Source: an unidentified bacterial endosymbiont (GTDB taxonomy: Bacteria > Pseudomonadota > Gammaproteobacteria > Enterobacterales > Enterobacteriaceae). Taken from it: 64,000 nucleotides of DNA. Below are positions 1 through 64,000 of this stretch, piece after piece (position 1 is the first letter of the stretch; each line of letters opens with the position of its first letter). Below the pieces are notes generated by a model. That model searched no databases and was not told the DNA's origin. It saw only the letters and a list, made by a program, of their open reading frames with translations. The stretch lies in NCBI RefSeq assembly GCF_918797525.1, contig NZ_OU963893.1, positions 372,001 to 436,000 on the forward strand. Reading direction: 5' to 3'. The position numbers and the translations under genes were made by a program.

Positions 1-375
1 AAAATACAAATTGCCGAAGGCAAACTGGTACATGAGATCCACCGGGTGCGCGTAATAGATAGCACGCCCTCGATTGTTGAGTATACCTGGATGCCCGTCG
101 CCCTGTTTCCCCATCTTACGCTGGGCCATGTCCAGCAATCCATTTATGCCTACATCACGGATGAACTCGGCTATACCGTGCACAGTGCCCATATGAAGGT
201 CACCGGGCATATCGCCAGCGAACAAGAGATGGCGTGGCTGGAGCGGGCGGAGCCGGTGACGTTAATTCAGGTTGAACAGACGGCGTTTCTTGATAACGGC
301 AAGCTTTTTGAATACTCCTGCGCCCGCCATCTCTGGCAGACCTTCAACTTTGAAACTGATTTTGTCCGTGTCTGA
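1..375 (+). CDS. GntR-family regulator, C-terminal UTRA domain (partial)
   Basis: The reading frame is open from the first base of the window to a TGA at 373-375, so the gene begins outside the window. The GTG at 46 is internal, not a start. The visible 124 residues look like the ligand-binding UTRA domain of HutC/FarR-type GntR regulators: alternating strands, an IVEYTWMP segment, and a final strand ending in E-x-S-x-A-R-H. UTRA domains bind small sugar or amino-acid-like effectors and control the DNA affinity of an N-terminal winged helix that is not visible here. The effector and target genes cannot be told from this fragment. It converges on malG. Confidence 0.7.
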   Translation, partial: KIQIAEGKLVHEIHRVRVIDSTPSIVEYTWMPVALFPHLTLGHVQQSIYAYITDELGYTVHSAHMKVTGHIASEQEMAWLERAEPVTLIQVEQTAFLDNGKLFEYSCARHLWQTFNFETDFVRV

Positions 376-378
376 CAT

Positions 379-403
379 AAAAAAAGGCGGTCCGAAGGCC
401 GCC
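379..403 (-). terminator. Rho-independent terminator of malEFG
   Basis: Read on the minus strand this is a GC-rich stem (GGCGGCC/GACCGCC) with a TTCG tetraloop followed by seven T. It lies about 75 bp downstream of malG. The plus-strand GntR gene could also use the stem, but its T-run is on the wrong side. Confidence 0.75.
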
Positions 404-476
404 AAACAACAGTCACAAGTAAGTTCAATACGATACGTCTAAAGTTGAGGGTTGCAGTGGCATAACATGATGAAAC

Positions 477-1367
477 TTAACCTTTTACCCCGCCCGCCGT
501 CAGGCCGTTAACCAGCCAGCGCTGCGCCAGCAGGAACACAACGGTAATCGGGATGGCAGAAAGCACGGCCGCTGCGGCAAAGTCGCCCCACAGGTAATTT
601 TGCGGATTGAGGTATTGCTGCATACCCACCGCCAGGGTGTAGCTGCTCACATCGCGCAGCAGCAGCGATGCGACCGGCACTTCGGTGATGGCGGCGATAA
701 ACGACAGGATGAACACCACCGCCAGGATAGGTACCGACAGCGGCAGTAGCACCAGGCGGAACGCCTGCCAGGGTGTTGCGCCATCCAACGCCGCTGCTTC
801 TTCCAGCGAGCCATCGATGGTTTCGAAATAGCCTTTGATGGTCCACACATGCAGAGCGATGCCGCCAAGATAGGCGAAGATCACCCCGCCGTGGGTATTC
901 AGGCCGATAAACGGAACATACTGGCCCAGACGGTCAAACAAGGCATATAACGCGACCAGGGAGAGTACCGCCGGGAACATCTGAAAAATTAGCATCCCTT
1001 TTAGCAGCGTGGCTTTGCCCGGGAAACGCATACGGGCAAAGGCGTAAGCACAGGTGGTGGAAAGGGCCACGATCCCGATCGCGGTGATGGTCGCGACTTT
1101 TACCGAGTTCCATAGCCACAGCAGCACCGGGAACGGCGGCGGCGTGATACGGCCATCCGCATGTTCAACGCTGAAGCCCAGCGCTAACTTCCAGTGCTCC
1201 CAGGAGATTTCGTCCGGGATCAGGCTTCCGGTCGCAAAGTTACCCGGGCGCAGTGAGATGGCGATTACCATCAGCAGCGGGAACATAATTGCTGCGATAA
1301 ACGTCAGCAGGCCTACGTGCGTGGCAAAGAGGCGCAGTTTTTGAGATTTGGGTTGGACCATAGACAT
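477..1367 (-). CDS. malG: Maltose/maltodextrin ABC transporter permease MalG
   Basis: This is the inner-membrane permease subunit of the MalFGK2 maltose importer. It is 296 residues, the same length as E. coli MalG, and starts [13 protein letters not shown]. Six hydrophobic segments are visible. The cytoplasmic EAA loop that docks on MalK reads [19 protein letters not shown] around residue 190. The C-terminus GLTAGGVKG is the tail that reaches into the MalE-binding cavity in the known structure. It is the last gene of malEFG, 14 bp after the malF stop. Confidence 0.97.
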
Positions 1368-1381
1368 ATTCTGTCCCCTCC

Positions 1382-2926
1382 TTAGTCGAATTTCATGCGT
1401 GTGGCTTTCAGGTTCACAATCGCCAGGACGCCTACCAGCAGGAAGATCAGGGTGGCAATCGCTGCCGCCAGACCGAAGTCCTGGCCGCCGCCCCCTTCAA
1501 AGGCGATACGGTAGGTGTAGCTTACGAGCAGGTCGGTATAACCTGCAGGCGTGGTGGTACCCAGACGGTCCGGGCCGCCGTTGGTTAACAACTGAATCAG
1601 CACGAAGTTGTTAAAGTTAAAGGCGAAACTGGCAATCATCAGCGGCGTCAGCGGCTTAATCAGTAGCGGCAAGGTAATTTTGAAGAAGTTCTGGAACGGG
1701 CCGGCGCCGTCCATTGCTGAGGCTTCGTACAGATCTTCCGGAATGGCCTTCAGCAGCCCCATGCACAGAATCATCATATACGGGTAGCCCAGCCAGGTAT
1801 TGACGATGATAACCATCGAGCGGGCCGTGGTCGGGTCGCTGAACCAGGCCGGTTTGATGCCGAACAGCGCGCTCAGCATCATATTGATTTCGCCGAAGCT
1901 CTGGTTAAACAGCCCCTTGAAAATAAGAATCGAAATAAACGACGGCACGGCATACGGCAGAATCAACAGCACGCGGTAAATCGCTTTGCCTTTGAGAGAT
2001 TCCCACTGCACGAGACAGGCCAGCACCATGCCTACGGCTACGGTCAGAATGACGGTCAGTACGGAGAAGACCACCGTCCAGACGAAGATGGCGAAGAAGG
2101 GTTTTTGGATGCCTTCGTCGGTGAAAACGCGGGTAAAGTTCTCCCAGCCGATGGTCACGGTATAGCCCGGGCTGAGTTTGTCCTCCCCCCAGCTACCGTC
2201 TGCATTGACGGACTGATAGAAGCCGACGTCGTTGTTCGGGCGGTATTTCACACCGCTCTGGTTGTTGGTCAGCGTGCCGTTATCTGCCAGGGCGTAGAGC
2301 GGTCGCGTGCCAGAGAACTGGCGCAGTGAGCTCATGGTCACTTTGCTTTCATTGGGCAGCATGGCGGTCAGTCGAGTCAGCGCCTGTCGATTTTGGGTGA
2401 TGATACGCAGGTTGGCGCGTTCATCTTCCGGCAGGGCTTCCGTTTCGTTTAAAATCAGCTTCTGCTCGCCGCCAAATTTGAAGGCGTCGGAAATAAAGTG
2501 TTTACCGCTTTCTGTGTCAGTGAGTGCTAACTTCCACTCATCGCCTGCGGGATACAGGCCGAAGTTAAAGCTTTTACCCGCCTGATAAGATCTGTCCATA
2601 AGTACCTGCGTGGCCCGCTCTTGCGCCAGCTGGTTGGTGCTGCTGTAGTTAGTGAAAGCGATGGCGATAGTGCAGATCAACGGGAAGAGAACAAACAGCC
2701 CCATCCCGGCCACACCCGGATAAACATAGCGCCAGGCATAGGCTTTACGGTTGGCGAAAATATACAGGCCAGCAGAGCTTAAAATCAGCGTCATGATGGC
2801 AAAAAGGTACTCCCCTTGTACGTACATTAAAACAACAAGGTAACCCACCAGCAGGCACAGCAGACCAAGCACTGACCATTTCAGCGCGTCGCTTTGCCAC
2901 CAGCGTTTCTTTTTAATGACATCCAT
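1382..2926 (-). CDS. malF: Maltose/maltodextrin ABC transporter permease MalF
   Basis: Second permease subunit of the maltose importer, 514 residues as in E. coli. It begins [18 protein letters not shown], has hydrophobic segments near the N-terminus, then the large periplasmic P2 domain (roughly residues 95-275) that contacts MalE. The C-terminal transmembrane bundle follows. The EAA loop for MalK coupling is [20 protein letters not shown]. It is transcribed with malE and malG, separated from malE by a hairpin expected to reduce its expression relative to the binding protein. Confidence 0.97.
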
Positions 2927-2955
2927 GGGGTTCTTCCTCTACAACATATTCTGTT

Positions 2956-2981
2956 TTCCCTCTCCCTTAGGGGAGAGGGAA
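2956..2981. repeat. Perfect 11-bp inverted repeat between malE and malF
   Basis: Arms at 2956-2966 and 2971-2981 (TTCCCTCTCCC and its complement) with a 4-base loop. It sits between the malE stop and malF. In E. coli the same position carries REP palindromes that stabilise malE mRNA. The sequence belongs to a small family of similar hairpins in this window. Confidence 0.8.
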
Positions 2982-2989
2982 CTGCGGTA

Positions 2990-4551
<1,562 letters not shown>

Positions 4552-5661
4552 ATGGCGAGCGTACAGCTGCGTAATGTAACGAAGGCCTGGGGCGACGTAG
4601 TGGTGTCGAAGGAGATCAATCTGGACATCACAGAAGGTGAGTTTGTGGTGTTCGTTGGCCCATCTGGCTGTGGTAAATCTACTCTGCTGCGTATGATTGC
4701 CGGTCTTGAAACCATCACCAGCGGCGATTTGTTTATTGGTGATACCCGTATGAACGACATTCCGCCTGCCGAACGTGGCGTAGGTATGGTGTTCCAGTCC
4801 TATGCGCTTTATCCCCACCTGTCCGTTGCCGAGAACATGTCCTTTGGCCTGAAACTGGCTGGTGCGAAGAAAGAGGTGATTAACCCGCGCGTCACCCAGG
4901 TCGCGGAGGTGTTGCAGCTAGGACACCTGCTAGAGCGTAAACCGAAAGCCCTCTCCGGCGGCCAGCGTCAGCGTGTTGCAATCGGCCGTACGCTGGTGGC
5001 AGAACCGCGCGTGTTTCTGCTCGATGAACCGCTTTCTAACCTGGATGCCGCCCTGCGCGCCCAGATGCGTATTGAAATTTCCCGTCTGCACAAACGCCTT
5101 GGCCGCACGATGATTTACGTCACCCACGATCAGGTCGAAGCGATGACCCTGGCCGATAAGATTGTGGTGCTGGACGCCGGTCGTGTGGCGCAGGTGGGGA
5201 AACCACTGGAGCTTTATCACTACCCGGCAGACCGCTTTGTTGCGGGCTTTATTGGCTCGCCAAAGATGAACTTCCTGCCCGTCAAAGTGACCGCAACAGC
5301 CATTGAGCAGGTACAGGTGGAGCTGCCAAACCGCCAGCAGGTCTGGCTTCCGGTCGATAGCGCCAACGTACAGGTGGGGGCCAACATGTCCCTCGGTATT
5401 CGTCCTGAGCATTTACTGCCAAGCCATATCGCTGATGTGACGCTGGAGGGTGTTGTTCAGGTTGTAGAACAGCTTGGTCACGAAACTCAGATTCATATCC
5501 AGATCCCCGCCATCCGTCAGAACCTGGTCTACCGCCAGAACGACGTGGTGTTGGTAGAAGAGGGTGCCACATTCGCTATCGGTTTGCCGCCAGAGCGTTG
5601 CCATTTGTTCCGTGAGGATGGCACTGCATGTCGTCGGTTGCACAAAGAGCCAGGCGTTTAA
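4552..5661 (+). CDS. malK: Maltose transporter ATPase MalK
   Basis: ATPase of the maltose importer, 369 residues. The N-terminal ABC domain shows Walker [10 protein letters not shown] (about 36-44), Q-loop [10 protein letters not shown], signature LSGGQRQR, Walker [13 protein letters not shown] and the H-loop THDQ. The C-terminal OB-type regulatory domain (about 240 onward) is the part known to bind MalT and enzyme IIA-Glc. GGGAGAAGG precedes the ATG. It is the first gene of malK-lamB-malM and is about two residues shorter than E. coli MalK, within the regulatory domain. Confidence 0.97.
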
Positions 5662-5696
5662 GCAATCCCAAAAGAAGACGCGAAGCCGACAGGTGA

Positions 5697-7040
<1,344 letters not shown>

Positions 7041-7069
7041 GTGGTTAGACCTGACGTAATGACCTAAAA

Positions 7070-7092
7070 AGAGGGGCGAAAGCCCCTCTCTC
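7070..7092 (+). terminator. Hairpin terminator after lamB
   Basis: Stem AGAGGGGC (7070-7077) and GCCCCTCT (7082-7089) with a GAAA loop and pyrimidine-rich tail. It probably attenuates transcription into malM, which has no clear promoter of its own. Confidence 0.75.
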
Positions 7093-7154
7093 CTTAGGGC
7101 GCTGCGCGCTATTGCCTGGCCACCGCAGTGCTCATGCTATCAGAGGTAATAACA

Positions 7155-8102
7155 ATGAAAATGAAGAAAAGTCTCGTCGCGCTGTGCCTCTCTGCGGGGC
7201 TGCTGGCCTGTGCGCCAGCGCTCACCTTTGCAGACGTCAATTTCGTGCCACAAAATACCAGCGCTGCGCCAGCCATTCCGGCTGCGGCGCTCCAGCAGTT
7301 GACCTGGACGCCTGTGGACCAGTCCAAAACGCAGTCAACCCAGCTTTCTACGGGCGGTCAGCAGTTAAACGTTTCCGGTATTACCGGCCCGGTTGCTGCC
7401 TACAGCGTTCCGGCAAACATCGGTGAGCTGACCCTGACGCTCACCAGCGAAGTGAACAAACAAACCAGTTTATTTGCCCCTAACGTGCTCATTCTTGACC
7501 AGAATCTGACACCATCGGCTTTCTTCCCGAGCAGCTACTTTAGCTATCAGGAGCCGGGCGTGATGAGTGCCGATCGCCTGCAGGGCGTTATGCGCCTGAC
7601 GCCCGCACTGGGACAGCAAAAAATCTATGTGCTGGTATTTACCACGGAGAAAGATTTACAGCAGACCACTAAGCTGCTTGACCCAGCGAAAGCCTATGCG
7701 AAGGGGACCGGAAACGCCGTCCCGGACATTCCTGACCCCATTGCCCGTCACACCACGGATGGCCTGGTCAAACTCAACGTCTCTACCAATAGCGCTTCCA
7801 GCGTGCTCGTTGGCCCGCTGTTCGGTTCGTCCGGTCCGGGTCCGGTTACCGTGGGTAACACGGCAGCGCCAGCGTATGCCGCCCCTGCAGCCGTTGCTGC
7901 TCCGGCCGCCGCCGCCCCTGCTCCCGCGAAACCTTCCGGGCCTGTCCTCAACGACACCGAAACGTACTTCAATAATGCCATTAAGCAGGCAGTGAAGAGT
8001 GGCGATGTCGACAAAGCGCTGAAGCTGCTTGATGAAGCCGAGCGTTTAGGTTCAACCACTGCCCGTTCCACCTTTATCAGCAGTGTAAAAGGCAAGGGGT
8101 GA
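7155..8102 (+). CDS. malM: Maltose operon periplasmic protein MalM
   Basis: Periplasmic protein of unknown biochemical role encoded at the end of the malK-lamB operon. The start is ATG 7155 (MKMKKSLVALCL), preceded by AGAGGT; an ATG nine codons upstream extends the frame but lacks homology. A 26-residue signal ends LTFA before DVNFVPQNTS. The middle contains an Ala/Pro-rich linker (about residues 235-260) and the C-terminus is a short helical domain ending FISSVKGKG. A LLAC motif lies in the signal region; it resembles a lipobox but its second residue is atypical, so lipidation is only a possibility. Confidence 0.94.
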   Translation: MKMKKSLVALCLSAGLLACAPALTFADVNFVPQNTSAAPAIPAAALQQLTWTPVDQSKTQSTQLSTGGQQLNVSGITGPVAAYSVPANIGELTLTLTSEVNKQTSLFAPNVLILDQNLTPSAFFPSSYFSYQEPGVMSADRLQGVMRLTPALGQQKIYVLVFTTEKDLQQTTKLLDPAKAYAKGTGNAVPDIPDPIARHTTDGLVKLNVSTNSASSVLVGPLFGSSGPGPVTVGNTAAPAYAAPAAVAAPAAAAPAPAKPSGPVLNDTETYFNNAIKQAVKSGDVDKALKLLDEAERLGSTTARSTFISSVKGKG

Positions 8103-8134
8103 CCGTCTCCCCACAGTGCTGATTTGTTCGTTTT

Positions 8135-8163
8135 AGTGCGCCTGAAGGGGCGCACTTTTTTTT
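8135..8163 (+). terminator. Rho-independent terminator after malM
   Basis: Stem AGTGCGCC (8135-8142) and GGCGCACT (8149-8156) followed by eight or more T. Ends the malK-lamB-malM transcript. Confidence 0.9.
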
Positions 8164-8280
8164 GTGTTATCCGTATTGTTGCGCTGTTGTTGCAATAGTG
8201 ATCGCTAAATATCGTTTGGCCGCCCTGAATCCGCTTTTCTGCGATACAATGCCATTACGTTATGTATCGGAGACTCTGGC

Positions 8281-8778
8281 ATGTCACACCCTGCGTTAAC
8301 GCAACTGCGTGCGCTGCGCTATTTCGAGCAAATACCCGCGCTTGACCCGACGCAACTCGACTGGTTGCTGCTGGAAGATTCCATGACGAAACGTTTTGAA
8401 CAACAGGGCAAAACGGTTACGGTGACGATAATTCAGGAAGGGTTTGTCTCTTCGGCTGATATTGCCGCCGAGCTGCCGCTGTTGCCGCCAGAAGAACGTT
8501 ACTGGCTGCGTGAAATTCTACTCTGCGCTGACGGCGAGCCCTGGCTTGCCGGGCGGACAGTCGTGCCTGAATCCTCCCTGTCCGGGCCGGAGCTGGCGCT
8601 GCAACAACTGGGAAAAACGCCGCTGGGGCGCTATCTTTTTACGTCGTCCCGGCTAACCCGTGATTTTATTGAAATTGGACGCGATGCCGAACTGTGGGGG
8701 CGTCGTTCCCGCCTTCGCCTGAGTGGTAAACCGTTAATTCTGACGGAGCTTTTTTTACCGGCGTCGCCGTTGTACTAA
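8281..8778 (+). CDS. ubiC: Chorismate--pyruvate lyase UbiC
   Basis: Converts chorismate to 4-hydroxybenzoate and pyruvate, the first committed step of ubiquinone synthesis, in the cytosol. It has 165 residues as in E. coli. Family features visible are the LLREDSMT-like segment (here [10 protein letters not shown]), the RYWLREILL segment and the product-binding LGRYLF. The C-terminal [10 protein letters not shown] is also typical. It is followed after 12 bp by ubiA, which uses the product. Confidence 0.96.
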
Positions 8779-8790
8779 GAGGAAGAAAAA

Positions 8791-9660
8791 ATGGAGTGGA
8801 GCCTGACGCAAAGCAAGCTGCTGGCCTATCACCGCTTAATGCGTACAGATAAACCCATTGGCGCATTACTGTTGCTATGGCCAACCTTATGGGCATTGTG
8901 GGTAGCGACCCCAGGCATACCACCGCTGTGGATCCTGGGCGTGTTCATTGCTGGCGTCTGGCTGATGCGCGCGGCGGGCTGTGTCGTTAATGACTATGCA
9001 GACAGAAAATTCGACGGCCATGTTAAACGTACCGCTAACCGCCCCCTGCCAAGTGGACAGGTCACCGGGAAAGAGGCTCGGGCGCTGTTTGTTGTGCTGG
9101 TGCTGCTCTCCTTCCTGCTGGTATTAACGCTCAATACCATGACGATTCTGCTCTCCGTTGCGGCGCTCGCATTAGCGTGGGTTTATCCCTTCATGAAGCG
9201 TTATACCCATCTGCCACAGGTGGTGTTAGGTGCCGCGTTTGGCTGGTCGATACCTATGGCATTTGCCGCGGTAAGTGAATCTTTACCGCTCAGCTGCTGG
9301 CTGATGTTCCTCGCCAATATCCTCTGGGCGGTGGCGTACGATACGCAATATGCGATGGTCGACCGCGACGATGACCTGAAAATTGGCATCAAATCAACCG
9401 CGATCCTGTTTGGTCGTCAGGACAATACGATCATCGGTATTCTGCAGGTTGCTGTGCTGGCGTTGATGGTGGCAATTGGCCGCCTGAACGAGCTGAACTG
9501 GGCGTTCTACTGGTCAGTACTTATCGCGGGTTTGCTGTTTGCGTATCAGCAGAAGCTTCTCGCGAAGCGCGAGCGTGAAGCGTGCTTTAAGGCATTTTTG
9601 AATAATAACTATGTCGGGCTGGTGCTGTTTTTAGGACTGGCAATGAGTTACTGGTATTAA
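8791..9660 (+). CDS. ubiA: 4-hydroxybenzoate octaprenyltransferase UbiA
   Basis: Inner-membrane prenyltransferase joining 4-hydroxybenzoate to octaprenyl diphosphate. 289 residues with about eight to nine hydrophobic helices. The two Mg2+-diphosphate motifs are NDYADRKFD (about residue 67) and DRDDD (about residue 190). GAGGAAG precedes the ATG. It is co-transcribed with ubiC. Confidence 0.97.
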
Positions 9661-9682
9661 TTATCCCTATGGCGAGTAAAAA

Positions 9683-9713
9683 CCCGGTAAGCGTGAGTGC
9701 CACCGGGCTTTTT
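9683..9713. terminator. Bidirectional terminator between ubiA and plsB
   Basis: Stem CCCGGT (9683-9688) and ACCGGG (9702-9707), with A-run on the left and T-run on the right. It separates convergent ubiA and plsB. Confidence 0.8.
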
Positions 9714-9717
9714 CCCA

Positions 9718-12138
9718 TCACTCGTCCTGAGTGGCGCTCTCAATCGTCAAACGCACATCCGACGTAATCAGCCCGGCAAGCATCTGATAAACCTTGAGCG
9801 TTTCTTCCGGTTCGGCATCGCCCGTATCGCTGATAAACCCTTCATCACGCAGCGTCAGCACCAACGAACTGAAGACCGCTTTATCGAAGAATTCGGGAGC
9901 GTTAATACCATGCAAAACAGACAGGCGCTGTGCCAGCGTCCGGCTCTCTTTTTCCAGCGTTCCGCGGTTGATAGACGGATTGACGCTCAGCAGCCAGAAG
10001 GTTATAGCGTAGCGCTGTAGCGTTTCACGCGCACCGGCCGCCAGCAGTTGCAGGGTTCGGGAACGTGAAGGATTAATGGTGAGTTGGTCGTTATTGACGG
10101 TAATCAGCCCCTGGCGACGCATCTCTTCCGTCATCTTATCCAGCTCAACCGCCAGCTCCTCCTTGCTCCAGCGCAGGAACAACTCGGTTTTCAGCATGGG
10201 GTAGAGCGTCTCGACGTGGCGCAGCAGCTCCTCACGTGAGATATGGCGGTGCTGCGTAACGATCGCGGCCATCAGTGACGGCAGCATCAGCATATGCGTG
10301 ATGTTGTTGCGATAGTACGTCATCAGCACGGCCTGTTCGCGTGGCAGAATAATAATGTCGCCGATTGTGTCTTTCTCGACTTCAAATTTGTTCATCTGCA
10401 GCGCATGTTCGATCAGCTCGTTCGCGGTGCTGGTTGGCACGGTCGAATCCACCGAGTACGGCACGTTACGCATAATGTCCAGATAACAATCCAACTGCTC
10501 GGTGAGCTGTTCCCGTGTCAATGAACGCTGGCGTGAGGCCAGTAGCGCCGTGCAGCACAGGTTCATGGCGTTTGCCGCACCTGCGTTGTTAATGCGAACC
10601 ATAAGCTCCGCGGCGATGCTGTTTACCGTCGGGGTTAGCCAGGCGGGGCGGATCGCTTCGATAGGGTCAATGGATTCACGCCATTCCGGCACACGGGTGT
10701 TCAGGTACGTCATCAGCGGCATAGGTTCGCCAAAGTTAACGTAGCCCTGGCCGAGATTGCGCAATTTGCTCAGGCCGCGCATCATCTGCAGCAGGCTCTC
10801 TTTCTCTTTGGTCGCCCCCCGCAGCTCTTTTGCATACGTGCCCACTTCCATTACGTGCTCGTAACCGATGTAAATCGGCACCAGCGTAATTGGACGAGTA
10901 CCGCCTCGCAGCATCGCCTGAATGGTCATCGACAGGGTGCCGGTCTTCGGATCGAGCAGACGCCCGGTACGAGAACGACCGCCTTCGACGAAGTACTCAA
11001 CGGAATAACCCCGACTGAACAGTTCGCCCAAATATTCGCGAAATACGGTGGAGTAGAGCTTGTTGCCCTTAAAGGTACGACGAATAAAGAATGCGCCCAG
11101 GCGACGGAAAATCGGGCCTGCTGGCCAAAAGTTCAGGTTAATTCCGGCCGCAATATGTGGCGGGACCAGTCCCTGGTGATAAAGCACATAAGAGAGCAGC
11201 AGGTAGTCCATGTGGCTACGGTGGCAAGGCACATAGACAATTTCGTGACCATCGTGGGCCAGTTGACGCACGCGTTCCGCGTTATGGACGTTGATGCCCT
11301 GATAGAGGCGGTTCCACGTGAAACTCAGGATCCGGTCAGAAAGACGAATCATCTCATAGGAGAAGTTCGCCGCGATCTCTTCCATCAGCGCAATGGCGTT
11401 CTGCTGTGCTTTTTCGTGTGAAATCTTCTTGCTACGCGCTTCATCTTCAACGGCACGGGCGATAGCTTTAGAGGCCAGCAATTTGTTGAATAGATCCTGT
11501 CGCGCCGGGAGGCGAGGCCCAACGGCGGCCAGGCGCTGACGAGCGAAGTGCATACGCGCTACGCGCGCCAGCTTTTGCGCGATGATTTTATCAGTACCGT
11601 GCTCGTCCGCCATTCGGCGTAGCGAAACGGAAGGGGAGAAGCGCACAAAGCTGTCACGTCCCAGCCAGGAGACAGCGAAGAATTTTTGGATGCCGTTCAG
11701 CATGCGCAGCGGTGGGTTCTCTTCCCCTTTCTCGCGACCCGGTCGGCGACCGAACATCACGGAAACCGGCACCATCTGCACATCCAGATCGGGATTGCTG
11801 CGGTGCAGGTCAAGGTACTCGTGGAACAGCTTGATGGACTCTTCTTTTGGCGTGTAATAAGTAAACACGCGCGGCCCGCCGTGAATGAACACGTAACGCG
11901 GTAGCAGAGCGCCGTCAATTTCCAGCGGTTCAAGCGGATCGGGTAAATCATGCGCCAGACACTGGGCGCGAAGCGTCAGTAAATCTGCCTTCGAGTTATA
12001 AGGCAAAACGTACATAATGGGGCGCGAGGTATCGAGCCCCAATTCCAGCGCGGGTTCTGCTGGAATAGACTTACTTTTTACCAGGACGCTTAGTGGTAAA
12101 TTCAGTAATTTGTAGTAAATTCGTGGCCAGCCGGACAT
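9718..12138 (-). CDS. plsB: Glycerol-3-phosphate acyltransferase PlsB
   Basis: Inner-membrane enzyme that acylates sn-glycerol-3-phosphate at position 1, starting phospholipid synthesis. The acyltransferase core has the HX4D motif HRSHMD near residue 306, then the glycerol-3-phosphate site motifs [19 protein letters not shown] and PIYIGYE. The start given ([18 protein letters not shown]) makes 806 residues, matching E. coli PlsB. An upstream in-frame ATG at 12201 would add 21 residues and resembles the older 827-residue annotation. The gene diverges from dgkA, another phospholipid-cycle gene. Confidence 0.94.
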
Positions 12139-12272
12139 AAACGATGTAAAGCCTCTGGTTAATAATGCAAATGCGGCGCAAGGATAACAGAAAGCGCGCA
12201 AAATTTCTGTTGTTACCCGTCATACTTCAGGCGGTATAGTTACTGACGCTGTTTCCAATAAAAGGTTCTAAA

Positions 12273-12641
12273 ATGGCCAATAATACCACTGGGTTAACCC
12301 GCATCATCAAAGCTGCCAGCTATTCATGGAAGGGGTTTCATGCCGCGTGGGCCAATGAAGCCGCTTTCCGTCAGGAGAGCATCGTCGCCCTCGTCGCGGT
12401 GGTCGTCGCCTGTTTCCTTGATGTCGATGCTATTACCCGCGTTCTTCTCATCGGCTCCGTGCTTCTGGTGATGATAGTGGAAATTCTCAATAGTGCTATA
12501 GAGGCCGTCGTTGACCGTATTGGATCGGATTTCCATGAGCTCTCTGGCCGGGCGAAAGATATGGGGTCTGCTGCTGTCCTGCTGGCGATGATAATCGCGG
12601 CAATCACCTGGGTCACGCTGTTGTGGTCGCATTTTCGATGA
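12273..12641 (+). CDS. dgkA: Diacylglycerol kinase DgkA
   Basis: Small trimeric inner-membrane kinase that phosphorylates diacylglycerol released by membrane-derived oligosaccharide synthesis. 122 residues with an amphipathic N-terminus and three transmembrane helices. The conserved EILNSAIEAVVDRIG segment (about residues 69-83) carries the catalytic Glu and Asn. AAAAGG lies upstream of ATG. Divergent from plsB. Confidence 0.97.
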   Translation: MANNTTGLTRIIKAASYSWKGFHAAWANEAAFRQESIVALVAVVVACFLDVDAITRVLLIGSVLLVMIVEILNSAIEAVVDRIGSDFHELSGRAKDMGSAAVLLAMIIAAITWVTLLWSHFR

Positions 12642-12704
12642 GCCTCGAAGAATAATTAAGTCCCTGGTTTTTTGTGCAGTTTTTGGTTCCATAATCGACT
12701 TTGA

Positions 12705-12741
12705 CTGTATATACTCACAGCATAACTGTATATACACCCAG
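12705..12741 (+). promoter_or_regulatory. Two LexA (SOS) boxes upstream of lexA
   Basis: Box 1 is CTGTATATACTCACAG at 12705-12720 and box 2 is CTGTATATACACCCAG at 12726-12741. Both match the CTG-N10-CAG consensus, in the tandem arrangement of the E. coli lexA operator. GGGGGCGG, the ribosome-binding site, follows directly. Confidence 0.95.
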
Positions 12742-12749
12742 GGGGCGGA

Positions 12750-13358
12750 ATGAAAGCGTTAACGACCAGGCAGCAAGAGGTGTTTGATCTCATCCGGGAT
12801 CACATCAGCCAGACGGGTATGCCACCCACGCGTGCGGAAATCGCTCAGCGTCTGGGCTTCCGTTCTCCAAATGCTGCCGAGGAACACCTTAAAGCGCTCG
12901 CGCGCAAAGGCGTGATTGAGATTGTTTCAGGTGCTTCACGTGGCATCCGCCTGTTGGTGGAAGAGGAGACGGGCATTCCACTGATTGGCCGTGTCGCTGC
13001 CGGTGAACCTCTGCTGGCACAACAGCATATTGAAGGGCACTATCAGGTCGATCCTGGTATGTTTAAGCCGAGCGCGGATTTCTTGCTGCGTGTAAGCGGT
13101 ATGTCAATGAAAGATATCGGCATTCTCGACGGTGACCTACTTGCAGTGCATAAAACGCAGGACGTGCGCAACGGCCAGGTAGTGGTTGCGCGCATTGATG
13201 ATGAAGTGACCGTCAAGCGTCTTAAGAAACAGGGTAATACCGTTCAACTGCTGCCAGAAAACAACGAATTTACCCCGATTATGGTGGATCTCCGCGAGCA
13301 GAACTTCTCTATCGAAGGGCTAGCGGTTGGCGTTATTCGCAACGGTGAATGGCTCTAA
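12750..13358 (+). CDS. lexA: LexA SOS repressor / self-cleaving protease
   Basis: Represses SOS genes and cleaves itself when RecA filaments form. 202 residues. The N-terminal winged helix ([12 protein letters not shown] ... [21 protein letters not shown]) is followed by the cleavage site VAAGEP (Ala84-Gly85). The S24-type catalytic Ser119 lies in SGMSMKD and Lys156 in [10 protein letters not shown]. Autoregulated by two upstream boxes; dinF follows and is in the same operon in E. coli. Confidence 0.98.
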
Positions 13359-13422
13359 CTCCTCCCTGACAGGCTGCGAAATCACCGTGGCCTGATTCAC
13401 TTTTTTCTTTCCCGGTAATGTC

Positions 13423-14765
13423 ATGTCACTGCTGAAGGCCTCAGATAGGGCATTGTGGCGTCTTGCTCTGCCAATGATTTTTTCCAACATCACTGTTCCT
13501 TTACTGGGACTGGTGGATACGGCGGTAATTGGTCATCTGGATTCGCCCGTCTATCTGGGCGGCGTGGCGATCGGCGCGACGGCGACCAGCTTCCTCTTCA
13601 TGCTGCTCCTCTTCTTGCGTATGAGCACCACTGGGTTGACGGCACAGGCGTTTGGGGCGAAAGATCCCCTGCGGCTGGCTCGGGCGTTGGTTCAGCCCTT
13701 AATTCTGGCGCTGGGCGCGGGTGGGGTCATCGTTCTGCTGCGCGCGCCGCTCATCGATCTGGCGCTGACTCTTGTGGGGGGCAGTGACGCGGTACTTGAG
13801 CAGGCGCGGCGTTTTCTTGAAATTCGCTGGCTCAGCGCGCCTGCATCGCTGGCAAACCTGGTATTGCTTGGCTGGCTGCTGGGCGTGCAGTACGCCCGGG
13901 CCCCGGTCATTCTGCTGGTGGTGGGAAACCTCCTGAATATTGTTCTCGACCTCTGGCTGGTGATGGGCCTGCACATGAACGTGCGGGGGGCAGCGCTGGC
14001 GACCGCGATTGCAGAATACGGGACATTTATCTTCGGCCTGTGGATGGTATGGCGCGTTCTGTCGCTGCGTGGCATCTCCTGACGCTGCTGAGAACCGCAT
14101 GGCGTGGCAATATCCGCAAGCTGTTAGCGCTTAACCGCGACATCATGCTGCGTTCTCTGCTCCTGCAGCTCTGCTTTGGCGCCCTGACGGTCTTTGGGGC
14201 GCGTCTCGGGCCGGAGATTGTCGCGGTGAACGCGGTGTTGATGACGCTGTTGACCTTTACCGCCTATGCGCTGGATGGCTTTGCCTATGCCGTTGAAGCG
14301 CATTCCGGGCAGGCCTATGGCGCGCGCGAAAGCGGCCAGCTTCGCGAGGTCTGGCGGGCCGCGTGTCGTCAGGCAGGCTTTGTGGCCGTGGGTTTTGCGC
14401 TCATTTATGCCCTGTTCGGCGAGCATCTTATTGCGCTACTTACCACCCTGCCGGCTCTTCGCGAACTGGCGAGCCATTACCTTATCTGGCAGGTCATCTT
14501 ACCGGTGGTGGGTGTCTGGTGTTATTTGCTGGACGGTATGTTCATTGGCGCAACGCGAGGCGCAGAGATGCGTAACAGCATGGCAGTCGCCGCGGTTGGG
14601 TTCGCCGTAACGCTGCTGACGCTCCCCTGGCTGGGTAATCATGGGTTATGGCTGGCGCTGGCGGTGTTTCTCTTATTGCGCGGCCTGTCATTGGCATTCA
14701 TCTGGCATCGCCACTGGCGTAACAATACCTGGTTTCCATTTCGCCCCGATATACCGCGACGGTAA
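13423..14765 (+). pseudogene. dinF: MATE-family transporter DinF, interrupted by a frameshift
   Basis: Two overlapping frames cover one DinF. Frame one (13423-14082) gives residues MSLLKASDRALWRLALP... up to LSLRGIS, then TGA. The homologous continuation (TLLRTAWRGNIRKLLALN...) runs in the next frame to 14765. Alignment with the remembered E. coli DinF places the break at about 14077-14081. One base is missing from ATCTCC-TGACG; adding one C restores a continuous frame of about 447 codons. DinF is a multidrug/toxin-extrusion membrane protein of the SOS operon. Either the gene is broken or this is a homopolymer sequencing error. Confidence 0.85.
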
Positions 14766-14878
14766 AAGATTCCGAATATGAAAACAGCTTCCGAATCCTT
14801 AACTACAATGATAATCACGTCCAGCAGAAAAGAACGCAGCGGACGATTCTCTTAGACGCTTAACACGAGGACACGATT

Positions 14879-15088
14879 ATGAATAAAGACGAAATCGGCG
14901 GCAACTGGAAGCAATTCAAAGGTAAAGCGAAAGAACAGTGGGGTAAACTGACAGATGACGATATGACCGTTATCGAAGGTAAACGCGATCAGCTTGTCGG
15001 TAAAATCCAGGAACGTTACGGTTACGAGAAAGATAAAGCCGAAACCGAAGTAAAAGACTGGGAAACCCGTAACGATTACCGCTGGTAA
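14879..15088 (+). CDS. yjbJ: CsbD-family stress protein YjbJ
   Basis: 69-residue, highly charged cytosolic protein of the CsbD family; abundant in stationary phase in E. coli, biochemical function unknown. The sequence MNKDEIGGNWKQFKGKAKEQ and the ending ETRNDYRW are typical. It is preceded by a GAGGA ribosome-binding site and followed by a strong terminator. Confidence 0.95.
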   Translation: MNKDEIGGNWKQFKGKAKEQWGKLTDDDMTVIEGKRDQLVGKIQERYGYEKDKAETEVKDWETRNDYRW

Positions 15089-15106
15089 TTGCCTACTATT
15101 CCCGAG

Positions 15107-15127
15107 GGCGGCCACAGGCCGCCTTTT
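15107..15127. terminator. Terminator between yjbJ and zur
   Basis: Perfect stem GGCGGCC/GGCCGCC (15107-15113, 15117-15123) with ACA loop and TTTT on the plus side. Ends yjbJ and may also serve convergent zur. Confidence 0.85.
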
Positions 15128-15140
15128 CTTTTATTTGGTG

Positions 15141-15653
15141 TTAACGCGGTTTTCTCTTCACCTGGACTGAATGGTCGTGTTGACACGCATCCTGATGATT
15201 GCAGGATTCCACCTCAACGCACGCTGAACACAACCCGTGCGCTTCAATAACGTTATGACGCAGAGCAAAGCCCATTTGCGCTGCCAGCGTATGCATAATG
15301 TCTTCAACGCCTTCCGCGCACTCTTCCTTCACTACGCCACAGCGGTCGCAGATAAACATGGCTGACGTGTGGGTAGGTTGATCAAAAAGATGGCACAGTA
15401 CGTAGCTGTTTGTCGATTCAACCTTATGCACAAATCCCTGTTCCAGCAAAAAGTCCAGCGCACGATAAACCGTAGGCGGTTTAGCCTGAGGCTCGCTCTC
15501 ACGCAGCAGGTCGAGTAGGTCATATGCGCTGATAGCACCCCGCTGCAGGCTCATCAGGCGCAAGGCCTCAAGGCGCTGCGGAGTCAGGCGCACATTGCGT
15601 TGCGCACATAGCTTTTCTGCCTGTGCTAACAGCTCTTTTGTGGACTTATCCAT
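15141..15653 (-). CDS. zur: Zinc uptake repressor Zur
   Basis: Fur-family repressor of zinc import genes. The start is ATG 15653 (MDKSTKELLAQAEKLC), with GAGGTG six bases upstream; this gives 170 residues against 171 in E. coli. The winged helix carries LTPQRLEALRLM and PPTVYRALDFL. Zinc ligands are in CDRCGVVKEEC and HGLCSACVEVESC. The C-terminus ends in a His-containing tail with HDHSVQVKRKPR. Confidence 0.96.
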   Translation of the reverse strand: MDKSTKELLAQAEKLCAQRNVRLTPQRLEALRLMSLQRGAISAYDLLDLLRESEPQAKPPTVYRALDFLLEQGFVHKVESTNSYVLCHLFDQPTHTSAMFICDRCGVVKEECAEGVEDIMHTLAAQMGFALRHNVIEAHGLCSACVEVESCNHQDACQHDHSVQVKRKPR

Positions 15654-15724
15654 TAAGCACCTCGGATGTTTAGGATGGAAAACCGTCACTTTATCATGTT
15701 CTGATCAAAACACCGAGATCCGCC

Positions 15725-15997
15725 AGGCTGTCCGGAAGACTGGATTAATGGCTATTTGTGGAAAACTCGGGCCGGGAGATAGCGTGGCTTTCCCAGCCGA
15801 AACCAGCGTCTGCTATACCTTCATTAATAACACCGATGAAGAAGTCGGGTTACTGGTGGTGGGGGGAGGCGAATAAAAAGTACAGCCGTATCTATTATTC
15901 TTTGAACCCCGTGTATGTCGCAATGCGCGAGGATCGCCGGGAAGATCTTCCTCCTCAATTTTTTGGGCCGCACGATGGAAAACCTGGGCGAAAATAA
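15725..15997 (+). pseudogene. Remnant of a cupin-domain protein (C-terminal part, frameshifted)
   Basis: Frame one around 15748-15873 encodes GPGDSVAFPAETSVCYTFIN and then NTDEEVGLLVVGG, a classic cupin strand pattern. It stops at 15874. The next frame continues with GEANKKYSRIYYSLNP and ends near 15997 with PPQFFGPHDGKPGRK, the usual C-terminal tail of this cupin family. The switch falls in the G-run near 15865-15871. No start codon or N-terminal half is seen, because zur begins at 15653. So this is a 5'-truncated relic, possibly also frameshifted. Confidence 0.6.
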
Positions 15998-16167
15998 TTT
16001 CCTCTTCTATAAATATTGAGGGCCGTCACAAATTACAACAGGCCTGAGCAGGATTTAACTTAAGGAAATAGCGGGTCTTTTTGTACTTATTCACAGCAAT
16101 AGTTCGCACCTGTTTAAGTGATAACAGACAGGGGTTATTTAATAACAGACTATAAGACGAGCATACT

Positions 16168-17478
16168 GTGAAAAAACATTTTAAATTTTCGGTGGTTAGC
16201 ATCGCTGTTTCCGTGTTTATGGCAAATCAGGCGGGAGCAGCCAATACCTGGACAGAGGCGCGTAGCGACGCAATGGGTGGCACGGGCGTGGCGGCAGGCA
16301 GTTACGGCAGCGGGGCGTTAATCAACCCCGCATTGCTGGCCAAGGCAAAACCTGAGGATGATGTCACCGTGATCCTGCCATCCGTTGGGGCGCAGATTAC
16401 GGATAAAGACAATCTTCAGGACGAGATTGACAAGATTAACGACAAAATTAATCACTACCAGGATGTGATTGATAATCTTACCCCCATTGAGATCATCACC
16501 AATCCGGCAGGCTCAATTAACCAGTTTCAGGGCGCAGCGAAAGATCTCGCCGATGAGCTGGACTTTTTAAAAGGCAAAACGGCACGCGCTTCTGCAGGGG
16601 CAGGTATTGCTGTGAGCATTCCTAATGATGTGCTCTCCGTAGCCTTTATGGCAAAAGGTTATGCCCACGGCCGTGTCAGCTCTTCTATTGATCAACAGGA
16701 CATTGATTACCTTCGCGGTATTCAAGGATCTGAAGGGGTTGCGGTAACGGAAGCACTGAAAGCGGCGTTAGGCGGTACCGATGAGATTACGCGAAACCTG
16801 AACTCAACGGCGTCAGGCCGGGCGGCTATTGTGTCCGACTACGGTATTGCTGTTGCGCGTCAGTTCGACCTTGGCGGTGTTCCTGTGTCCGTTGGCGTCA
16901 CGCCCAAACTACAGAAATCCTGGATTTATAACTACACCACGTCCATTTACGATTATGACAGCAGCAACTGGAATGACAGCCGCTATCGTACAGACGACAC
17001 GGGCTTTAACGTCGATGCTGGTATCGCAGCTGATTTCGGTGAGCACTGGACGCTAGGGGTGAGCGGACAAAACCTGATGTCGCGCGATATCGATACCAAA
17101 GATATCCGCATCCGCAATGGGCGCACGGGGGAAGTGGTGAGTTACAAGGATACCTACCAGATCCGTCCGCTGGTGACGGTCGGTGCCGCCTGGCATAACG
17201 ATCTGGTCACTCTGACCGCTGATGGCGATTTGACGGAAACGAAAGGCTTCAAGAGCGAAGATACTTCGCAGTACGTTGGCGTAGGTGCTGAAGTTACGCC
17301 GCTGAGCTGGCTGGCCGTGCGTGCCGGTTATCGTGCCGACGTAAAAGGTAATGATAGCAACGTCTTTACGGGCGGTGTCGGCTTTGCGCCGTTTAACAGG
17401 GTGCATGTTGACCTGATGGGCCTGTACGGTGAAGACGAAACCTGGGGCGCAGGGGCACAGTTAAGCCTGACGTTTTAA
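16168..17478 (+). CDS. TraF-like (TraF_2 family) outer-membrane beta-barrel protein
   Basis: 436 residues with a GTG start and a clear Sec signal (MKKHFKFSVVSIAVSVFMAN, cleavage near AGAA). The N-terminus after cleavage reads EARSDAMGGTGVAAGSYGSG, typical of the conjugal-transfer TraF-like family, which resembles FadL/OmpP1 barrels. It ends LSLTF, a beta-barrel C-terminal Phe signature. A coiled-coil-like insert (about residues 80-130) is present. No other conjugation gene is nearby, so the TraF label reflects family naming only. Likely an outer-membrane protein of unknown cargo. Confidence 0.7.
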   Translation: MKKHFKFSVVSIAVSVFMANQAGAANTWTEARSDAMGGTGVAAGSYGSGALINPALLAKAKPEDDVTVILPSVGAQITDKDNLQDEIDKINDKINHYQDVIDNLTPIEIITNPAGSINQFQGAAKDLADELDFLKGKTARASAGAGIAVSIPNDVLSVAFMAKGYAHGRVSSSIDQQDIDYLRGIQGSEGVAVTEALKAALGGTDEITRNLNSTASGRAAIVSDYGIAVARQFDLGGVPVSVGVTPKLQKSWIYNYTTSIYDYDSSNWNDSRYRTDDTGFNVDAGIAADFGEHWTLGVSGQNLMSRDIDTKDIRIRNGRTGEVVSYKDTYQIRPLVTVGAAWHNDLVTLTADGDLTETKGFKSEDTSQYVGVGAEVTPLSWLAVRAGYRADVKGNDSNVFTGGVGFAPFNRVHVDLMGLYGEDETWGAGAQLSLTF

Positions 17479-17485
17479 AGTAGAC

Positions 17486-17515
17486 CGGAGGCGCTGCGTC
17501 TCCGGCTTTTCTTTG
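17486..17515 (+). terminator. Terminator after the TraF-like gene
   Basis: Inverted repeat CCGGAG ... CTCCGG followed by CTTTTCTTT, just downstream of the stop at 17478. Confidence 0.65.
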
Positions 17516-17560
17516 TGCTATAGTAGCGCCCCTTTTCCACCAGATGCTTAAAACTTCGCC

Positions 17561-18556
17561 ATGTCGTCAGAATTACAGACTGCTTTTCCTGCACACCGCT
17601 TCTCCATCGCGCCGATGCTCGACTGGACGGACAGACATTGCCGCTACTTTCTGCGCCAGCTCTCCCGCCAGACGTTGCTGTACACCGAAATGGTAACTAC
17701 TGGCGCGATTATTCACGGTAAGGGTGACTATCTGGCCTATAGCCAGGCAGAGCATCCGGTTGCGCTGCAGCTCGGTGGAAGCGATCCGTCCGTGCTGGCG
17801 CAGTGTGCAAAGCTGGCCGAAGAGCGCGGTTATGACGAGATTAACCTGAACGTCGGCTGTCCCTCCGATCGCGTGCAAAACGGCATGTTCGGCGCTTGTC
17901 TGATGGGTAACGCCCAACTGGTGGCGGATTGCGTCAAGGCGATGCGCGACGTGGTCTCCATTCCGGTTACGGTCAAAACCCGTATTGGTATCGACGACCA
18001 GGACAGCTACCCATTCCTGTGTGATTTCATCACCACGGTAGCCGGGAAAGGCGAGTGCGAGATGTTCATTATCCATGCCCGTAAAGCCTGGCTTTCTGGT
18101 TTGAGTCCGAAAGAAAACCGTGAGATCCCACCGCTGGATTACCCGCGTGTGTATCAACTTAAACGTGATTTCCCGCACCTGACCCTGTCGATCAACGGCG
18201 GCATTAAATCGCTGGACGAGGCCAAAGCGCATCTGGACCATATGGATGGCGTGATGATCGGGCGTGAGGCCTATCAGAACCCGGGTATTCTGGCGACGGT
18301 CGATCGTGAAATCTTTGGTGTAGAAAGCGCCCGGACCTGTCCGGTTGCGGTGGTGCGTGCCATGTATCCCTACATCGAGCGTGAGCTGAGTAACGGGACC
18401 TACCTTGGCCACATCACTCGTCATATGCTGGGGCTGTTCCAGGGCATTCCGGGCGCACGGCAGTGGCGACGCTACCTGAGCGAGAATGCCCATAAAGCGG
18501 GTGCGGATATCAATGTGTTAGAACACGCCCTACGTCTGGTAGCGGATAAGCAATAA
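17561..18556 (+). CDS. dusA: tRNA-dihydrouridine(20/20a) synthase DusA
   Basis: FMN-dependent enzyme reducing U20/U20a in the tRNA D-loop. 331 residues. A TIM-barrel core begins [17 protein letters not shown], and the catalytic Cys lies in [23 protein letters not shown]-phosphate residues lie in INGGIKS and [12 protein letters not shown]. The C-terminal helical domain (from about residue 245) binds tRNA. Confidence 0.96.
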
Positions 18557-18636
18557 ATTACGCTAAAAGATAGTCAAATTCACCACGCCTCGCACAAATG
18601 TGTGGGACGTTATTGTTTAAAAACAATGCGTTAATT

Positions 18637-18653
18637 TTGGCATGATTCTTGTA
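18637..18653 (+). promoter_or_regulatory. Sigma-54 promoter of pspG
   Basis: TTGGCATGATTCTTGTA fits the -24/-12 consensus (TTGGCA-N6-TTG). It lies 40 bp before pspG, which is PspF/sigma-54 controlled in E. coli. An inverted repeat near 18612-18627 may be part of the PspF site. Confidence 0.75.
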
Positions 18654-18692
18654 ATACTATGTGCATCATTCGGGAACTCGTGGGAGAGAACC

Positions 18693-18935
18693 ATGCTGGA
18701 ACTACTTTTTGTGATTGGCTTTTTTGTCATGCTATTGGTCACGGGTGTTTCGCTGCTCGGTATTTTGGCGGCGCTGGTTGTTGCGACGGCGGTAATGTTT
18801 GTGGGAGGACTCTTTGTCCTGACGATAAAACTGTTGCCTTGGCTGCTTCTGGCGATTGCGGTTGTGTGGGTGGTACGGGCAATTAAATCTCCAAAAGTGC
18901 CCCAATATCAGCGCAATAACCGCTTTCGTTACTAA
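18693..18935 (+). CDS. pspG: Phage shock protein G
   Basis: 80-residue inner-membrane protein of the Psp envelope-stress response. Starts MLELLFVIGFFVMLLVTG after GGGAGAG; two or three hydrophobic segments, then a basic tail KSPKVPQYQRNNRFRY. An upstream in-frame ATG at 18642 falls within the sigma-54 promoter and is rejected. Confidence 0.95.
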   Translation: MLELLFVIGFFVMLLVTGVSLLGILAALVVATAVMFVGGLFVLTIKLLPWLLLAIAVVWVVRAIKSPKVPQYQRNNRFRY

Positions 18936-19071
18936 GGTTTGCGGGGTTCGTCACATAGTTGTAACTTTTCCGTCAGCATTGCTTAGAACAGAATAGGATT
19001 TACTTATCGAATCTGTCACTATGAATGCCGCTAAAGAATTCATCGAGCTGTACCCTACATACAGCCGAACA

Positions 19072-19101
19072 AAAAAAGAAAGGGCTTCCCTCGGGAAGCC
19101 C
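19072..19101 (-). terminator. Rho-independent terminator of qor
   Basis: Stem GGGCTTCCC/GGGAAGCCC (19082-19090, 19093-19101). Read on the minus strand it is followed by TTTCTTTTTTTG. It lies about 110 bp beyond the qor stop, with an ERIC element in between. Confidence 0.8.
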
Positions 19102-19105
19102 AATT

Positions 19106-19217
19106 TCTTTTCCCCGTCATAATTCACGTCGCAGACGCGTTGGCTGCGTTCATTCACCCCAGTCACTTTCCCGGGGGTTCAATCCCTTGCCGGCTTCCTG
19201 TGCCAAGAATTATTGTG
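19106..19217. repeat. ERIC (intergenic repeat unit), internally shortened
   Basis: The stretch GTTGGCTGCGTTCATTCACC continuing into CCAGTCACTT, and later TTGCCGGCTTCCTG and AATTATTGTGGGG, match the two arms of the enterobacterial ERIC consensus. The central segment normally reading about ACTTATGTAAGCT is missing. The element occupies the qor 3' untranslated region and its right end overlaps the qor stop codon. Confidence 0.85.
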
Positions 19218-20205
19218 GGGAAAATGGAATGAGCAGGCTTGACCCTTGTGTTGCCCGGCTCTCCAGCACCTCATGCGCGCGCCGGGCATCCGTCAGCGCG
19301 TATTTCTGCTCATCTGCAACATCCACCTTAATCACCCCGCTGGCGATCAGCGAAAACAGTTCATTGCTGGCTTCGATCAGCTCTTCACGGTTGGTGATGT
19401 AGCCCTGAAGAGAAGGACGAGTGGCATACAGCGACCCTTTCTGATTCAGAATGCCGAGGTTAACGCCGGTCACGGCGCCTGATGAATTGCCAAAACTCAC
19501 CATCAGGCCGCGGCGTTGCAGGCAGTCCAGAGAGGCTTCCCAGGTATCTTTACCTACCGAGTCATACACCACGCGCACTTTTTTGCCGCCGGTTATCTCT
19601 TTTAACCGCTCAACCACGCTCTCTTCTCGGTAATTGATCACCTGCCATGCGCCAGCCTGCAGGGCGCGTTGCGCTTTTTGCGCACTGCCCACCGTGCCGA
19701 TGAGTTTTGCGCCCAACGCTTTTGCCCATTGGCAGGCTATCAGCCCTACGCCGCCGGCGGCGGCATGAAACAGGAATGGCTCGTCGGGTTTGATTTCATA
19801 GGTTTTGCGCAGCAGGTAATAAACCGTCAACCCTTTCAGGAACGATGCTGCAGCTTGTTCAAATGAAATGGCGTTGGGTAAAAGGGCCACTTTGTCGGCC
19901 GGGACGTTATGAACTGAACTGTAAGCGCCGAGCGGAGATTGCGCGTACACTACCCGGTCACCTTCTTTAATCTCTTTTACACCGCGGCCCACCTTAATTA
20001 CCACCCCCGCGGCTTCGGTTCCCAGGCCGCTCGGCATTGACGGCGGCGGATACAGCCCGCTGCGAATGTAGGTATCGATGTAGTTGATGCCGATGGCTTT
20101 ATTTTCAACCTGAACGTCGGTTTCACCTGGTTCTGCGGGGGCGAACTCCACCGCTTTCAGTACCTCAGGTCCACCATGTTTCTGGAACTCAATGCGCGTT
20201 GCCAT
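19210..20205 (-). CDS. qor: NADPH quinone oxidoreductase (zeta-crystallin type)
   Basis: Zinc-independent medium-chain oxidoreductase reducing quinones with NADPH. 331 residues: the GroES-like N-domain includes GLGTEAAGVVIKVG, and the nucleotide-binding motif AAAGGVG is near residue 150. The E. coli enzyme ends ATQGSSLLIP at residue 327. Here FSPQ follows before the stop, and those codons coincide with the end of an ERIC element. A short extension from the repeat is the likely cause. The start is ATG 20205 with GGAGGG upstream. Confidence 0.94.
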   Translation of the reverse strand: MATRIEFQKHGGPEVLKAVEFAPAEPGETDVQVENKAIGINYIDTYIRSGLYPPPSMPSGLGTEAAGVVIKVGRGVKEIKEGDRVVYAQSPLGAYSSVHNVPADKVALLPNAISFEQAAASFLKGLTVYYLLRKTYEIKPDEPFLFHAAAGGVGLIACQWAKALGAKLIGTVGSAQKAQRALQAGAWQVINYREESVVERLKEITGGKKVRVVYDSVGKDTWEASLDCLQRRGLMVSFGNSSGAVTGVNLGILNQKGSLYATRPSLQGYITNREELIEASNELFSLIASGVIKVDVADEQKYALTDARRAHEVLESRATQGSSLLIPFSPQ

Positions 20206-20271
20206 GCTCCCTCCGTAAGAAAAATATGGTAATCTTTCGACCCACTCTTTATCTCGGTAACTCCATTCACT

Positions 20272-21684
20272 ATGGCAGGAAACAAACCCTTCAACAAACA
20301 GACTGAACCCCGCGAGCGTGATTTCCAGGTCGCCGGGTTAAAAGTCCCGCCGCACTCGATTGAAGCGGAACAGTCGGTGTTGGGCGGTTTAATGCTGGAT
20401 AACGAACGCTGGGATGATGTCGCCGAGCGCGTTGTCTCTGAAGATTTCTATACCCGTCCGCACCGTCATATCTTTACAGAAATGGCGCGTCTGCAGGAAT
20501 CGGGCAGCCCGATTGACCTGATTACGCTCGCAGAATCGCTGGAGCGGTTGGGGCAACTGGACAGCGTCGGCGGGTTTGCTTACCTGGCAGAACTCTCGAA
20601 AAACACGCCAAGCGCGGCAAATATTAGCGCCTACGCCGATATCGTGCGTGAACGTGCCGTTGTACGTGAGATGATCTCTGTTGCCAACGAGATCGCCGAG
20701 GCCGGTTTTGACCCCCAGGGGCGCACCAGCGAAGATCTTCTCGATCTTGCTGAGTCACGCGTATTTAAAATCGCCGAAAGCCGCGCCAATAAAGACGAAG
20801 GGCCGAAAAACATTGCCGATGTCCTCGATGCCACCGTCGCGCGTATCGAACAGCTTTTCCAGCAGCCGCACGATGGTGTAACCGGCGTAAATACCGGCTA
20901 TGACGATCTCAACAAGAAAACCGCTGGCCTGCAGCCCTCGGATTTGATCATCGTTGCGGCGCGTCCGTCGATGGGCAAAACGACATTTGCGATGAACCTC
21001 GTCGAAAATGCGGCGATGTTGCAGGATAAACCGGTTTTAATTTTCAGTCTTGAAATGCCATCAGAACAGATCATGATGCGTTCTCTGGCGTCGCTGTCGC
21101 GCGTGGATCAAACCCGTATTCGTACCGGACAGCTCGACGACGAGGACTGGGCGCGGATCTCCGGTACGATGGGCATTCTGCTGGAAAAGCGAAACATCTA
21201 TATTGATGACTCCTCCGGCCTGACGCCAACGGAAGTGCGTTCCCGCGCGCGCCGTATCGCCCGTGAGCATGACGGCATCGGCCTTATCATGATCGACTAC
21301 CTTCAGCTGATGCGTGTACCGTCGCTTTCTGACAACCGTACGCTGGAAATTGCCGAGATTTCCCGCTCACTTAAAGCGTTAGCCAAAGAGCTACAGGTGC
21401 CGGTGGTGGCGCTCTCGCAGCTTAACCGCTCCCTTGAACAGCGCGCCGACAAACGCCCGGTCAATTCCGACCTGCGTGAATCGGGATCTATTGAGCAGGA
21501 TGCCGACTTAATCATGTTTATTTACCGTGACGAGGTTTATCACGAAAACAGCGACCTGAAAGGGATCGCTGAAATCATTATTGGTAAGCAACGTAACGGC
21601 CCCATCGGCACGGTACGTCTGACCTTTAACGGACAGTGGTCGCGTTTCGACAACTATGCCGGTCCACAATATGATGATGAGTAA
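20272..21684 (+). CDS. dnaB: Replicative DNA helicase DnaB
   Basis: Hexameric 5'-3' helicase at the replication fork, loaded by DnaC and bound by DnaG and Tau. 470 residues. The N-terminal domain covers about 30-170 and the linker reaches about 200. The RecA-like domain has Walker A RPSMGKTT (about 231-238), Walker B LIMIDYLQLM and the RESGSIEQDAD motif. It diverges from qor by 66 bp. Confidence 0.98.
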   Translation: MAGNKPFNKQTEPRERDFQVAGLKVPPHSIEAEQSVLGGLMLDNERWDDVAERVVSEDFYTRPHRHIFTEMARLQESGSPIDLITLAESLERLGQLDSVGGFAYLAELSKNTPSAANISAYADIVRERAVVREMISVANEIAEAGFDPQGRTSEDLLDLAESRVFKIAESRANKDEGPKNIADVLDATVARIEQLFQQPHDGVTGVNTGYDDLNKKTAGLQPSDLIIVAARPSMGKTTFAMNLVENAAMLQDKPVLIFSLEMPSEQIMMRSLASLSRVDQTRIRTGQLDDEDWARISGTMGILLEKRNIYIDDSSGLTPTEVRSRARRIAREHDGIGLIMIDYLQLMRVPSLSDNRTLEIAEISRSLKALAKELQVPVVALSQLNRSLEQRADKRPVNSDLRESGSIEQDADLIMFIYRDEVYHENSDLKGIAEIIIGKQRNGPIGTVRLTFNGQWSRFDNYAGPQYDDE

Positions 21685-21700
21685 TTTCTAAGGAATTTAA

Positions 21701-22780
21701 ATGCAAGCGGCAACTGTTGTGATTAACCGCCGCGCTCTGCGACACAACCTGCAACGTTTGCGTGAACTGGCGCCTGCCAGCAAGCTCGTTGCAGTCGTGA
21801 AAGCGAACGCTTACGGACACGGTCTTATTGAGACCGCGCGAACGCTCCCCGATGCCGATGCCTTTGGCGTCGCCCGTCTTGAAGAGGCTCTCCACCTGCG
21901 TGCAGGGGGGGTCACTCATCCGATTTTGCTCCTCGAAGGCTTTTTTGAAGCCACAGACTTGCAGACCATCGCGCGCCAGCATTTGCACACGGCAGTACAT
22001 AACGAAGAACAACTTGCCGCCCTCGAAGGTGCCGAGCTGAGTGAACCCGTTACCGTCTGGATGAAGCTCGACACCGGCATGCACCGCCTGGGCGTGCGCC
22101 CGGAAAACGCCGGGGCCTTTTATCAGCGTCTGTGTCAGTGCAAAAATGTGCGCCAGCCGGTGAATATCGTCAGCCACTTTGCGCGTGCCGATGAGCCCGA
22201 GTGCGGCGCGACCGAGCAGCAGCTTGCTATCTTTAATGCGTTTTGCGAAGGCAAGCAAGGTATGCGCTCTATTGCGGCCTCCGGTGGTATTCTGCTCTGG
22301 CCGCAGTCCCACTATGACTGGGTGCGTCCGGGCATTATCCTCTACGGTGTATCGCCGCTGGAGGGTAATCCCTGGGGGCCGGATTTTGGTTTCCAGCCGG
22401 TGATGTCCCTTGTCTCTACCCTGATTGCAGTGCGCGAGCACAAAGCGGGCGAGCCGGTAGGTTACGGCGGGACCTGGACAAGCGCACGGGATACGCGGCT
22501 GGGCGTGGTCGCCGTGGGCTATGGTGATGGCTATCCTCGCGCCGCGCCAACCGGCACACCGGTGCTGGTGAATGGCCGCGAAGTTAACATTGTCGGCCGG
22601 GTGGCGATGGACATGATTTGTGTGGACCTGGGGCCGGAGGCGCATGACAAAGCAGGCGATGACGTGGTGTTGTGGGGAGAAGGACTGCCGGTCGAACGCA
22701 TTGCGGAAATAACTAAAGTAAGTGCTTACGAACTGATCACCCGTCTGACGTCGCGGGTTGCCATGAAATACACCGACTAA
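21701..22780 (+). CDS. alr: Alanine racemase (biosynthetic) Alr
   Basis: PLP enzyme making D-alanine for peptidoglycan. 359 residues; PLP lysine in [11 protein letters not shown] (Lys34) and catalytic Tyr in GYGGTW. Begins 16 bp after dnaB, as in E. coli. In E. coli the next gene is tyrB; here an island of about 7.8 kb intervenes. Confidence 0.97.
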
Positions 22781-22786
22781 CTAAAC

Positions 22787-22962
22787 GAGCGGCAAGGCGT
22801 TAACTGCCGCTCGCCTCCCTTCACGCCGCGCTCAGCCATTAACTCTTTCAGATTGCACAGGCTCAGGGGCAGGCGAGGAACCCGCGGGCACACGGGGCAA
22901 TAATGTCGGCGGAATAATTTAAGCGTTAAAAGGATTTTTGAGACAGGGGCATGGTCAGGCAA
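22787..22962 (-). pseudogene. IS6-type transposase N-terminal remnant beside alr
   Basis: A minus-strand frame contains LKLFRRHYCP, then PRLPLSLCNLKELMAERGV. This resembles the N-terminus of IS6/IS240-like transposases (R-H-[YF]-P ... [YP]-x-LSLRxLEEMMAERGV). The part following the AERG motif is missing and the region also carries the hairpin CGAGCGGCA/TGCCGCTCG (22786-22811) that probably ends alr. No inverted-repeat ends were recognised. The assignment rests on a short motif, so confidence is limited. Confidence 0.4.
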
Positions 22963-23033
22963 CGTTGCGAAAAAACAGTATGGTACCTGACCACTTTTTA
23001 TTGCGGCAGAACCTAATGAACGCCTTATCCAGC

Positions 23034-23933
23034 TTACTCTTTAACAAAAAACCAGGAGCTGACAAGAACGGAAATAAATTCCTCGATTATTCTTTCTCTT
23101 TTTTTTAAAAAGTATATTTTTATTTCTATCTTAACGCTATGCTGATTGATGACGAGCGGACATAAAATAATGTTATTTAATTTGCAGTCTGTTGGTTTCA
23201 ATGACTGACTGGAAATTAGGCCGATAACTTCTCCGCGTTCTATGGAGGATAAGTGGTTTTTAATTTCAGGTGTAATAATCACTTCAGCCTCATCAATATC
23301 CTCAAGGTTTTTTTTCAACTCCTGACGCCAGTTTATATCTGTTCTGTCCAGAATGTTTAGTAGCGTAGCGGGTATAATGATAGACTTTTGTGACAATGGT
23401 TTTATTTTGGGCTTTACTATATTTATGGTGGCTGTTTTATATGAGGCTATAGCAATCTCGCTCTTATCATATTGCAATTCCTTATTGGATATAATGATGT
23501 CTAGCTCTCCTGATAATAATTCCTGGGTTATTTCATTATTAAAATCCCTATATATCAATTGACTTATAACTCTCAACTGAGAGTGTGTCAGGTTAGATAA
23601 ACAGTCATGCAAGCAATGCTCAATCGATATGCTATAACCATGACTGGAGCGCGCTGGTTTATTTGCAGGGGTAAACTTATTCATAAAGTGATTTTCTAAC
23701 AGGGTTAATTCATCATAGTAGCGGGAGATAGCATCATAGAGTTCCTTTCCCTCATGCGTAAGATCAACACCGTCACGTCCGCGAAGAAAGAGATTACAGC
23801 CAAGCCTTTCCTCAAGAATTTTGATTCTTCTTGAGAGTGGTGACTTGGTAATGTAGAGTTGCTCAGCACCACTCTTCAACGACTTGTTGCGGGTTGTAAC
23901 TATGAATGATCGTAATAAGTTTGAAACAAACAC
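23034..23933 (-). CDS. LysR-family transcriptional regulator
   Basis: 299 residues, with a GTG start after AAGGGG. The N-terminal winged helix is LKSGAEQLYITKSPLSRRI and EERLGCNLFLRGRDGVDLT. The C-terminal co-inducer domain is divergent and basic. Codon usage is AT-rich compared with the neighbouring alr, suggesting acquisition. The N-terminal half resembles SpvR-like LysR regulators. It is the leftmost gene of the alr-tyrB island and may regulate the LPMO gene or itself; no target is shown by the sequence. Confidence 0.85.
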   Translation of the reverse strand: MFVSNLLRSFIVTTRNKSLKSGAEQLYITKSPLSRRIKILEERLGCNLFLRGRDGVDLTHEGKELYDAISRYYDELTLLENHFMNKFTPANKPARSSHGYSISIEHCLHDCLSNLTHSQLRVISQLIYRDFNNEITQELLSGELDIIISNKELQYDKSEIAIASYKTATINIVKPKIKPLSQKSIIIPATLLNILDRTDINWRQELKKNLEDIDEAEVIITPEIKNHLSSIERGEVIGLISSQSLKPTDCKLNNIILCPLVINQHSVKIEIKIYFLKKRERIIEEFISVLVSSWFFVKE

Positions 23934-24370
23934 GGCATATCCCCTTTTAATTAAATGGGTATTGGAATGATAAAGGTTTATTGAAAATAATTGAATCTTT
24001 AATCATTATGCAAGATTTAAAAACGTTTTTAGCGAGAGGGGAGCGAGCAGGCTGCATATAGCAACAAGTGATATTTCAGGGACGATATACGCTGCACCCG
24101 ACTCTAAGTAGTGAAGCAAGGATTACTGAAAAATATGACTTTTATTTGTGGATGAAACGTTTTATATAATAAATGAGCATTCCCGGTGGTCAATGTTTAT
24201 GCTGCACTGCACATTTGCGCAATACAGGTCGAAGATGATTTTATTGGTTAAACTAATAATCTCGTGGCGTTATTGCCATGAGAGAGGATTGTATGGTGAC
24301 ATTATATTTATTAAAGATGACCGGGATAACCGGCCATCTTGATTTTCTTATTATTAAAACATTCGTATAA
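23934..24370. other. Gene-free AT-rich stretch between LysR gene and LPMO gene
   Basis: 437 bp with no convincing coding region. A 64-codon frame at 24148-24342 has no ribosome-binding site or recognisable motif. The LysR promoter must lie at its left end, and the right end holds the LPMO 3' region. Confidence 0.6.
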
Positions 24371-25816
24371 TTATATTGCGCGCCACAGTGTCTCGGAGTC
24401 GGCACCGCCAGGTGACCAGTCATAAACATGAGCGGTGTGGGTCTGCAGGCAAATCCAGTTCCGACCGCGGTAGCTTACCCGGGTTCCTACTGGATAGGTT
24501 GTATTAAGTTTCCACTCCGGGTAATCTCCCTCGCCCGGACCAGGGCCTGGGTCCGAACCTGCCAGGGTAGTGGCGCTCAGGGTATTACTCGCTGCTGAAC
24601 GCCGTCCGTATGCATCCTCCGCGATAACATGGTAATTATATGTAGTACTGTACTGCAACCCGGTATCCTGGAACGAAAGCTGTGAAGCCGGAACACGGGT
24701 TATCTCGACGTTATTACGGAAGATCAAATAGGCAGCCAGCGTACTTGACGTTGTCGATGAAGGTCCCCACATCAGGCTTACGCTATTTTCAGAGACACCC
24801 ATACTGTGCAAATTTGTCGGAGGAGTTGGTTTCGTCTGATTGCCGCCGCTGGGTAATGTTTCTACCGACAGAGATGAACTCCGGGCAGACTCCTTAATCG
24901 CAGTGACGGAATACTGGAACCTTGTATTCGCCGGTAAACTTGAATCTGTCCAGCTCAATCCACTGGTCGTGGCATGGTACGTACCGTTACGATAAATCTT
25001 ATAGTAAGAGACATTCGCAGAGGATGCGTTCCAGGCAAGCGATACCGAACTGGCAGTGACATTCACTACGCGCAGATTATGCGGCGGCAGCGGGCAAAGA
25101 CAGTCGCCATTGCCGCCGTCTCCACCACCGTCTTCACCGCCGTCTCCACCACCGCCTTCACCACCGTCTCCACCACCGCCTTCACCCACAAAGTTCAGAT
25201 CAATAACCTGGTAGAAAGCATTGCCGGTATCGGCGACTTCCCAGACGGCCAGAATGACATGGTAACCGCTGCGTTCCGGTAATATAACATCATGCACCGT
25301 GGGTTGCGGCGGAGTTAATGCTGTACCATGACTCCAGAAAGGTTGTTCAGTTAGTTCAACCTGATAAAAAGGCTTGTCTTCAAACTGGGCGCGGCTAAGA
25401 GGCAGATTTGGATTCCAGTTCGGTCGCGTAATAAAATAGTTCCAGCGCCGGGTTAAGTGCGTGGCAGAATAAAACCAAGAAATCGTTAAGACGTCTGATG
25501 ATAGCACATCATGTTTTTGCCAGTGAGTACCCGGCGCGTCCAAAAATTCACCATTTCCCTGGTTCGCACTGCCAATTTTGCCATCAGGCGGCGGTAATGC
25601 GTTAGCCTGATCCTGGGGTGCTATAGGATCACGAAGGCCCGAATTAAATGCAGGGAAAAATTTACCCGCCTCACGCTGGTTAAGCTGGCCTGTATCGAGC
25701 TGCCCGGCTTGCCAGGCAAAATATGCCCGTGATGCCGGGGAGAAAACATGGCCATGGAATGGGGTAACATTTGATTGCTTATCCTTGGAGATAATAGTTG
25801 GTGAACGGTATGTCAT
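24371..25816 (-). CDS. Lytic polysaccharide monooxygenase (AA10) with two FN3 domains and a chitin-binding module
   Basis: The start is ATG 25816, six bases after AAGGA; 481 residues. Residues about 20-200 form an AA10 copper oxidase closely resembling chitin-active CBP21. First His in FHGHVFSPASRAYFAW, second copper His in SATHLTRRWNYFITRPNW, then SGYHVILAVWEVADTGNAFY. A Gly/Asp/Glu-rich linker with CLCP follows, then two fibronectin type III domains. The last 50 residues (YPEWKLNTTYPVGTRVSYRG ... W) fit a CBM5/12 chitin-binding module. AA10 enzymes need a free N-terminal His, yet the 19 residues before it (MTYRSPTIISKDKQSNVTPF) lack a hydrophobic core. Export is therefore non-Sec, or the leader is removed another way. 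Confidence 0.88.
   Translation of the reverse strand: MTYRSPTIISKDKQSNVTPFHGHVFSPASRAYFAWQAGQLDTGQLNQREAGKFFPAFNSGLRDPIAPQDQANALPPPDGKIGSANQGNGEFLDAPGTHWQKHDVLSSDVLTISWFYSATHLTRRWNYFITRPNWNPNLPLSRAQFEDKPFYQVELTEQPFWSHGTALTPPQPTVHDVILPERSGYHVILAVWEVADTGNAFYQVIDLNFVGEGGGGDGGEGGGGDGGEDGGGDGGNGDCLCPLPPHNLRVVNVTASSVSLAWNASSANVSYYKIYRNGTYHATTSGLSWTDSSLPANTRFQYSVTAIKESARSSSLSVETLPSGGNQTKPTPPTNLHSMGVSENSVSLMWGPSSTTSSTLAAYLIFRNNVEITRVPASQLSFQDTGLQYSTTYNYHVIAEDAYGRRSAASNTLSATTLAGSDPGPGPGEGDYPEWKLNTTYPVGTRVSYRGRNWICLQTHTAHVYDWSPGGADSETLWRAI
25116..25187 (-). repeat. Three tandem 24-bp repeats in the LPMO linker
   Basis: Units at 25116-25139, 25140-25163 and 25164-25187 differ by only one to three bases. 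They encode 8-residue Gly/Asp/Glu repeats in frame, between the catalytic domain and the first FN3 domain. Confidence 0.85.
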
Positions 25817-26760
25817 AATATTATTCCTTATAGCATTGAACAATTAATGAATGATTAATTTGGAACCTTTGCGAGTAACTCGTTTAATAGGCTGTTTTTT
25901 GTTTTTCCTACCTCCATTAGCTCATGTTGTCTGACGTCATTTGATAGATAATTGAAACTTTAGTGCAGTATTACGTGGCTTCCACCTTACATCCCTGAGG
26001 CGTGTTTTAATGATTTTTCTTTTATCTTTTATGAAGAAAATGTTCTTTCAATTATCAAGTGAAATAAATGAAAACATTGTCGGTAAGTATTGTCAGTATT
26101 CGCAACATTACAAATTCAAATATTGGAATCGTAGGTGTTAAAAATTAGCACTGTGATGTTTCTTTCTTTATAATTGCTAAAAATCAGATGGTTGAAGTTT
26201 GTTAAAGGAGGAGGCACATTTAAAGACAATATTGTTTTTCGTTTGAAAGTAGGGCTCTGTCGCTTCAAACCTCGCCAGATAACTGGTTGTCTTTATGAGA
26301 TGCTACCCAATCATGCCTTTGCTCAAAAACCTCTAAGCGCTGGCATTATCCCATCGATGTTATTGCTAAAGTGTCTGCTGATACCTCGCCTGTCCCCTGA
26401 GCTTGTGCAATCCGGAAGAGGTAATGGCTGAGCATGGTATCATTGTTGACTATTCCACCAGCACCGGTGGGTTAATCGTATGGAGCCACTTCTGGATAAG
26501 GCCTCCAGAAGCAAAGGCATGATCGGGTAGCATCTCAAACAGACAGCATCTTATCTGACGAGGTTTTATGCGGCAGAGTCCGCTCTCTCCCTATCCGACC
26601 AAAAAATGAGCGTTTTTGTATTGCTTAAATATATATTTCTGTCCAATGACATATGACAAATGCGGTTTTCTCAATTTGTTTTTAAGACTCATACTTATAA
26701 CGGCTTAAGAAAGTGGTGTCGTTTTGATGGAAAAATAAACTTATTGAGGTTATTTCAGTT
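25817..26760. other. Long non-coding stretch between LPMO and LuxR-type genes
   Basis: About 940 bp, AT-rich apart from the middle. It contains the LPMO promoter side on the left, a 242-bp element with 28-bp inverted repeats at 26296-26537, and the promoter of the LuxR-type gene on the right. No intact gene was found. Confidence 0.7.
26296..26537. mobile_element. 242-bp element with near-perfect 28-bp inverted repeats and IS6-like remnant
   Basis: The arms are 26296-26323 (begins TGAGATGCTACCC) and 26510-26537; they match at 27 of 28 positions after reverse complement. The 186 bp between carry, in shifted frames, pieces such as HYPIDVIAKVSADTSP, EEVMAEHGIIVDYST and HRWVNRMEPLLDKA. These resemble the N-terminal region of IS6/IS240-family transposases. 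The gene is broken by several frameshifts. Either this is a MITE-like derivative or one arm is an inverted partial duplication. Confidence 0.6.
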
Positions 26761-27381
26761 ATGAACATTTTGATGATTGATGAATTGCCGTTATATATTC
26801 ACGGCATGAAGGTTGAGCTCCAAAGGATAATGCCTGAAAGTCAGGTTATAGACGCTAATAATTTTGATCAAGCATGCGCTTTACTGTCAAATGAGAGTGT
26901 TGACCTGATACTACTCGATGGTGATATGGAATGCGCCCCATTGCTCCCCCTGCTCAGCAGGGAGTACCCACGAATACCGGTGGTACTGATGTTAAGGAAA
27001 GTGACAGGGAAGGTGTTTAGCTTCTATCTTAAACAAAACATTAAAGGGGTACTAACCCGGGATCAGCCAGTGGATAAAATTAGTCAAATACTGAAGATGG
27101 TTGATGCCGGGATCATCTGTTTTCCTGAGCAGATTGCCCTGTCGATGGATAAAAAGGATAGCGACGATACCGTGAGTCAGTTGAGTCATCGGCAGCAGGA
27201 GGTTCTGGAGTTGCTCGCGAAAGGCGGTACCAATAAGCAAATCGGCCGCCAGTTGAATATCAGCGCCGGAACCGTGAAAGTTCATCTGGAATCTATTTTT
27301 AATCGTTTACAGGTTAATAATCGAACTCAGGCAGCCAGGCTTTACTTTAGTTATATTAATAATCACGTAATTTCTGAATAA
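26761..27381 (+). CDS. LuxR/NarL-type response regulator (orphan)
   Basis: 206 residues. The receiver-like domain starts MNILMIDELPLYIHG, with the acidic pair Asp-Glu at 7-8, a probable phosphoacceptor Asp in LILLDGDM (about residue 54) and a Lys in VLMLRK. The HTH at about 140-200 reads LSHRQQEVLELLAKGGTNKQ then SAGTVKVHLESIFNRLQV, a typical LuxR C-terminal domain. No histidine kinase is adjacent. It is convergent with the holin/endolysin operon and lies beside the LPMO, so it is a reasonable candidate regulator of the island. Confidence 0.88.
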   Translation: MNILMIDELPLYIHGMKVELQRIMPESQVIDANNFDQACALLSNESVDLILLDGDMECAPLLPLLSREYPRIPVVLMLRKVTGKVFSFYLKQNIKGVLTRDQPVDKISQILKMVDAGIICFPEQIALSMDKKDSDDTVSQLSHRQQEVLELLAKGGTNKQIGRQLNISAGTVKVHLESIFNRLQVNNRTQAARLYFSYINNHVISE

Positions 27382-27469
27382 TATATTGCACTTTACTTCA
27401 CACAGAAACTATTTTATAGCCTTTGCTTAATAATGGCGCGAAAGGTTTTCACCGTTTCGCGCCATCGTA

Positions 27470-27760
27470 TTATTTAATTTTAAAGATAAAATAGCCGAAA
27501 ATGATCAAAAGTGTACCGAAGTCTTGTAATAACCAAAAAGGAATGCTATTAGTAACATTATCAACACCGGTAAACAAAAAATGAATGTTCATTCCGCTCT
27601 GCGCAAATAATCCGAACGCAATGGCCGCCAGACCAAACTTGTAGATAAAATGCAGGGGGGTTATTTTGCGGCTGTATGCACAAAAAAGAATAATAAATGA
27701 CGTAGACATATCGACCATAATGGTGAAAAACAGCATCCACCCATCCAGGACGCTATTCAT
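27470..27760 (-). CDS. Small holin-like membrane protein (second)
   Basis: 96 residues from ATG 27760, with GGAG upstream; a longer frame reading back into the preceding gene is rejected. Three hydrophobic segments are visible: LDGWMLFFTIMVDMSTSFII, FIYKFGLAAIAFGLFAQSG and FWLLQDFGTLLIIFGYFIF. It ends with a short basic tail KIK. It begins immediately after the upstream holin-like stop, so the two are translationally linked. Size and topology suit a holin or antiholin, but the sequence was not matched to a named family. Confidence 0.55.
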   Translation of the reverse strand: MNSVLDGWMLFFTIMVDMSTSFIILFCAYSRKITPLHFIYKFGLAAIAFGLFAQSGMNIHFLFTGVDNVTNSIPFWLLQDFGTLLIIFGYFIFKIK

Positions 27761-27761
27761 A

Positions 27762-28169
27762 TTAATCTCCGCTTTGTTTACGACTGGTGGAGCCTGCGGC
27801 GGATGACCTTTCACGGCTAACACGTTTTTTCAGCTCTCCGGCAACGTCAAAAATGTCCTTTTGTTCGTGGCGGCGGAAAAAATTCGCCAGCCAGACAATT
27901 AACCCGTTGCTTATCGCGCCAACGATATAACCCAGCCCCAGAGTCGCGTCCGCTTCATTTAAGTCGATTTTCAGCCACCGTGCGGTAAAGCCGCCGAGAG
28001 CAAAGGCGGCACACATGCTGATACTGCCGATGATAACCCCGGCGATAAAACGACTATGCTGCTGAAGTTTTCGCGGCTGCCAAAAGAAAGAGACGCTGAC
28101 GCCGCCAAAGAGACCGGCAACGGCAAGGAGCCCTTCGTTAATCAGGGTAGGGGTGAGAAAACTGTTCAT
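27762..28169 (-). CDS. Holin-like membrane protein
   Basis: 135 residues with hydrophobic segments at about 8-28 (INEGLLAVAGLFGGVSVSFF), 40-62 (FIAGVIIGSISMCAAFALGG) and 75-97 (LGLGYIVGAISNGLIVWLAN). A charged cytoplasmic tail rich in Arg, Lys and Ser follows. This is the pattern of phage class I holins. It follows the endolysin and barnase-fold genes in the same operon, which supports the reading. AGGAG lies upstream of the start. Confidence 0.65.
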   Translation of the reverse strand: MNSFLTPTLINEGLLAVAGLFGGVSVSFFWQPRKLQQHSRFIAGVIIGSISMCAAFALGGFTARWLKIDLNEADATLGLGYIVGAISNGLIVWLANFFRRHEQKDIFDVAGELKKRVSRERSSAAGSTSRKQSGD

Positions 28170-28221
28170 TATAACTCCTTAGTAACCGGCTCCACGTCTT
28201 AGCGGGCGTGGAGCCGTAGGG

Positions 28222-28704
28222 TTACTGGCAGGGGGTAACTTCAACAAAATGTTGATAGTTATCCGGTGTGAAAAAACGCTGTTGGCCTGAGAGGGTATAG
28301 ACCAGCCGTTTAGGGCTTCGGTAACCGCGCGAGACGTCTACATCAGCGCTGTACCACTTCACGCTGGCGGGCAATGTCTTGTGCTGATACGCATCGCCGC
28401 CAATCCACTTATTGTGGGTAGGTTTTAAGCCCCACAGCGTCTCTGAGTCAGAACCCGACCAGCCGAGACGTTTTGCTTCCTCGCTGGTGATATATTTCGC
28501 CGGCAGACGGCCCGTTGTATTGAGCGTTCTTAGCGTTGCGCTGAAATCCGCCACATTATTAATACCGGGTGAGCCGTTATTGTTTAGAAATGTGTTGATC
28601 TCATTCACTTCTTTTTCGCAGGTCACCGTTTCGGCAGCAGTGCTGAAATGGCTGAATAGTGCCATGCATAAAACGAGTGAACCGGTCCGAATTGCTTTTT
28701 TCAT
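28222..28704 (-). CDS. Secreted barnase-fold protein with degenerate active site
   Basis: 160 residues with a Sec signal (MKKAIRTGSLVLCMALFSHF, cleavage near STAAE). The mature part aligns by eye with barnase: RLPAKYITSEEAKRLGW matches KLPDNYITKSEAQALGW. Later GGDAYQH..., VSRGYRSPKRLVY and TPDNYQHF match the core. Barnase catalytic Glu73 aligns with Ser in KWYSADV, His102 aligns with Asn in TPDNYQ, Lys27 with Ser and Arg59 with Lys. Arg83 and Arg87 are kept. The protein is thus probably not a classical guanyl-specific ribonuclease. No barstar-like gene is next to it. Confidence 0.7.
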   Translation of the reverse strand: MKKAIRTGSLVLCMALFSHFSTAAETVTCEKEVNEINTFLNNNGSPGINNVADFSATLRTLNTTGRLPAKYITSEEAKRLGWSGSDSETLWGLKPTHNKWIGGDAYQHKTLPASVKWYSADVDVSRGYRSPKRLVYTLSGQQRFFTPDNYQHFVEVTPCQ

Positions 28705-28730
28705 CTTTATTTCCTTGCTTATTTATCGGG

Positions 28731-29180
28731 TCAACTAAGAAACAGTTTCATTTCAGCTTCGCGACGACGCGTAAGCCCTGGCAGAATTTTACCGCCAGCT
28801 TTATTCCAGCTTTTGAATTGCAGTGCGGCGCCCTGAATATCACCAGCGTTGAGTTTTTTTAGCAGGGTTGATTTTTTGAGATTGCCGGTTCCCACGTTGA
28901 AGGCAAGCGAGACCAGCGCGTCAAACTGATTTTGCGTAACCGTCACGCCGACCATTTTCTCTACCCCCTGTTCTGTTCTACGCAGGTCTTTGCGAAGCAG
29001 GTTTTTAGCCTCGCCGGTTGTGATTTTAATGAGTTTTTCCATCTCCTTTGTCAGGATTAAATGGCCGTAGCCAATGGTCCATAAACCGACGGCATCGCGA
29101 TAACGTTCCAGCTTTAGCCCTTCAAACTGGCAAATCAGCTGTACGCCTTTATCGCCGGTACTATTTGGTTGTTTATTCAT
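28731..29180 (-). CDS. T4-type lysozyme / endolysin (GH24)
   Basis: 149 residues. The catalytic Glu-8-Asp-5-Thr motif of GH24 is visible in CQFEGLKLERYRDAVGLWTI followed by GYGH. QNQFDALVSLAFNVG and GGKILPGLTRRREAE are also family signatures. There is no signal peptide or SAR anchor, so it needs a holin to reach the periplasm. Its ATG overlaps the stop of the upstream DUF2589-like gene (TAATG), indicating translational coupling. Cleaves peptidoglycan glycan strands. Confidence 0.92.
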   Translation of the reverse strand: MNKQPNSTGDKGVQLICQFEGLKLERYRDAVGLWTIGYGHLILTKEMEKLIKITTGEAKNLLRKDLRRTEQGVEKMVGVTVTQNQFDALVSLAFNVGTGNLKKSTLLKKLNAGDIQGAALQFKSWNKAGGKILPGLTRRREAEMKLFLS

Positions 29181-29779
29181 TACGGCGTCTCCTCTGCTTT
29201 CGGAAGGGGAATGACTTTATTGGTGTATTCATCAATTAAACGCATTACGCTTTCTGGCGGTTCGAGTGCGGTAAATTGCATTTCCACATCAATGTGGCGA
29301 CTGTCACGCCCACCCTGGGTTTCGCTGGAAGGGGAAAGGCTGACGTGAAAGCGGCCAAATTCGTTCTCGCCTGATTGTCGGGAAGGGGCCTGCATCCCTT
29401 CAGAGCGAATTGTCAGATTGACCTTCATCTTTTCCAGCATCAGCCCGCGCGGTGTCGACATCGCGACGAGCGGGAGATCAAAGTAGTGCTTTTCATCCAG
29501 CGTCAGCTGTACGGTGCGGGGGATTAACGAACCGTCATCGGCCGGTTCGAAAAAGGGATCCAGCGCCTTCATATATTGCTGAGCGATGAGTTCGTTCGCG
29601 GCCGTTGCCGCGTATTGCATACCACGCGTGATATCCTCAAGCGAAATGGGGACACCGGGAATATTGGCTGGAGGGGGCGAGTTTCCCTGCTCCGGAGGCG
29701 GTGCATCCGTGGCCTCGTTGCCCGTCTTGTTTTCGGGCTCTTCGTCCTTCCCGCCGCGTAGCCATGTTTTGAAAGACAT
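29180..29779 (-). CDS. DUF2589-like protein, long form
   Basis: 199 residues from ATG 29779, seven bases after AGGAG; an ATG nine codons upstream lacks such a site. The N-terminal 45 residues are Pro/Glu/Asn-rich and probably disordered. From ISLEDITRGMQYAATAANEL onward it is a beta-rich domain ending LEPPESVMRLIDEYTNKVI. The closing motif parallels the neighbouring gene product (RQEPPEALQRVIDFLT), so the two are probably paralogues of the DUF2589 type. Function unknown. Confidence 0.6.
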   Translation of the reverse strand: MSFKTWLRGGKDEEPENKTGNEATDAPPPEQGNSPPPANIPGVPISLEDITRGMQYAATAANELIAQQYMKALDPFFEPADDGSLIPRTVQLTLDEKHYFDLPLVAMSTPRGLMLEKMKVNLTIRSEGMQAPSRQSGENEFGRFHVSLSPSSETQGGRDSRHIDVEMQFTALEPPESVMRLIDEYTNKVIPLPKAEETP

Positions 29780-29854
29780 AATTCGCTCCTGAAAAAGGGC
29801 CACCACCGGCGGCCCATCGGTTACTTAATCGCACTGAAATCGCGGCGAGAAACG

Positions 29855-30412
29855 TTATTGCGCGGCGACAGGCTTGGTTTTGGCGTTGGTGAGGAAATCA
29901 ATAACGCGTTGTAGCGCTTCAGGTGGCTCCTGGCGTTTAATCTGGGTATGAATGGAGTATTTAGCTCGTGTATCGGTCGAACGGGTCTGTTCGGATTTAT
30001 GCGATACTTTACCGGTCATTTTTGCTTTGAATACGCCCCAACCGACGGAGGCTTCAACAGAGGCTTCCGCTTCGGTGCTGCTTGAGCTGGCTTCGCTCTG
30101 GCTGACCTCAAGTTCAAAATCGATCGTCCCTTCTTCAATACAAATGATGGGATGGGTAACCGCCGCCAGCAGCGGAATGCTCATTTTGCGGGTGACACTG
30201 CCTTTATTGACACCCTGTTCATCTACCACCGTTTCGTCGTAGTCAAACTCGATAGCGACGGCCTTGCCATCTTTAATACAGACCGAGAGCAGGAAGTCGG
30301 TATAAGACTTGCTTGCCTGGACCTGCGCTTTGATCATTGCCTGCAGCGGGCCGCCGATCATGTGTTCCAGCGGCAGGGCATTAATGACTGAACCAATAAA
30401 TTGTGAATCCAT
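29855..30412 (-). CDS. DUF2589-like protein, short form
   Basis: 185 residues, the first gene of the leftward operon. Begins MDSQFIGSVINALPLEHMIG then GPLQAMIKAQVQASKSYTDF, and continues with beta strands SIPLLAAVTHPIICIEEGTI. A Ser/Glu-rich stretch (SQSEASSSSTEAEASVEAS) and a final RQEPPEALQRVIDFLT follow. The pattern fits DUF2589 (PF11655) from memory; no biochemical role is known to me. No signal peptide. The gene is separated from the next by 75 bp containing a GC-rich hairpin. Confidence 0.65.
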   Translation of the reverse strand: MDSQFIGSVINALPLEHMIGGPLQAMIKAQVQASKSYTDFLLSVCIKDGKAVAIEFDYDETVVDEQGVNKGSVTRKMSIPLLAAVTHPIICIEEGTIDFELEVSQSEASSSSTEAEASVEASVGWGVFKAKMTGKVSHKSEQTRSTDTRAKYSIHTQIKRQEPPEALQRVIDFLTNAKTKPVAAQ

Positions 30413-30618
30413 AATGAGAACTCCTTGAGTGAATGAATGCGCGTTTGCGCAGGACTCACATTACGGGAGTAGGAAAGAGGACAATATTGGGTAAATGACA
30501 GGGCGGGAGGATGCAAAAAACCTATGCCAATCGCAGGATAATCTGAAGGGGTGGTGTTACGTCCTCTTCCGGTTTATTGTTGAAATCCCTGCCTTATCGA
30601 ATTCCGGAGAATCATCGC

Positions 30619-31812
30619 GTGTTTCAGAAAGTAGACGCCTACGCCGGCGACCCTATTCTCTCCTTAATGGAGCGTTTCAAAGAAGATCCTCGCAGCGACA
30701 AAGTGAATCTGAGTATCGGTCTGTATTACAACCATGATGGCTTAATTCCGCAGTTGCGGGCCGTGGCCGAGGCTGAAGCACGCCTTAACGCGGCGCCTCA
30801 CGGCGCCTCGCTTTATTTGCCGATGGAAGGGTTAAACACGTACCGAAATACCATCGCCCCCCTGCTGTTCGGGGCCGATCACGCGGTGCTGGCGCAAAAA
30901 CGCGTGGCGACTATCCAGACACTGGGCGGTTCAGGGGCGCTGAAAGTCGGCGCGGACTTCCTGAAAAAGTATTTTCCGGATTCTGGCGTGTGGGTTAGTG
31001 ACCCAACGTGGGAAAACCACGTCGCCATTTTCGAGGGCGCAGGTTTTGAGGTGTCGACTTATCCGTGGTTCGACAGCGAAACCAACGGCGTGCGCGTGGA
31101 CGCGCTGCTGGAAGAATTGGACACCCTGCCTGAGCGCAGTATTATTCTGCTGCACCCGTGCTGCCATAACCCAACCGGAGCAGATCTAACGAATGCCCAG
31201 TGGGATGCTGTCATTGAGGTGCTGAAGGCACGTAATCTGATCCCATTCCTTGATATCGCCTATCAGGGCTTTGGTGCGGGTATGGAAGAAGACGCCTACG
31301 CCATCCGCGCGATTGCCCACGCCGGGTTGCCTGCGCTGATCAGTAACTCGTTCTCTAAAATCTTCTCCCTGTACGGCGAGCGCGTGGGCGGTTTGTCCGT
31401 GGTATGCGAAGACGCAGAAGCCGCGGGCCGCGTGTTGGGACAGCTGAAAGCCGCGGTTCGGCGCATCTACTCCAGCCCACCCGCCTTTGGCGCGCAGGTG
31501 GTGGCGACGGTTCTCGGCGATGAGCAGTTGAAAGCGAGCTGGCTTGCCGAAGTGGACACAATGCGTAACCGCATCCAGGCAATGCGTCAGGCACTGGTTA
31601 ATGTCCTGAAAGAGGCTGCTCCCGGGCATAACGTCGATTACCTGCTAAAACAGCGCGGTATGTTCAGCTACACTGGTCTCAGCGCCGCTCAGGTCGATCG
31701 GCTGCGCGATGAGTTTGGTGTGTACCTGATCGCCAGCGGCCGTATGTGCGTGGCGGGCTTGAATGCAAACAACGTACAGCGCGTGGCAAAGGCCTTTGCT
31801 GCTGTAATGTGA
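30619..31812 (+). CDS. tyrB: Aromatic-amino-acid aminotransferase TyrB
   Basis: PLP enzyme for the last step of tyrosine and phenylalanine synthesis and one route to leucine. The start is GTG 30619 ([20 protein letters not shown]), nine bases after GGAG, as in E. coli; 397 residues. The PLP lysine lies in [16 protein letters not shown] and the Asp in LDIAYQGFG. The upstream DNA belongs to the island, not to alr. A convincing TyrR box (TGTAAA-N6-TTTACA) was not found by eye. Confidence 0.97.
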
Positions 31813-31830
31813 GTGCTCACTTACATTTAC

Positions 31831-31849
31831 CCTCTTCCTGTGGGAGAGG
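31831..31849. repeat. Hairpin CCTCTTCC/GGGAGAGG after tyrB
   Basis: Stem of eight pairs (one G-T) with a short loop, 18 bp downstream of the tyrB stop. Member of the CCCTCTCC-type palindrome family also seen at 2956, 47673, 51829 and 55577. Confidence 0.6.
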
Positions 31850-31913
31850 TCGAATAGCCTTTTGTTCAATCGCTCAAGTTAAAACGATAATAAACTGAAT
31901 ATAAAGGAAAAAT

Positions 31914-32627
31914 ATGCGCAAGACCCTACTGGCGCTCAGCGCCGCCTGCTTATTGTTTTCGCTTAACAGCGCCGTCGTCGCTAAGGCGTCTGCACCAACG
32001 CCGCTCTATACCGGCACTTCCGCCGCGATTCTTGCCGAACAGGCTCCCATTCACTGGGTTTCGGTGGCACAGATCGAAAACAGCCTGATGGGCCGTCCGC
32101 CCCAGGCGGTGGGATTTGATATCGACGATACCGTGCTGTTCTCAAGTCCGGGCTTCTGGCGTGGTAAGAAAACCTTCTCGCCGGACAGCGAAGCCTATCT
32201 GAAGAACCCTGAATTCTGGGAAAAGATGAACAACGGCTGGGACGAATTCAGCATCCCGAAAGAGGTGGCTCGCGCACTGATCGCCATGCACGTTAAACGC
32301 GGGGACAGTATTTATTTTGTGACCGGGCGTAGCCAGACAAAAACGGAAACCGTCTCTAAAACGCTGCAGGACGATTTCCAGATCCCGGCCTCCAGCATGA
32401 ATCCGGTTATTTTTGCCGGTGACAAAGAGGGGCAGAACACGAAAATCCAGTGGCTTGAACAGAAAAGCATCAAAATCTTTTACGGCGATTCGGATAACGA
32501 CATCACAGCCGCTCTGGACGTAGGCGCCAGAGGGATCAGGGTATTACGTGCCTCTAACTCAACCTATCGACCGCTGCCGATGGCGGGAAAGTTTGGCGAA
32601 GAAGTGATAGTAAATTCTGAGTATTAA
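31914..32627 (+). CDS. aphA: Class B acid phosphatase AphA
   Basis: Periplasmic, Mg2+-dependent, HAD-type non-specific phosphatase and phosphotransferase. 237 residues with a Sec signal ([20 protein letters not shown]). The DDDD-type motifs are [19 protein letters not shown] near residue 68, [10 protein letters not shown], and YGDSDNDI near residue 195. AAAGGAAAAAT precedes the ATG. Confidence 0.96.
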
Positions 32628-32742
32628 ACCCTGCGCGGCGGTTTGAATCTTTTTTAAGCAAATCTTACCGCGGTGGGTTTTACCTTTCGCTTTCTTGCTG
32701 CACACTTAGAAAGATTGATCTTTCATTATCACGGAGCAGCCA

Positions 32743-33165
32743 ATGTGGTATCAACAGATCCTGACATTAAGCGCTAAATCTCGTGGATTTCACCTGGTGA
32801 CGGACGACGTCATCGACAAGCTACGCGACCTGGCGAGCGTCAAAACGGGTTTACTGCATCTGCTGCTTCAGCACACTTCAGCCTCTCTCACGCTAAATGA
32901 AAATTGCGATCCCAGCGTGCGGTCTGACATGGAACGCCATTTTCTCAAGGCCGTTCCGGACAACGCCACCTATGAACATGATTATGAGGGGGCGGATGAT
33001 ATGCCTTCGCACATTAAATCTTCTCTGCTGGGCGTTTCGCTGATGCTGCCAGTACACCATGGGCGGCTGCAGTTGGGGAGGTGGCAAGGGATCTGGCTGG
33101 GAGAGCATCGCATCCACGGTGGTCCGCGTAAAATTATCGCAACGCTCCAGGGGGAACAGAGATGA
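32743..33165 (+). CDS. yjbQ: YjbQ, UPF0047 family
   Basis: 140-residue cytosolic protein of the YjbQ family. E. coli YjbQ has a weak thiamin-phosphate synthase activity that may be secondary. Conserved motifs [20 protein letters not shown] and [14 protein letters not shown] are present. GGAG precedes the start. Overlaps yjbR by four bases (ATGA). Confidence 0.93.
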
Positions 33166-33515
33166 CTATTTCGGAAATACTTCAGTATTGCATGAGTAAG
33201 CCAGGCGCAGAACAAAGCGTTCATAGCGACTGGAAAGCCACGCAGATCAAGGTGGGTGATGTGCTCTTTGCCATGGTCAATGAAGTCGACGGACGTCCGG
33301 CAGCGTCGCTCAAAACCAGCCCGGAATTGGCTGCTTTGTTACGCCAGCAGCATCATGACGTCCGGCCGAGCAAGCATCTCAACAAGGCGCACTGGAGCAC
33401 CGTCTGGCTCGATGGCTCTCTGCCAGGTTCGCAAATTTATTATCTGGTGGATGCGTCTTATCAGCAGGCGGTTGAGCTACTGCCGGAAACGACCCGGCAG
33501 CAACTCTCCGTGTGA
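33162..33515 (+). CDS. yjbR: YjbR, MmcQ/YjbR family
   Basis: 117-residue cytosolic protein of the MmcQ/YjbR fold, with motif [16 protein letters not shown]. Its DNA-binding role is only suggested for the family. Translationally coupled to yjbQ and convergent with uvrA, whose stop is 4 bp away. Confidence 0.93.
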
Positions 33516-33518
33516 CAA

Positions 33519-36341
33519 TTACAGTAACGGCTTGAGGAAGCGCGCGGTGTGCGAGGCTTCGCACCCGGCAACGGTCTCTGGCGTACCGGAGACGAGGATT
33601 TCACCGCCGCCGCTCCCGCCTTCCGGGCCAAGATCGACAATCCAGTCCGCGGTCTTGATCACGTCAAGGTTGTGTTCAATCACTACAATAGTGTTGCCCT
33701 GATCGCGCAACTGGTGCAGAACCTCGAGCAACTGCTGGATGTCGGCAAAATGCAGACCGGTCGTGGGCTCATCCAGAATATACAGCGTTTGCCCCGTTCC
33801 GCGTTTAGAGAGTTCACGCGCCAGCTTCACGCGCTGGGCTTCCCCACCGGAAAGCGTGGTCGCGGACTGTCCGAGGCGAATATAGGTCAGGCCTACGTCC
33901 ATAAGCGTTTGCAGCTTACGTGCCAGCGCCGGGACGGCATCAAAGAACTCGCGCGCCTCTTCGATGGTCATATCCAGCACTTCGTGGATGGTCTTGCCTT
34001 TGTACTTAATCTCCAGCGTTTCGCGGTTATAGCGTTTGCCTTTGCACTGGTCGCACGGCACGTAAATATCCGGCAGGAAGTGCATCTCAACTTTAATAAC
34101 ACCGTCGCCCTGACAGGCTTCGCAGCGGCCGCCGCGAACGTTAAAACTGAAACGTCCTGGCGTATATCCGCGTGAACGTGATTCCGGTACGCCGGCAAAA
34201 AGTTCACGTACAGGCGTAAATACGCCGGTATAGGTCGCCGGGTTGGAGCGTGGGGTGCGCCCAATCGGGCTTTGGTCGATATCGATAACCTTATCGAAAT
34301 GTTCCAGCCCGTGGATATCACGGTACGGTGCAGGCTCTGCGAGTGTCGCACCGTTCAACTGCGTCTGAGCAAGCGGGAACAGCGTATCGTTGATAAGCGT
34401 CGATTTACCGGAACCAGAAACCCCGGTTATACAGGTAAACAGGCCTACCGGAAGCGTCAGGGTCACGTCTTTCAGGTTGTTGCCGCGTGCGCCCGTCAGC
34501 TTCAGCACTTTTTCCGGATTCGCCGCTACGCGTTGTTTCGGCACTTCAATTTTACGCTTGCCGCTCATAAACTGGCCGGTCAGGGAGTCTGGCACCGCCA
34601 TAATGTCTTTCAGCGTCCCTTCCGCAACCACCTGGCCGCCGTGCACGCCAGCGCCTGGGCCGATATCGATCACGTGGTCCGCGGCGCGGATCGCATCTTC
34701 GTCGTGCTCAACCACAATCACCGTATTACCGAGGTCGCGCAGATGAACCAGCGTGCCGAGCAGACGCTCGTTGTCGCGCTGATGCAGGCCAATAGACGGC
34801 TCATCAAGCACGTACATCACGCCCACCAAGCCCGCGCCGATCTGGCTGGCCAGGCGAATACGCTGCGCTTCACCGCCGGAGAGCGTTTCTGCCGAGCGGG
34901 AAAGCGTCAGGTAGTTCAGGCCAACATTCACCAGGAACTTGAGGCGATCGCCAATCTCTTTCAGCACTTTCTCCGCGATTTGCGCACGCTGTCCGGAGAG
35001 CTTCAGGTTGTTGAAGAAATCCATCGCGTGACCGATGCTCATGTCTGAGATGGTCGGCAGCGCCGTATTTTCAACAAACACGTGGCGCGCTTCGCGACGC
35101 AGACGCGTGCCCTCACAGGTGGTGCAGGAACGGTTACTGATGAACTTCGCCAGCTCCTCGCGCACCGCGCTGGATTCCGTCTCTTTGTAGCGGCGCTCCA
35201 TATTGTGCAGCACCCCTTCGAACGGGTGGCGGCGCACGGAAGTATCACCGCGATCGTTCATGTATTTGAATTCGATGTTCTCTTTACCGGAACCAAAGAG
35301 CACTACTTTGTGCACATTCTGGCTCAGGCTGGCCCACGGTGCGTCGACATCGAATTTATAGTGCTCTGCCAGCGACTTCAGCATCTGAAAGTAATAGAAG
35401 TTGCGGCGATCCCAACCGCGGATTGCGCCGCCGGCCAGCGACAGTTCCGGGTTTTGTATCACGCGGTCCGGGTCAAAATACTGCTGAACGCCCAGACCGT
35501 CACACGTCGGGCACGCCCCTGCCGGGTTGTTAAACGAGAACAGACGTGGCTCCAGTTCGCGCATGCTGTAGCCGCACACCGGGCAGGCAAAGTTGGCGGA
35601 GAAGAGCAACTCTTCCGCTTTCGGGTCATCCATATCGGAGACCACCGCCGTACCGCCGGAGAGCTCCAGCGCCGTTTCAAAAGATTCAGCCAGACGCGTC
35701 GCCAAATCGTCACGTACCTTAAAGCGGTCAATCACCACTTCGATGGTGTGTTTCTTCTGTAGTTCAAGTTTTGGCGGATCTGACAGGTCGCACACTTCGC
35801 CATCAATACGGGCGCGGATATAGCCCTGGCTTGCCAGATTCTCCAGCGTTTTAGTGTGTTCACCTTTGCGCTCTTTAATGATGGGAGCCAGCAGCATCAG
35901 GCGTTTGCCTTCCGGCTGCGACAGCACGTTATCCACCATCTGGCTCACGGTCTGCGCTGCCAGTGGGACCTCGTGATCCGGGCAGCGCGGCTCACCCACG
36001 CGCGCATACAGCAGACGCAGGTAGTCGTGTATTTCGGTAATGGTACCGACCGTTGAACGCGGGTTATGCGACGTGGATTTCTGCTCAATAGAGATAGCAG
36101 GGGATAACCCTTCGATATGGTCTACATCCGGTTTTTCCATCAGTGACAGGAACTGACGCGCGTACGCCGAAAGCGATTCCACGTAACGACGCTGTCCTTC
36201 GGCATACAAGGTGTCGAAAGCCAGTGAAGATTTGCCAGACCCCGAAAGCCCGGTCACGACAATGAGCTTGTCGCGAGGGATTATGAGGTTGATATTCTTG
36301 AGATTGTGGGTGCGGGCGCCCCGAACTTCGATCTTATCCAT
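33519..36341 (-). CDS. uvrA: Excinuclease ABC subunit A
   Basis: Damage-recognition ATPase of nucleotide excision repair, acting with UvrB. 940 residues as in E. coli. Two ABC modules: Walker [10 protein letters not shown] (about 31) and GVSGSGKST (about 640). Two LSGGEAQR signatures and two zinc modules ([16 protein letters not shown]...CPTC and CEACQGDGV...CDQC) are present. An SOS box lies in the region shared with ssb. Confidence 0.98.
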
Positions 36342-36428
36342 TCACCTTTCCCGGTTGGAACACGGATTGCCTGGTTTGTTTGAAGGACAAACGGCTGTCT
36401 GAAACGGCTAATTATGACACAATTTGAC

Positions 36429-36444
36429 CTGTTTGAATATACAG
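36429..36444. promoter_or_regulatory. LexA box between uvrA and ssb
   Basis: CTGTTTGAATATACAG matches CTG-N10-CAG. It is positioned as in E. coli, where it represses uvrA and lies near an ssb promoter. Confidence 0.9.
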
Positions 36445-36592
36445 TATTGGAATGCATTTTCTGATTCGTTGTGTAACAATGTCGAGTTCGCGATAGATTT
36501 CTGAAGCTGCTACGCAACTATGCAAATTGCAGCATGGAAATGGTACACTCGCGCGTTTACACTATTAAGAAACGTATTCAGGAGACACGAAC

Positions 36593-37123
36593 ATGGCCAG
36601 CAGAGGCGTAAACAAGGTGATTCTCGTCGGTAATCTGGGCCAGGACCCGGAAGTACGCTACATGCCGAGTGGTGGCGCAGTTGCCAACATTACGCTGGCT
36701 ACTTCCGAATCCTGGCGTGATAAAGCGACCGGTGAGATGAAAGAGCAGACCGAATGGCACCGTGTTGTGCTGTTTGGCAAACTGGCGGAAGTGGCCGGTG
36801 AATACCTGCGTAAAGGCTCTCAGGTGTATATCGAAGGCCAGCTGCGTACCCGCAAATGGACCGATCAGTCCGGCGCTGAGAAATACACGACGGAAGTGGT
36901 GGTGAACGTGGGCGGCACCATGCAGATGCTGGGTGGTCGTCAGGGCGGCGGCTCACCGGCCGGTGGCGGTCAGAGCCAGCAGCAGGGCGGCTGGGGTCAA
37001 CCTCAGCAGCCACAAGGCGGTAATCAGTTCAGCGGCGGCGCGCAGTCTCGCCCGCAGCAGCAGTCTGCTCCGGCGCCGTCTAACGAACCGCCAATGGACT
37101 TCGACGACGACATTCCGTTCTAA
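36593..37123 (+). CDS. ssb: Single-stranded DNA-binding protein
   Basis: Binds single-stranded DNA at forks and repair sites. 176 residues: OB fold about 1-112 ([20 protein letters not shown] ... [10 protein letters not shown]), a Gly/Gln-rich linker and the protein-interaction tip [21 protein letters not shown] precedes the ATG. Confidence 0.98.
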
Positions 37124-37542
37124 ATTTGCTATTTTGCTTTGTAAATCAAGTAATTAGCTCAATGCCCTGAGCTGATCACAGGCTGTTGGAGAGCGTAGTG
37201 CAAGCCTGGCTTATCCTTACCCAGTCATGGGTTTGAACCTCGAAAGAGGAAGGGGAGTGTAGCATGTCAGGAAAAGGCTGGTTGCGGGGAAATAACTTAC
37301 TTTGCGCCAGCCATTGCAATTCCCATATGGTTAAGCCTGATTGGTTGAATGATAGTTCATAGTGGGTTTCGGGATGCCTTTGTATACAAAGCAATACGCG
37401 ATTACCTAAGTTGATTAAGTAATTAACCAATATGCTAACGGACACTCCGTAGTACCCAACGTAGCTCTGTAACGGAGTCGCAATTGGCTAGTATTTATTT
37501 CACCGCACTCGCGATATTAAAAAACCGTCAGGTGCCCCCTAT
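37124..37542. other. Gene-free stretch after ssb
   Basis: About 420 bp. A leftward 89-codon frame at 37176-37445 was considered, but no motif or ribosome-binding site supports it. The right end may already belong to the IS630 fragment (readable from about 37510). Confidence 0.5.
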
Positions 37543-37791
37543 CAATTCAGTAAAAAGAAACAACGTCAATTCATTGAATATTATGAGGAACTGAAAGCCA
37601 CTGCAGGCGATGAACCGGTTCTTTTTATTGATGCTGTCCATCCGATTCAGGCCACTAAAATCAGTTATGGCTGGATACGCAAAGGCCAGAAAAAAGCAGT
37701 AAAAACAACAGGCAGCCGCACACGCCTGAATATCATGGGGGCGCTGAATCTGAAAGCACCGGAGTCTTCGTTAAAAACCATTAATGAATAA
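37543..37791 (+). pseudogene. IS630-family transposase fragment
   Basis: An open frame without a start encodes QFSKKKQRQFIEYYEELKAT, then EPVLFIDAVHPIQATKISYG, then KTTGSRTRLNIMGALNL, and ends at 37789-37791. It matches the DDE domain of IS630 transposases, including the first catalytic Asp (FIDAVHP). The N-terminal HTH domains and the later Asp/Glu parts are absent. No inverted-repeat ends were seen. Confidence 0.8.
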
Positions 37792-37902
37792 GTATCCGGG
37801 CAGGTTTCTTTCGTCCGAACAGCGCGGCCATATTGCTCAGGACATCCTCGAGTCCTGCTGACTTTCTGGACCTGATCACGGGAGACCTGATAACACGTAA
37901 AA

Positions 37903-37965
37903 CTAGAACCCCGCAGCAGCAAGCAGCGCCGTAAAGATCGGTCCCATCAGACTGGTGCCCATCAT
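37903..37965 (-). CDS. Possible 20-residue hydrophobic small protein
   Basis: An ATG-ATG start at 37965 follows a good AAGGAG. The frame encodes MMGTSLMGPIFTALLAAAGF and stops with TAG. Hydrophobic throughout, like small membrane proteins, but not recognised. It may be a leftover from an inserted element. Confidence 0.3.
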   Translation of the reverse strand: MMGTSLMGPIFTALLAAAGF

Positions 37966-38474
37966 ATTCTCCTTATAGATGGTCATACGGCCATCCGAGG
38001 CAGCCAATGACGCAAATATACCCTTTTTATCAATTAGTGCTATTACTCGGTGCGAAAAGTGCTATTTATTATTTTTGGTAATGATATTGTATTTTAATCG
38101 CGAAGCATGATTTTTCCTTCGGCTTTCTAACCGAAGATCTGAAAAAAGTATGTCCGGATCTTCCCGAGCCGCACTGTGGCCTCCACAGGGCATATCTTGT
38201 GGTCGCTGTCTCTCTCCCGTCGAGAAGTCACCCCATATGTTGTGTTTGACTTTCCCCTCGCCCTCCGGTGCTATACACCATGAAACGGACTTTAGGTAAT
38301 TTAAATTAGTGACTATATGTCTGATTATTATAATAATGCAAATTATAACATAATGGTAAAATCGCATAACAAAACTTATGGGTAATTAATAGTATGCTTT
38401 TTTAAGCTATCACCACAGCATGCCTGTCATCTATACTGATGTGCATATCATAAGTATGTTAGTGGGGGCTTATA

Positions 38475-38892
<418 letters not shown>

Positions 38893-39391
38893 CCCCAATA
38901 AAAATGGAAAGAAAATCGCCTCCATTTTTATTTGTGATACGGTAGAAGCACTTATCTAACGAACTGTTTGCTTCAATAATAACGTTGTTTTTGTGCCCTG
39001 GCGCCGCGATTCTTTAAGCTGAAAAAAAGTGTCTTCGACTTCTTCTCTGGATATGTCCGGTTGAGGTTAGCAAAGCTTAAGAATGCATTGCATCATCAAT
39101 ATGATTATTGAAGAAAAATATTTAATTTTTCCCGATGAGTCCAGTTTCGAGAAACTATCAGGCATTTTTGTCTCATGTATTGTCTGGATACTTATGCTGG
39201 CTGGTAAAAACACTGAAGCAGAACAAACACCCATAAATTATCTCCATCAACAAGTTTAATTTATTATTTAATCAACTTTCTAATAATTAATAAATACGGT
39301 GAGAAATTGAATTGTAGAAAGTTATTGCCAGCAACCATCTTCGAGGAAGATCCATCCATAAACAGTGCGTGCGCTACGTGAAAAATAACTA
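38893..39391. other. AT-rich insert between ccdB remnant and resD remnant
   Basis: About 500 bp. In F, resD follows ccdB directly. No coding sequence was recognised. A possible hairpin (AAAATGGA...TCCATTTT, 38903-38930) closely follows the ccdB stop. Confidence 0.55.
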
Positions 39392-39598
39392 ATGAACAAC
39401 GTCATTCCCCTGCAGAACTCACCAGAACGCGTTTCGTTATTACCGATCGCCCCGGGCGTAGATTTTGCGACCGCGGTAGCATTACGACGCATGGCCACCT
39501 CCACCGGTGCCACTCCTGCTTATCTTCTGGCTCCCGAAGTGAGCGCCCTCCTCTACTCTACGTCTATTAGACGTCCACCATATCACCCCCCCCCCTGA
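39392..39598 (+). pseudogene. resD: ResD (protein D) site-specific recombinase, N-terminal fragment of F type
   Basis: Encodes [20 protein letters not shown], then [20 protein letters not shown] and [15 protein letters not shown], matching the N-terminus of the F plasmid D-protein resolvase. After about residue 55 the match is lost in [13 protein letters not shown] and a stop. The tyrosine-recombinase catalytic domain is missing. Confidence 0.85.
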
Positions 39599-39765
39599 AA
39601 ACTATTGGCGAGGGCTATAAAATAGATCCGGTCAGGGATAGGGTTCCTCAGTGCCCTAATTGTCACACGATGGTGCACAGGTCGAATGAATCCAGACCAT
39701 TGTCGGTTGAGGCGCTGCAAAGCATAATCGACACAGCCAAAAAACAGGCCGGTGCTACCGGCTAG
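39571..39765 (+). pseudogene. HNH endonuclease C-terminal fragment
   Basis: A frame open from 39571 encodes GEGYKIDPVRDRVPQCPNCH then TMVHRSNESRPLSVEALQSI and ends at 39765. The CPNCH-x3-H pattern followed by LSVEALQ is the usual end of HNH nucleases of the McrA/restriction-like type. It abuts the broken resD through a C-run and has no start. Confidence 0.65.
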
Positions 39766-39940
39766 TTAACGTTACTTCTTTTATTATGCTTACGCTGGCC
39801 GCCTGGGGATTGCGTTAGCAGAAAACAAAAAAGAGCACATGTATTCCATGAACTCTTTCGTAAATGTCTCGGTTATTTTGGCTATCTTTTGCTGAGCAGT
39901 ACGCAAAGGAGGCTTTTAACATCGCGTTTCACTGAGTCTC

Positions 39941-40222
39941 TCAGGTAATGACCATCGGCCAGTCCGGTGGGGTATGGCTCATGGCTTCGACCATCACGAC
40001 TTTGATATTTTCCCATACGGTAGCGATATCCAGTAGCGTGATGCCCAGCAGGCCTGTCGCGAACCAGCACGCTGCGCCCACACCCAGCAGCGTGCTGATT
40101 ACCGCAAGACCCGCGTAGTCAGATTTACGAAACTGTATGTTTAGCGTGCTGGCTAAAAACATCAAAACCGCACTGAACAGTGGCCAGCGCAGGAGTACCA
40201 TGCTGGTGGTAATGGTTGCCAT
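39941..40222 (-). CDS. yjcB: Putative inner-membrane protein YjcB
   Basis: 93 residues from ATG 40222 (MATITTSMVLLRWPLFSAVL), with GAGGATGG upstream; an ATG six codons earlier is rejected. Three hydrophobic segments, ending SHTPPDWPMVIT. Function unknown. Same order and strand as in E. coli, next to pdeC. Confidence 0.9.
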   Translation of the reverse strand: MATITTSMVLLRWPLFSAVLMFLASTLNIQFRKSDYAGLAVISTLLGVGAACWFATGLLGITLLDIATVWENIKVVMVEAMSHTPPDWPMVIT

Positions 40223-40800
40223 AAAATCCATCCTCAACAAAAGAGACTAACTGGAATGAAACAGTGTTTCTCGTTACACGATATGTGTGAACTGTATCAC
40301 AGTTGCTGTTTTATTCGCCAGACTGTTTTTTAGTAAACTGAAGAATATATCCTTCAGGCCTGAGGCAGCTTGCGTAAGGCAAGGGGCGCTGCGTGGCCGA
40401 ACCGTGCCGGTTAAGCCTGCTCTGTGTCAGGCGCACGCGAAAAGCAAGAATCACGGAGGTATAATCAACGCTTAAAATACCTGCGAGTAGATAGCTAAAA
40501 TTTCACCTTCATTTTGTGGCTTTTTTATACTGACAGAAATTGGGCTAAATCAAGGTCCTCTGTTGCGCTATCTTAAAACGTCTTGCTTAATCTGGATAAA
40601 TATATTCCTTAATAAAAACGGAACGAATACTTTTAGTTTAACTTACGGAAAAATATTATCGTCATAACTCACTTTAAGATTTTTAATACTAAAAGTCAGT
40701 TGCTAACTTTTTATGATTCATGCAACGTAATCACCTGTTTATCAAAACATCCGGCCTTCATTACTACAGGCGTATAAAATGCAGGGATATAGGGCGGGAA
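40223..40800. other. Divergent region between yjcB and pdeC
   Basis: About 580 bp with no gene recognised. It should hold the promoters of both genes. The left half includes a GC-richer segment (about 40350-40460) of unclear origin; the right half is AT-rich. Confidence 0.5.
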
Positions 40801-42369
40801 ATGAATCATAGCGCGCGGCGCAAGATGCTCAGGGTAGTAGGGATCATCATGGTAGTTTTACTGCCGGTGATGCTCGCCCTATGGTTTGCCCAGCTAAGAG
40901 CCGTGTCGGAAACAAGTGCCCAGCTGCGTACATTCGCTGATCTGGCTTTAGGCAAAACAGAGTTGGTAATACAACAGGTTGATCTGGCGCGTGATGCTGC
41001 CGAAAAATATACGGGTGAACATTGTACTGCGAAACATCGTCAATATATGTTGAACGCTGTTCGCGCTCGCCTGTTCGTCGCCGATTTAATTTATGCAGAA
41101 GGGCAGGAATTTCGTTGTTCAACCCTACAGTCTCCGGACCTGCCTTACGTTATTTCCGCCGCAAATTTCACGCGTAAACCCGATGTCGCAATCTATTATT
41201 ATCGCGATACGCCATTTTTTTCTGGCTATAAAATGACATATATGCAGCGTGGGAATTATGTTGTTGTGGTCAACCCGCTTTCATACAGTGAGGTGATGTC
41301 GGCAGATCACTCCCTGGCATGGGGCATTTACGATACAGTGACCAATGCATTTTTTTCCGTTAGCCAGCAAGCCAATATTGCTTTATTAAATTCGATGATT
41401 CTACACAGGGAACCATCATTTCAAAAAGAAGGCCGTTTCTATACGATCGTCAATTCCGATAAACGTCCTATTGCTGCCATCGTATCGACTTCTGACAAAC
41501 GCTTTTATGGCGTTCTCTATCACCAGGCAACATTAATGCTGCCGCTAGGGATGATATGCAGCATCATCATTCTGCTGGTGTGGTCGCGTACCCAGCGTGA
41601 ACTCAACTCCCCGGGACGTTTGCTACAACGGGCGCTACATAAACGTCAGCTTTGTGTTCACTATCAACCCATTATCGATATCAAAAATAATCAGTGCGTG
41701 GGGGCCGAGGCGCTGTTGCGCTGGCCGGGATTTAACGGACAGCCGGTGATGAGCCCAGTGGAATTTATTCCGCTGGCAGAAAAAGAGGGCATGAGTGAGC
41801 GAATAACCGATTACGTGGTGCAAGAGGTGTTCAGCGATCTTGGTCATTTCCTGGCGATCACTCCGCATCTCTATATCTCAATTAACCTGTCGGCCACCGA
41901 TTTCCACTCCTCGCGCCTGATCGCCATGATTTCCGACAAAGCCCGGTTCTACAGCGTGAGCGCACAGCAAATCAAAATCGAAGTGACGGAACGGGGATTT
42001 ATCGATGTGCCTAAAACGACGCCCGTCATTCAGGCTTTTCGCCAGGCTGGCTATGAAGTAGCGATTGATGATTTTGGAACAGGGTATTCCAACCTGCACA
42101 ATCTCTATTCGCTGAACGTCGATATTCTCAAAATCGATAAATCCTTTGTTGATACCTTAACCACCAACAGTACCAGCCATCTTATTGCCGAGCATATCAT
42201 CGAGATGGCGCAGAGCCTGCGGCTTAATACCATTGCGGAAGGCGTTGAGACGGCGGAGCAGGTGAGCTGGTTACTCAAGCGTGGCGTACAGTACTGTCAG
42301 GGATGGCACTTCGCGAAAGCAATGCCGCCGCAAGAATTTATGACCTGGCAGCAGCAACCTTCACGCTGA
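40801..42369 (+). CDS. pdeC: Cyclic-di-GMP phosphodiesterase with CSS sensor domain
   Basis: 522 residues from ATG 40801, after AGGGCGGGAA; an ATG 27 codons earlier has no homology support. Two transmembrane segments (about 12-32 and 240-262) flank a periplasmic CSS-motif domain with Cys in HCTAK and FRCSTL. The EAL domain follows with EALLRWPG, INLSATDF, EVTERGF, DDFGTGYSNL, KIDKSFV and AEGVETAEQ, so it is probably active. In E. coli, DsbA/DsbB redox state of the CSS cysteines controls it. Confidence 0.93.
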   Translation: MNHSARRKMLRVVGIIMVVLLPVMLALWFAQLRAVSETSAQLRTFADLALGKTELVIQQVDLARDAAEKYTGEHCTAKHRQYMLNAVRARLFVADLIYAEGQEFRCSTLQSPDLPYVISAANFTRKPDVAIYYYRDTPFFSGYKMTYMQRGNYVVVVNPLSYSEVMSADHSLAWGIYDTVTNAFFSVSQQANIALLNSMILHREPSFQKEGRFYTIVNSDKRPIAAIVSTSDKRFYGVLYHQATLMLPLGMICSIIILLVWSRTQRELNSPGRLLQRALHKRQLCVHYQPIIDIKNNQCVGAEALLRWPGFNGQPVMSPVEFIPLAEKEGMSERITDYVVQEVFSDLGHFLAITPHLYISINLSATDFHSSRLIAMISDKARFYSVSAQQIKIEVTERGFIDVPKTTPVIQAFRQAGYEVAIDDFGTGYSNLHNLYSLNVDILKIDKSFVDTLTTNSTSHLIAEHIIEMAQSLRLNTIAEGVETAEQVSWLLKRGVQYCQGWHFAKAMPPQEFMTWQQQPSR

Positions 42370-42375
42370 TTGGCG

Positions 42376-42702
42376 TTAATTCAACTGGTGGCGGTAATCG
42401 CTCGGCGTGCGGTCGAACTCGCGGCGAAACACGCGGGAAAAGGTTTGTTGCGACACATAACCGAGATCCATTGCGATATCAAAAATCGGCCGTTGCGTTG
42501 AGCGTAGCGCCTGAGCCGCCAGCAGCAGTCTGCGCTGGCGTATGTACTCACCCAGCGTCTGATGCATAACGGTGCGGAACATCCGCTGAAGGTACCATTT
42601 CGAATAGCCCGATTTTTTAGCGACCACATCAATGTTTAACGGTTGGTCGATATGTTCATCAATCCATTCAATAAGTGTCTGAATAATTTGCTGATGCGAC
42701 AT
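42376..42702 (-). CDS. soxS: SoxS superoxide-response activator
   Basis: 108 residues from ATG 42702 (MSHQQIIQTLIEWIDEHIDQ), with AGAGGGGC upstream. An AraC-type protein made of only the two-HTH DNA-binding domain: NIDVVAKKSGYSKWYLQRMF and FDIAMDLGYVSQQTFSRVFR. Activates superoxide and drug-resistance genes. Transcribed only through SoxR from the divergent promoter. Confidence 0.96.
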   Translation of the reverse strand: MSHQQIIQTLIEWIDEHIDQPLNIDVVAKKSGYSKWYLQRMFRTVMHQTLGEYIRQRRLLLAAQALRSTQRPIFDIAMDLGYVSQQTFSRVFRREFDRTPSDYRHQLN

Positions 42703-42770
42703 AAGGTTGCCCCTCTGTGGATACAACTATCTTTGTTGATTCGTCGTTTTCTCTGTGGGGGAGTATAATT

Positions 42771-42788
42771 CCTCAAGTTAACTTGAGG
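42771..42788. promoter_or_regulatory. SoxR operator in the soxS promoter
   Basis: Perfect 18-bp palindrome CCTCAAGTTAACTTGAGG between -35 and -10 (TATACT on the minus strand), with the long spacer typical of MerR-family promoters. Confidence 0.95.
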
Positions 42789-42800
42789 TAAAGGGGTTTT

Positions 42801-43259
42801 ATGGAAAAGAGATTGCCGCGAATAAAAGCGCTTTTAACGCCCGGCGAAGTAGCAAAACGAAGCGGTGTGGCGGTATCAGCGCTCCATTTCTATGAAAGCA
42901 AAGGGTTAATTAAGAGCATCCGCAATGGCGGAAACCAGCGGCGCTACACGCGCGATGTCCTCCGCTATGTTGCGATTATCAAAATTGCGCAACGTATCGG
43001 TATTCCCCTGGCCACGATTGGCGATGCGTTCGGCGTGCTGCCAGAAGGGCATACGTTAAGCCCGAAAGAGTGGAAACACCTTTCGTCCCAGTGGCGTGAA
43101 GAGCTCGACAGACGCATCCATACGCTGGAGGCGCTGCGTGACGAGCTGGATGGTTGTATCGGATGCGGCTGTTTATCACGCAGCGATTGTCCATTGCGTA
43201 ACCCGGGAGACAGGCTGGGCGAGCAGGGGACGGGCGCACGGCTGCTGGGGGAGGAGTGA
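42801..43259 (+). CDS. soxR: SoxR redox-sensing activator
   Basis: MerR-family dimer with a [2Fe-2S] cluster sensing redox-active drugs and superoxide. 152 residues. The winged helix begins [20 protein letters not shown]. The cluster cysteines are in [12 protein letters not shown] near residue 119. The first base lies about a dozen bp past its own operator. Confidence 0.97.
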
Positions 43260-43285
43260 GTAGGTGCTATCCGGCGTCAAATGGC

Positions 43286-43425
43286 TAAAAAACTAAAGCG
43301 CCAGACTTAGGCGCTTTAGTTTATTCCCGGTCTTTCTGTCTATCCCGCTGGTTCACGGGAGGGTTTCCCCTGACATCAGCACCCCTTGTGTCGAGCTGGT
43401 TGAGAAGGTTCCGGCTTGTGCTGAC
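43286..43425 (-). ncRNA. sraL: Probable SraL (RyjA) small RNA
   Basis: The minus strand downstream of soxR has a strong terminator with a 12-bp stem (43291-43302 and 43310-43321) followed by six T. A -10-like TAGAAT lies at about 43432-43437, giving an expected start near 43425 and a 140-nt RNA. E. coli and Salmonella SraL is about 140 nt and lies here, convergent with soxR. In Salmonella it is RpoS-dependent and targets tig. Ends are estimated. Confidence 0.5.
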
Positions 43426-43546
43426 ACTTTAATTCTATGTTCTACCCTGAATTTTGCCAGCCTGACTGGCGCTTATTTAGGCAAAATTTTTTCGCGATGT
43501 TGTTCGATTTTCTATAGTTAATATGTATGAATCACAGGAGATAGAC

Positions 43547-44212
43547 ATGCTCACGTTACACCACCTTAACCAGTCGCGATCGCACCGGGTTATTTGGGCA
43601 CTGGAAGAGCTTTCCCTTACCTATGAAATAGTTCACTATCAGCGTGAAAAAACCATGCTTGCCCCTGAATCCCTGAAAAAAGTGCATCCATTAGGAAAAT
43701 CGCCGGTTCTTGAAGACAACGGGCTGATCCTCGCGGAGTCGGGAGCAATTCTGGAATATCTTCAGGAAACCTACGATCCAGGTTCACGGCTAAAACCGTT
43801 AGAGCCCGCCCATAAGGTGCAGTACCGCTTCTGGTTGCATTACGCAGAAGGTTCACTGATGCCGCTGCTGTTAATGAAGCTGGTGTTCAACAGTCTGGGC
43901 AAGCCCCCCGTTCCCTTTGGTATCAGAACGCTGGGTAAAGCGCTCGGGCAGGGCGTACAAAAGGCCTATCTCAACCGGCAGATCGAGGCACATGCACGTT
44001 TTATCGAATCACATCTTTCACGAAACAGCTGGTTCGCCGGTGATTCACTCAGCATGGCTGACATTCAGATGAGTTTTCCGATATTTGCGCTACTGACCCG
44101 TGGCGGTATCGATAATTTGCCGCATACCCAGGCCTGGAAGGAAAAGGTTGAGAGCAGTCCGGGCTGGCGGAGAACGCTCGAACAGGGCGGGCCGTTAAGT
44201 CTCCCCGGGTAA
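43547..44212 (+). CDS. Glutathione S-transferase family protein
   Basis: 221 residues from ATG 43547, after CAGGAG. N-terminal thioredoxin-like domain with LNQSRSHRVIWALEEL (Ser in the catalytic position) and the glutathione-binding ESGAILEYL. The all-helical C-domain includes AGDSLSMADIQMSFP. Not present at this position in E. coli. Substrate unknown; location beside soxRS suggests an oxidative-stress role but no SoxS box was identified. Confidence 0.9.
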   Translation: MLTLHHLNQSRSHRVIWALEELSLTYEIVHYQREKTMLAPESLKKVHPLGKSPVLEDNGLILAESGAILEYLQETYDPGSRLKPLEPAHKVQYRFWLHYAEGSLMPLLLMKLVFNSLGKPPVPFGIRTLGKALGQGVQKAYLNRQIEAHARFIESHLSRNSWFAGDSLSMADIQMSFPIFALLTRGGIDNLPHTQAWKEKVESSPGWRRTLEQGGPLSLPG

Positions 44213-44240
44213 GGGTCAAGTGTAACGAAATTGCGCATCG

Positions 44241-44400
44241 ACGATAACGTTTGCGCATCCTCTGCTTTATTCTTCAGCGTCATAAGGTAATTTTAGTGAA
44301 AAATGAGAAAGTTCAGTTGAAAAGGGCGGGTATTAGGCTAGATAATCGTTTGCCTTAAATTTACCACCCGTTTTGCAAGTGCGGAGCTAAACGTTTGCTT
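44241..44400 (+). promoter_or_regulatory. Candidate PurR operators upstream of ghxP
   Basis: ACGATAACGTTTGCGC at 44241-44256 and AGCTAAACGTTTGCTT at 44385-44400 resemble the PurR consensus ACGCAAACGTTTNCNT. The 302-bp gap before ghxP has no gene. PurR control fits a purine-base transporter. Confidence 0.5.
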
Positions 44401-44514
44401 TTTTTGTGACGCCCTTTCGTCGCAAACGCAGCACAAGGATCTGACGTTTTGCTGGCAGTGGAGTCTCCACCACGCTTACGGACTTTCTATAAAAACTCTC
44501 AGGGGATGTTTTCT

Positions 44515-45864
44515 ATGTCTACGCCATCTGCGCGTAATGGCGGTTCACTTGACGCCATGTTTAAAATTTCTGCTCGCGGTAGCACCGTGCGCCAGGAGGT
44601 TGTTGCTGGTCTGACAACGTTTCTGGCGATGGTCTACTCCGTCATTGTTGTGCCAGGCATGCTGGGCAAGGCGGGCTTCCCGCCTGCCGCCGTCTTTGTT
44701 GCCACCTGCCTGGTGGCGGGTGTTGGTTCCATCGTGATGGGCCTGTGGGCGAACCTGCCGCTGGCGATTGGCTGTGCCATCTCCCTGACTGCCTTTACCG
44801 CTTTCAGCCTGGTGCTGGGTCAGCACATCAGCGTACCGGTCGCCCTTGGTGCCGTGTTCCTGATGGGGGTGCTGTTCACCATTATTTCTGCGACCGGCAT
44901 ACGTAGCTGGATTTTACGCAACCTGCCGCAGGGCGTGGCGCACGGTACCGGTATTGGTATCGGCCTGTTTCTGCTGCTGATTGCTGCCAATGGCGTTGGT
45001 CTGGTGGTGAAGAACCCGCTGGACGGCCTGCCGGTTGCGCTGGGCCATTTCGCCAGCTTCCCGGTCATTATGTCCCTGATCGGTCTGGCGGTGATTATCG
45101 GCCTGGAAAAACTGAAAGTGCCGGGCGGTATCCTGCTGACCATCATCGGTATATCCCTTGTCGGCCTCATTTTCGATCCTGGCGTGCATTTTTCCGGTAT
45201 TTTCGCTATGCCATCGCTGAGCGATGATCAGGGCAACTCCCTGATTGGCAGTCTGGATATCATGGGCGCCCTGAACCCGGTCATCCTGCCAAGCGTGCTG
45301 GCGCTGGTGATGACCGCAGTGTTTGATGCTACCGGGACTATCCGCGCGGTAGCCGGCCAGGCAAATCTGCTGGATAAAGACGGTCAGATTATCGATGGCG
45401 GCAAAGCGCTGACCACCGACTCCCTGAGCAGCGTCTTCTCAGGCCTGGTGGGGGCTGCCCCGGCGGCAGTGTACATTGAATCCGCAGCGGGTACGGCGGC
45501 AGGCGGCAAAACCGGCCTGACGGCGATCACCGTAGGGGTGCTGTTCCTGCTGATTTTGTTCCTCTCACCGCTCTCTTACCTCGTGCCAGCTTACGCCACT
45601 GCGCCAGCGCTGATGTACGTCGGCCTGCTGATGCTGAGCAACGTGGCGAAAATCGACTTTGCTGACTTTGTTGATGCCATGTCTGGCCTGATCACCGCAG
45701 TATTTATCGTGCTGACCTGTAACATCGTTACCGGCATCATGATCGGTTTTGCGTCGCTGGTGATCGGTCGTCTGGTCTCCGGTGAGTGGCGCAAACTCAA
45801 CATCGGCACGGTGATTATCGCTATCGCGCTGGTGGCGTTCTACGCGGGCGGCTGGGCAATTTAA
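44515..45864 (+). CDS. ghxP: Guanine/hypoxanthine permease GhxP
   Basis: 449 residues from ATG 44515 ([19 protein letters not shown]), after AGGGGATG. The frame opens 22 codons earlier but only the chosen start matches the E. coli length. About 12-14 transmembrane helices; AzgA-type NCS2 signature motifs [17 protein letters not shown] and [14 protein letters not shown]. Proton-coupled uptake of guanine and hypoxanthine in E. coli. Confidence 0.95.
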
Positions 45865-45880
45865 ATTGACCTTTGATGCG

Positions 45881-45913
45881 AAAACGGGTGGCTTTGGCTG
45901 CCCGTTTTTATTT
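45881..45913 (+). terminator. Terminator after ghxP
   Basis: Inverted repeat AAAACGGG ... CCCGTTTTTATTTT just downstream of the ghxP stop. Confidence 0.75.
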
Positions 45914-46014
45914 TCAGAACACACATCGTTGCCATTTGCGTTACTCTCTGGACGATAGAATAAAAGGCACGACGCCTTCCGTAGTAAATAAGTAACACAG
46001 CAAACAGGGAACGC

Positions 46015-47661
46015 ATGGAAATTTTCTTCACAATACTCATCATGACCCTTGTGGTCTCGCTATCCGGGGTAGTCACACGCGTACTGCCCTTCCAGTTACC
46101 CCTCCCATTAATGCAAATTGCCATCGGCGCGCTGCTGGCGTGGCCCACGTTTGGCCTGCACGTTGAGTTCGACCCGGAACTGTTCCTCGTGCTGTTCATC
46201 CCGCCGCTGCTGTTTGCCGATGGCTGGAAAACGCCGACGCGCGAATTCCTGGAGCATGGCCGGGAGATCTTCGGCCTCGCGCTGGCGCTCGTTGTGGTGA
46301 CGGTGGTCGGGATTGGTTTCCTGATCTACTGGGCGGTGCCGGGCATACCGTTGATTCCGGCCTTTGCGCTGGCCGCCGTGCTCTCTCCAACCGATGCCGT
46401 GGCGCTGTCTGGCATTGTGGGGGAAGGCCGCATTCCGAAGAAAATCATGGGCATTTTGCAGGGAGAGGCGCTAATGAATGACGCTTCTGGCCTGGTCGCC
46501 CTGAAGTTTGCCGTCGCGGTCGCGATGGGGACGATGGTCTTTACCGTTGGGGGGGCCACCCTGGAATTCTTCAAGGTGGCGATTGGCGGTATCCTGGCGG
46601 GCTTCGTGGTGAGCTGGCTGTACGGTCGTTCACTGGGTTTCCTGAGCCGCTGGGGCGGCGATGAACCGGCGACGCAGATCGTTCTGCTGTTCTTGCTGCC
46701 GTTTGCTTCTTATCTGATTGCCGAACATATTGGCGTGTCTGGCATTCTGGCGGCGGTTGCGGCCGGTATGACTATCACCCGTGCGGGCGTGATGCGCCGT
46801 GCGCCGTTGGCGATGCGCCTGCGTGCGAACAGTACCTGGGCAATGCTGGAGTTTGTGTTTAACGGCATGGTATTCCTGCTGTTGGGCCTGCAGTTGCCGG
46901 GTATTCTGGAGTCCTCGCTGGTGGCGGCCGAAGCCGACCCGAACGTCGAAACCTGGATGCTATTCACCGATATTGTCTTGATCTACCTGGCGCTGATGCT
47001 GGTGCGTTTTGGCTGGTTGTGGACGATGAAGAAATTCAGCATGCGCTTCCTGACGAAAAAGCCGATGGAGTTCGGTTCGTGGACAACGCGTGAGCTATTG
47101 ATTGCTTCCTTCGCCGGGGTTCGTGGGGCGATCACCCTCGCGGGTGTGCTCTCCATTCCGCTATTGTTACCGACAGGCGATGTCTTCCCGGCCCGTTATG
47201 AGCTGGTATTCCTGGCGGCAGGCGTAATTCTGTTCTCGTTGTTTGTCGGTGTGGTGATGCTCCCTATTTTGCTGCAGCACATTGAGGTGGGCGACCACAC
47301 GCAGCAGCAGAAGGAAGAACGCATAGCACGTGCCGCTACCGCTGAAGTGGCGATTGTGGCGATCCAGAAGATGGAGGAACGGCTTGCCGCTGATGCTGAA
47401 GAGAATATTGATAATCAGCTACTTACGGAAGTCAGTTCGCGCGTAATTGGTAATTTGCGTCGTCGTGCGGACGGGCGCAATGATGCTGAAAGTTCGATGC
47501 TCGCAGAAAACCTGGAGCGCCGGTTCCGCCTGGCAGCGCTACGTTCAGAACGTGCTGAGCTGTATCACCTGCGTGCGACGCGCCAGATAAGCAATGAGAC
47601 CCTGCAAAAACTGCTACACGATTTGGATTTGCTGGAAGCCTTGTTGATTGAGAACCAGTAA
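46015..47661 (+). CDS. yjcE: Putative Na+/H+ antiporter YjcE (CPA1)
   Basis: 548 residues. About 12 transmembrane helices, with the CPA1 motifs LSPTDAVALSGIVGEG and GEALMNDASGLVALK and the segment FAGVRGAITLAGVLSIP. A charged cytoplasmic C-tail (about 420-548) is predicted to be helical. Ion specificity is inferred from family. Confidence 0.93.
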   Translation: MEIFFTILIMTLVVSLSGVVTRVLPFQLPLPLMQIAIGALLAWPTFGLHVEFDPELFLVLFIPPLLFADGWKTPTREFLEHGREIFGLALALVVVTVVGIGFLIYWAVPGIPLIPAFALAAVLSPTDAVALSGIVGEGRIPKKIMGILQGEALMNDASGLVALKFAVAVAMGTMVFTVGGATLEFFKVAIGGILAGFVVSWLYGRSLGFLSRWGGDEPATQIVLLFLLPFASYLIAEHIGVSGILAAVAAGMTITRAGVMRRAPLAMRLRANSTWAMLEFVFNGMVFLLLGLQLPGILESSLVAAEADPNVETWMLFTDIVLIYLALMLVRFGWLWTMKKFSMRFLTKKPMEFGSWTTRELLIASFAGVRGAITLAGVLSIPLLLPTGDVFPARYELVFLAAGVILFSLFVGVVMLPILLQHIEVGDHTQQQKEERIARAATAEVAIVAIQKMEERLAADAEENIDNQLLTEVSSRVIGNLRRRADGRNDAESSMLAENLERRFRLAALRSERAELYHLRATRQISNETLQKLLHDLDLLEALLIENQ

Positions 47662-47672
47662 CGCTGTTTGTG

Positions 47673-47707
47673 CCCCTCACCCCTGCGGTAAGGTCCAGGG
47701 TGAGGGG
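47673..47707. repeat. Inverted repeat CCCCTCACCC/GGGTGAGGGG
   Basis: Arms 47673-47682 and 47698-47707, perfect 10 bp. Overlaps the 3' end of the LysR gene, whose stop codon is in the left arm. Confidence 0.75.
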
Positions 47708-48582
47708 AAACTAAACCCCTCACAACATTTCAACCACGCCTGCGCGCTGTGCGACAGGTAAACCCCTTTCCGCCAAATCATACCTAACTGCCAGTGCAGC
47801 GGGCTCTCCAGCGGGATCCAGCGCAAGGTATTTTTATCCAGCCGTTCACAAATCGGCTGAGGCAGAATGGCAATCCCCACGCCCGCCTGCACCATCGCCG
47901 CGAGAAAATCCCATTGTCCGCTGCGCACGGCAACACGTGGCTTTACGTTATGGTGATTAAACAGCGCCATCAGCTGGCGGCTCAGCGCGAAATCTTCGTT
48001 GTAAATCAGTAAAGGGTGCTCGCCGAGCCGGTCGGGTTTTACCGAGTCTACAGTCAGCCAGTCGCCGGAACGCGGCACCAGCACACAAAGCGGGTGGCTA
48101 AAGAGCGGCAGAGCCGCCAGGCCGCTCTCTTCTTCCACCGGGAGCGCCGTCATGGCGACGTCCAGCTCGCCGTTGGTAACGGCCTGTTGCACGGTTAAGC
48201 CGCCAAACTCGGAAATCTTCAGCTCAACGCCGGGATAGCGCTGGCGAAAGAGGCTAATCGGCCCGGCCATCATCATTCCCACCATCGGCGGGATGCCCAG
48301 GCGCAATATGCCTTTTGTCAGGTGATTAATGTCGCCAAGCTCGGATTCCAGCTGACGGAACTCTGCAAGAATAGCCAGCCCACGTTCAAAGACCACGCGT
48401 CCGGTATCGGTCAGTAAAAGCTTACGCCCGTCGCGGATCAACAGAGTACAGTTGAGCTCATCTTCGAGGTTTTTCAGCATCTTGCTGATGGTCGGTTGCG
48501 TTACAAACAACTTCTCCGCTGCGCGGGTAAAACTCTGCTGACGAACCACCTCGACAAAATAGCGCAACGTTCTTATGTCCAT
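47677..48582 (-). CDS. LysR-family regulator of the CidA/CidB pair
   Basis: 301 residues, with HTH MDIRTLRYFVEVVRQQSFTR and AAEKLFVTQPTISKMLKNLE. Divergent from cidA/cidB-like genes by 100 bp, the arrangement of Bacillus and staphylococcal cidR, so it probably controls them in response to acetate or overflow metabolism. Its last residues WTLPQG are read from an intergenic-type palindrome. Confidence 0.88.
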   Translation of the reverse strand: MDIRTLRYFVEVVRQQSFTRAAEKLFVTQPTISKMLKNLEDELNCTLLIRDGRKLLLTDTGRVVFERGLAILAEFRQLESELGDINHLTKGILRLGIPPMVGMMMAGPISLFRQRYPGVELKISEFGGLTVQQAVTNGELDVAMTALPVEEESGLAALPLFSHPLCVLVPRSGDWLTVDSVKPDRLGEHPLLIYNEDFALSRQLMALFNHHNVKPRVAVRSGQWDFLAAMVQAGVGIAILPQPICERLDKNTLRWIPLESPLHWQLGMIWRKGVYLSHSAQAWLKCCEGFSFPSPWTLPQG

Positions 48583-48682
48583 GATTATTCCTCGAAACTA
48601 TACCTTCGATAATTTTAATTCATTTCAGTCCATTACGTAGGGTCTCTATACTGGCGCCTCGTCTCATTTTGAGGAAAACCCC

Positions 48683-49105
48683 ATGGCCGTGGCGTTAGGT
48701 CGTGTTACGCCTGCCGTTGTGCAACGACTTCAGGTACCCGTCCAGGTCCTGCTTTATGCGGGACTGTTTGTTTTCGCGCAATATCTTGTCGGCTGGCTGC
48801 ATTTGCCGCTGCCTGCCAACCTGGTGGGCATGGTGCTGATGCTGGCCCTTATCCTCTGTCGCGTTATTCCCCTGAATTGGGTACGCGCGGGGGCGCGCTG
48901 GCTGCTGGCGGAGATGCTATTGTTTTTCGTTCCGGCGGTGGTCGCGGTAGTGAATTATGCGCAACTACTGATGGCGGATGGGTGGCGTATCTTCGCGGTC
49001 ATTGCGCTCAGCACGCTGATGGTCCTCGGGGCAACCGCCTGGGTGGTGGATAAAGTCTATCGGTATGAAATCAGCAGGCAAAAGCATGACTCATTTTCAG
49101 ATTAG
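48683..49105 (+). CDS. CidA/LrgA-family holin-like protein
   Basis: 140 residues with four hydrophobic segments; family motif LPLPANLVGMVLMLALI and WLLAEMLLFFVPAVVAVVNY. In Gram-positives CidA-like proteins affect murein hydrolase activity and are also linked to overflow-metabolite movement; role here is inferred. GAGGAAAA precedes the ATG. Overlaps the next gene. Confidence 0.88.
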   Translation: MAVALGRVTPAVVQRLQVPVQVLLYAGLFVFAQYLVGWLHLPLPANLVGMVLMLALILCRVIPLNWVRAGARWLLAEMLLFFVPAVVAVVNYAQLLMADGWRIFAVIALSTLMVLGATAWVVDKVYRYEISRQKHDSFSD

Positions 49106-49793
49106 CGTTCTGTGCCTGGTTGCCACCCTGGCTATCTACTTTGCTAACAAGCGTCTGTATCGCCGTTTTCATACGTTACCGCTCATGCCGCTGGTCTTCA
49201 CCCCGCTCCTGCTGGTGTTGATGCTGATTTTCGGCCATATCTCCTGGCAAAACTATATGGGTGAATCTCACTGGCTGCTGTGGCTGCTGTGGCTGCTGTG
49301 GCTGCTCGGCCCGGCAACGATTGCGTTTGCGGTGCCCGTTTATGACAATCTCGTAATTATCAAACGACACTGGATGTCGCTGAGCGCTGGCGTCGTTACC
49401 GCCACGGTGGTGGCGGTGTGCAGTTCTGTCTGGCTGGCGCGCTTGTTTACTCTTTCTGATGAAATTCAGCGCAGCCTGGCCGTGCGTTCGGTGACCACGC
49501 CGTTTGCGCTGGCGGCGGCCAAACCGCTTGGCGGCCAGCCGGACCTGGTGGCATTGTTCGTGGTGGTGACGGGGGTTTTCGGCATGGCGGTGGGCGATAT
49601 GCTGTTTCTGCGCTTATCGATCCGCGAAGGGATGGCGAAAGGGGCTGGATTTGGCGCGGCATCGCACGGTGCGGGCACGGCACGATCTTATGAACTCGGT
49701 CAGCAGGAAGGGGTTGTGGCAAGCCTGGTGATGATGCTGTCGGGCGTGGTAATGGTGCTGGTTGCGCCGCTGGTGGCGTGGGTGATGTTTTAA
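49086..49793 (+). CDS. CidB/LrgB-family membrane protein
   Basis: 235 residues from ATG 49086, overlapping the CidA-like gene by 20 bp. Family motifs LGPATIAFAVPVYDN, SVTTPFALAA and GAASHGAGTARSYELG. About residues 63-74 are four consecutive Trp-Leu-Leu units read from a 9-bp tandem repeat, lengthening a transmembrane segment compared with typical LrgB proteins. The ribosome-binding site is weak, so translation is probably coupled. Confidence 0.88.
   Translation: MTHFQISVLCLVATLAIYFANKRLYRRFHTLPLMPLVFTPLLLVLMLIFGHISWQNYMGESHWLLWLLWLLWLLGPATIAFAVPVYDNLVIIKRHWMSLSAGVVTATVVAVCSSVWLARLFTLSDEIQRSLAVRSVTTPFALAAAKPLGGQPDLVALFVVVTGVFGMAVGDMLFLRLSIREGMAKGAGFGAASHGAGTARSYELGQQEGVVASLVMMLSGVVMVLVAPLVAWVMF
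49272..49307 (+). repeat. Four tandem copies of TGGCTGCTG in the CidB-like gene
   Basis: Copies at 49272-49280, 49281-49289, 49290-49298 are identical; 49299-49307 differs in the last base. In-frame Trp-Leu-Leu repeats. Confidence 0.95.
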
Positions 49794-49828
49794 ACTCCCC
49801 GGCCTGACGGCCGGGGAGGCGGAGCGGG

Positions 49829-51792
<1,964 letters not shown>

Positions 51793-51828
51793 AGAGTTCT
51801 CCAGAGGTAAGGGTGGTTTATTTTTATT

Positions 51829-51858
51829 CCCTCTCCCCGGATCGTACAGGGGAGAGGG
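51829..51858. repeat. Palindrome CCCTCTCCCC/GGGGAGAGGG between acs and yjcH
   Basis: Perfect 10-bp arms (51829-51838, 51849-51858) followed by TCAGGGTGAGGAC, which partly repeats the arm. It may lower downstream expression relative to acs. Confidence 0.75.
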
Positions 51859-51872
51859 TCAGGGTGAGGACA

Positions 51873-53831
51873 TTACGATGGCATAGCGATGGCCTGCTTC
51901 TCTTCGAGCAGTTTTTCCACCACACCCGGATCGGCGAGCGTTGAGGTATCGCCGAGGTTACTGGTATCACCTGCTGCGATTTTGCGCAGGATACGGCGCA
52001 TAATTTTGCCGGAGCGGGTTTTCGGCAGAGAATCAGTCCAGTGCAGCACGTCCGGGGTAGCCAGCGGACCAATCTCTTTACGTACCCAGTTGCGTACGTC
52101 GGCGTAGAGTTCAGGGGAGGGGTCTTCGCCATGGTTCAACGTGACGTAGGCGTAAATCGCCTGACCCTTAATGTTGTGTGGAATACCCACCACGGCGGCT
52201 TCAGCAATCTTCGGATGCGACACCAGCGCGGATTCAATCTCAGCCGTTCCCAGACGGTGGCCGGACACGTTTAGCACGTCGTCCACGCGTCCGGTTATCC
52301 AGTAATACCCGTCTTCATCACGACGGGCGCCGTCACCGCTGAAGTACATGTTTTTAAAGGTTGAGAAGTAGGTTTGCTCAAAGCGCTCATGGTCGCCAAA
52401 CAGCGTGCGCGCCTGACCAGGCCATGAGTCTGTAATAACCAGATTGCCCTCGGTAGCGCCTTCCAGCGGGTTGCCTTCGTTATCTACCAGCGCAGGCTGT
52501 ACGCCGAAGAACGGGTTCGTTGCCGACCCGGCCTTCAACTGAGTTGCCCCCGGAAGCGGCGTAATCATGAATCCGCCGGTTTCGGTCTGCCACCAGGTAT
52601 CAATCACCGGACATTTCTCATTGCCGATTTTCTTCCAGTACCACTCCCAGGCTTCCGGATTGATTGGCTCGCCGACGGAGCCGAGGATGCGCAGGGAAGA
52701 ACGGACTGTTCCTTCAATGGCTTTGTCGCCTTCGGCCATCAGGGCGCGGATCGCCGTTGGTGCGGTATAGAGAATGTTAACCCGGTGTTTGTCGACCACC
52801 TGACACATCCGTGCCGGGGTCGGCCAGTTGGGTACGCCTTCGAACATCAGCGTGGTCGCGCCGCAGGCCAGCGGGCCATACAGCAGATAGCTGTGACCGG
52901 TGACCCAGCCCACGTCGGCGGTGCACCAGTAGATATCGCCTGGATGGTAGTCGAAGGCATATTTAAAGGTGGTGGCCGCATAGACCAGATAGCCGCCAGT
53001 GGTGTGCAGTACGCCTTTCGGTTTGCCGGTGGATCCTGAGGTATAAAGGATAAACAGCGGGTCTTCCGCGTTCATCTCTTCTGGCTGATGCTGGTCGCTC
53101 GCGTCTTCAATCAAATCGCTCCACCACAAGTCTCGGCCCTCCGTCCAGTCGATGTTGCCACCGGTACGCTTAAGGACGATGACATTGCTGATGGTGGTGA
53201 CGTTGGGATTCTTCAGCGCGTCGTCGACGTTTTTCTTTAGCGGAATGCCGCGACCAGCGCGTATGCCTTCGTCGGCGGTGATCACAAGCTTAGAGCTGGA
53301 ATCGACAATACGCCCGGCAACCGCTTCGGGTGAGAAGCCGCCAAAAATAACGGAGTGAATCGCCCCGATGCGCGCGCAGGCCAGCATGGCCACCGCCGCT
53401 TCTGGCACCATTGGCATATAGATGGCTACCACGTCGCCTTTTTTAATGCCCTGCGCCAGCAGTACGTTGGCGAAGCGGCACACGTCGCGGTGCAGGGCTT
53501 TATAGGTGATATGTTTGCTCGCCGAGGCATCGTCGCCTTCCCAGATGATAGCCGTTTCATCGCCTCGTTCGGCAAGATGACGATCCAGGCAGTTTGCCGC
53601 CAGGTTCAGCGTGCCGTCCTCATACCATTTGATAGAGACGTTACCCGGCGCAAAGGAGGTGTTTTTCACCGTATTATACGGGGTGATCCAATCAAGAATG
53701 TGGCCTTGCTCACCCCAGAATAGATCCGGGCTGGTGATGGATTGCTGGTACTTCTCGTGGTACTGCTCTGGGGATATCAGGCAACGGTCCGCAATGTTTA
53801 CGGGAATATCGTGTTTGTGAATTTGGCTCAT
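51873..53831 (-). CDS. acs: Acetyl-CoA synthetase Acs
   Basis: AMP-forming enzyme converting acetate, ATP and CoA to acetyl-CoA for scavenging low acetate. 652 residues. ATP-binding motif [19 protein letters not shown], and the acetylation-controlled Lys in [22 protein letters not shown] precedes the ATG. In E. coli expression is CRP-dependent. Confidence 0.98.
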
Positions 53832-54254
53832 GGCTTTTTTTCTCCTTGTAAGATGTTAATAATATGTCTCAAAAACGTTAATAGTAGGGGCTTTACAAGC
53901 TTTGTTTACTATTTGGGCTACAGATCACGCATTAATTGAACAGGTTGAAAAATGAGCGAATGAAACATTGAAGGAAAATAATTTAGGGTAGGGATTATTC
54001 ACAAATGAGCGGAAAAAAGCGTTTTTATAACAAAAGGTTATTTATAAGAATTATTACAAACTAGCGTCATAGAGGCTTTTTTGAGTGAAACGCCTCGTTC
54101 TTTAAGGCTTGCGCAGCATGCCGTGCAAATGATACTCATACGCCGCGTTAAAAAATCCCATAAACCAACGCAACACAATTCATACCCTTTCAGTATGGCC
54201 CCCTGTTCTGGCAGTTTGCATAAACAGGGCGCTTCATTGAGGAAGTCAGTTTTT
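53832..54254. other. Divergent region between acs and gltP
   Basis: 423 bp without a gene. E. coli carries the nrf operon here; there is none. CRP sites for acs are expected but none was convincingly assigned. Confidence 0.6.
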
Positions 54255-55568
54255 ATGAAAAACGTTAAAGTCAGCCTCGCCTGGCAAATTTTAATCGCCC
54301 TTGTGCTGGGCATCTTGCTGGGCAGTTATCTCCATTATCATAGCGACAGCCGCGAATGGCTGATCGTGAACCTGCTCTCTCCGGCAGGCGATATCTTTAT
54401 TCATCTGATCAAGATGATTGTGGTACCGATTGTTATCTCGACGCTGGTGGTCGGAATTGCAGGCGTCGGCGATGCGAAGCAGTTAGGCCGCATAGGCGCG
54501 AAGACCATTATCTATTTCGAAGTGATCACCACAATTGCCATTATCCTCGGCATTACCCTGGCAAACCTGTTCCAGCCAGGCGCAGGGATTGATATGTCGC
54601 AACTGGCGACGGTGGATATTTCGAAATACCAAAGCACTACCGCCGACGTGCAGAGCCACGCGCATGGCCTGATGGGTACCATTTTGTCCCTGGTGCCGAC
54701 CAATATCGTGGCGTCTATGGCGAGGGGTGAGATGCTGCCGATTATCTTCTTCTCGGTGTTGTTTGGTCTGGGGCTCTCTTCTCTGCCCGCGACGCACCGA
54801 GAACCGCTGGTGACCGTGTTCCGCTCTATCTCCGAAACCATGTTCAAAGTGACCCACATGGTGATGCGTTATGCGCCTGTCGGGGTGTTTGCGCTGATCG
54901 CCGTAACCGTGGCGAACTTCGGTTTTGCCTCTCTGTGGCCGCTGGCGAAGCTGGTGATTCTGGTGCACTTCGCGATCTTGTTCTTCGCGCTGGTGGTGCT
55001 GGGCATTGTGGCGCGCTTGTGTGGATTGAGCATCTGGATCCTTATTCGCATCCTGAAAGATGAGCTGATCCTGGCGTACTCTACGGCAAGTTCTGAGAGC
55101 GTTCTGCCGCGTATTATCGAGAAGATGGAGGCCTATGGCGCTCCGGCTTCAATTACCAGCTTCGTGGTGCCTACGGGTTACTCGTTTAACCTTGATGGTT
55201 CGACGCTGTACCAAAGTATCGCGGCAATCTTTATTGCTCAGCTGTACGGCATTGACCTGTCGCTGTGGCAGGAAATTGTACTGGTGCTGACCCTGATGGT
55301 GACATCAAAAGGTATTGCAGGCGTGCCGGGGGTATCCTTTGTTGTACTGCTGGCGACGCTTGGCAGCGTCGGTATTCCACTGGAAGGGCTGGCGTTTATC
55401 GCTGGTGTTGACCGTATCCTTGATATGGCACGTACGGCGCTGAACGTGGTGGGTAACGCCCTGGCGGTGCTAGTTATCGCCAAGTGGGAACATAAATTCG
55501 ACCGTAAAAAAGCGCTGGCGTATGAACGTGACGTGCTGGGTCGTTTTGATAAGACGGCAGATCAGTAA
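54255..55568 (+). CDS. gltP: Proton/glutamate-aspartate symporter GltP
   Basis: 437 residues from ATG 54255 (MKNVKVSLAWQILIALVLGI), after GAGGAAG; the frame runs open upstream but only this start matches. DAACS-family transport with re-entrant loop motifs SSESVLPRI and NLDGSTLYQS. Confidence 0.96.
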   Translation: MKNVKVSLAWQILIALVLGILLGSYLHYHSDSREWLIVNLLSPAGDIFIHLIKMIVVPIVISTLVVGIAGVGDAKQLGRIGAKTIIYFEVITTIAIILGITLANLFQPGAGIDMSQLATVDISKYQSTTADVQSHAHGLMGTILSLVPTNIVASMARGEMLPIIFFSVLFGLGLSSLPATHREPLVTVFRSISETMFKVTHMVMRYAPVGVFALIAVTVANFGFASLWPLAKLVILVHFAILFFALVVLGIVARLCGLSIWILIRILKDELILAYSTASSESVLPRIIEKMEAYGAPASITSFVVPTGYSFNLDGSTLYQSIAAIFIAQLYGIDLSLWQEIVLVLTLMVTSKGIAGVPGVSFVVLLATLGSVGIPLEGLAFIAGVDRILDMARTALNVVGNALAVLVIAKWEHKFDRKKALAYERDVLGRFDKTADQ

Positions 55569-55576
55569 TGTTAACT

Positions 55577-55606
55577 GCCCCCTCTTTCCTGTGGGAAGAG
55601 GGGGAC
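55577..55606. terminator. Hairpin between convergent gltP and yjcO
   Basis: 12-bp stem (55578-55589, 55593-55604) with TGT loop and a G-T wobble. Similar to the other CCCTCTCC palindromes; probably bidirectional terminator. Confidence 0.7.
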
Positions 55607-55607
55607 A

Positions 55608-56282
55608 TTATTCCCCGCTCAACGCATCAAATTCCTCACACCCGGTATCAAACCCTTCGCTACAGCTCAGGTTTAACCAGTACAGCGCTTTCTGTTTATT
55701 GGGGGTGATAAAGCCTTTCTCGCCCTGCTGGAACAGCATGCCAGCCCAATACTCTGCATAACCGGTACGTGTCAGGGACGAGCTTCGCTTGAACCACGAA
55801 GCCGCTGTGGCATCGTCCTGGGCGACTTCAACGCCATTGGCATAAACCAGCCCCAGCAGGAGTTGTGCATCGACCGCGGAGTCACTATCACTGTCCTGGG
55901 TAGCCGTCTGCAGCAGTCCAATGGCCTGAGGATAATCGGTCTTGCCCGCCTGAGTGTTCACCAGCACGCGTGCCAGCATGATGGCTCCCCGTTTGCTGCC
56001 CGCGATAGTGGCCTGTTGCGCGAGGGCTTTAGCTTGAGTGTACTCGCCCCGGGTAAAGAGGATTTGTGAAAGCAGCCCCATCGCGTCGATATCGCCCCCT
56101 TTAGCCGCTTTCTCAGCCCAGCGTTCGGCCTGTTGGCTATCGCCAGAGCTGAAGTACGTATCGGCAAGGTAGTACTGGGCGCGGGGATCGCCTGCTTCGG
56201 CCTGCTCTTTGTACTGGCTGCCAATCTCGTCTGCATGGACGAGCGAGGTACAAAGTAATAACAGTAATAACAGAGATTTCAT
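55608..56282 (-). CDS. yjcO: Sel1-repeat protein YjcO
   Basis: 224 residues with a Sec signal (MKSLLLLLLLCTSLVHA). Sel1-type repeats such as AEAGDPRAQYYLADTYFSSG, AQLLLGLVYANGVEV and YWLNLSCSEGFDTGC. Periplasmic, function unknown. Confidence 0.9.
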   Translation of the reverse strand: MKSLLLLLLLCTSLVHADEIGSQYKEQAEAGDPRAQYYLADTYFSSGDSQQAERWAEKAAKGGDIDAMGLLSQILFTRGEYTQAKALAQQATIAGSKRGAIMLARVLVNTQAGKTDYPQAIGLLQTATQDSDSDSAVDAQLLLGLVYANGVEVAQDDATAASWFKRSSSLTRTGYAEYWAGMLFQQGEKGFITPNKQKALYWLNLSCSEGFDTGCEEFDALSGE

Positions 56283-56577
56283 GGCTTCTTATCATCGGGG
56301 CACATGTCGCGCAGTATAGTCGCGGTCACGGAAGAAAAAAACGGGTGCGTTAAGACCTCAGCATCCTACAAGCCGGGCGCAACTATCGTCCCGCCCGATG
56401 AGATTAGCCTGCGTTACCGGCTAGTTTTGCAGACGCCTCCTGATGTTCACCCTTTATTTTCAACTCGCACAATCCCTCTGAATTAAAAGGGCAAAGATGT
56501 AAATCTAATCCGCGTTATTGACATTATTTTGCGCGACATCTTCCGCACTCTATATTGTCATGCCTAATAATCCGATA
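56283..56577. other. Gene-free region between yjcO and fdhF
   Basis: About 300 bp; contains the yjcO promoter side. Nothing else recognised. Confidence 0.5.
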
Positions 56578-56612
56578 AAAACAAAAAGGGATGAATTTAT
56601 CATCCCCTTTTC
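56578..56612 (-). terminator. Terminator of fdhF
   Basis: On the minus strand, AAAAGGGGATGA...TCATCCC followed by TTTTTGTTTTT. About 20 bp after the fdhF stop. Confidence 0.8.
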
Positions 56613-56631
56613 AGCCGATTAATTAACGGCT

Positions 56632-58779
56632 TCAACCCATTGCGCTTTCACGCAGGCGGGCTTTCAGTTTGTTATATTCATCGATGACATACTGTTCGGC
56701 AGCGTGTTGGTCAGCAATTGGCTCAACGCGCACAGCGCAGTATTTATACTCCGGCGTTTTGGTTATCGGGCTGAGATTTTCAGTCACCAGCTCGTTACAG
56801 GCTCCAATCCACCACTGGTAGGTCATGTAAACCGCGCCTATGTTTGGACGGTCACTCACTTGCGCACGGGTGATGACCCGGCCTTTTCGCGAGTTTACCC
56901 ATACCAGCGCTTCATCCTCAATACCAAGACGTCTAGCATCGGCGGTGTTGATCTGAGCATAGCCAGGTTCATCCGCCAGCGCTGCCAGCGCCGCACAGTT
57001 ACCGGTCATCGACCGACAGGAGTAATGGCCTACTTCACGCACCGTAGAAAGTACCATCGGATATTCTTCTGTGAGTTTATCGATTGGCGCGACCCAGTCG
57101 CAGGTGAAGAACTGCGCCAGCCCGTTCGGGGTGTCGAACGTCTCTTTAAACAGATACGACGTACCCTGATCGGCCTTCGACTCATCCCGACATGGCCACT
57201 GGATGTACCCCAGCTCACCCATTTTTTCATAGGTGGCGCCGTAGAAATCCGGACACAGATATCGCAACTCATCCCAAATTTCCTGGGTGTTGTTGTAGTG
57301 CATCGGGTAACCCATACGGGTGGCGATTTCGCTGATGATCTGCCAGTCGGTTTTCAGATCCCACTTCGGCTCTACCGCTTTAAAGAAGCGCTGGAAGCCG
57401 CGATCTGCTGCCGTATAAACGCCTTCATGTTCGCCCCATGACGTCGACGGTAAAATGACATCCGCCGCAGCCGCGGTTTTGGTCATAAAGATATCCTGGA
57501 CAATGACCAGTTCCAGATCCTCAAACCCTTTACGCACCGCAGACAGCTCGGCGTCGGTCTGGAGAGGATCTTCACCCATGATGTAGGCCGCCCGTACTTC
57601 CCCATGCGCCGCCCGGTGCGGCAGCTCGCTAATGCGATAGCCCATACGTTCCGGCAAGCTCTCGACACCCCATGCCTTCGCGAATTTCTCGCGATTTTCC
57701 GGGAACTTGACGTACTGATAGCCCGGGTAGGTATCCGGGAGTGCGCCCATATCACACGCGCCCTGCACGTTATTCTGGCCGCGAATCGGGTTAACGCCGA
57801 CGTGCGCTTTGCCCAGATTTCCGGTCAGCATGGCGAGGCTTGTCAGGGAACGCACGGTTTCCACGCCCTGATAGAACTGGGTTACGCCCATGCCCCACAG
57901 AATGGCCGCGGTTTTCGCAGCGGCATATATGCGCGCTGCCTGGCGGATCTCCTGGGCACTGACGCCGGTTATCGCTTCAACCGACTCTGGCGTGTAGCCC
58001 TCGACGATTTTCCGATACTCTTCAAAGCCTTCCGTACGGCTTGCGATAAACGCGTGGTCGTACAGGTTCTCCTCAATAATGACGTGCCCTATCGCGTTCA
58101 ACAGCGCGATATTCGAGCCGTTTTTCAGGGCGATGTGCATATCCGCAATACGCGCTGTTTCGATTTTGCGCGGATCGCAGACGATGATTTTCGCCCCATT
58201 TCGTTTCGCATTAATCACGTGATTAGCGACGATAGGGTGAGAATCCGCTGGGTTGTAACCGAAAATAAACACCAGATCGGTGTTGTCTATCTCATTGATG
58301 GCATTACTCATTGCGCCGTTTCCGACCGACTGGTGCAGACCTGCAACCGATGGGCCGTGTCAGACGCGAGCGCAGCAGTCGACGTTATTGGTTCCAATAA
58401 CGGCGCGCGCGAATTTTTGCATCACATAGTTGGTTTCATTTCCCGTACCGCGCGAGGAGCCAGTGGTTTGAATGGCATCCGGGCCATATTTGGCTTTGAT
58501 CGCGCTCAGTCGCGTGGCGACGTAGTCCAGCGCCTCGCTCCAGGAGACGGCTTCCAGCTTGCCACCGCGCTCGCGGCGGATCATCGGACTTTTCAGGCGC
58601 GGGGTCAGGATTTGGGTATCGTTAATAAAATCCCAGCCGTAGAAACCTTTCAGGCACAGCGTGCCCTGGTTGGTTTTCCCCTGTGCCGCCTCTGCCCGTA
58701 CGATTTTGCCGTTATCGACCACCAGGTGAATCTTGCAACCTGAGGCACAATAAGGGCAAACCGTGACGACTTTTTTCAT
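56632..58779 (-). CDS. fdhF: Formate dehydrogenase H, selenocysteine-containing
   Basis: 715-residue molybdopterin enzyme with one [4Fe-4S] cluster, part of formate hydrogenlyase. The frame is interrupted by TGA at 58360-58362 (residue 140), in the context CCARV-Sec-HGPSVAG. The stem-loop just after it (GGTTGCAGGTCTGCACC) is the bacterial SECIS, so TGA is read as selenocysteine. Iron-sulfur cysteines VCPYCASGC at residues 8-15 and LCLKG. It requires SelB, SelC and SelD. Confidence 0.97.
58340..58362 (-). promoter_or_regulatory. SECIS stem-loop and Sec codon of fdhF
   Basis: TGA at 58360-58362 followed within a few bases by a hairpin with GGTTGCAGGTCTGC, matching the E. coli fdhF element that binds SelB. 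Confidence 0.9.
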
Positions 58780-58817
58780 CAGTCTGCTCCCGTTAATAAA
58801 TGCTTACGCACCGGATA

Positions 58818-58833
58818 TGCAGCTTTTATGCCA
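58818..58833 (-). promoter_or_regulatory. Sigma-54 promoter of fdhF
   Basis: Minus strand TGGCATAAAAGCTGCA matches -24/-12 (GG-N10-GC). About 40 bp upstream of the fdhF start; the FhlA site would be further upstream. Confidence 0.8.
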
Positions 58834-59025
58834 TGTTTTTACTGTGGGCATTTCCAGACGTTGCGGCCGACAGGTAGGTCAAACCCTGACGAAAAACAGG
58901 CAATCGTCAAAATTGACGTGTCGAAGGGGCGGGGGTTGTGACAGTTGAGTGCCTGCGAAAATGCTTTATCCGTGTAGAGCTGGTGCCGGCGAGGCTGGGG
59001 CATTACCCCTCAAACGGCAGGTGCT

Positions 59026-59610
59026 TTAACACACCTCTACGTGGGTGGTCCGTGGGATCGCCAGCAAGCGCTCGCCGCAGGTCAGGATCAGGTCGATACC
59101 GAGCGGGAGCGGATGCGGGCGCTCGATCAGTTCATGGATAACGCACTCCGGCAGTTGCGGCGCGACCATGCGTTCCTCGGCGATACCCGCCCCCGTGAGG
59201 CGCAGCATCCGTCCACCGCTCAGGCTGGCAACCTGTAAAATCAGCGTGGTGCTGGTTTCCGGGGCGATAGCCGCGTCTTCACTCAGGGCATTCAGTTGCC
59301 CAGGGCTGATTTGTCCATCGGCCACGGCAAAAACCGCCTGTTCAGGCTGTTCAACCAGCGGGGCACCGGTGTGAAAACGCAGATTCTGGCTGGCTATATC
59401 ATTCAACAATCCCTCTGAGAGCCACACCGGAGTGCTGTTATCAGCCAGGGTCACCAGCACGCTGGTGGTCGCCAGATTTAACGGCATCCAGCCCTGAGTA
59501 AGCTGATGCAATGAGACGATCACGCCGGGCTCGCTCATCGCTTTCAGCAGACGACGAACGCTTTGTTGGGCATCCTGGACGGCAAGGGTAAAAGCGGGTT
59601 GAAGCGTCAT
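59026..59610 (-). CDS. phnH: Phosphonate C-P lyase subunit PhnH
   Basis: 194 residues, as in E. coli Phn[21 protein letters not shown] ... PRTTHVEVC. PhnH is a subunit of the PhnGHIJ core that makes the alkylphosphonate ribosyl intermediate. It appears intact, but phnI onward is missing and phnG and phnF are remnants, so phosphonate breakdown from this locus is not possible. Start overlaps the phnG remnant stop (ATGA). Confidence 0.95.
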
Positions 59611-59690
59611 GCAATGTCTCCGCGAACGTATACGTCACTGTAGGCAAGCACGCGTATCTGGCGCGGATGAGGGGGGGTGTGGAATGGCAT
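59607..59690 (-). pseudogene. phnG: PhnG remnant
   Basis: A 27-codon frame between phnF and phnH keeps the ATG at 59688-59690, adjacent to the phnF stop, and ends VRGDIA, like the C-terminus of PhnG (VRGDNA). About 120 codons in between are gone. A large internal deletion is the likely cause. Confidence 0.7.
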
Positions 59691-59922
59691 TCAGTGCTCC
59701 ATGGTAAATTCAATCATGTCGGCGCTGTACCCAGCCGCGCTCGACCAACTGATCGATGGCACGGCGCAGGGTGTGACGGTTAACGTCGTATCGGTCGGCA
59801 AGCTGTTGTTCCGCAGGCAGGTAGTCTCCGCAGCGGTAGTGCGTGCTCAGTTCTACTTCGAGCTTTGCCGCAATCTCTTGCCAGCGGGTGGGATAGCTGG
59901 TCGGATGTCTGGATAAGGGCAT
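59691..59922 (-). pseudogene. phnF: PhnF repressor with internal deletion
   Basis: Starts MPLSRHPTSYPTRWQEIAAK and keeps the GntR HTH YDVNRHTLRRAIDQLVERGW VQRR, then stops at HD. The next frame reads SADMIEFTMEH and stop, which is exactly the PhnF C-terminus. Nearly all of the effector domain is deleted, with the junction at GCGCCGACATG. Confidence 0.9.
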
Positions 59923-60119
59923 ACAGATCAAAGCCTCGCTTTTCAAGGACGGTTCGCATGGGCTGCGCCTCATGCTACATTGGCCTTATGCTGGCGGATC
60001 ACTATGACATTTTGGTTAAGTTCTGGTTGCGGGAAGTTGAAGAGTTGAGCGGTATTCGATGACAGGCCTAAGCCCGCAAGGCTTGGTACTGGATAAAAAC
60101 AGCGCATCTGGTAAGAGCG

Positions 60120-60145
60120 CCCGGTGGCGCTTCGCTTACCGGGCC
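60120..60145. repeat. REP-type palindrome
   Basis: Outer arms GCCCGGT (60120-60126) and ACCGGGC (60139-60145) around GGCGCTTCGCTT, the classical enterobacterial REP. Lies just beyond the 3' end of yjdM. Confidence 0.8.
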
Positions 60146-60167
60146 TGCAGCATAATGGAGCTAAAAA

Positions 60168-60503
60168 TCAGCTCTTTTTCACAAACTCAGATTTCAGTTT
60201 CATCGGGCCAAAACCGTCAATTTTACAATCGATATTATGATCGCCTTCTACCAGACGGATATTTTTCACTTTAGTACCGATTTTGAGCATCGATGAGCTG
60301 CCCTTTACCTTCAGGTCTTTCACTACGGTCACGCTATCTCCGTCCGCCAGCAGGTTGCCGTTAGCATCTTTAACGACAAGTACATCAGCATCCTGTGACG
60401 GTTGTGCGTCGTTCCATTCGTGAGCACATTCCGGGCAGATGAACATGCCATTATCTTCATACGTGTATTCAGAATTGCATTTCGGGCAGTGTGGTAGTTG
60501 CAT
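60168..60503 (-). CDS. yjdM: Zinc-ribbon protein YjdM (PhnA)
   Basis: 111 residues with a zinc ribbon [22 protein letters not shown] and a C-terminal KOW-like beta domain [17 protein letters not shown]. Function uncertain; despite its old name it is not a C-P lyase subunit. In E. coli it lies next to phnC, which is missing here. Confidence 0.95.
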
Positions 60504-61039
60504 AGGGGATCCTCAAAAGTGCTTAACAGGCTGGAAAGTGCCAGCTAAATGACAGCAGTGTGCCGAAAAAGGCGGAAAGTATAGCGCAAATCCACAATGT
60601 TGTCGGTGCTATTGTTTAGTAAAAAGGTGCGAAAAGCGTCTTTGAGTGTCACTTTTTGTCAGACTGTTAAGCGATGCTTGCGTCATTAAGACGGGGGAAG
60701 TAATAGCACTCAATATATCGAATATTTTATTACATCAAATTGCTACGTACCTTCATTTCAGATAAGGTTAAGCAGCCCGTTGTTATTTATCTTCGTTCCT
60801 TACCGTCATCCATTCTTATGGCGGCGGCGAAATACCTCTCTTTTTAGGTGGGTAAATATAGGCAATATATCCTGAAGTTTTTTAAACACATGGGCTACGC
60901 TTTTTATCTTTTGGCTATCCAATTAGTTATATTTCATTGAACATGTTTTCCACACGTAATCATTTAAGCCAGATCAGAATAATACAAACCCCGTGGCTTA
61001 ATTAAAGTATTAAATTTGCGTTAAGGAAAGACTTTTATC
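60504..61039. other. Gene-free AT-rich region upstream of crfC
   Basis: 536 bp. Contains promoters for yjdM (left) and crfC (right). No gene, tRNA or repeat recognised. Confidence 0.6.
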
Positions 61040-63390
61040 ATGCACACACAGACCATCTTTGAATTAAGCCAGGAAGCAGAACGTTTGCTGCATCTCGCTC
61101 TGCAGAACCTCGATACCTTGAAATCAATGCCGATAGCCATGCTGGACGGCACATCGGCAATCCTTGCGGGTCATAAGAATAATGTCTTGCCTTTGCATTT
61201 TAGCGCACGTGGCGTCGAAGCACAGCAGGCGATACTGAATAATGAATTACGGAAAATAACCCGTCTGGAAATGGTGGTGGCGATCGTCGGGACCATGAAA
61301 GCGGGGAAATCGACCACCATTAACGCGATTGTGGGAACCGAAGTGTTGCCTAACCGCAACCGGCCTATGACGGCGCTCCCAACGTTGATTCGTCATACGG
61401 CAGGCCAGAAGGAGCCCGTGCTGCATTTTACGCATGTCTCTCCGATAGATGAACTGATCCAGCTATTACAGAAAAAACTCTGCGATTACGATCGCGGAAA
61501 GTTGGCTCAGCGACTTGAGATTGATAAAGACATGCTTACGCTGCTGGAGCGAATTGAAAAAGGTGAAGCGTTTGAGAAGCATCATCTGGGTGCGCAGCCG
61601 ATATTTCATTGTTTAAAAAGCCTGAATGACCTGGTTCGGCTCTCCCGGTCATTGAGGTCGAGTTCGTCCAACTCGCGGGTCTGGATGCTCATCCTGGTCA
61701 GTTGACATTGCTCGACACGCCGGGGCCGAATGAAGCCGGGCAACCCCATCTGCAAAAAATGCTCAGCGAGCAGCTGGCACGCGCATCAGCAGTGCTGGCG
61801 GTGATGGATTACACCCAGCTTAAATCAATTTCCGATCACGAAGTCCGTCAGGCGATCTCGGTCGCGGGTAAATCGGTGCCCTTATATGCGCTGGTGAATA
61901 AGTTCGACCAGAAAGACCGTAACAGCGATGACGAAGAGCAGGTCAAGGCGATGATTTCCGGGACGCTGATGAAAGGGAATATTTCGCCGGGACAGATTTA
62001 CCCCGTTTCATCAATGTGGGCGTACCTGGCAAATCGCGCCCGCTACGAAATGAACGCCCACGAGCGGTTGCCGGATCCTCAGGATCAGCGTTGGGTTCAG
62101 GATTTTGCCGAGGCCGCGCTTGGCCGCCGCTGGCGCACGGCGGATTTGGACGATATCGAACATATTCGTCATGCAGCCGATCTGCTATGGGAAGACTCGC
62201 TCTTTGAACAACCCATTCGCAAACTGATCTACGCAGCCTATGCCAACGCCTCGTTATTCGCGTTGCGCTCGGCGTCGCATAAGCTGCTTAACTACGCGCA
62301 AAATGCGAGAGAGTATCTCGACTTTCGCCATCAGGGGCTGACGGTGGCATTTGAGGCGCTGGAGCTGAATATCTCGCGCCTGGAAGAGGATATGGCGCTG
62401 CTGCATACGCGCCAGTGTGGGGTCAGCGATGAAGTAAAACATGAAGTTGAACAGATGCTTAATGCCACCGATAACTTTATGACGTTGCAAAAGAACGCGC
62501 TTCAACAGGCGATTGCTCATGTTTTCAGTCGCCACACTATTCTTGATTTAGCCGGTATTGATCCGCTCAATCTTCCTCGTGAGGAGTCGGAAGCGATGCA
62601 CCAGCTGGTGCTGGAAGACGAGGGGCAAGCGCAGAATGTGTTAAGTAAAATCCGCGCCTCCTGCGAGCTCATCATGCTTGATACGCAGGCTAAAATCAGC
62701 CGGGAGCTGGCGCTGCGTTTTGATCAACTGGAGTTTGCGCTGGCCCGCTCGCTCAATGAGGCGATGCGGCCTATCGAAACGCGAATCAAACAGCAGCTCA
62801 GCCATGCCGGTTTTCGGGCGCGGATTAGCTTCCCGGCGTTTCAGGCGAATCAGCTTAATTTCACTACCCGTGCGCTCTTCAATGATGCCATAGCGGCGGA
62901 TAACCGCCCGGTGAGCCAGCCAACAGGCGAGGGTAGCATGCGTGAAAACGTTTCGCGCTGGCTGAATAATCCAGGCTGGGGCTGGGAAGATTATGTGGTG
63001 GCGCGTACCCGCTATGTTATCAATATCGCGCAATTGCACGATAAATTTAAGCAGCATATCGAACAGTTTTGTGCGCACATTCGTAAAGCATTGGCTGCCC
63101 AGGTCGATGTATCTGTTACGGCTGGTATGGCAACGTTCTTTGCAAAATTTTCGTTATGCCTGACCGGGTTACAGGAAAGCTTGCGTGATAGCCTCGCAGT
63201 ACGCCAGCAAAATGAGCATTCGACCCATGCGCTCAAGACGTTGTTAGAGCAAAGTATTACTACTGCAATGTGGATTCAGGAAGATACCCGACTGTTACGC
63301 GATGATATTCAAATTCTTTCGCGGCAGAGTAACCATGACTACACAACTACTGGACGGTCCCGGGCGGACGCTGGAGTGTATCCATCCTAA
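61040..63390 (+). pseudogene. crfC: CrfC dynamin-like GTPase, broken by an out-of-frame deletion
   Basis: Frame one (61040-61705) encodes the G1 motif VGTMKAGKSTT, G2 region and HCLKSLNDLVRL, then drifts off. Frame two (61702-63390; in register from about 61645) continues PVIEVEFVQLAG, DTPGPNEAG and NKFDQKD. Compared with remembered E. coli CrfC about 19 codons between VRL and PVIEV are missing, apparently 55 bp, which shifts the frame at about 61641. CrfC tethers sister replication forks in E. coli. The C-terminal part is also shifted by the overlap with yjcZ. Confidence 0.85.
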
Positions 63391-64000
63391 ATTTATGGTC
63401 GATCTGGTTCAGGGGGGAGACGCTGCGCGTCCTACCCGCCTGGGGCCGCAACAACTGCAGTTTCGTGAGCGTTTGACTCACGAGATCATGACGCACACCC
63501 GGCTTCGGCCCTGGGCTATGGCGGGAATGCTCAACTAATAATGCAGCGCTGCGCCTGGGGCTGGCAGAAAAAATGGTGGTCATGCATGATCCAGGCCATC
63601 TGGCGCTGACGCGCATGGCCGACAAACTCATTGTACTGCGTCAGCAGACAAACCCGCGCGTGCAGCAAATTCCTGGGCTGAGTCAACGGTATGATGAACT
63701 GTCGTTAAATTTCGTCCAACGTGCCGCGTATAAAGAAAAGGCGCTTAGCCAGCGTGGGCTCATGGTGCAAGCGGGTAACCACAGCGAGCAAATTTTTACC
63801 CGCTGGCGAGCCGGAAATTATGACGGCTGGTCTCTGGCCGGACGCTGCTACATTGTTCTGGAAGAGTTGCGTTGGGGAGCGTTTGGCGATGCCTGCCGCC
63901 TGGCGAATGCTGACGTTGCGGCCATGCTTAAAGATAACCTTCGCAGCATGGCGGCAGACTATCTTGCGCAGGGAATTGACGCCTCTCCCTCTACCCGCCA
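63335..64000 (+). pseudogene. yjcZ: YjcZ, frameshifted and cut by the window edge
   Basis: Begins MTTQLLDGPGRTLECIHPKF within the end of crfC. It ends early at GMLN, TAA 63536-63538. With one extra T removed near 63536 the frame continues NNAALRLGLAEKMVVMHDPG and on to the window end as in E. coli YjcZ. YjcZ acts together with CrfC in E. coli. Confidence 0.8.

Follow-up and report, generated by a model that had tools for sequence, protein, structure and literature searches.

The interval between alr and tyrB in this endosymbiont genome raises the question of how an LPMO that lacks a signal peptide might leave the cell, and whether the lysis operon beside it provides the exit. The earlier note had likened the combination of these genes to type 10 release. 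We analyzed the window, i.e. the whole stretch of 64,000 nucleotides in which all positions below are counted, and compared the island with related loci in other genomes. The reading to which the sequence comparisons lead us, and to which we assign roughly an even chance, is that a regulated chromosomal lysis cassette of the type 10 kind releases leaderless, exchangeable cargo, in this case an IS6-flanked LysR-LPMO pair.

Two modules between alr and tyrB

All genes named earlier (LysR, LPMO, LuxR, lysozyme, the barnase-fold protein, the DUF2589 pair and two small membrane proteins) were recovered as ORFs, most with Pfam matches, between alr (21701-22780), the left border of the island, and tyrB (from 30577), its right border; all are encoded on the minus strand except LuxR. 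The island is composed of two modules: (i) a lysis operon with the LuxR regulator, and (ii) LysR-LPMO, a separate, later insertion.

The lysis operon is headed by the DUF2589 protein D1 (29855-30412, minus strand; Pfam DUF2589, 94.3 bits), followed by a second one with a Pro-rich N-terminus, D2 (29180-29779, minus strand; 45.3 bits); both scores are above the cut-off. Both models for the DUF2589 proteins are weak. The conserved leader of D1 contains a short inverted repeat (30438-30451, minus strand) that hardly varies in 12 of the 13 upstream regions aligned. The stop of D2 overlaps the start of the gene for a GH24 peptidoglycan hydrolase (28731-29180, minus strand; Phage_lysozyme, 166.1 bits, above the cut-off; endolysin in PHROG), which has no signal peptide, as is the case for type 10 hydrolases. 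The LuxR/NarL-type regulator (26761-27381, plus strand; GerE, 75.6 bits) is convergent with the operon and divergent from the gene slot lying between it and alr.

HolA (27762-28169, minus strand) and holB (27470-27760, minus strand) each encode a small protein containing three hydrophobic segments, and their places in the operon are conserved, but neither matches a holin family: no Pfam or NCBIfam model was matched over the cut-off, and the PHROG matches are weak and of unknown function. Thus, we call both holin-like by position and topology; holB may also be antiholin-like. A search for a spanin revealed no lipobox in Met-start ORFs of at least 30 aa on the operon strand between 27301 and 30600.

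The remaining operon gene (28222-28704, minus strand) encodes a barnase-fold secreted protein that scores 22.9 bits against Pfam Ribonuclease, just below the cut-off of 24, and matches barnase chains with a best E of 5.9e-10. In agreement with its earlier description as inactive, the catalytic Glu of barnase, located by residue numbers that we take to be those of barnase, is absent in all 33 aligned rows. This pseudo-barnase would fit an antibacterial or abortive-infection device combining lysis with secreted RNase-like proteins, the slot genes being toxins; so would a secreted protein resembling RNase A (PF18431, as tested for L045), which is found across a cluster of 8 loci, duplicates and viral contigs among them. 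The missing Glu argues against such a device, as do the failure to identify any immunity-like gene and the PADLOC search, where at E <= 0.01 no operon protein matched apart from generic DNA-binding matches of LuxR; we consider it improbable.

In the second module, the LPMO (24371-25816, minus strand) and LysR (23034-23933, minus strand; identified by Pfam), which arrived with it, lie with their own upstream DNA between inverted IS6-type remnants. The left remnant (22830-22953, minus strand) is an inverted copy (76%) of the right one (26312-26433, plus strand), which is located within a stretch with IS6-type transposase residues; the right flank also contains an inner inverted repeat (26252-26323 / 26510-26581). 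The short left remnant has no Pfam match by itself, and a related piece in L187, a locus of the same genome, is DDE_Tnp_IS240. A second LPMO, a near-copy of the first, is found elsewhere in this genome, with upstream DNA 84% identical, and lies near Phage_holin_8-type proteins.

Conservation of the lysis operon and content of the slot

The operon D1-D2-GH24-pseudo-barnase-holA-holB with its LuxR/NarL regulator was found between alr and tyrB in 12 of the 61 Enterobacter genomes searched, and two further genomes among them carry DUF2589 at another site. Other Enterobacterales and Burkholderiales have related forms of the operon, and in both orders the LuxR regulator accompanies D1-D2. Compared with the 11 other Enterobacter islands, D1 is 94-98% identical, a conservation no lower than that of alr and tyrB (88-92%), and D2 is 80-88% identical. 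An integrase gene lies near some Kosakonia loci.

With mechanical gene calls in the surveyed loci, 48 of the 80 genome loci retained encode a lysozyme of the GH24 or pesticin type no more than 4 kb from DUF2589. Such a lysozyme is lacking nearby in the other 32, chiefly from Pseudomonas, in 9 of 12 viral contigs and in 11 of the 15 loci of an order sample drawn from 18 other positive genomes; thus, a lysis role alone would not account for DUF2589. In this branch, as judged from gene neighborhoods, the co-occurrence of DUF2589, lysozyme and holin is real. Recurrence of the gene set outside prophages, the check suggested earlier, is borne out for these three components but not for the LPMO, which among the DUF2589 loci examined is present in the window only.

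Between alr and tyrB, no phage structural genes were recognised by Pfam or PHROG, nor were any integrase or replication genes, in line with the statement that the island is not a prophage. That statement needs qualification for DUF2589: D1-D2 pairs are also carried by phage contigs, with D1 61-65% identical, so a phage origin of DUF2589 as such is possible. Phage structural genes at homologous loci, named earlier as evidence against a non-phage cassette, do occur as a portal-type cluster in 7 of these 12 contigs, but the lysozyme of the window operon is absent there. The vicinity of D1-D2 to portal genes, the phage-type GH24 endolysin and the interruption of holA in one island (L283) are what a decaying prophage lysis module would show, retained by chance and without a role in secretion. 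Such decay is improbable: 12 Enterobacter genomes as well as other genera have kept the gene order with the same regulator, D1 is no less conserved than alr and tyrB, and other phage genes are lacking.

The slot between LuxR and alr is occupied in all 12 Enterobacter islands: by a hydrolase-like gene (376-381 aa) in eight, a gene of 164 aa in two, a gene of 184 aa in one, and LPMO with LysR in one. The slot genes of the 11 other islands, of three kinds, have no evident signal peptide, and the LPMO has their orientation. We infer that the slot genes are cargo.

The leaderless LPMO and its lysis-linked family

The LPMO consists of AA10, two FN3 and CBM5 domains (LPMO_10, 122.8 bits; fn3, 55.8 bits over two stretches; CBM_5_12, 41.1 bits; all above the cut-off). 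Its FN3 repeats match PHROG tail-protein models (1.3e-18), which in our reading reflects a common FN3/Ig-type repeat. The ATG at 25816 is preceded by a plausible ribosome-binding site, as seen by eye, and the product has no signal peptide, as noted earlier. The same is true of 119 of 120 listed relatives, scored by hydropathy and eye; these relatives are the top-ranking members of a set of 290 that includes the query, and many come from related Pseudomonas.

LPMO chemistry requires a free N-terminal histidine, and a leaderless LPMO raises the question of how it arises. His21 and His120, presumably the copper-binding histidines, are invariant in a 15-row alignment, and 20 residues precede His21 in the translated protein. 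The residue ahead of this His1 is R, K, F, Y, L or M in 112 of 114 leaderless relatives (114 of the 120 were counted; His1 was unreadable in 4 of the 120), whereas Ala (17) or Gly (3) is found in 20 control AA10s, chosen as top Enterobacterales-order matches and all having a signal-peptide-like N-terminus. Among the fetched loci, the broken copy L251 has Cys. The non-Ala/Gly residue suggests processing after release from the cell.

A holin or endolysin is encoded within 6 kb in 9 of 18 leaderless LPMO loci vs. 0 of 20 signal-peptide AA10 loci (Fisher 0.0003), a count based on holin and peptidase queries and GH24 queries, the former and four of the latter derived from the LPMO loci themselves, and on loci that are not independent (the window and L187 belong to one genome, L246 and L247 to one genus, and several are Sodalis-like), include two broken copies (L250, L251) and one sequence ending about 100 bases past the LPMO (L245). 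With the GH24 profile from the DUF2589 loci alone, the ratio is 6 of 18, window included, vs. 0 of 20 (p 0.007). The other nine loci have no lysis gene nearby. The neighboring parts comprise Phage_holin_3_1, Phage_holin_8, LydA-type and HP1-type holins and GH24 and M15_4 hydrolases; in L187, the holin matches Pfam and a lysozyme-like protein does not. Since these parts are of unlike kinds, the LPMO-lysis association is not one inherited block.

LPMO and cassette as one evolved unit is not supported: of the islands examined, the LPMO occupies a single one; it has its own LysR and upstream sequence, is bounded by IS6-type remnants and has a near-copy elsewhere. That the LPMO brought this regulator and upstream sequence along, and that its second copy lies near holins, implies that it may use another route. 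The cassette could serve its usual cargo, the LPMO being a chance IS6-borne passenger released otherwise, e.g. by the holin near the second copy, or never. Its presence in the slot of just one of the islands compared, the remnants on both sides, the LysR of its own and the existence of the second copy agree with a passenger; on the other hand, the LPMO shares slot and orientation with other leaderless genes, and its family is tied to lysis genes in other genomes. We regard the passenger as a tentative, lesser possibility.

Proposed release and comparison with type 10 systems

The conserved operon, the DUF2589-lysozyme-holin co-occurrence and the lysis linkage of the leaderless LPMO family elsewhere make type-10-like release a fair reading, as the earlier note had it, though not as one evolved LPMO-cassette unit. 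The cassette, i.e. the operon and LuxR, would be switched on in some cells; holA/holB would breach the inner membrane and so let the GH24 enzyme through to cut the wall, whereupon cytoplasmic proteins lacking export signals would exit. The cargo would be the exchangeable gene beside LuxR, whose usual occupant was replaced here by LysR-LPMO. The freed LPMO would have to shed its 20-residue N-terminus for His21 to become the copper-binding N-terminal histidine. The sequences establish the gene sets and their conservation, the exchange in the slot, the remnants at its flanks, the lack of signal peptides throughout the LPMO family and the linkage of this family with lysis genes, whereas lysis, release, LuxR control, N-terminal processing and whatever part DUF2589 or the pseudo-barnase may play are inferred.

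A more specific proposal, which we hold to be rather doubtful, is that a cytoplasmic "pro-LPMO" family exits only via programmed lysis of sister cells and is then cut before His1 by trypsin- or chymotrypsin-type proteases, from the gut or co-released, the DUF2589 cassette being a separate, widespread class of lytic release with an exchangeable slot into which a pro-LPMO was plugged here. If the release cassette proposed above is real, it would represent a new architecture for releasing proteins by lysis, headed by two conserved DUF2589 proteins and having an exchangeable cargo slot, and lysis would offer a reason for the absence of signal peptides across the whole LPMO family.

The window LPMO shares the LPMO_10 domain with signal-peptide AA10s such as CBP21; all 20 controls of that kind have Ala or Gly before His1, whereas R, F, Y, L or M accounts for nearly all of the leaderless family. 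The same leaderless family is found in four chitinase-LPMO-holin-lysozyme loci: L240, L241, L190 (Sodalis praecaptivus pHS1) and L189 (Enterobacter huaxiensis plasmid). Three of the four have a related LysR, and identity of the window LysR to the LysRs of such loci is 27-31%. There, the LPMO follows a GH18 chitinase without an evident leader, the holins are Phage_holin_3_1 or Phage_holin_8, and no DUF2589 was seen, whereas in the window LysR-LPMO stands alone beside a different cassette.

Lytic release of signal-less proteins by type 10 systems has been reported in Yersinia entomophaga and Serratia (PMC10847048), and the described systems include Serratia chiWXYZ (SmaLC), Yersinia entomophaga YenLC and Salmonella STM0015-0016 (PMC5778951, PMC10847048, PMC10109510). 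They resemble the window cassette, flanked by alr and tyrB with its slot gene adjoining, in that genes for holin-like proteins and a peptidoglycan hydrolase lie outside a prophage, are accompanied by their own regulator, and serve cargo that is leaderless or chitin-active. Spanins, present in YenLC and SmaLC, were not found in the window cassette, which speaks against the type 10 reading, as do the missing holin-family matches and the nine leaderless LPMO loci that have no lysis gene nearby. The hydrolase in these systems is a ChiX/PepB endopeptidase, whereas the window cassette has a GH24 lysozyme, differs in its two unclassified holin-like proteins, LuxR/NarL regulator and exchangeable cargo slot, and adds two DUF2589 proteins and a pseudo-barnase.

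The island between alr and tyrB and the spread of its lysis operon

Window gene content and profile matches confirmed all the genes that the earlier note had placed between alr and tyrB (22781-30576), as well as its view that the island is not a prophage, with no capsid, tail, integrase or replication genes recognised there. The island is flanked by dnaB-alr and by tyrB-aphA-uvrA (gene names by eye). The genes for the two DUF2589 proteins (D1 and D2), the GH24 lysozyme, the pseudo-barnase and the holin-like proteins (holA and holB) lie on the same strand, closely spaced or overlapping, and are therefore read as one operon, convergent with the gene for a LuxR/NarL-type regulator (LuxR). D1 is 98% identical to an E. 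soli and E. chuandaensis protein, and the window's genome behaves as an Enterobacter.

A genus-wide search found DUF2589 in 14 of 61 Enterobacter genomes, with two matches every time. The pair lies at alr-tyrB in 12 of these, the window's genome counted, with lysozyme, pseudo-barnase, holA, holB and LuxR in identical order, holA being interrupted in one locus (L283); the remaining two carry the pair at another site, as LuxR-D1-D2-lysozyme plus a 323-aa protein. Judged by sequence comparison, the lysis operon is evidently a conserved unit. Five DUF2589-free Enterobacter genomes were inspected: in two, 79-81 bases separate alr from tyrB, and the other three (L313, L314 and L316; names by eye) have either a PnuC/NadR-like pair (two) or an IS (one) before tyrB. 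Because such genomes are empty there or hold other genes, the site accepts different DNA and is an insertion hot spot.

In a wider scan, 95 D1 relatives were confirmed, and the best 80 loci were retained. The operon occurs at sites other than alr-tyrB in Kosakonia, Rahnella, Ewingella and Leminorella. Pseudescherichia (L068) carries it at alr-tyrB, as an island that includes lysozyme and pseudo-barnase; neither holA nor holB was found in it, and it also encodes a leaderless protein, cysteine-peptidase-like by eye. Burkholderiales have LuxR-D1-D2-lysozyme, frequently with pseudo-barnase added. In Pectobacterium (L076-L081), D2, lysozyme and holA stay together and D1 lies separately, a few kb off, amid NRPS/PKS genes (AMP-binding, condensation and ketoacyl-synthase proteins, tested in L076). 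In Pseudomonas (L108-L142), the gene for a Mor-type regulator precedes D1-D2 (the PF08765 assignment comes from a Vibrio locus of this cluster), and some loci also have a pesticin-type lysozyme; the same large genes adjoin many of these loci, and lysis genes are mostly absent. Within 4 kb of DUF2589, a lysozyme of either kind was found in 48 and holA in 23 of the best 80 loci. In the order sample, which is less biased than this set, a lysozyme is near 4 of 15 DUF2589 loci; therefore the link holds for this DUF2589 branch, not for the whole family.

The DUF2589 pair and the pseudo-barnase

With the window as reference, the 11 other Enterobacter alr-tyrB islands have identities of 94-98% for D1, 80-88% for D2, 80-86% for lysozyme, 64-87% for holA (in L283, two pieces of 69 and 57%), 53-78% for LuxR, 54-72% for pseudo-barnase and 50-81% for holB, the flanking alr and tyrB being 88-92% identical. 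By this measure, D1 is the most constrained part. A sequence search of PDB with D1 gave no relative, and a fold search with its weak predicted model gave no match; the D2 model is as weak. DUF2589 is mentioned in an Archaeoglobus transcriptome study.

Phage contigs, among them L146-L154, also carry D1-D2 pairs, with D1 61-65% identical. In one of them (L147), a portal gene lies downstream of the pair; upstream is a coiled-coil-like protein that has a hydrophobic segment at its C-terminal end. The portal-type gene cluster of L147 occurs in 7 of 12 viral contigs, L147 and L152-L154 looking alike; three of the 12 (L143-L145) are Kosakonia-type islands. Thus, the lack of phage structural genes holds for the window's island but does not extend to all homologous loci, and D1-D2 are likely of phage origin.

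The pseudo-barnase matches barnase and appears to carry a signal peptide. In an alignment of 33 rows, barnase's catalytic Glu73 is never matched by a Glu, in agreement with the inactive type proposed earlier; this absence throughout the set argues for a role other than RNase. In other genera, an RNase A-like secreted protein (PF18431, tested in L045) is located after holB, in a cluster of eight that takes in duplicates and viral contigs.

Variable genes next to alr and the arrival of the LPMO

In each of the 11 other islands, a single gene on the operon strand lies between LuxR and alr; its product is hydrolase-like (376-381 aa) in eight, 184 aa long in one and 164 aa long in two. None of the three types has a clear signal peptide or a Pfam match at E <= 0.1. 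The hydrolase-like protein has 659 relatives, the best 120 of which include Proteus, Photorhabdus, Yersinia, Serratia and Pseudomonas proteins. Cedecea and two Enterobacter genomes (L290, L291 and L107) have LuxR-D1-D2-lysozyme and, after it, a 322-323-aa protein that lacks an evident leader, is nitrilase-like by eye and, for L107, has no Pfam match; it is another candidate cargo.

In the window, the same place is filled by the LPMO and LysR genes. About 125 bases left of LysR are 76% identical, in inverted orientation, to a stretch right of the LPMO, and the right-hand repeat lies within sequence bearing IS6-type transposase residues. A second LPMO copy in the same genome (G000 C1 3842933-3844051; L187 6931-8079) has a 96% identical catalytic domain, shares about 100 upstream bases (84% identity) and adjoins a DDE_Tnp_IS240 piece. 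This copy is leaderless, has one FN3 domain fewer and lies between Phage_holin_8-type genes and IS pieces. The co-occurrence outside prophages considered in the earlier note holds for DUF2589, endolysin and holin-like genes in the 12 Enterobacter islands, but does not include the window-type LPMO, which is absent from all other DUF2589 loci examined. Taken together, the inverted flanks, the near-copy elsewhere and this absence indicate that LysR-LPMO is a late arrival in the island.

Leaderless LPMOs, lysis genes and type 10 systems

By hydropathy, a signal peptide is missing in 119 of the best 120 of 290 LPMO relatives. A holin or endolysin gene lies within 6 kb in 9 of 18 leaderless LPMO loci (a small, related sample, partly scored with its own parts) versus none of 20 AA10 control loci with signal-peptide-like N-termini; among multi-domain leaderless LPMOs, the fraction is 6 of 9. 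Chitinase, LPMO, holin and lysozyme genes are consecutive in three genomes, including Sodalis praecaptivus, where the chitinase is split, and are present with gaps on an Enterobacter huaxiensis plasmid. One single-domain relative has a LydA-type holin, an M15_4 peptidase and LysR nearby, resembling type 10 loci, and another adjoins phage-type holin and lysozyme genes, close to a gene that is terminase-like by eye. That one enzyme family occurs beside unrelated holins and hydrolases suggests a common requirement for lysis, although the other 9 of the 18 loci have no lysis gene near. The link between leaderless LPMOs and lysis genes is thus supported at the family level, whereas in this island the late arrival of LysR-LPMO speaks against the LPMO and the cassette having evolved as one unit.

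LPMOs bind copper via the N-terminal His of the mature protein (His1). The leaderless LPMOs have a median of about 16 extra residues ahead of it, and the preceding residue is R/K in 87, F/Y/L/M in 25 and G in 2 (n=114); it is R, F, L, Y or M in all 28 representatives below 70% identity. The 20 signal-peptide controls have Ala (17) or Gly (3). This pattern would be consistent with trypsin- or chymotrypsin-like proteases cutting the LPMO once it is outside the cell; a protein left unprocessed might only bind chitin.

Judged by titles and abstract starts, literature searches for leaderless or holin-associated LPMOs turned up no paper on such a pairing. The S. marcescens LPMO Cbp21 is described as having a Sec signal, its release being aided by chiWXYZ (PMC5778951). 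Type 10 systems, as described, join a holin and a hydrolase with cargo encoded next to them and release signal-less proteins. In Yersinia entomophaga and Serratia this happens through lysis (PMC10847048); release without lysis is argued for Salmonella (PMC10109510, PMC13284979) and in a review (PMC9527704). The window cassette is like these systems by its parts; since its holins are candidates by position and topology and no spanin was found on the operon strand, we call it a putative type-10-like variant.
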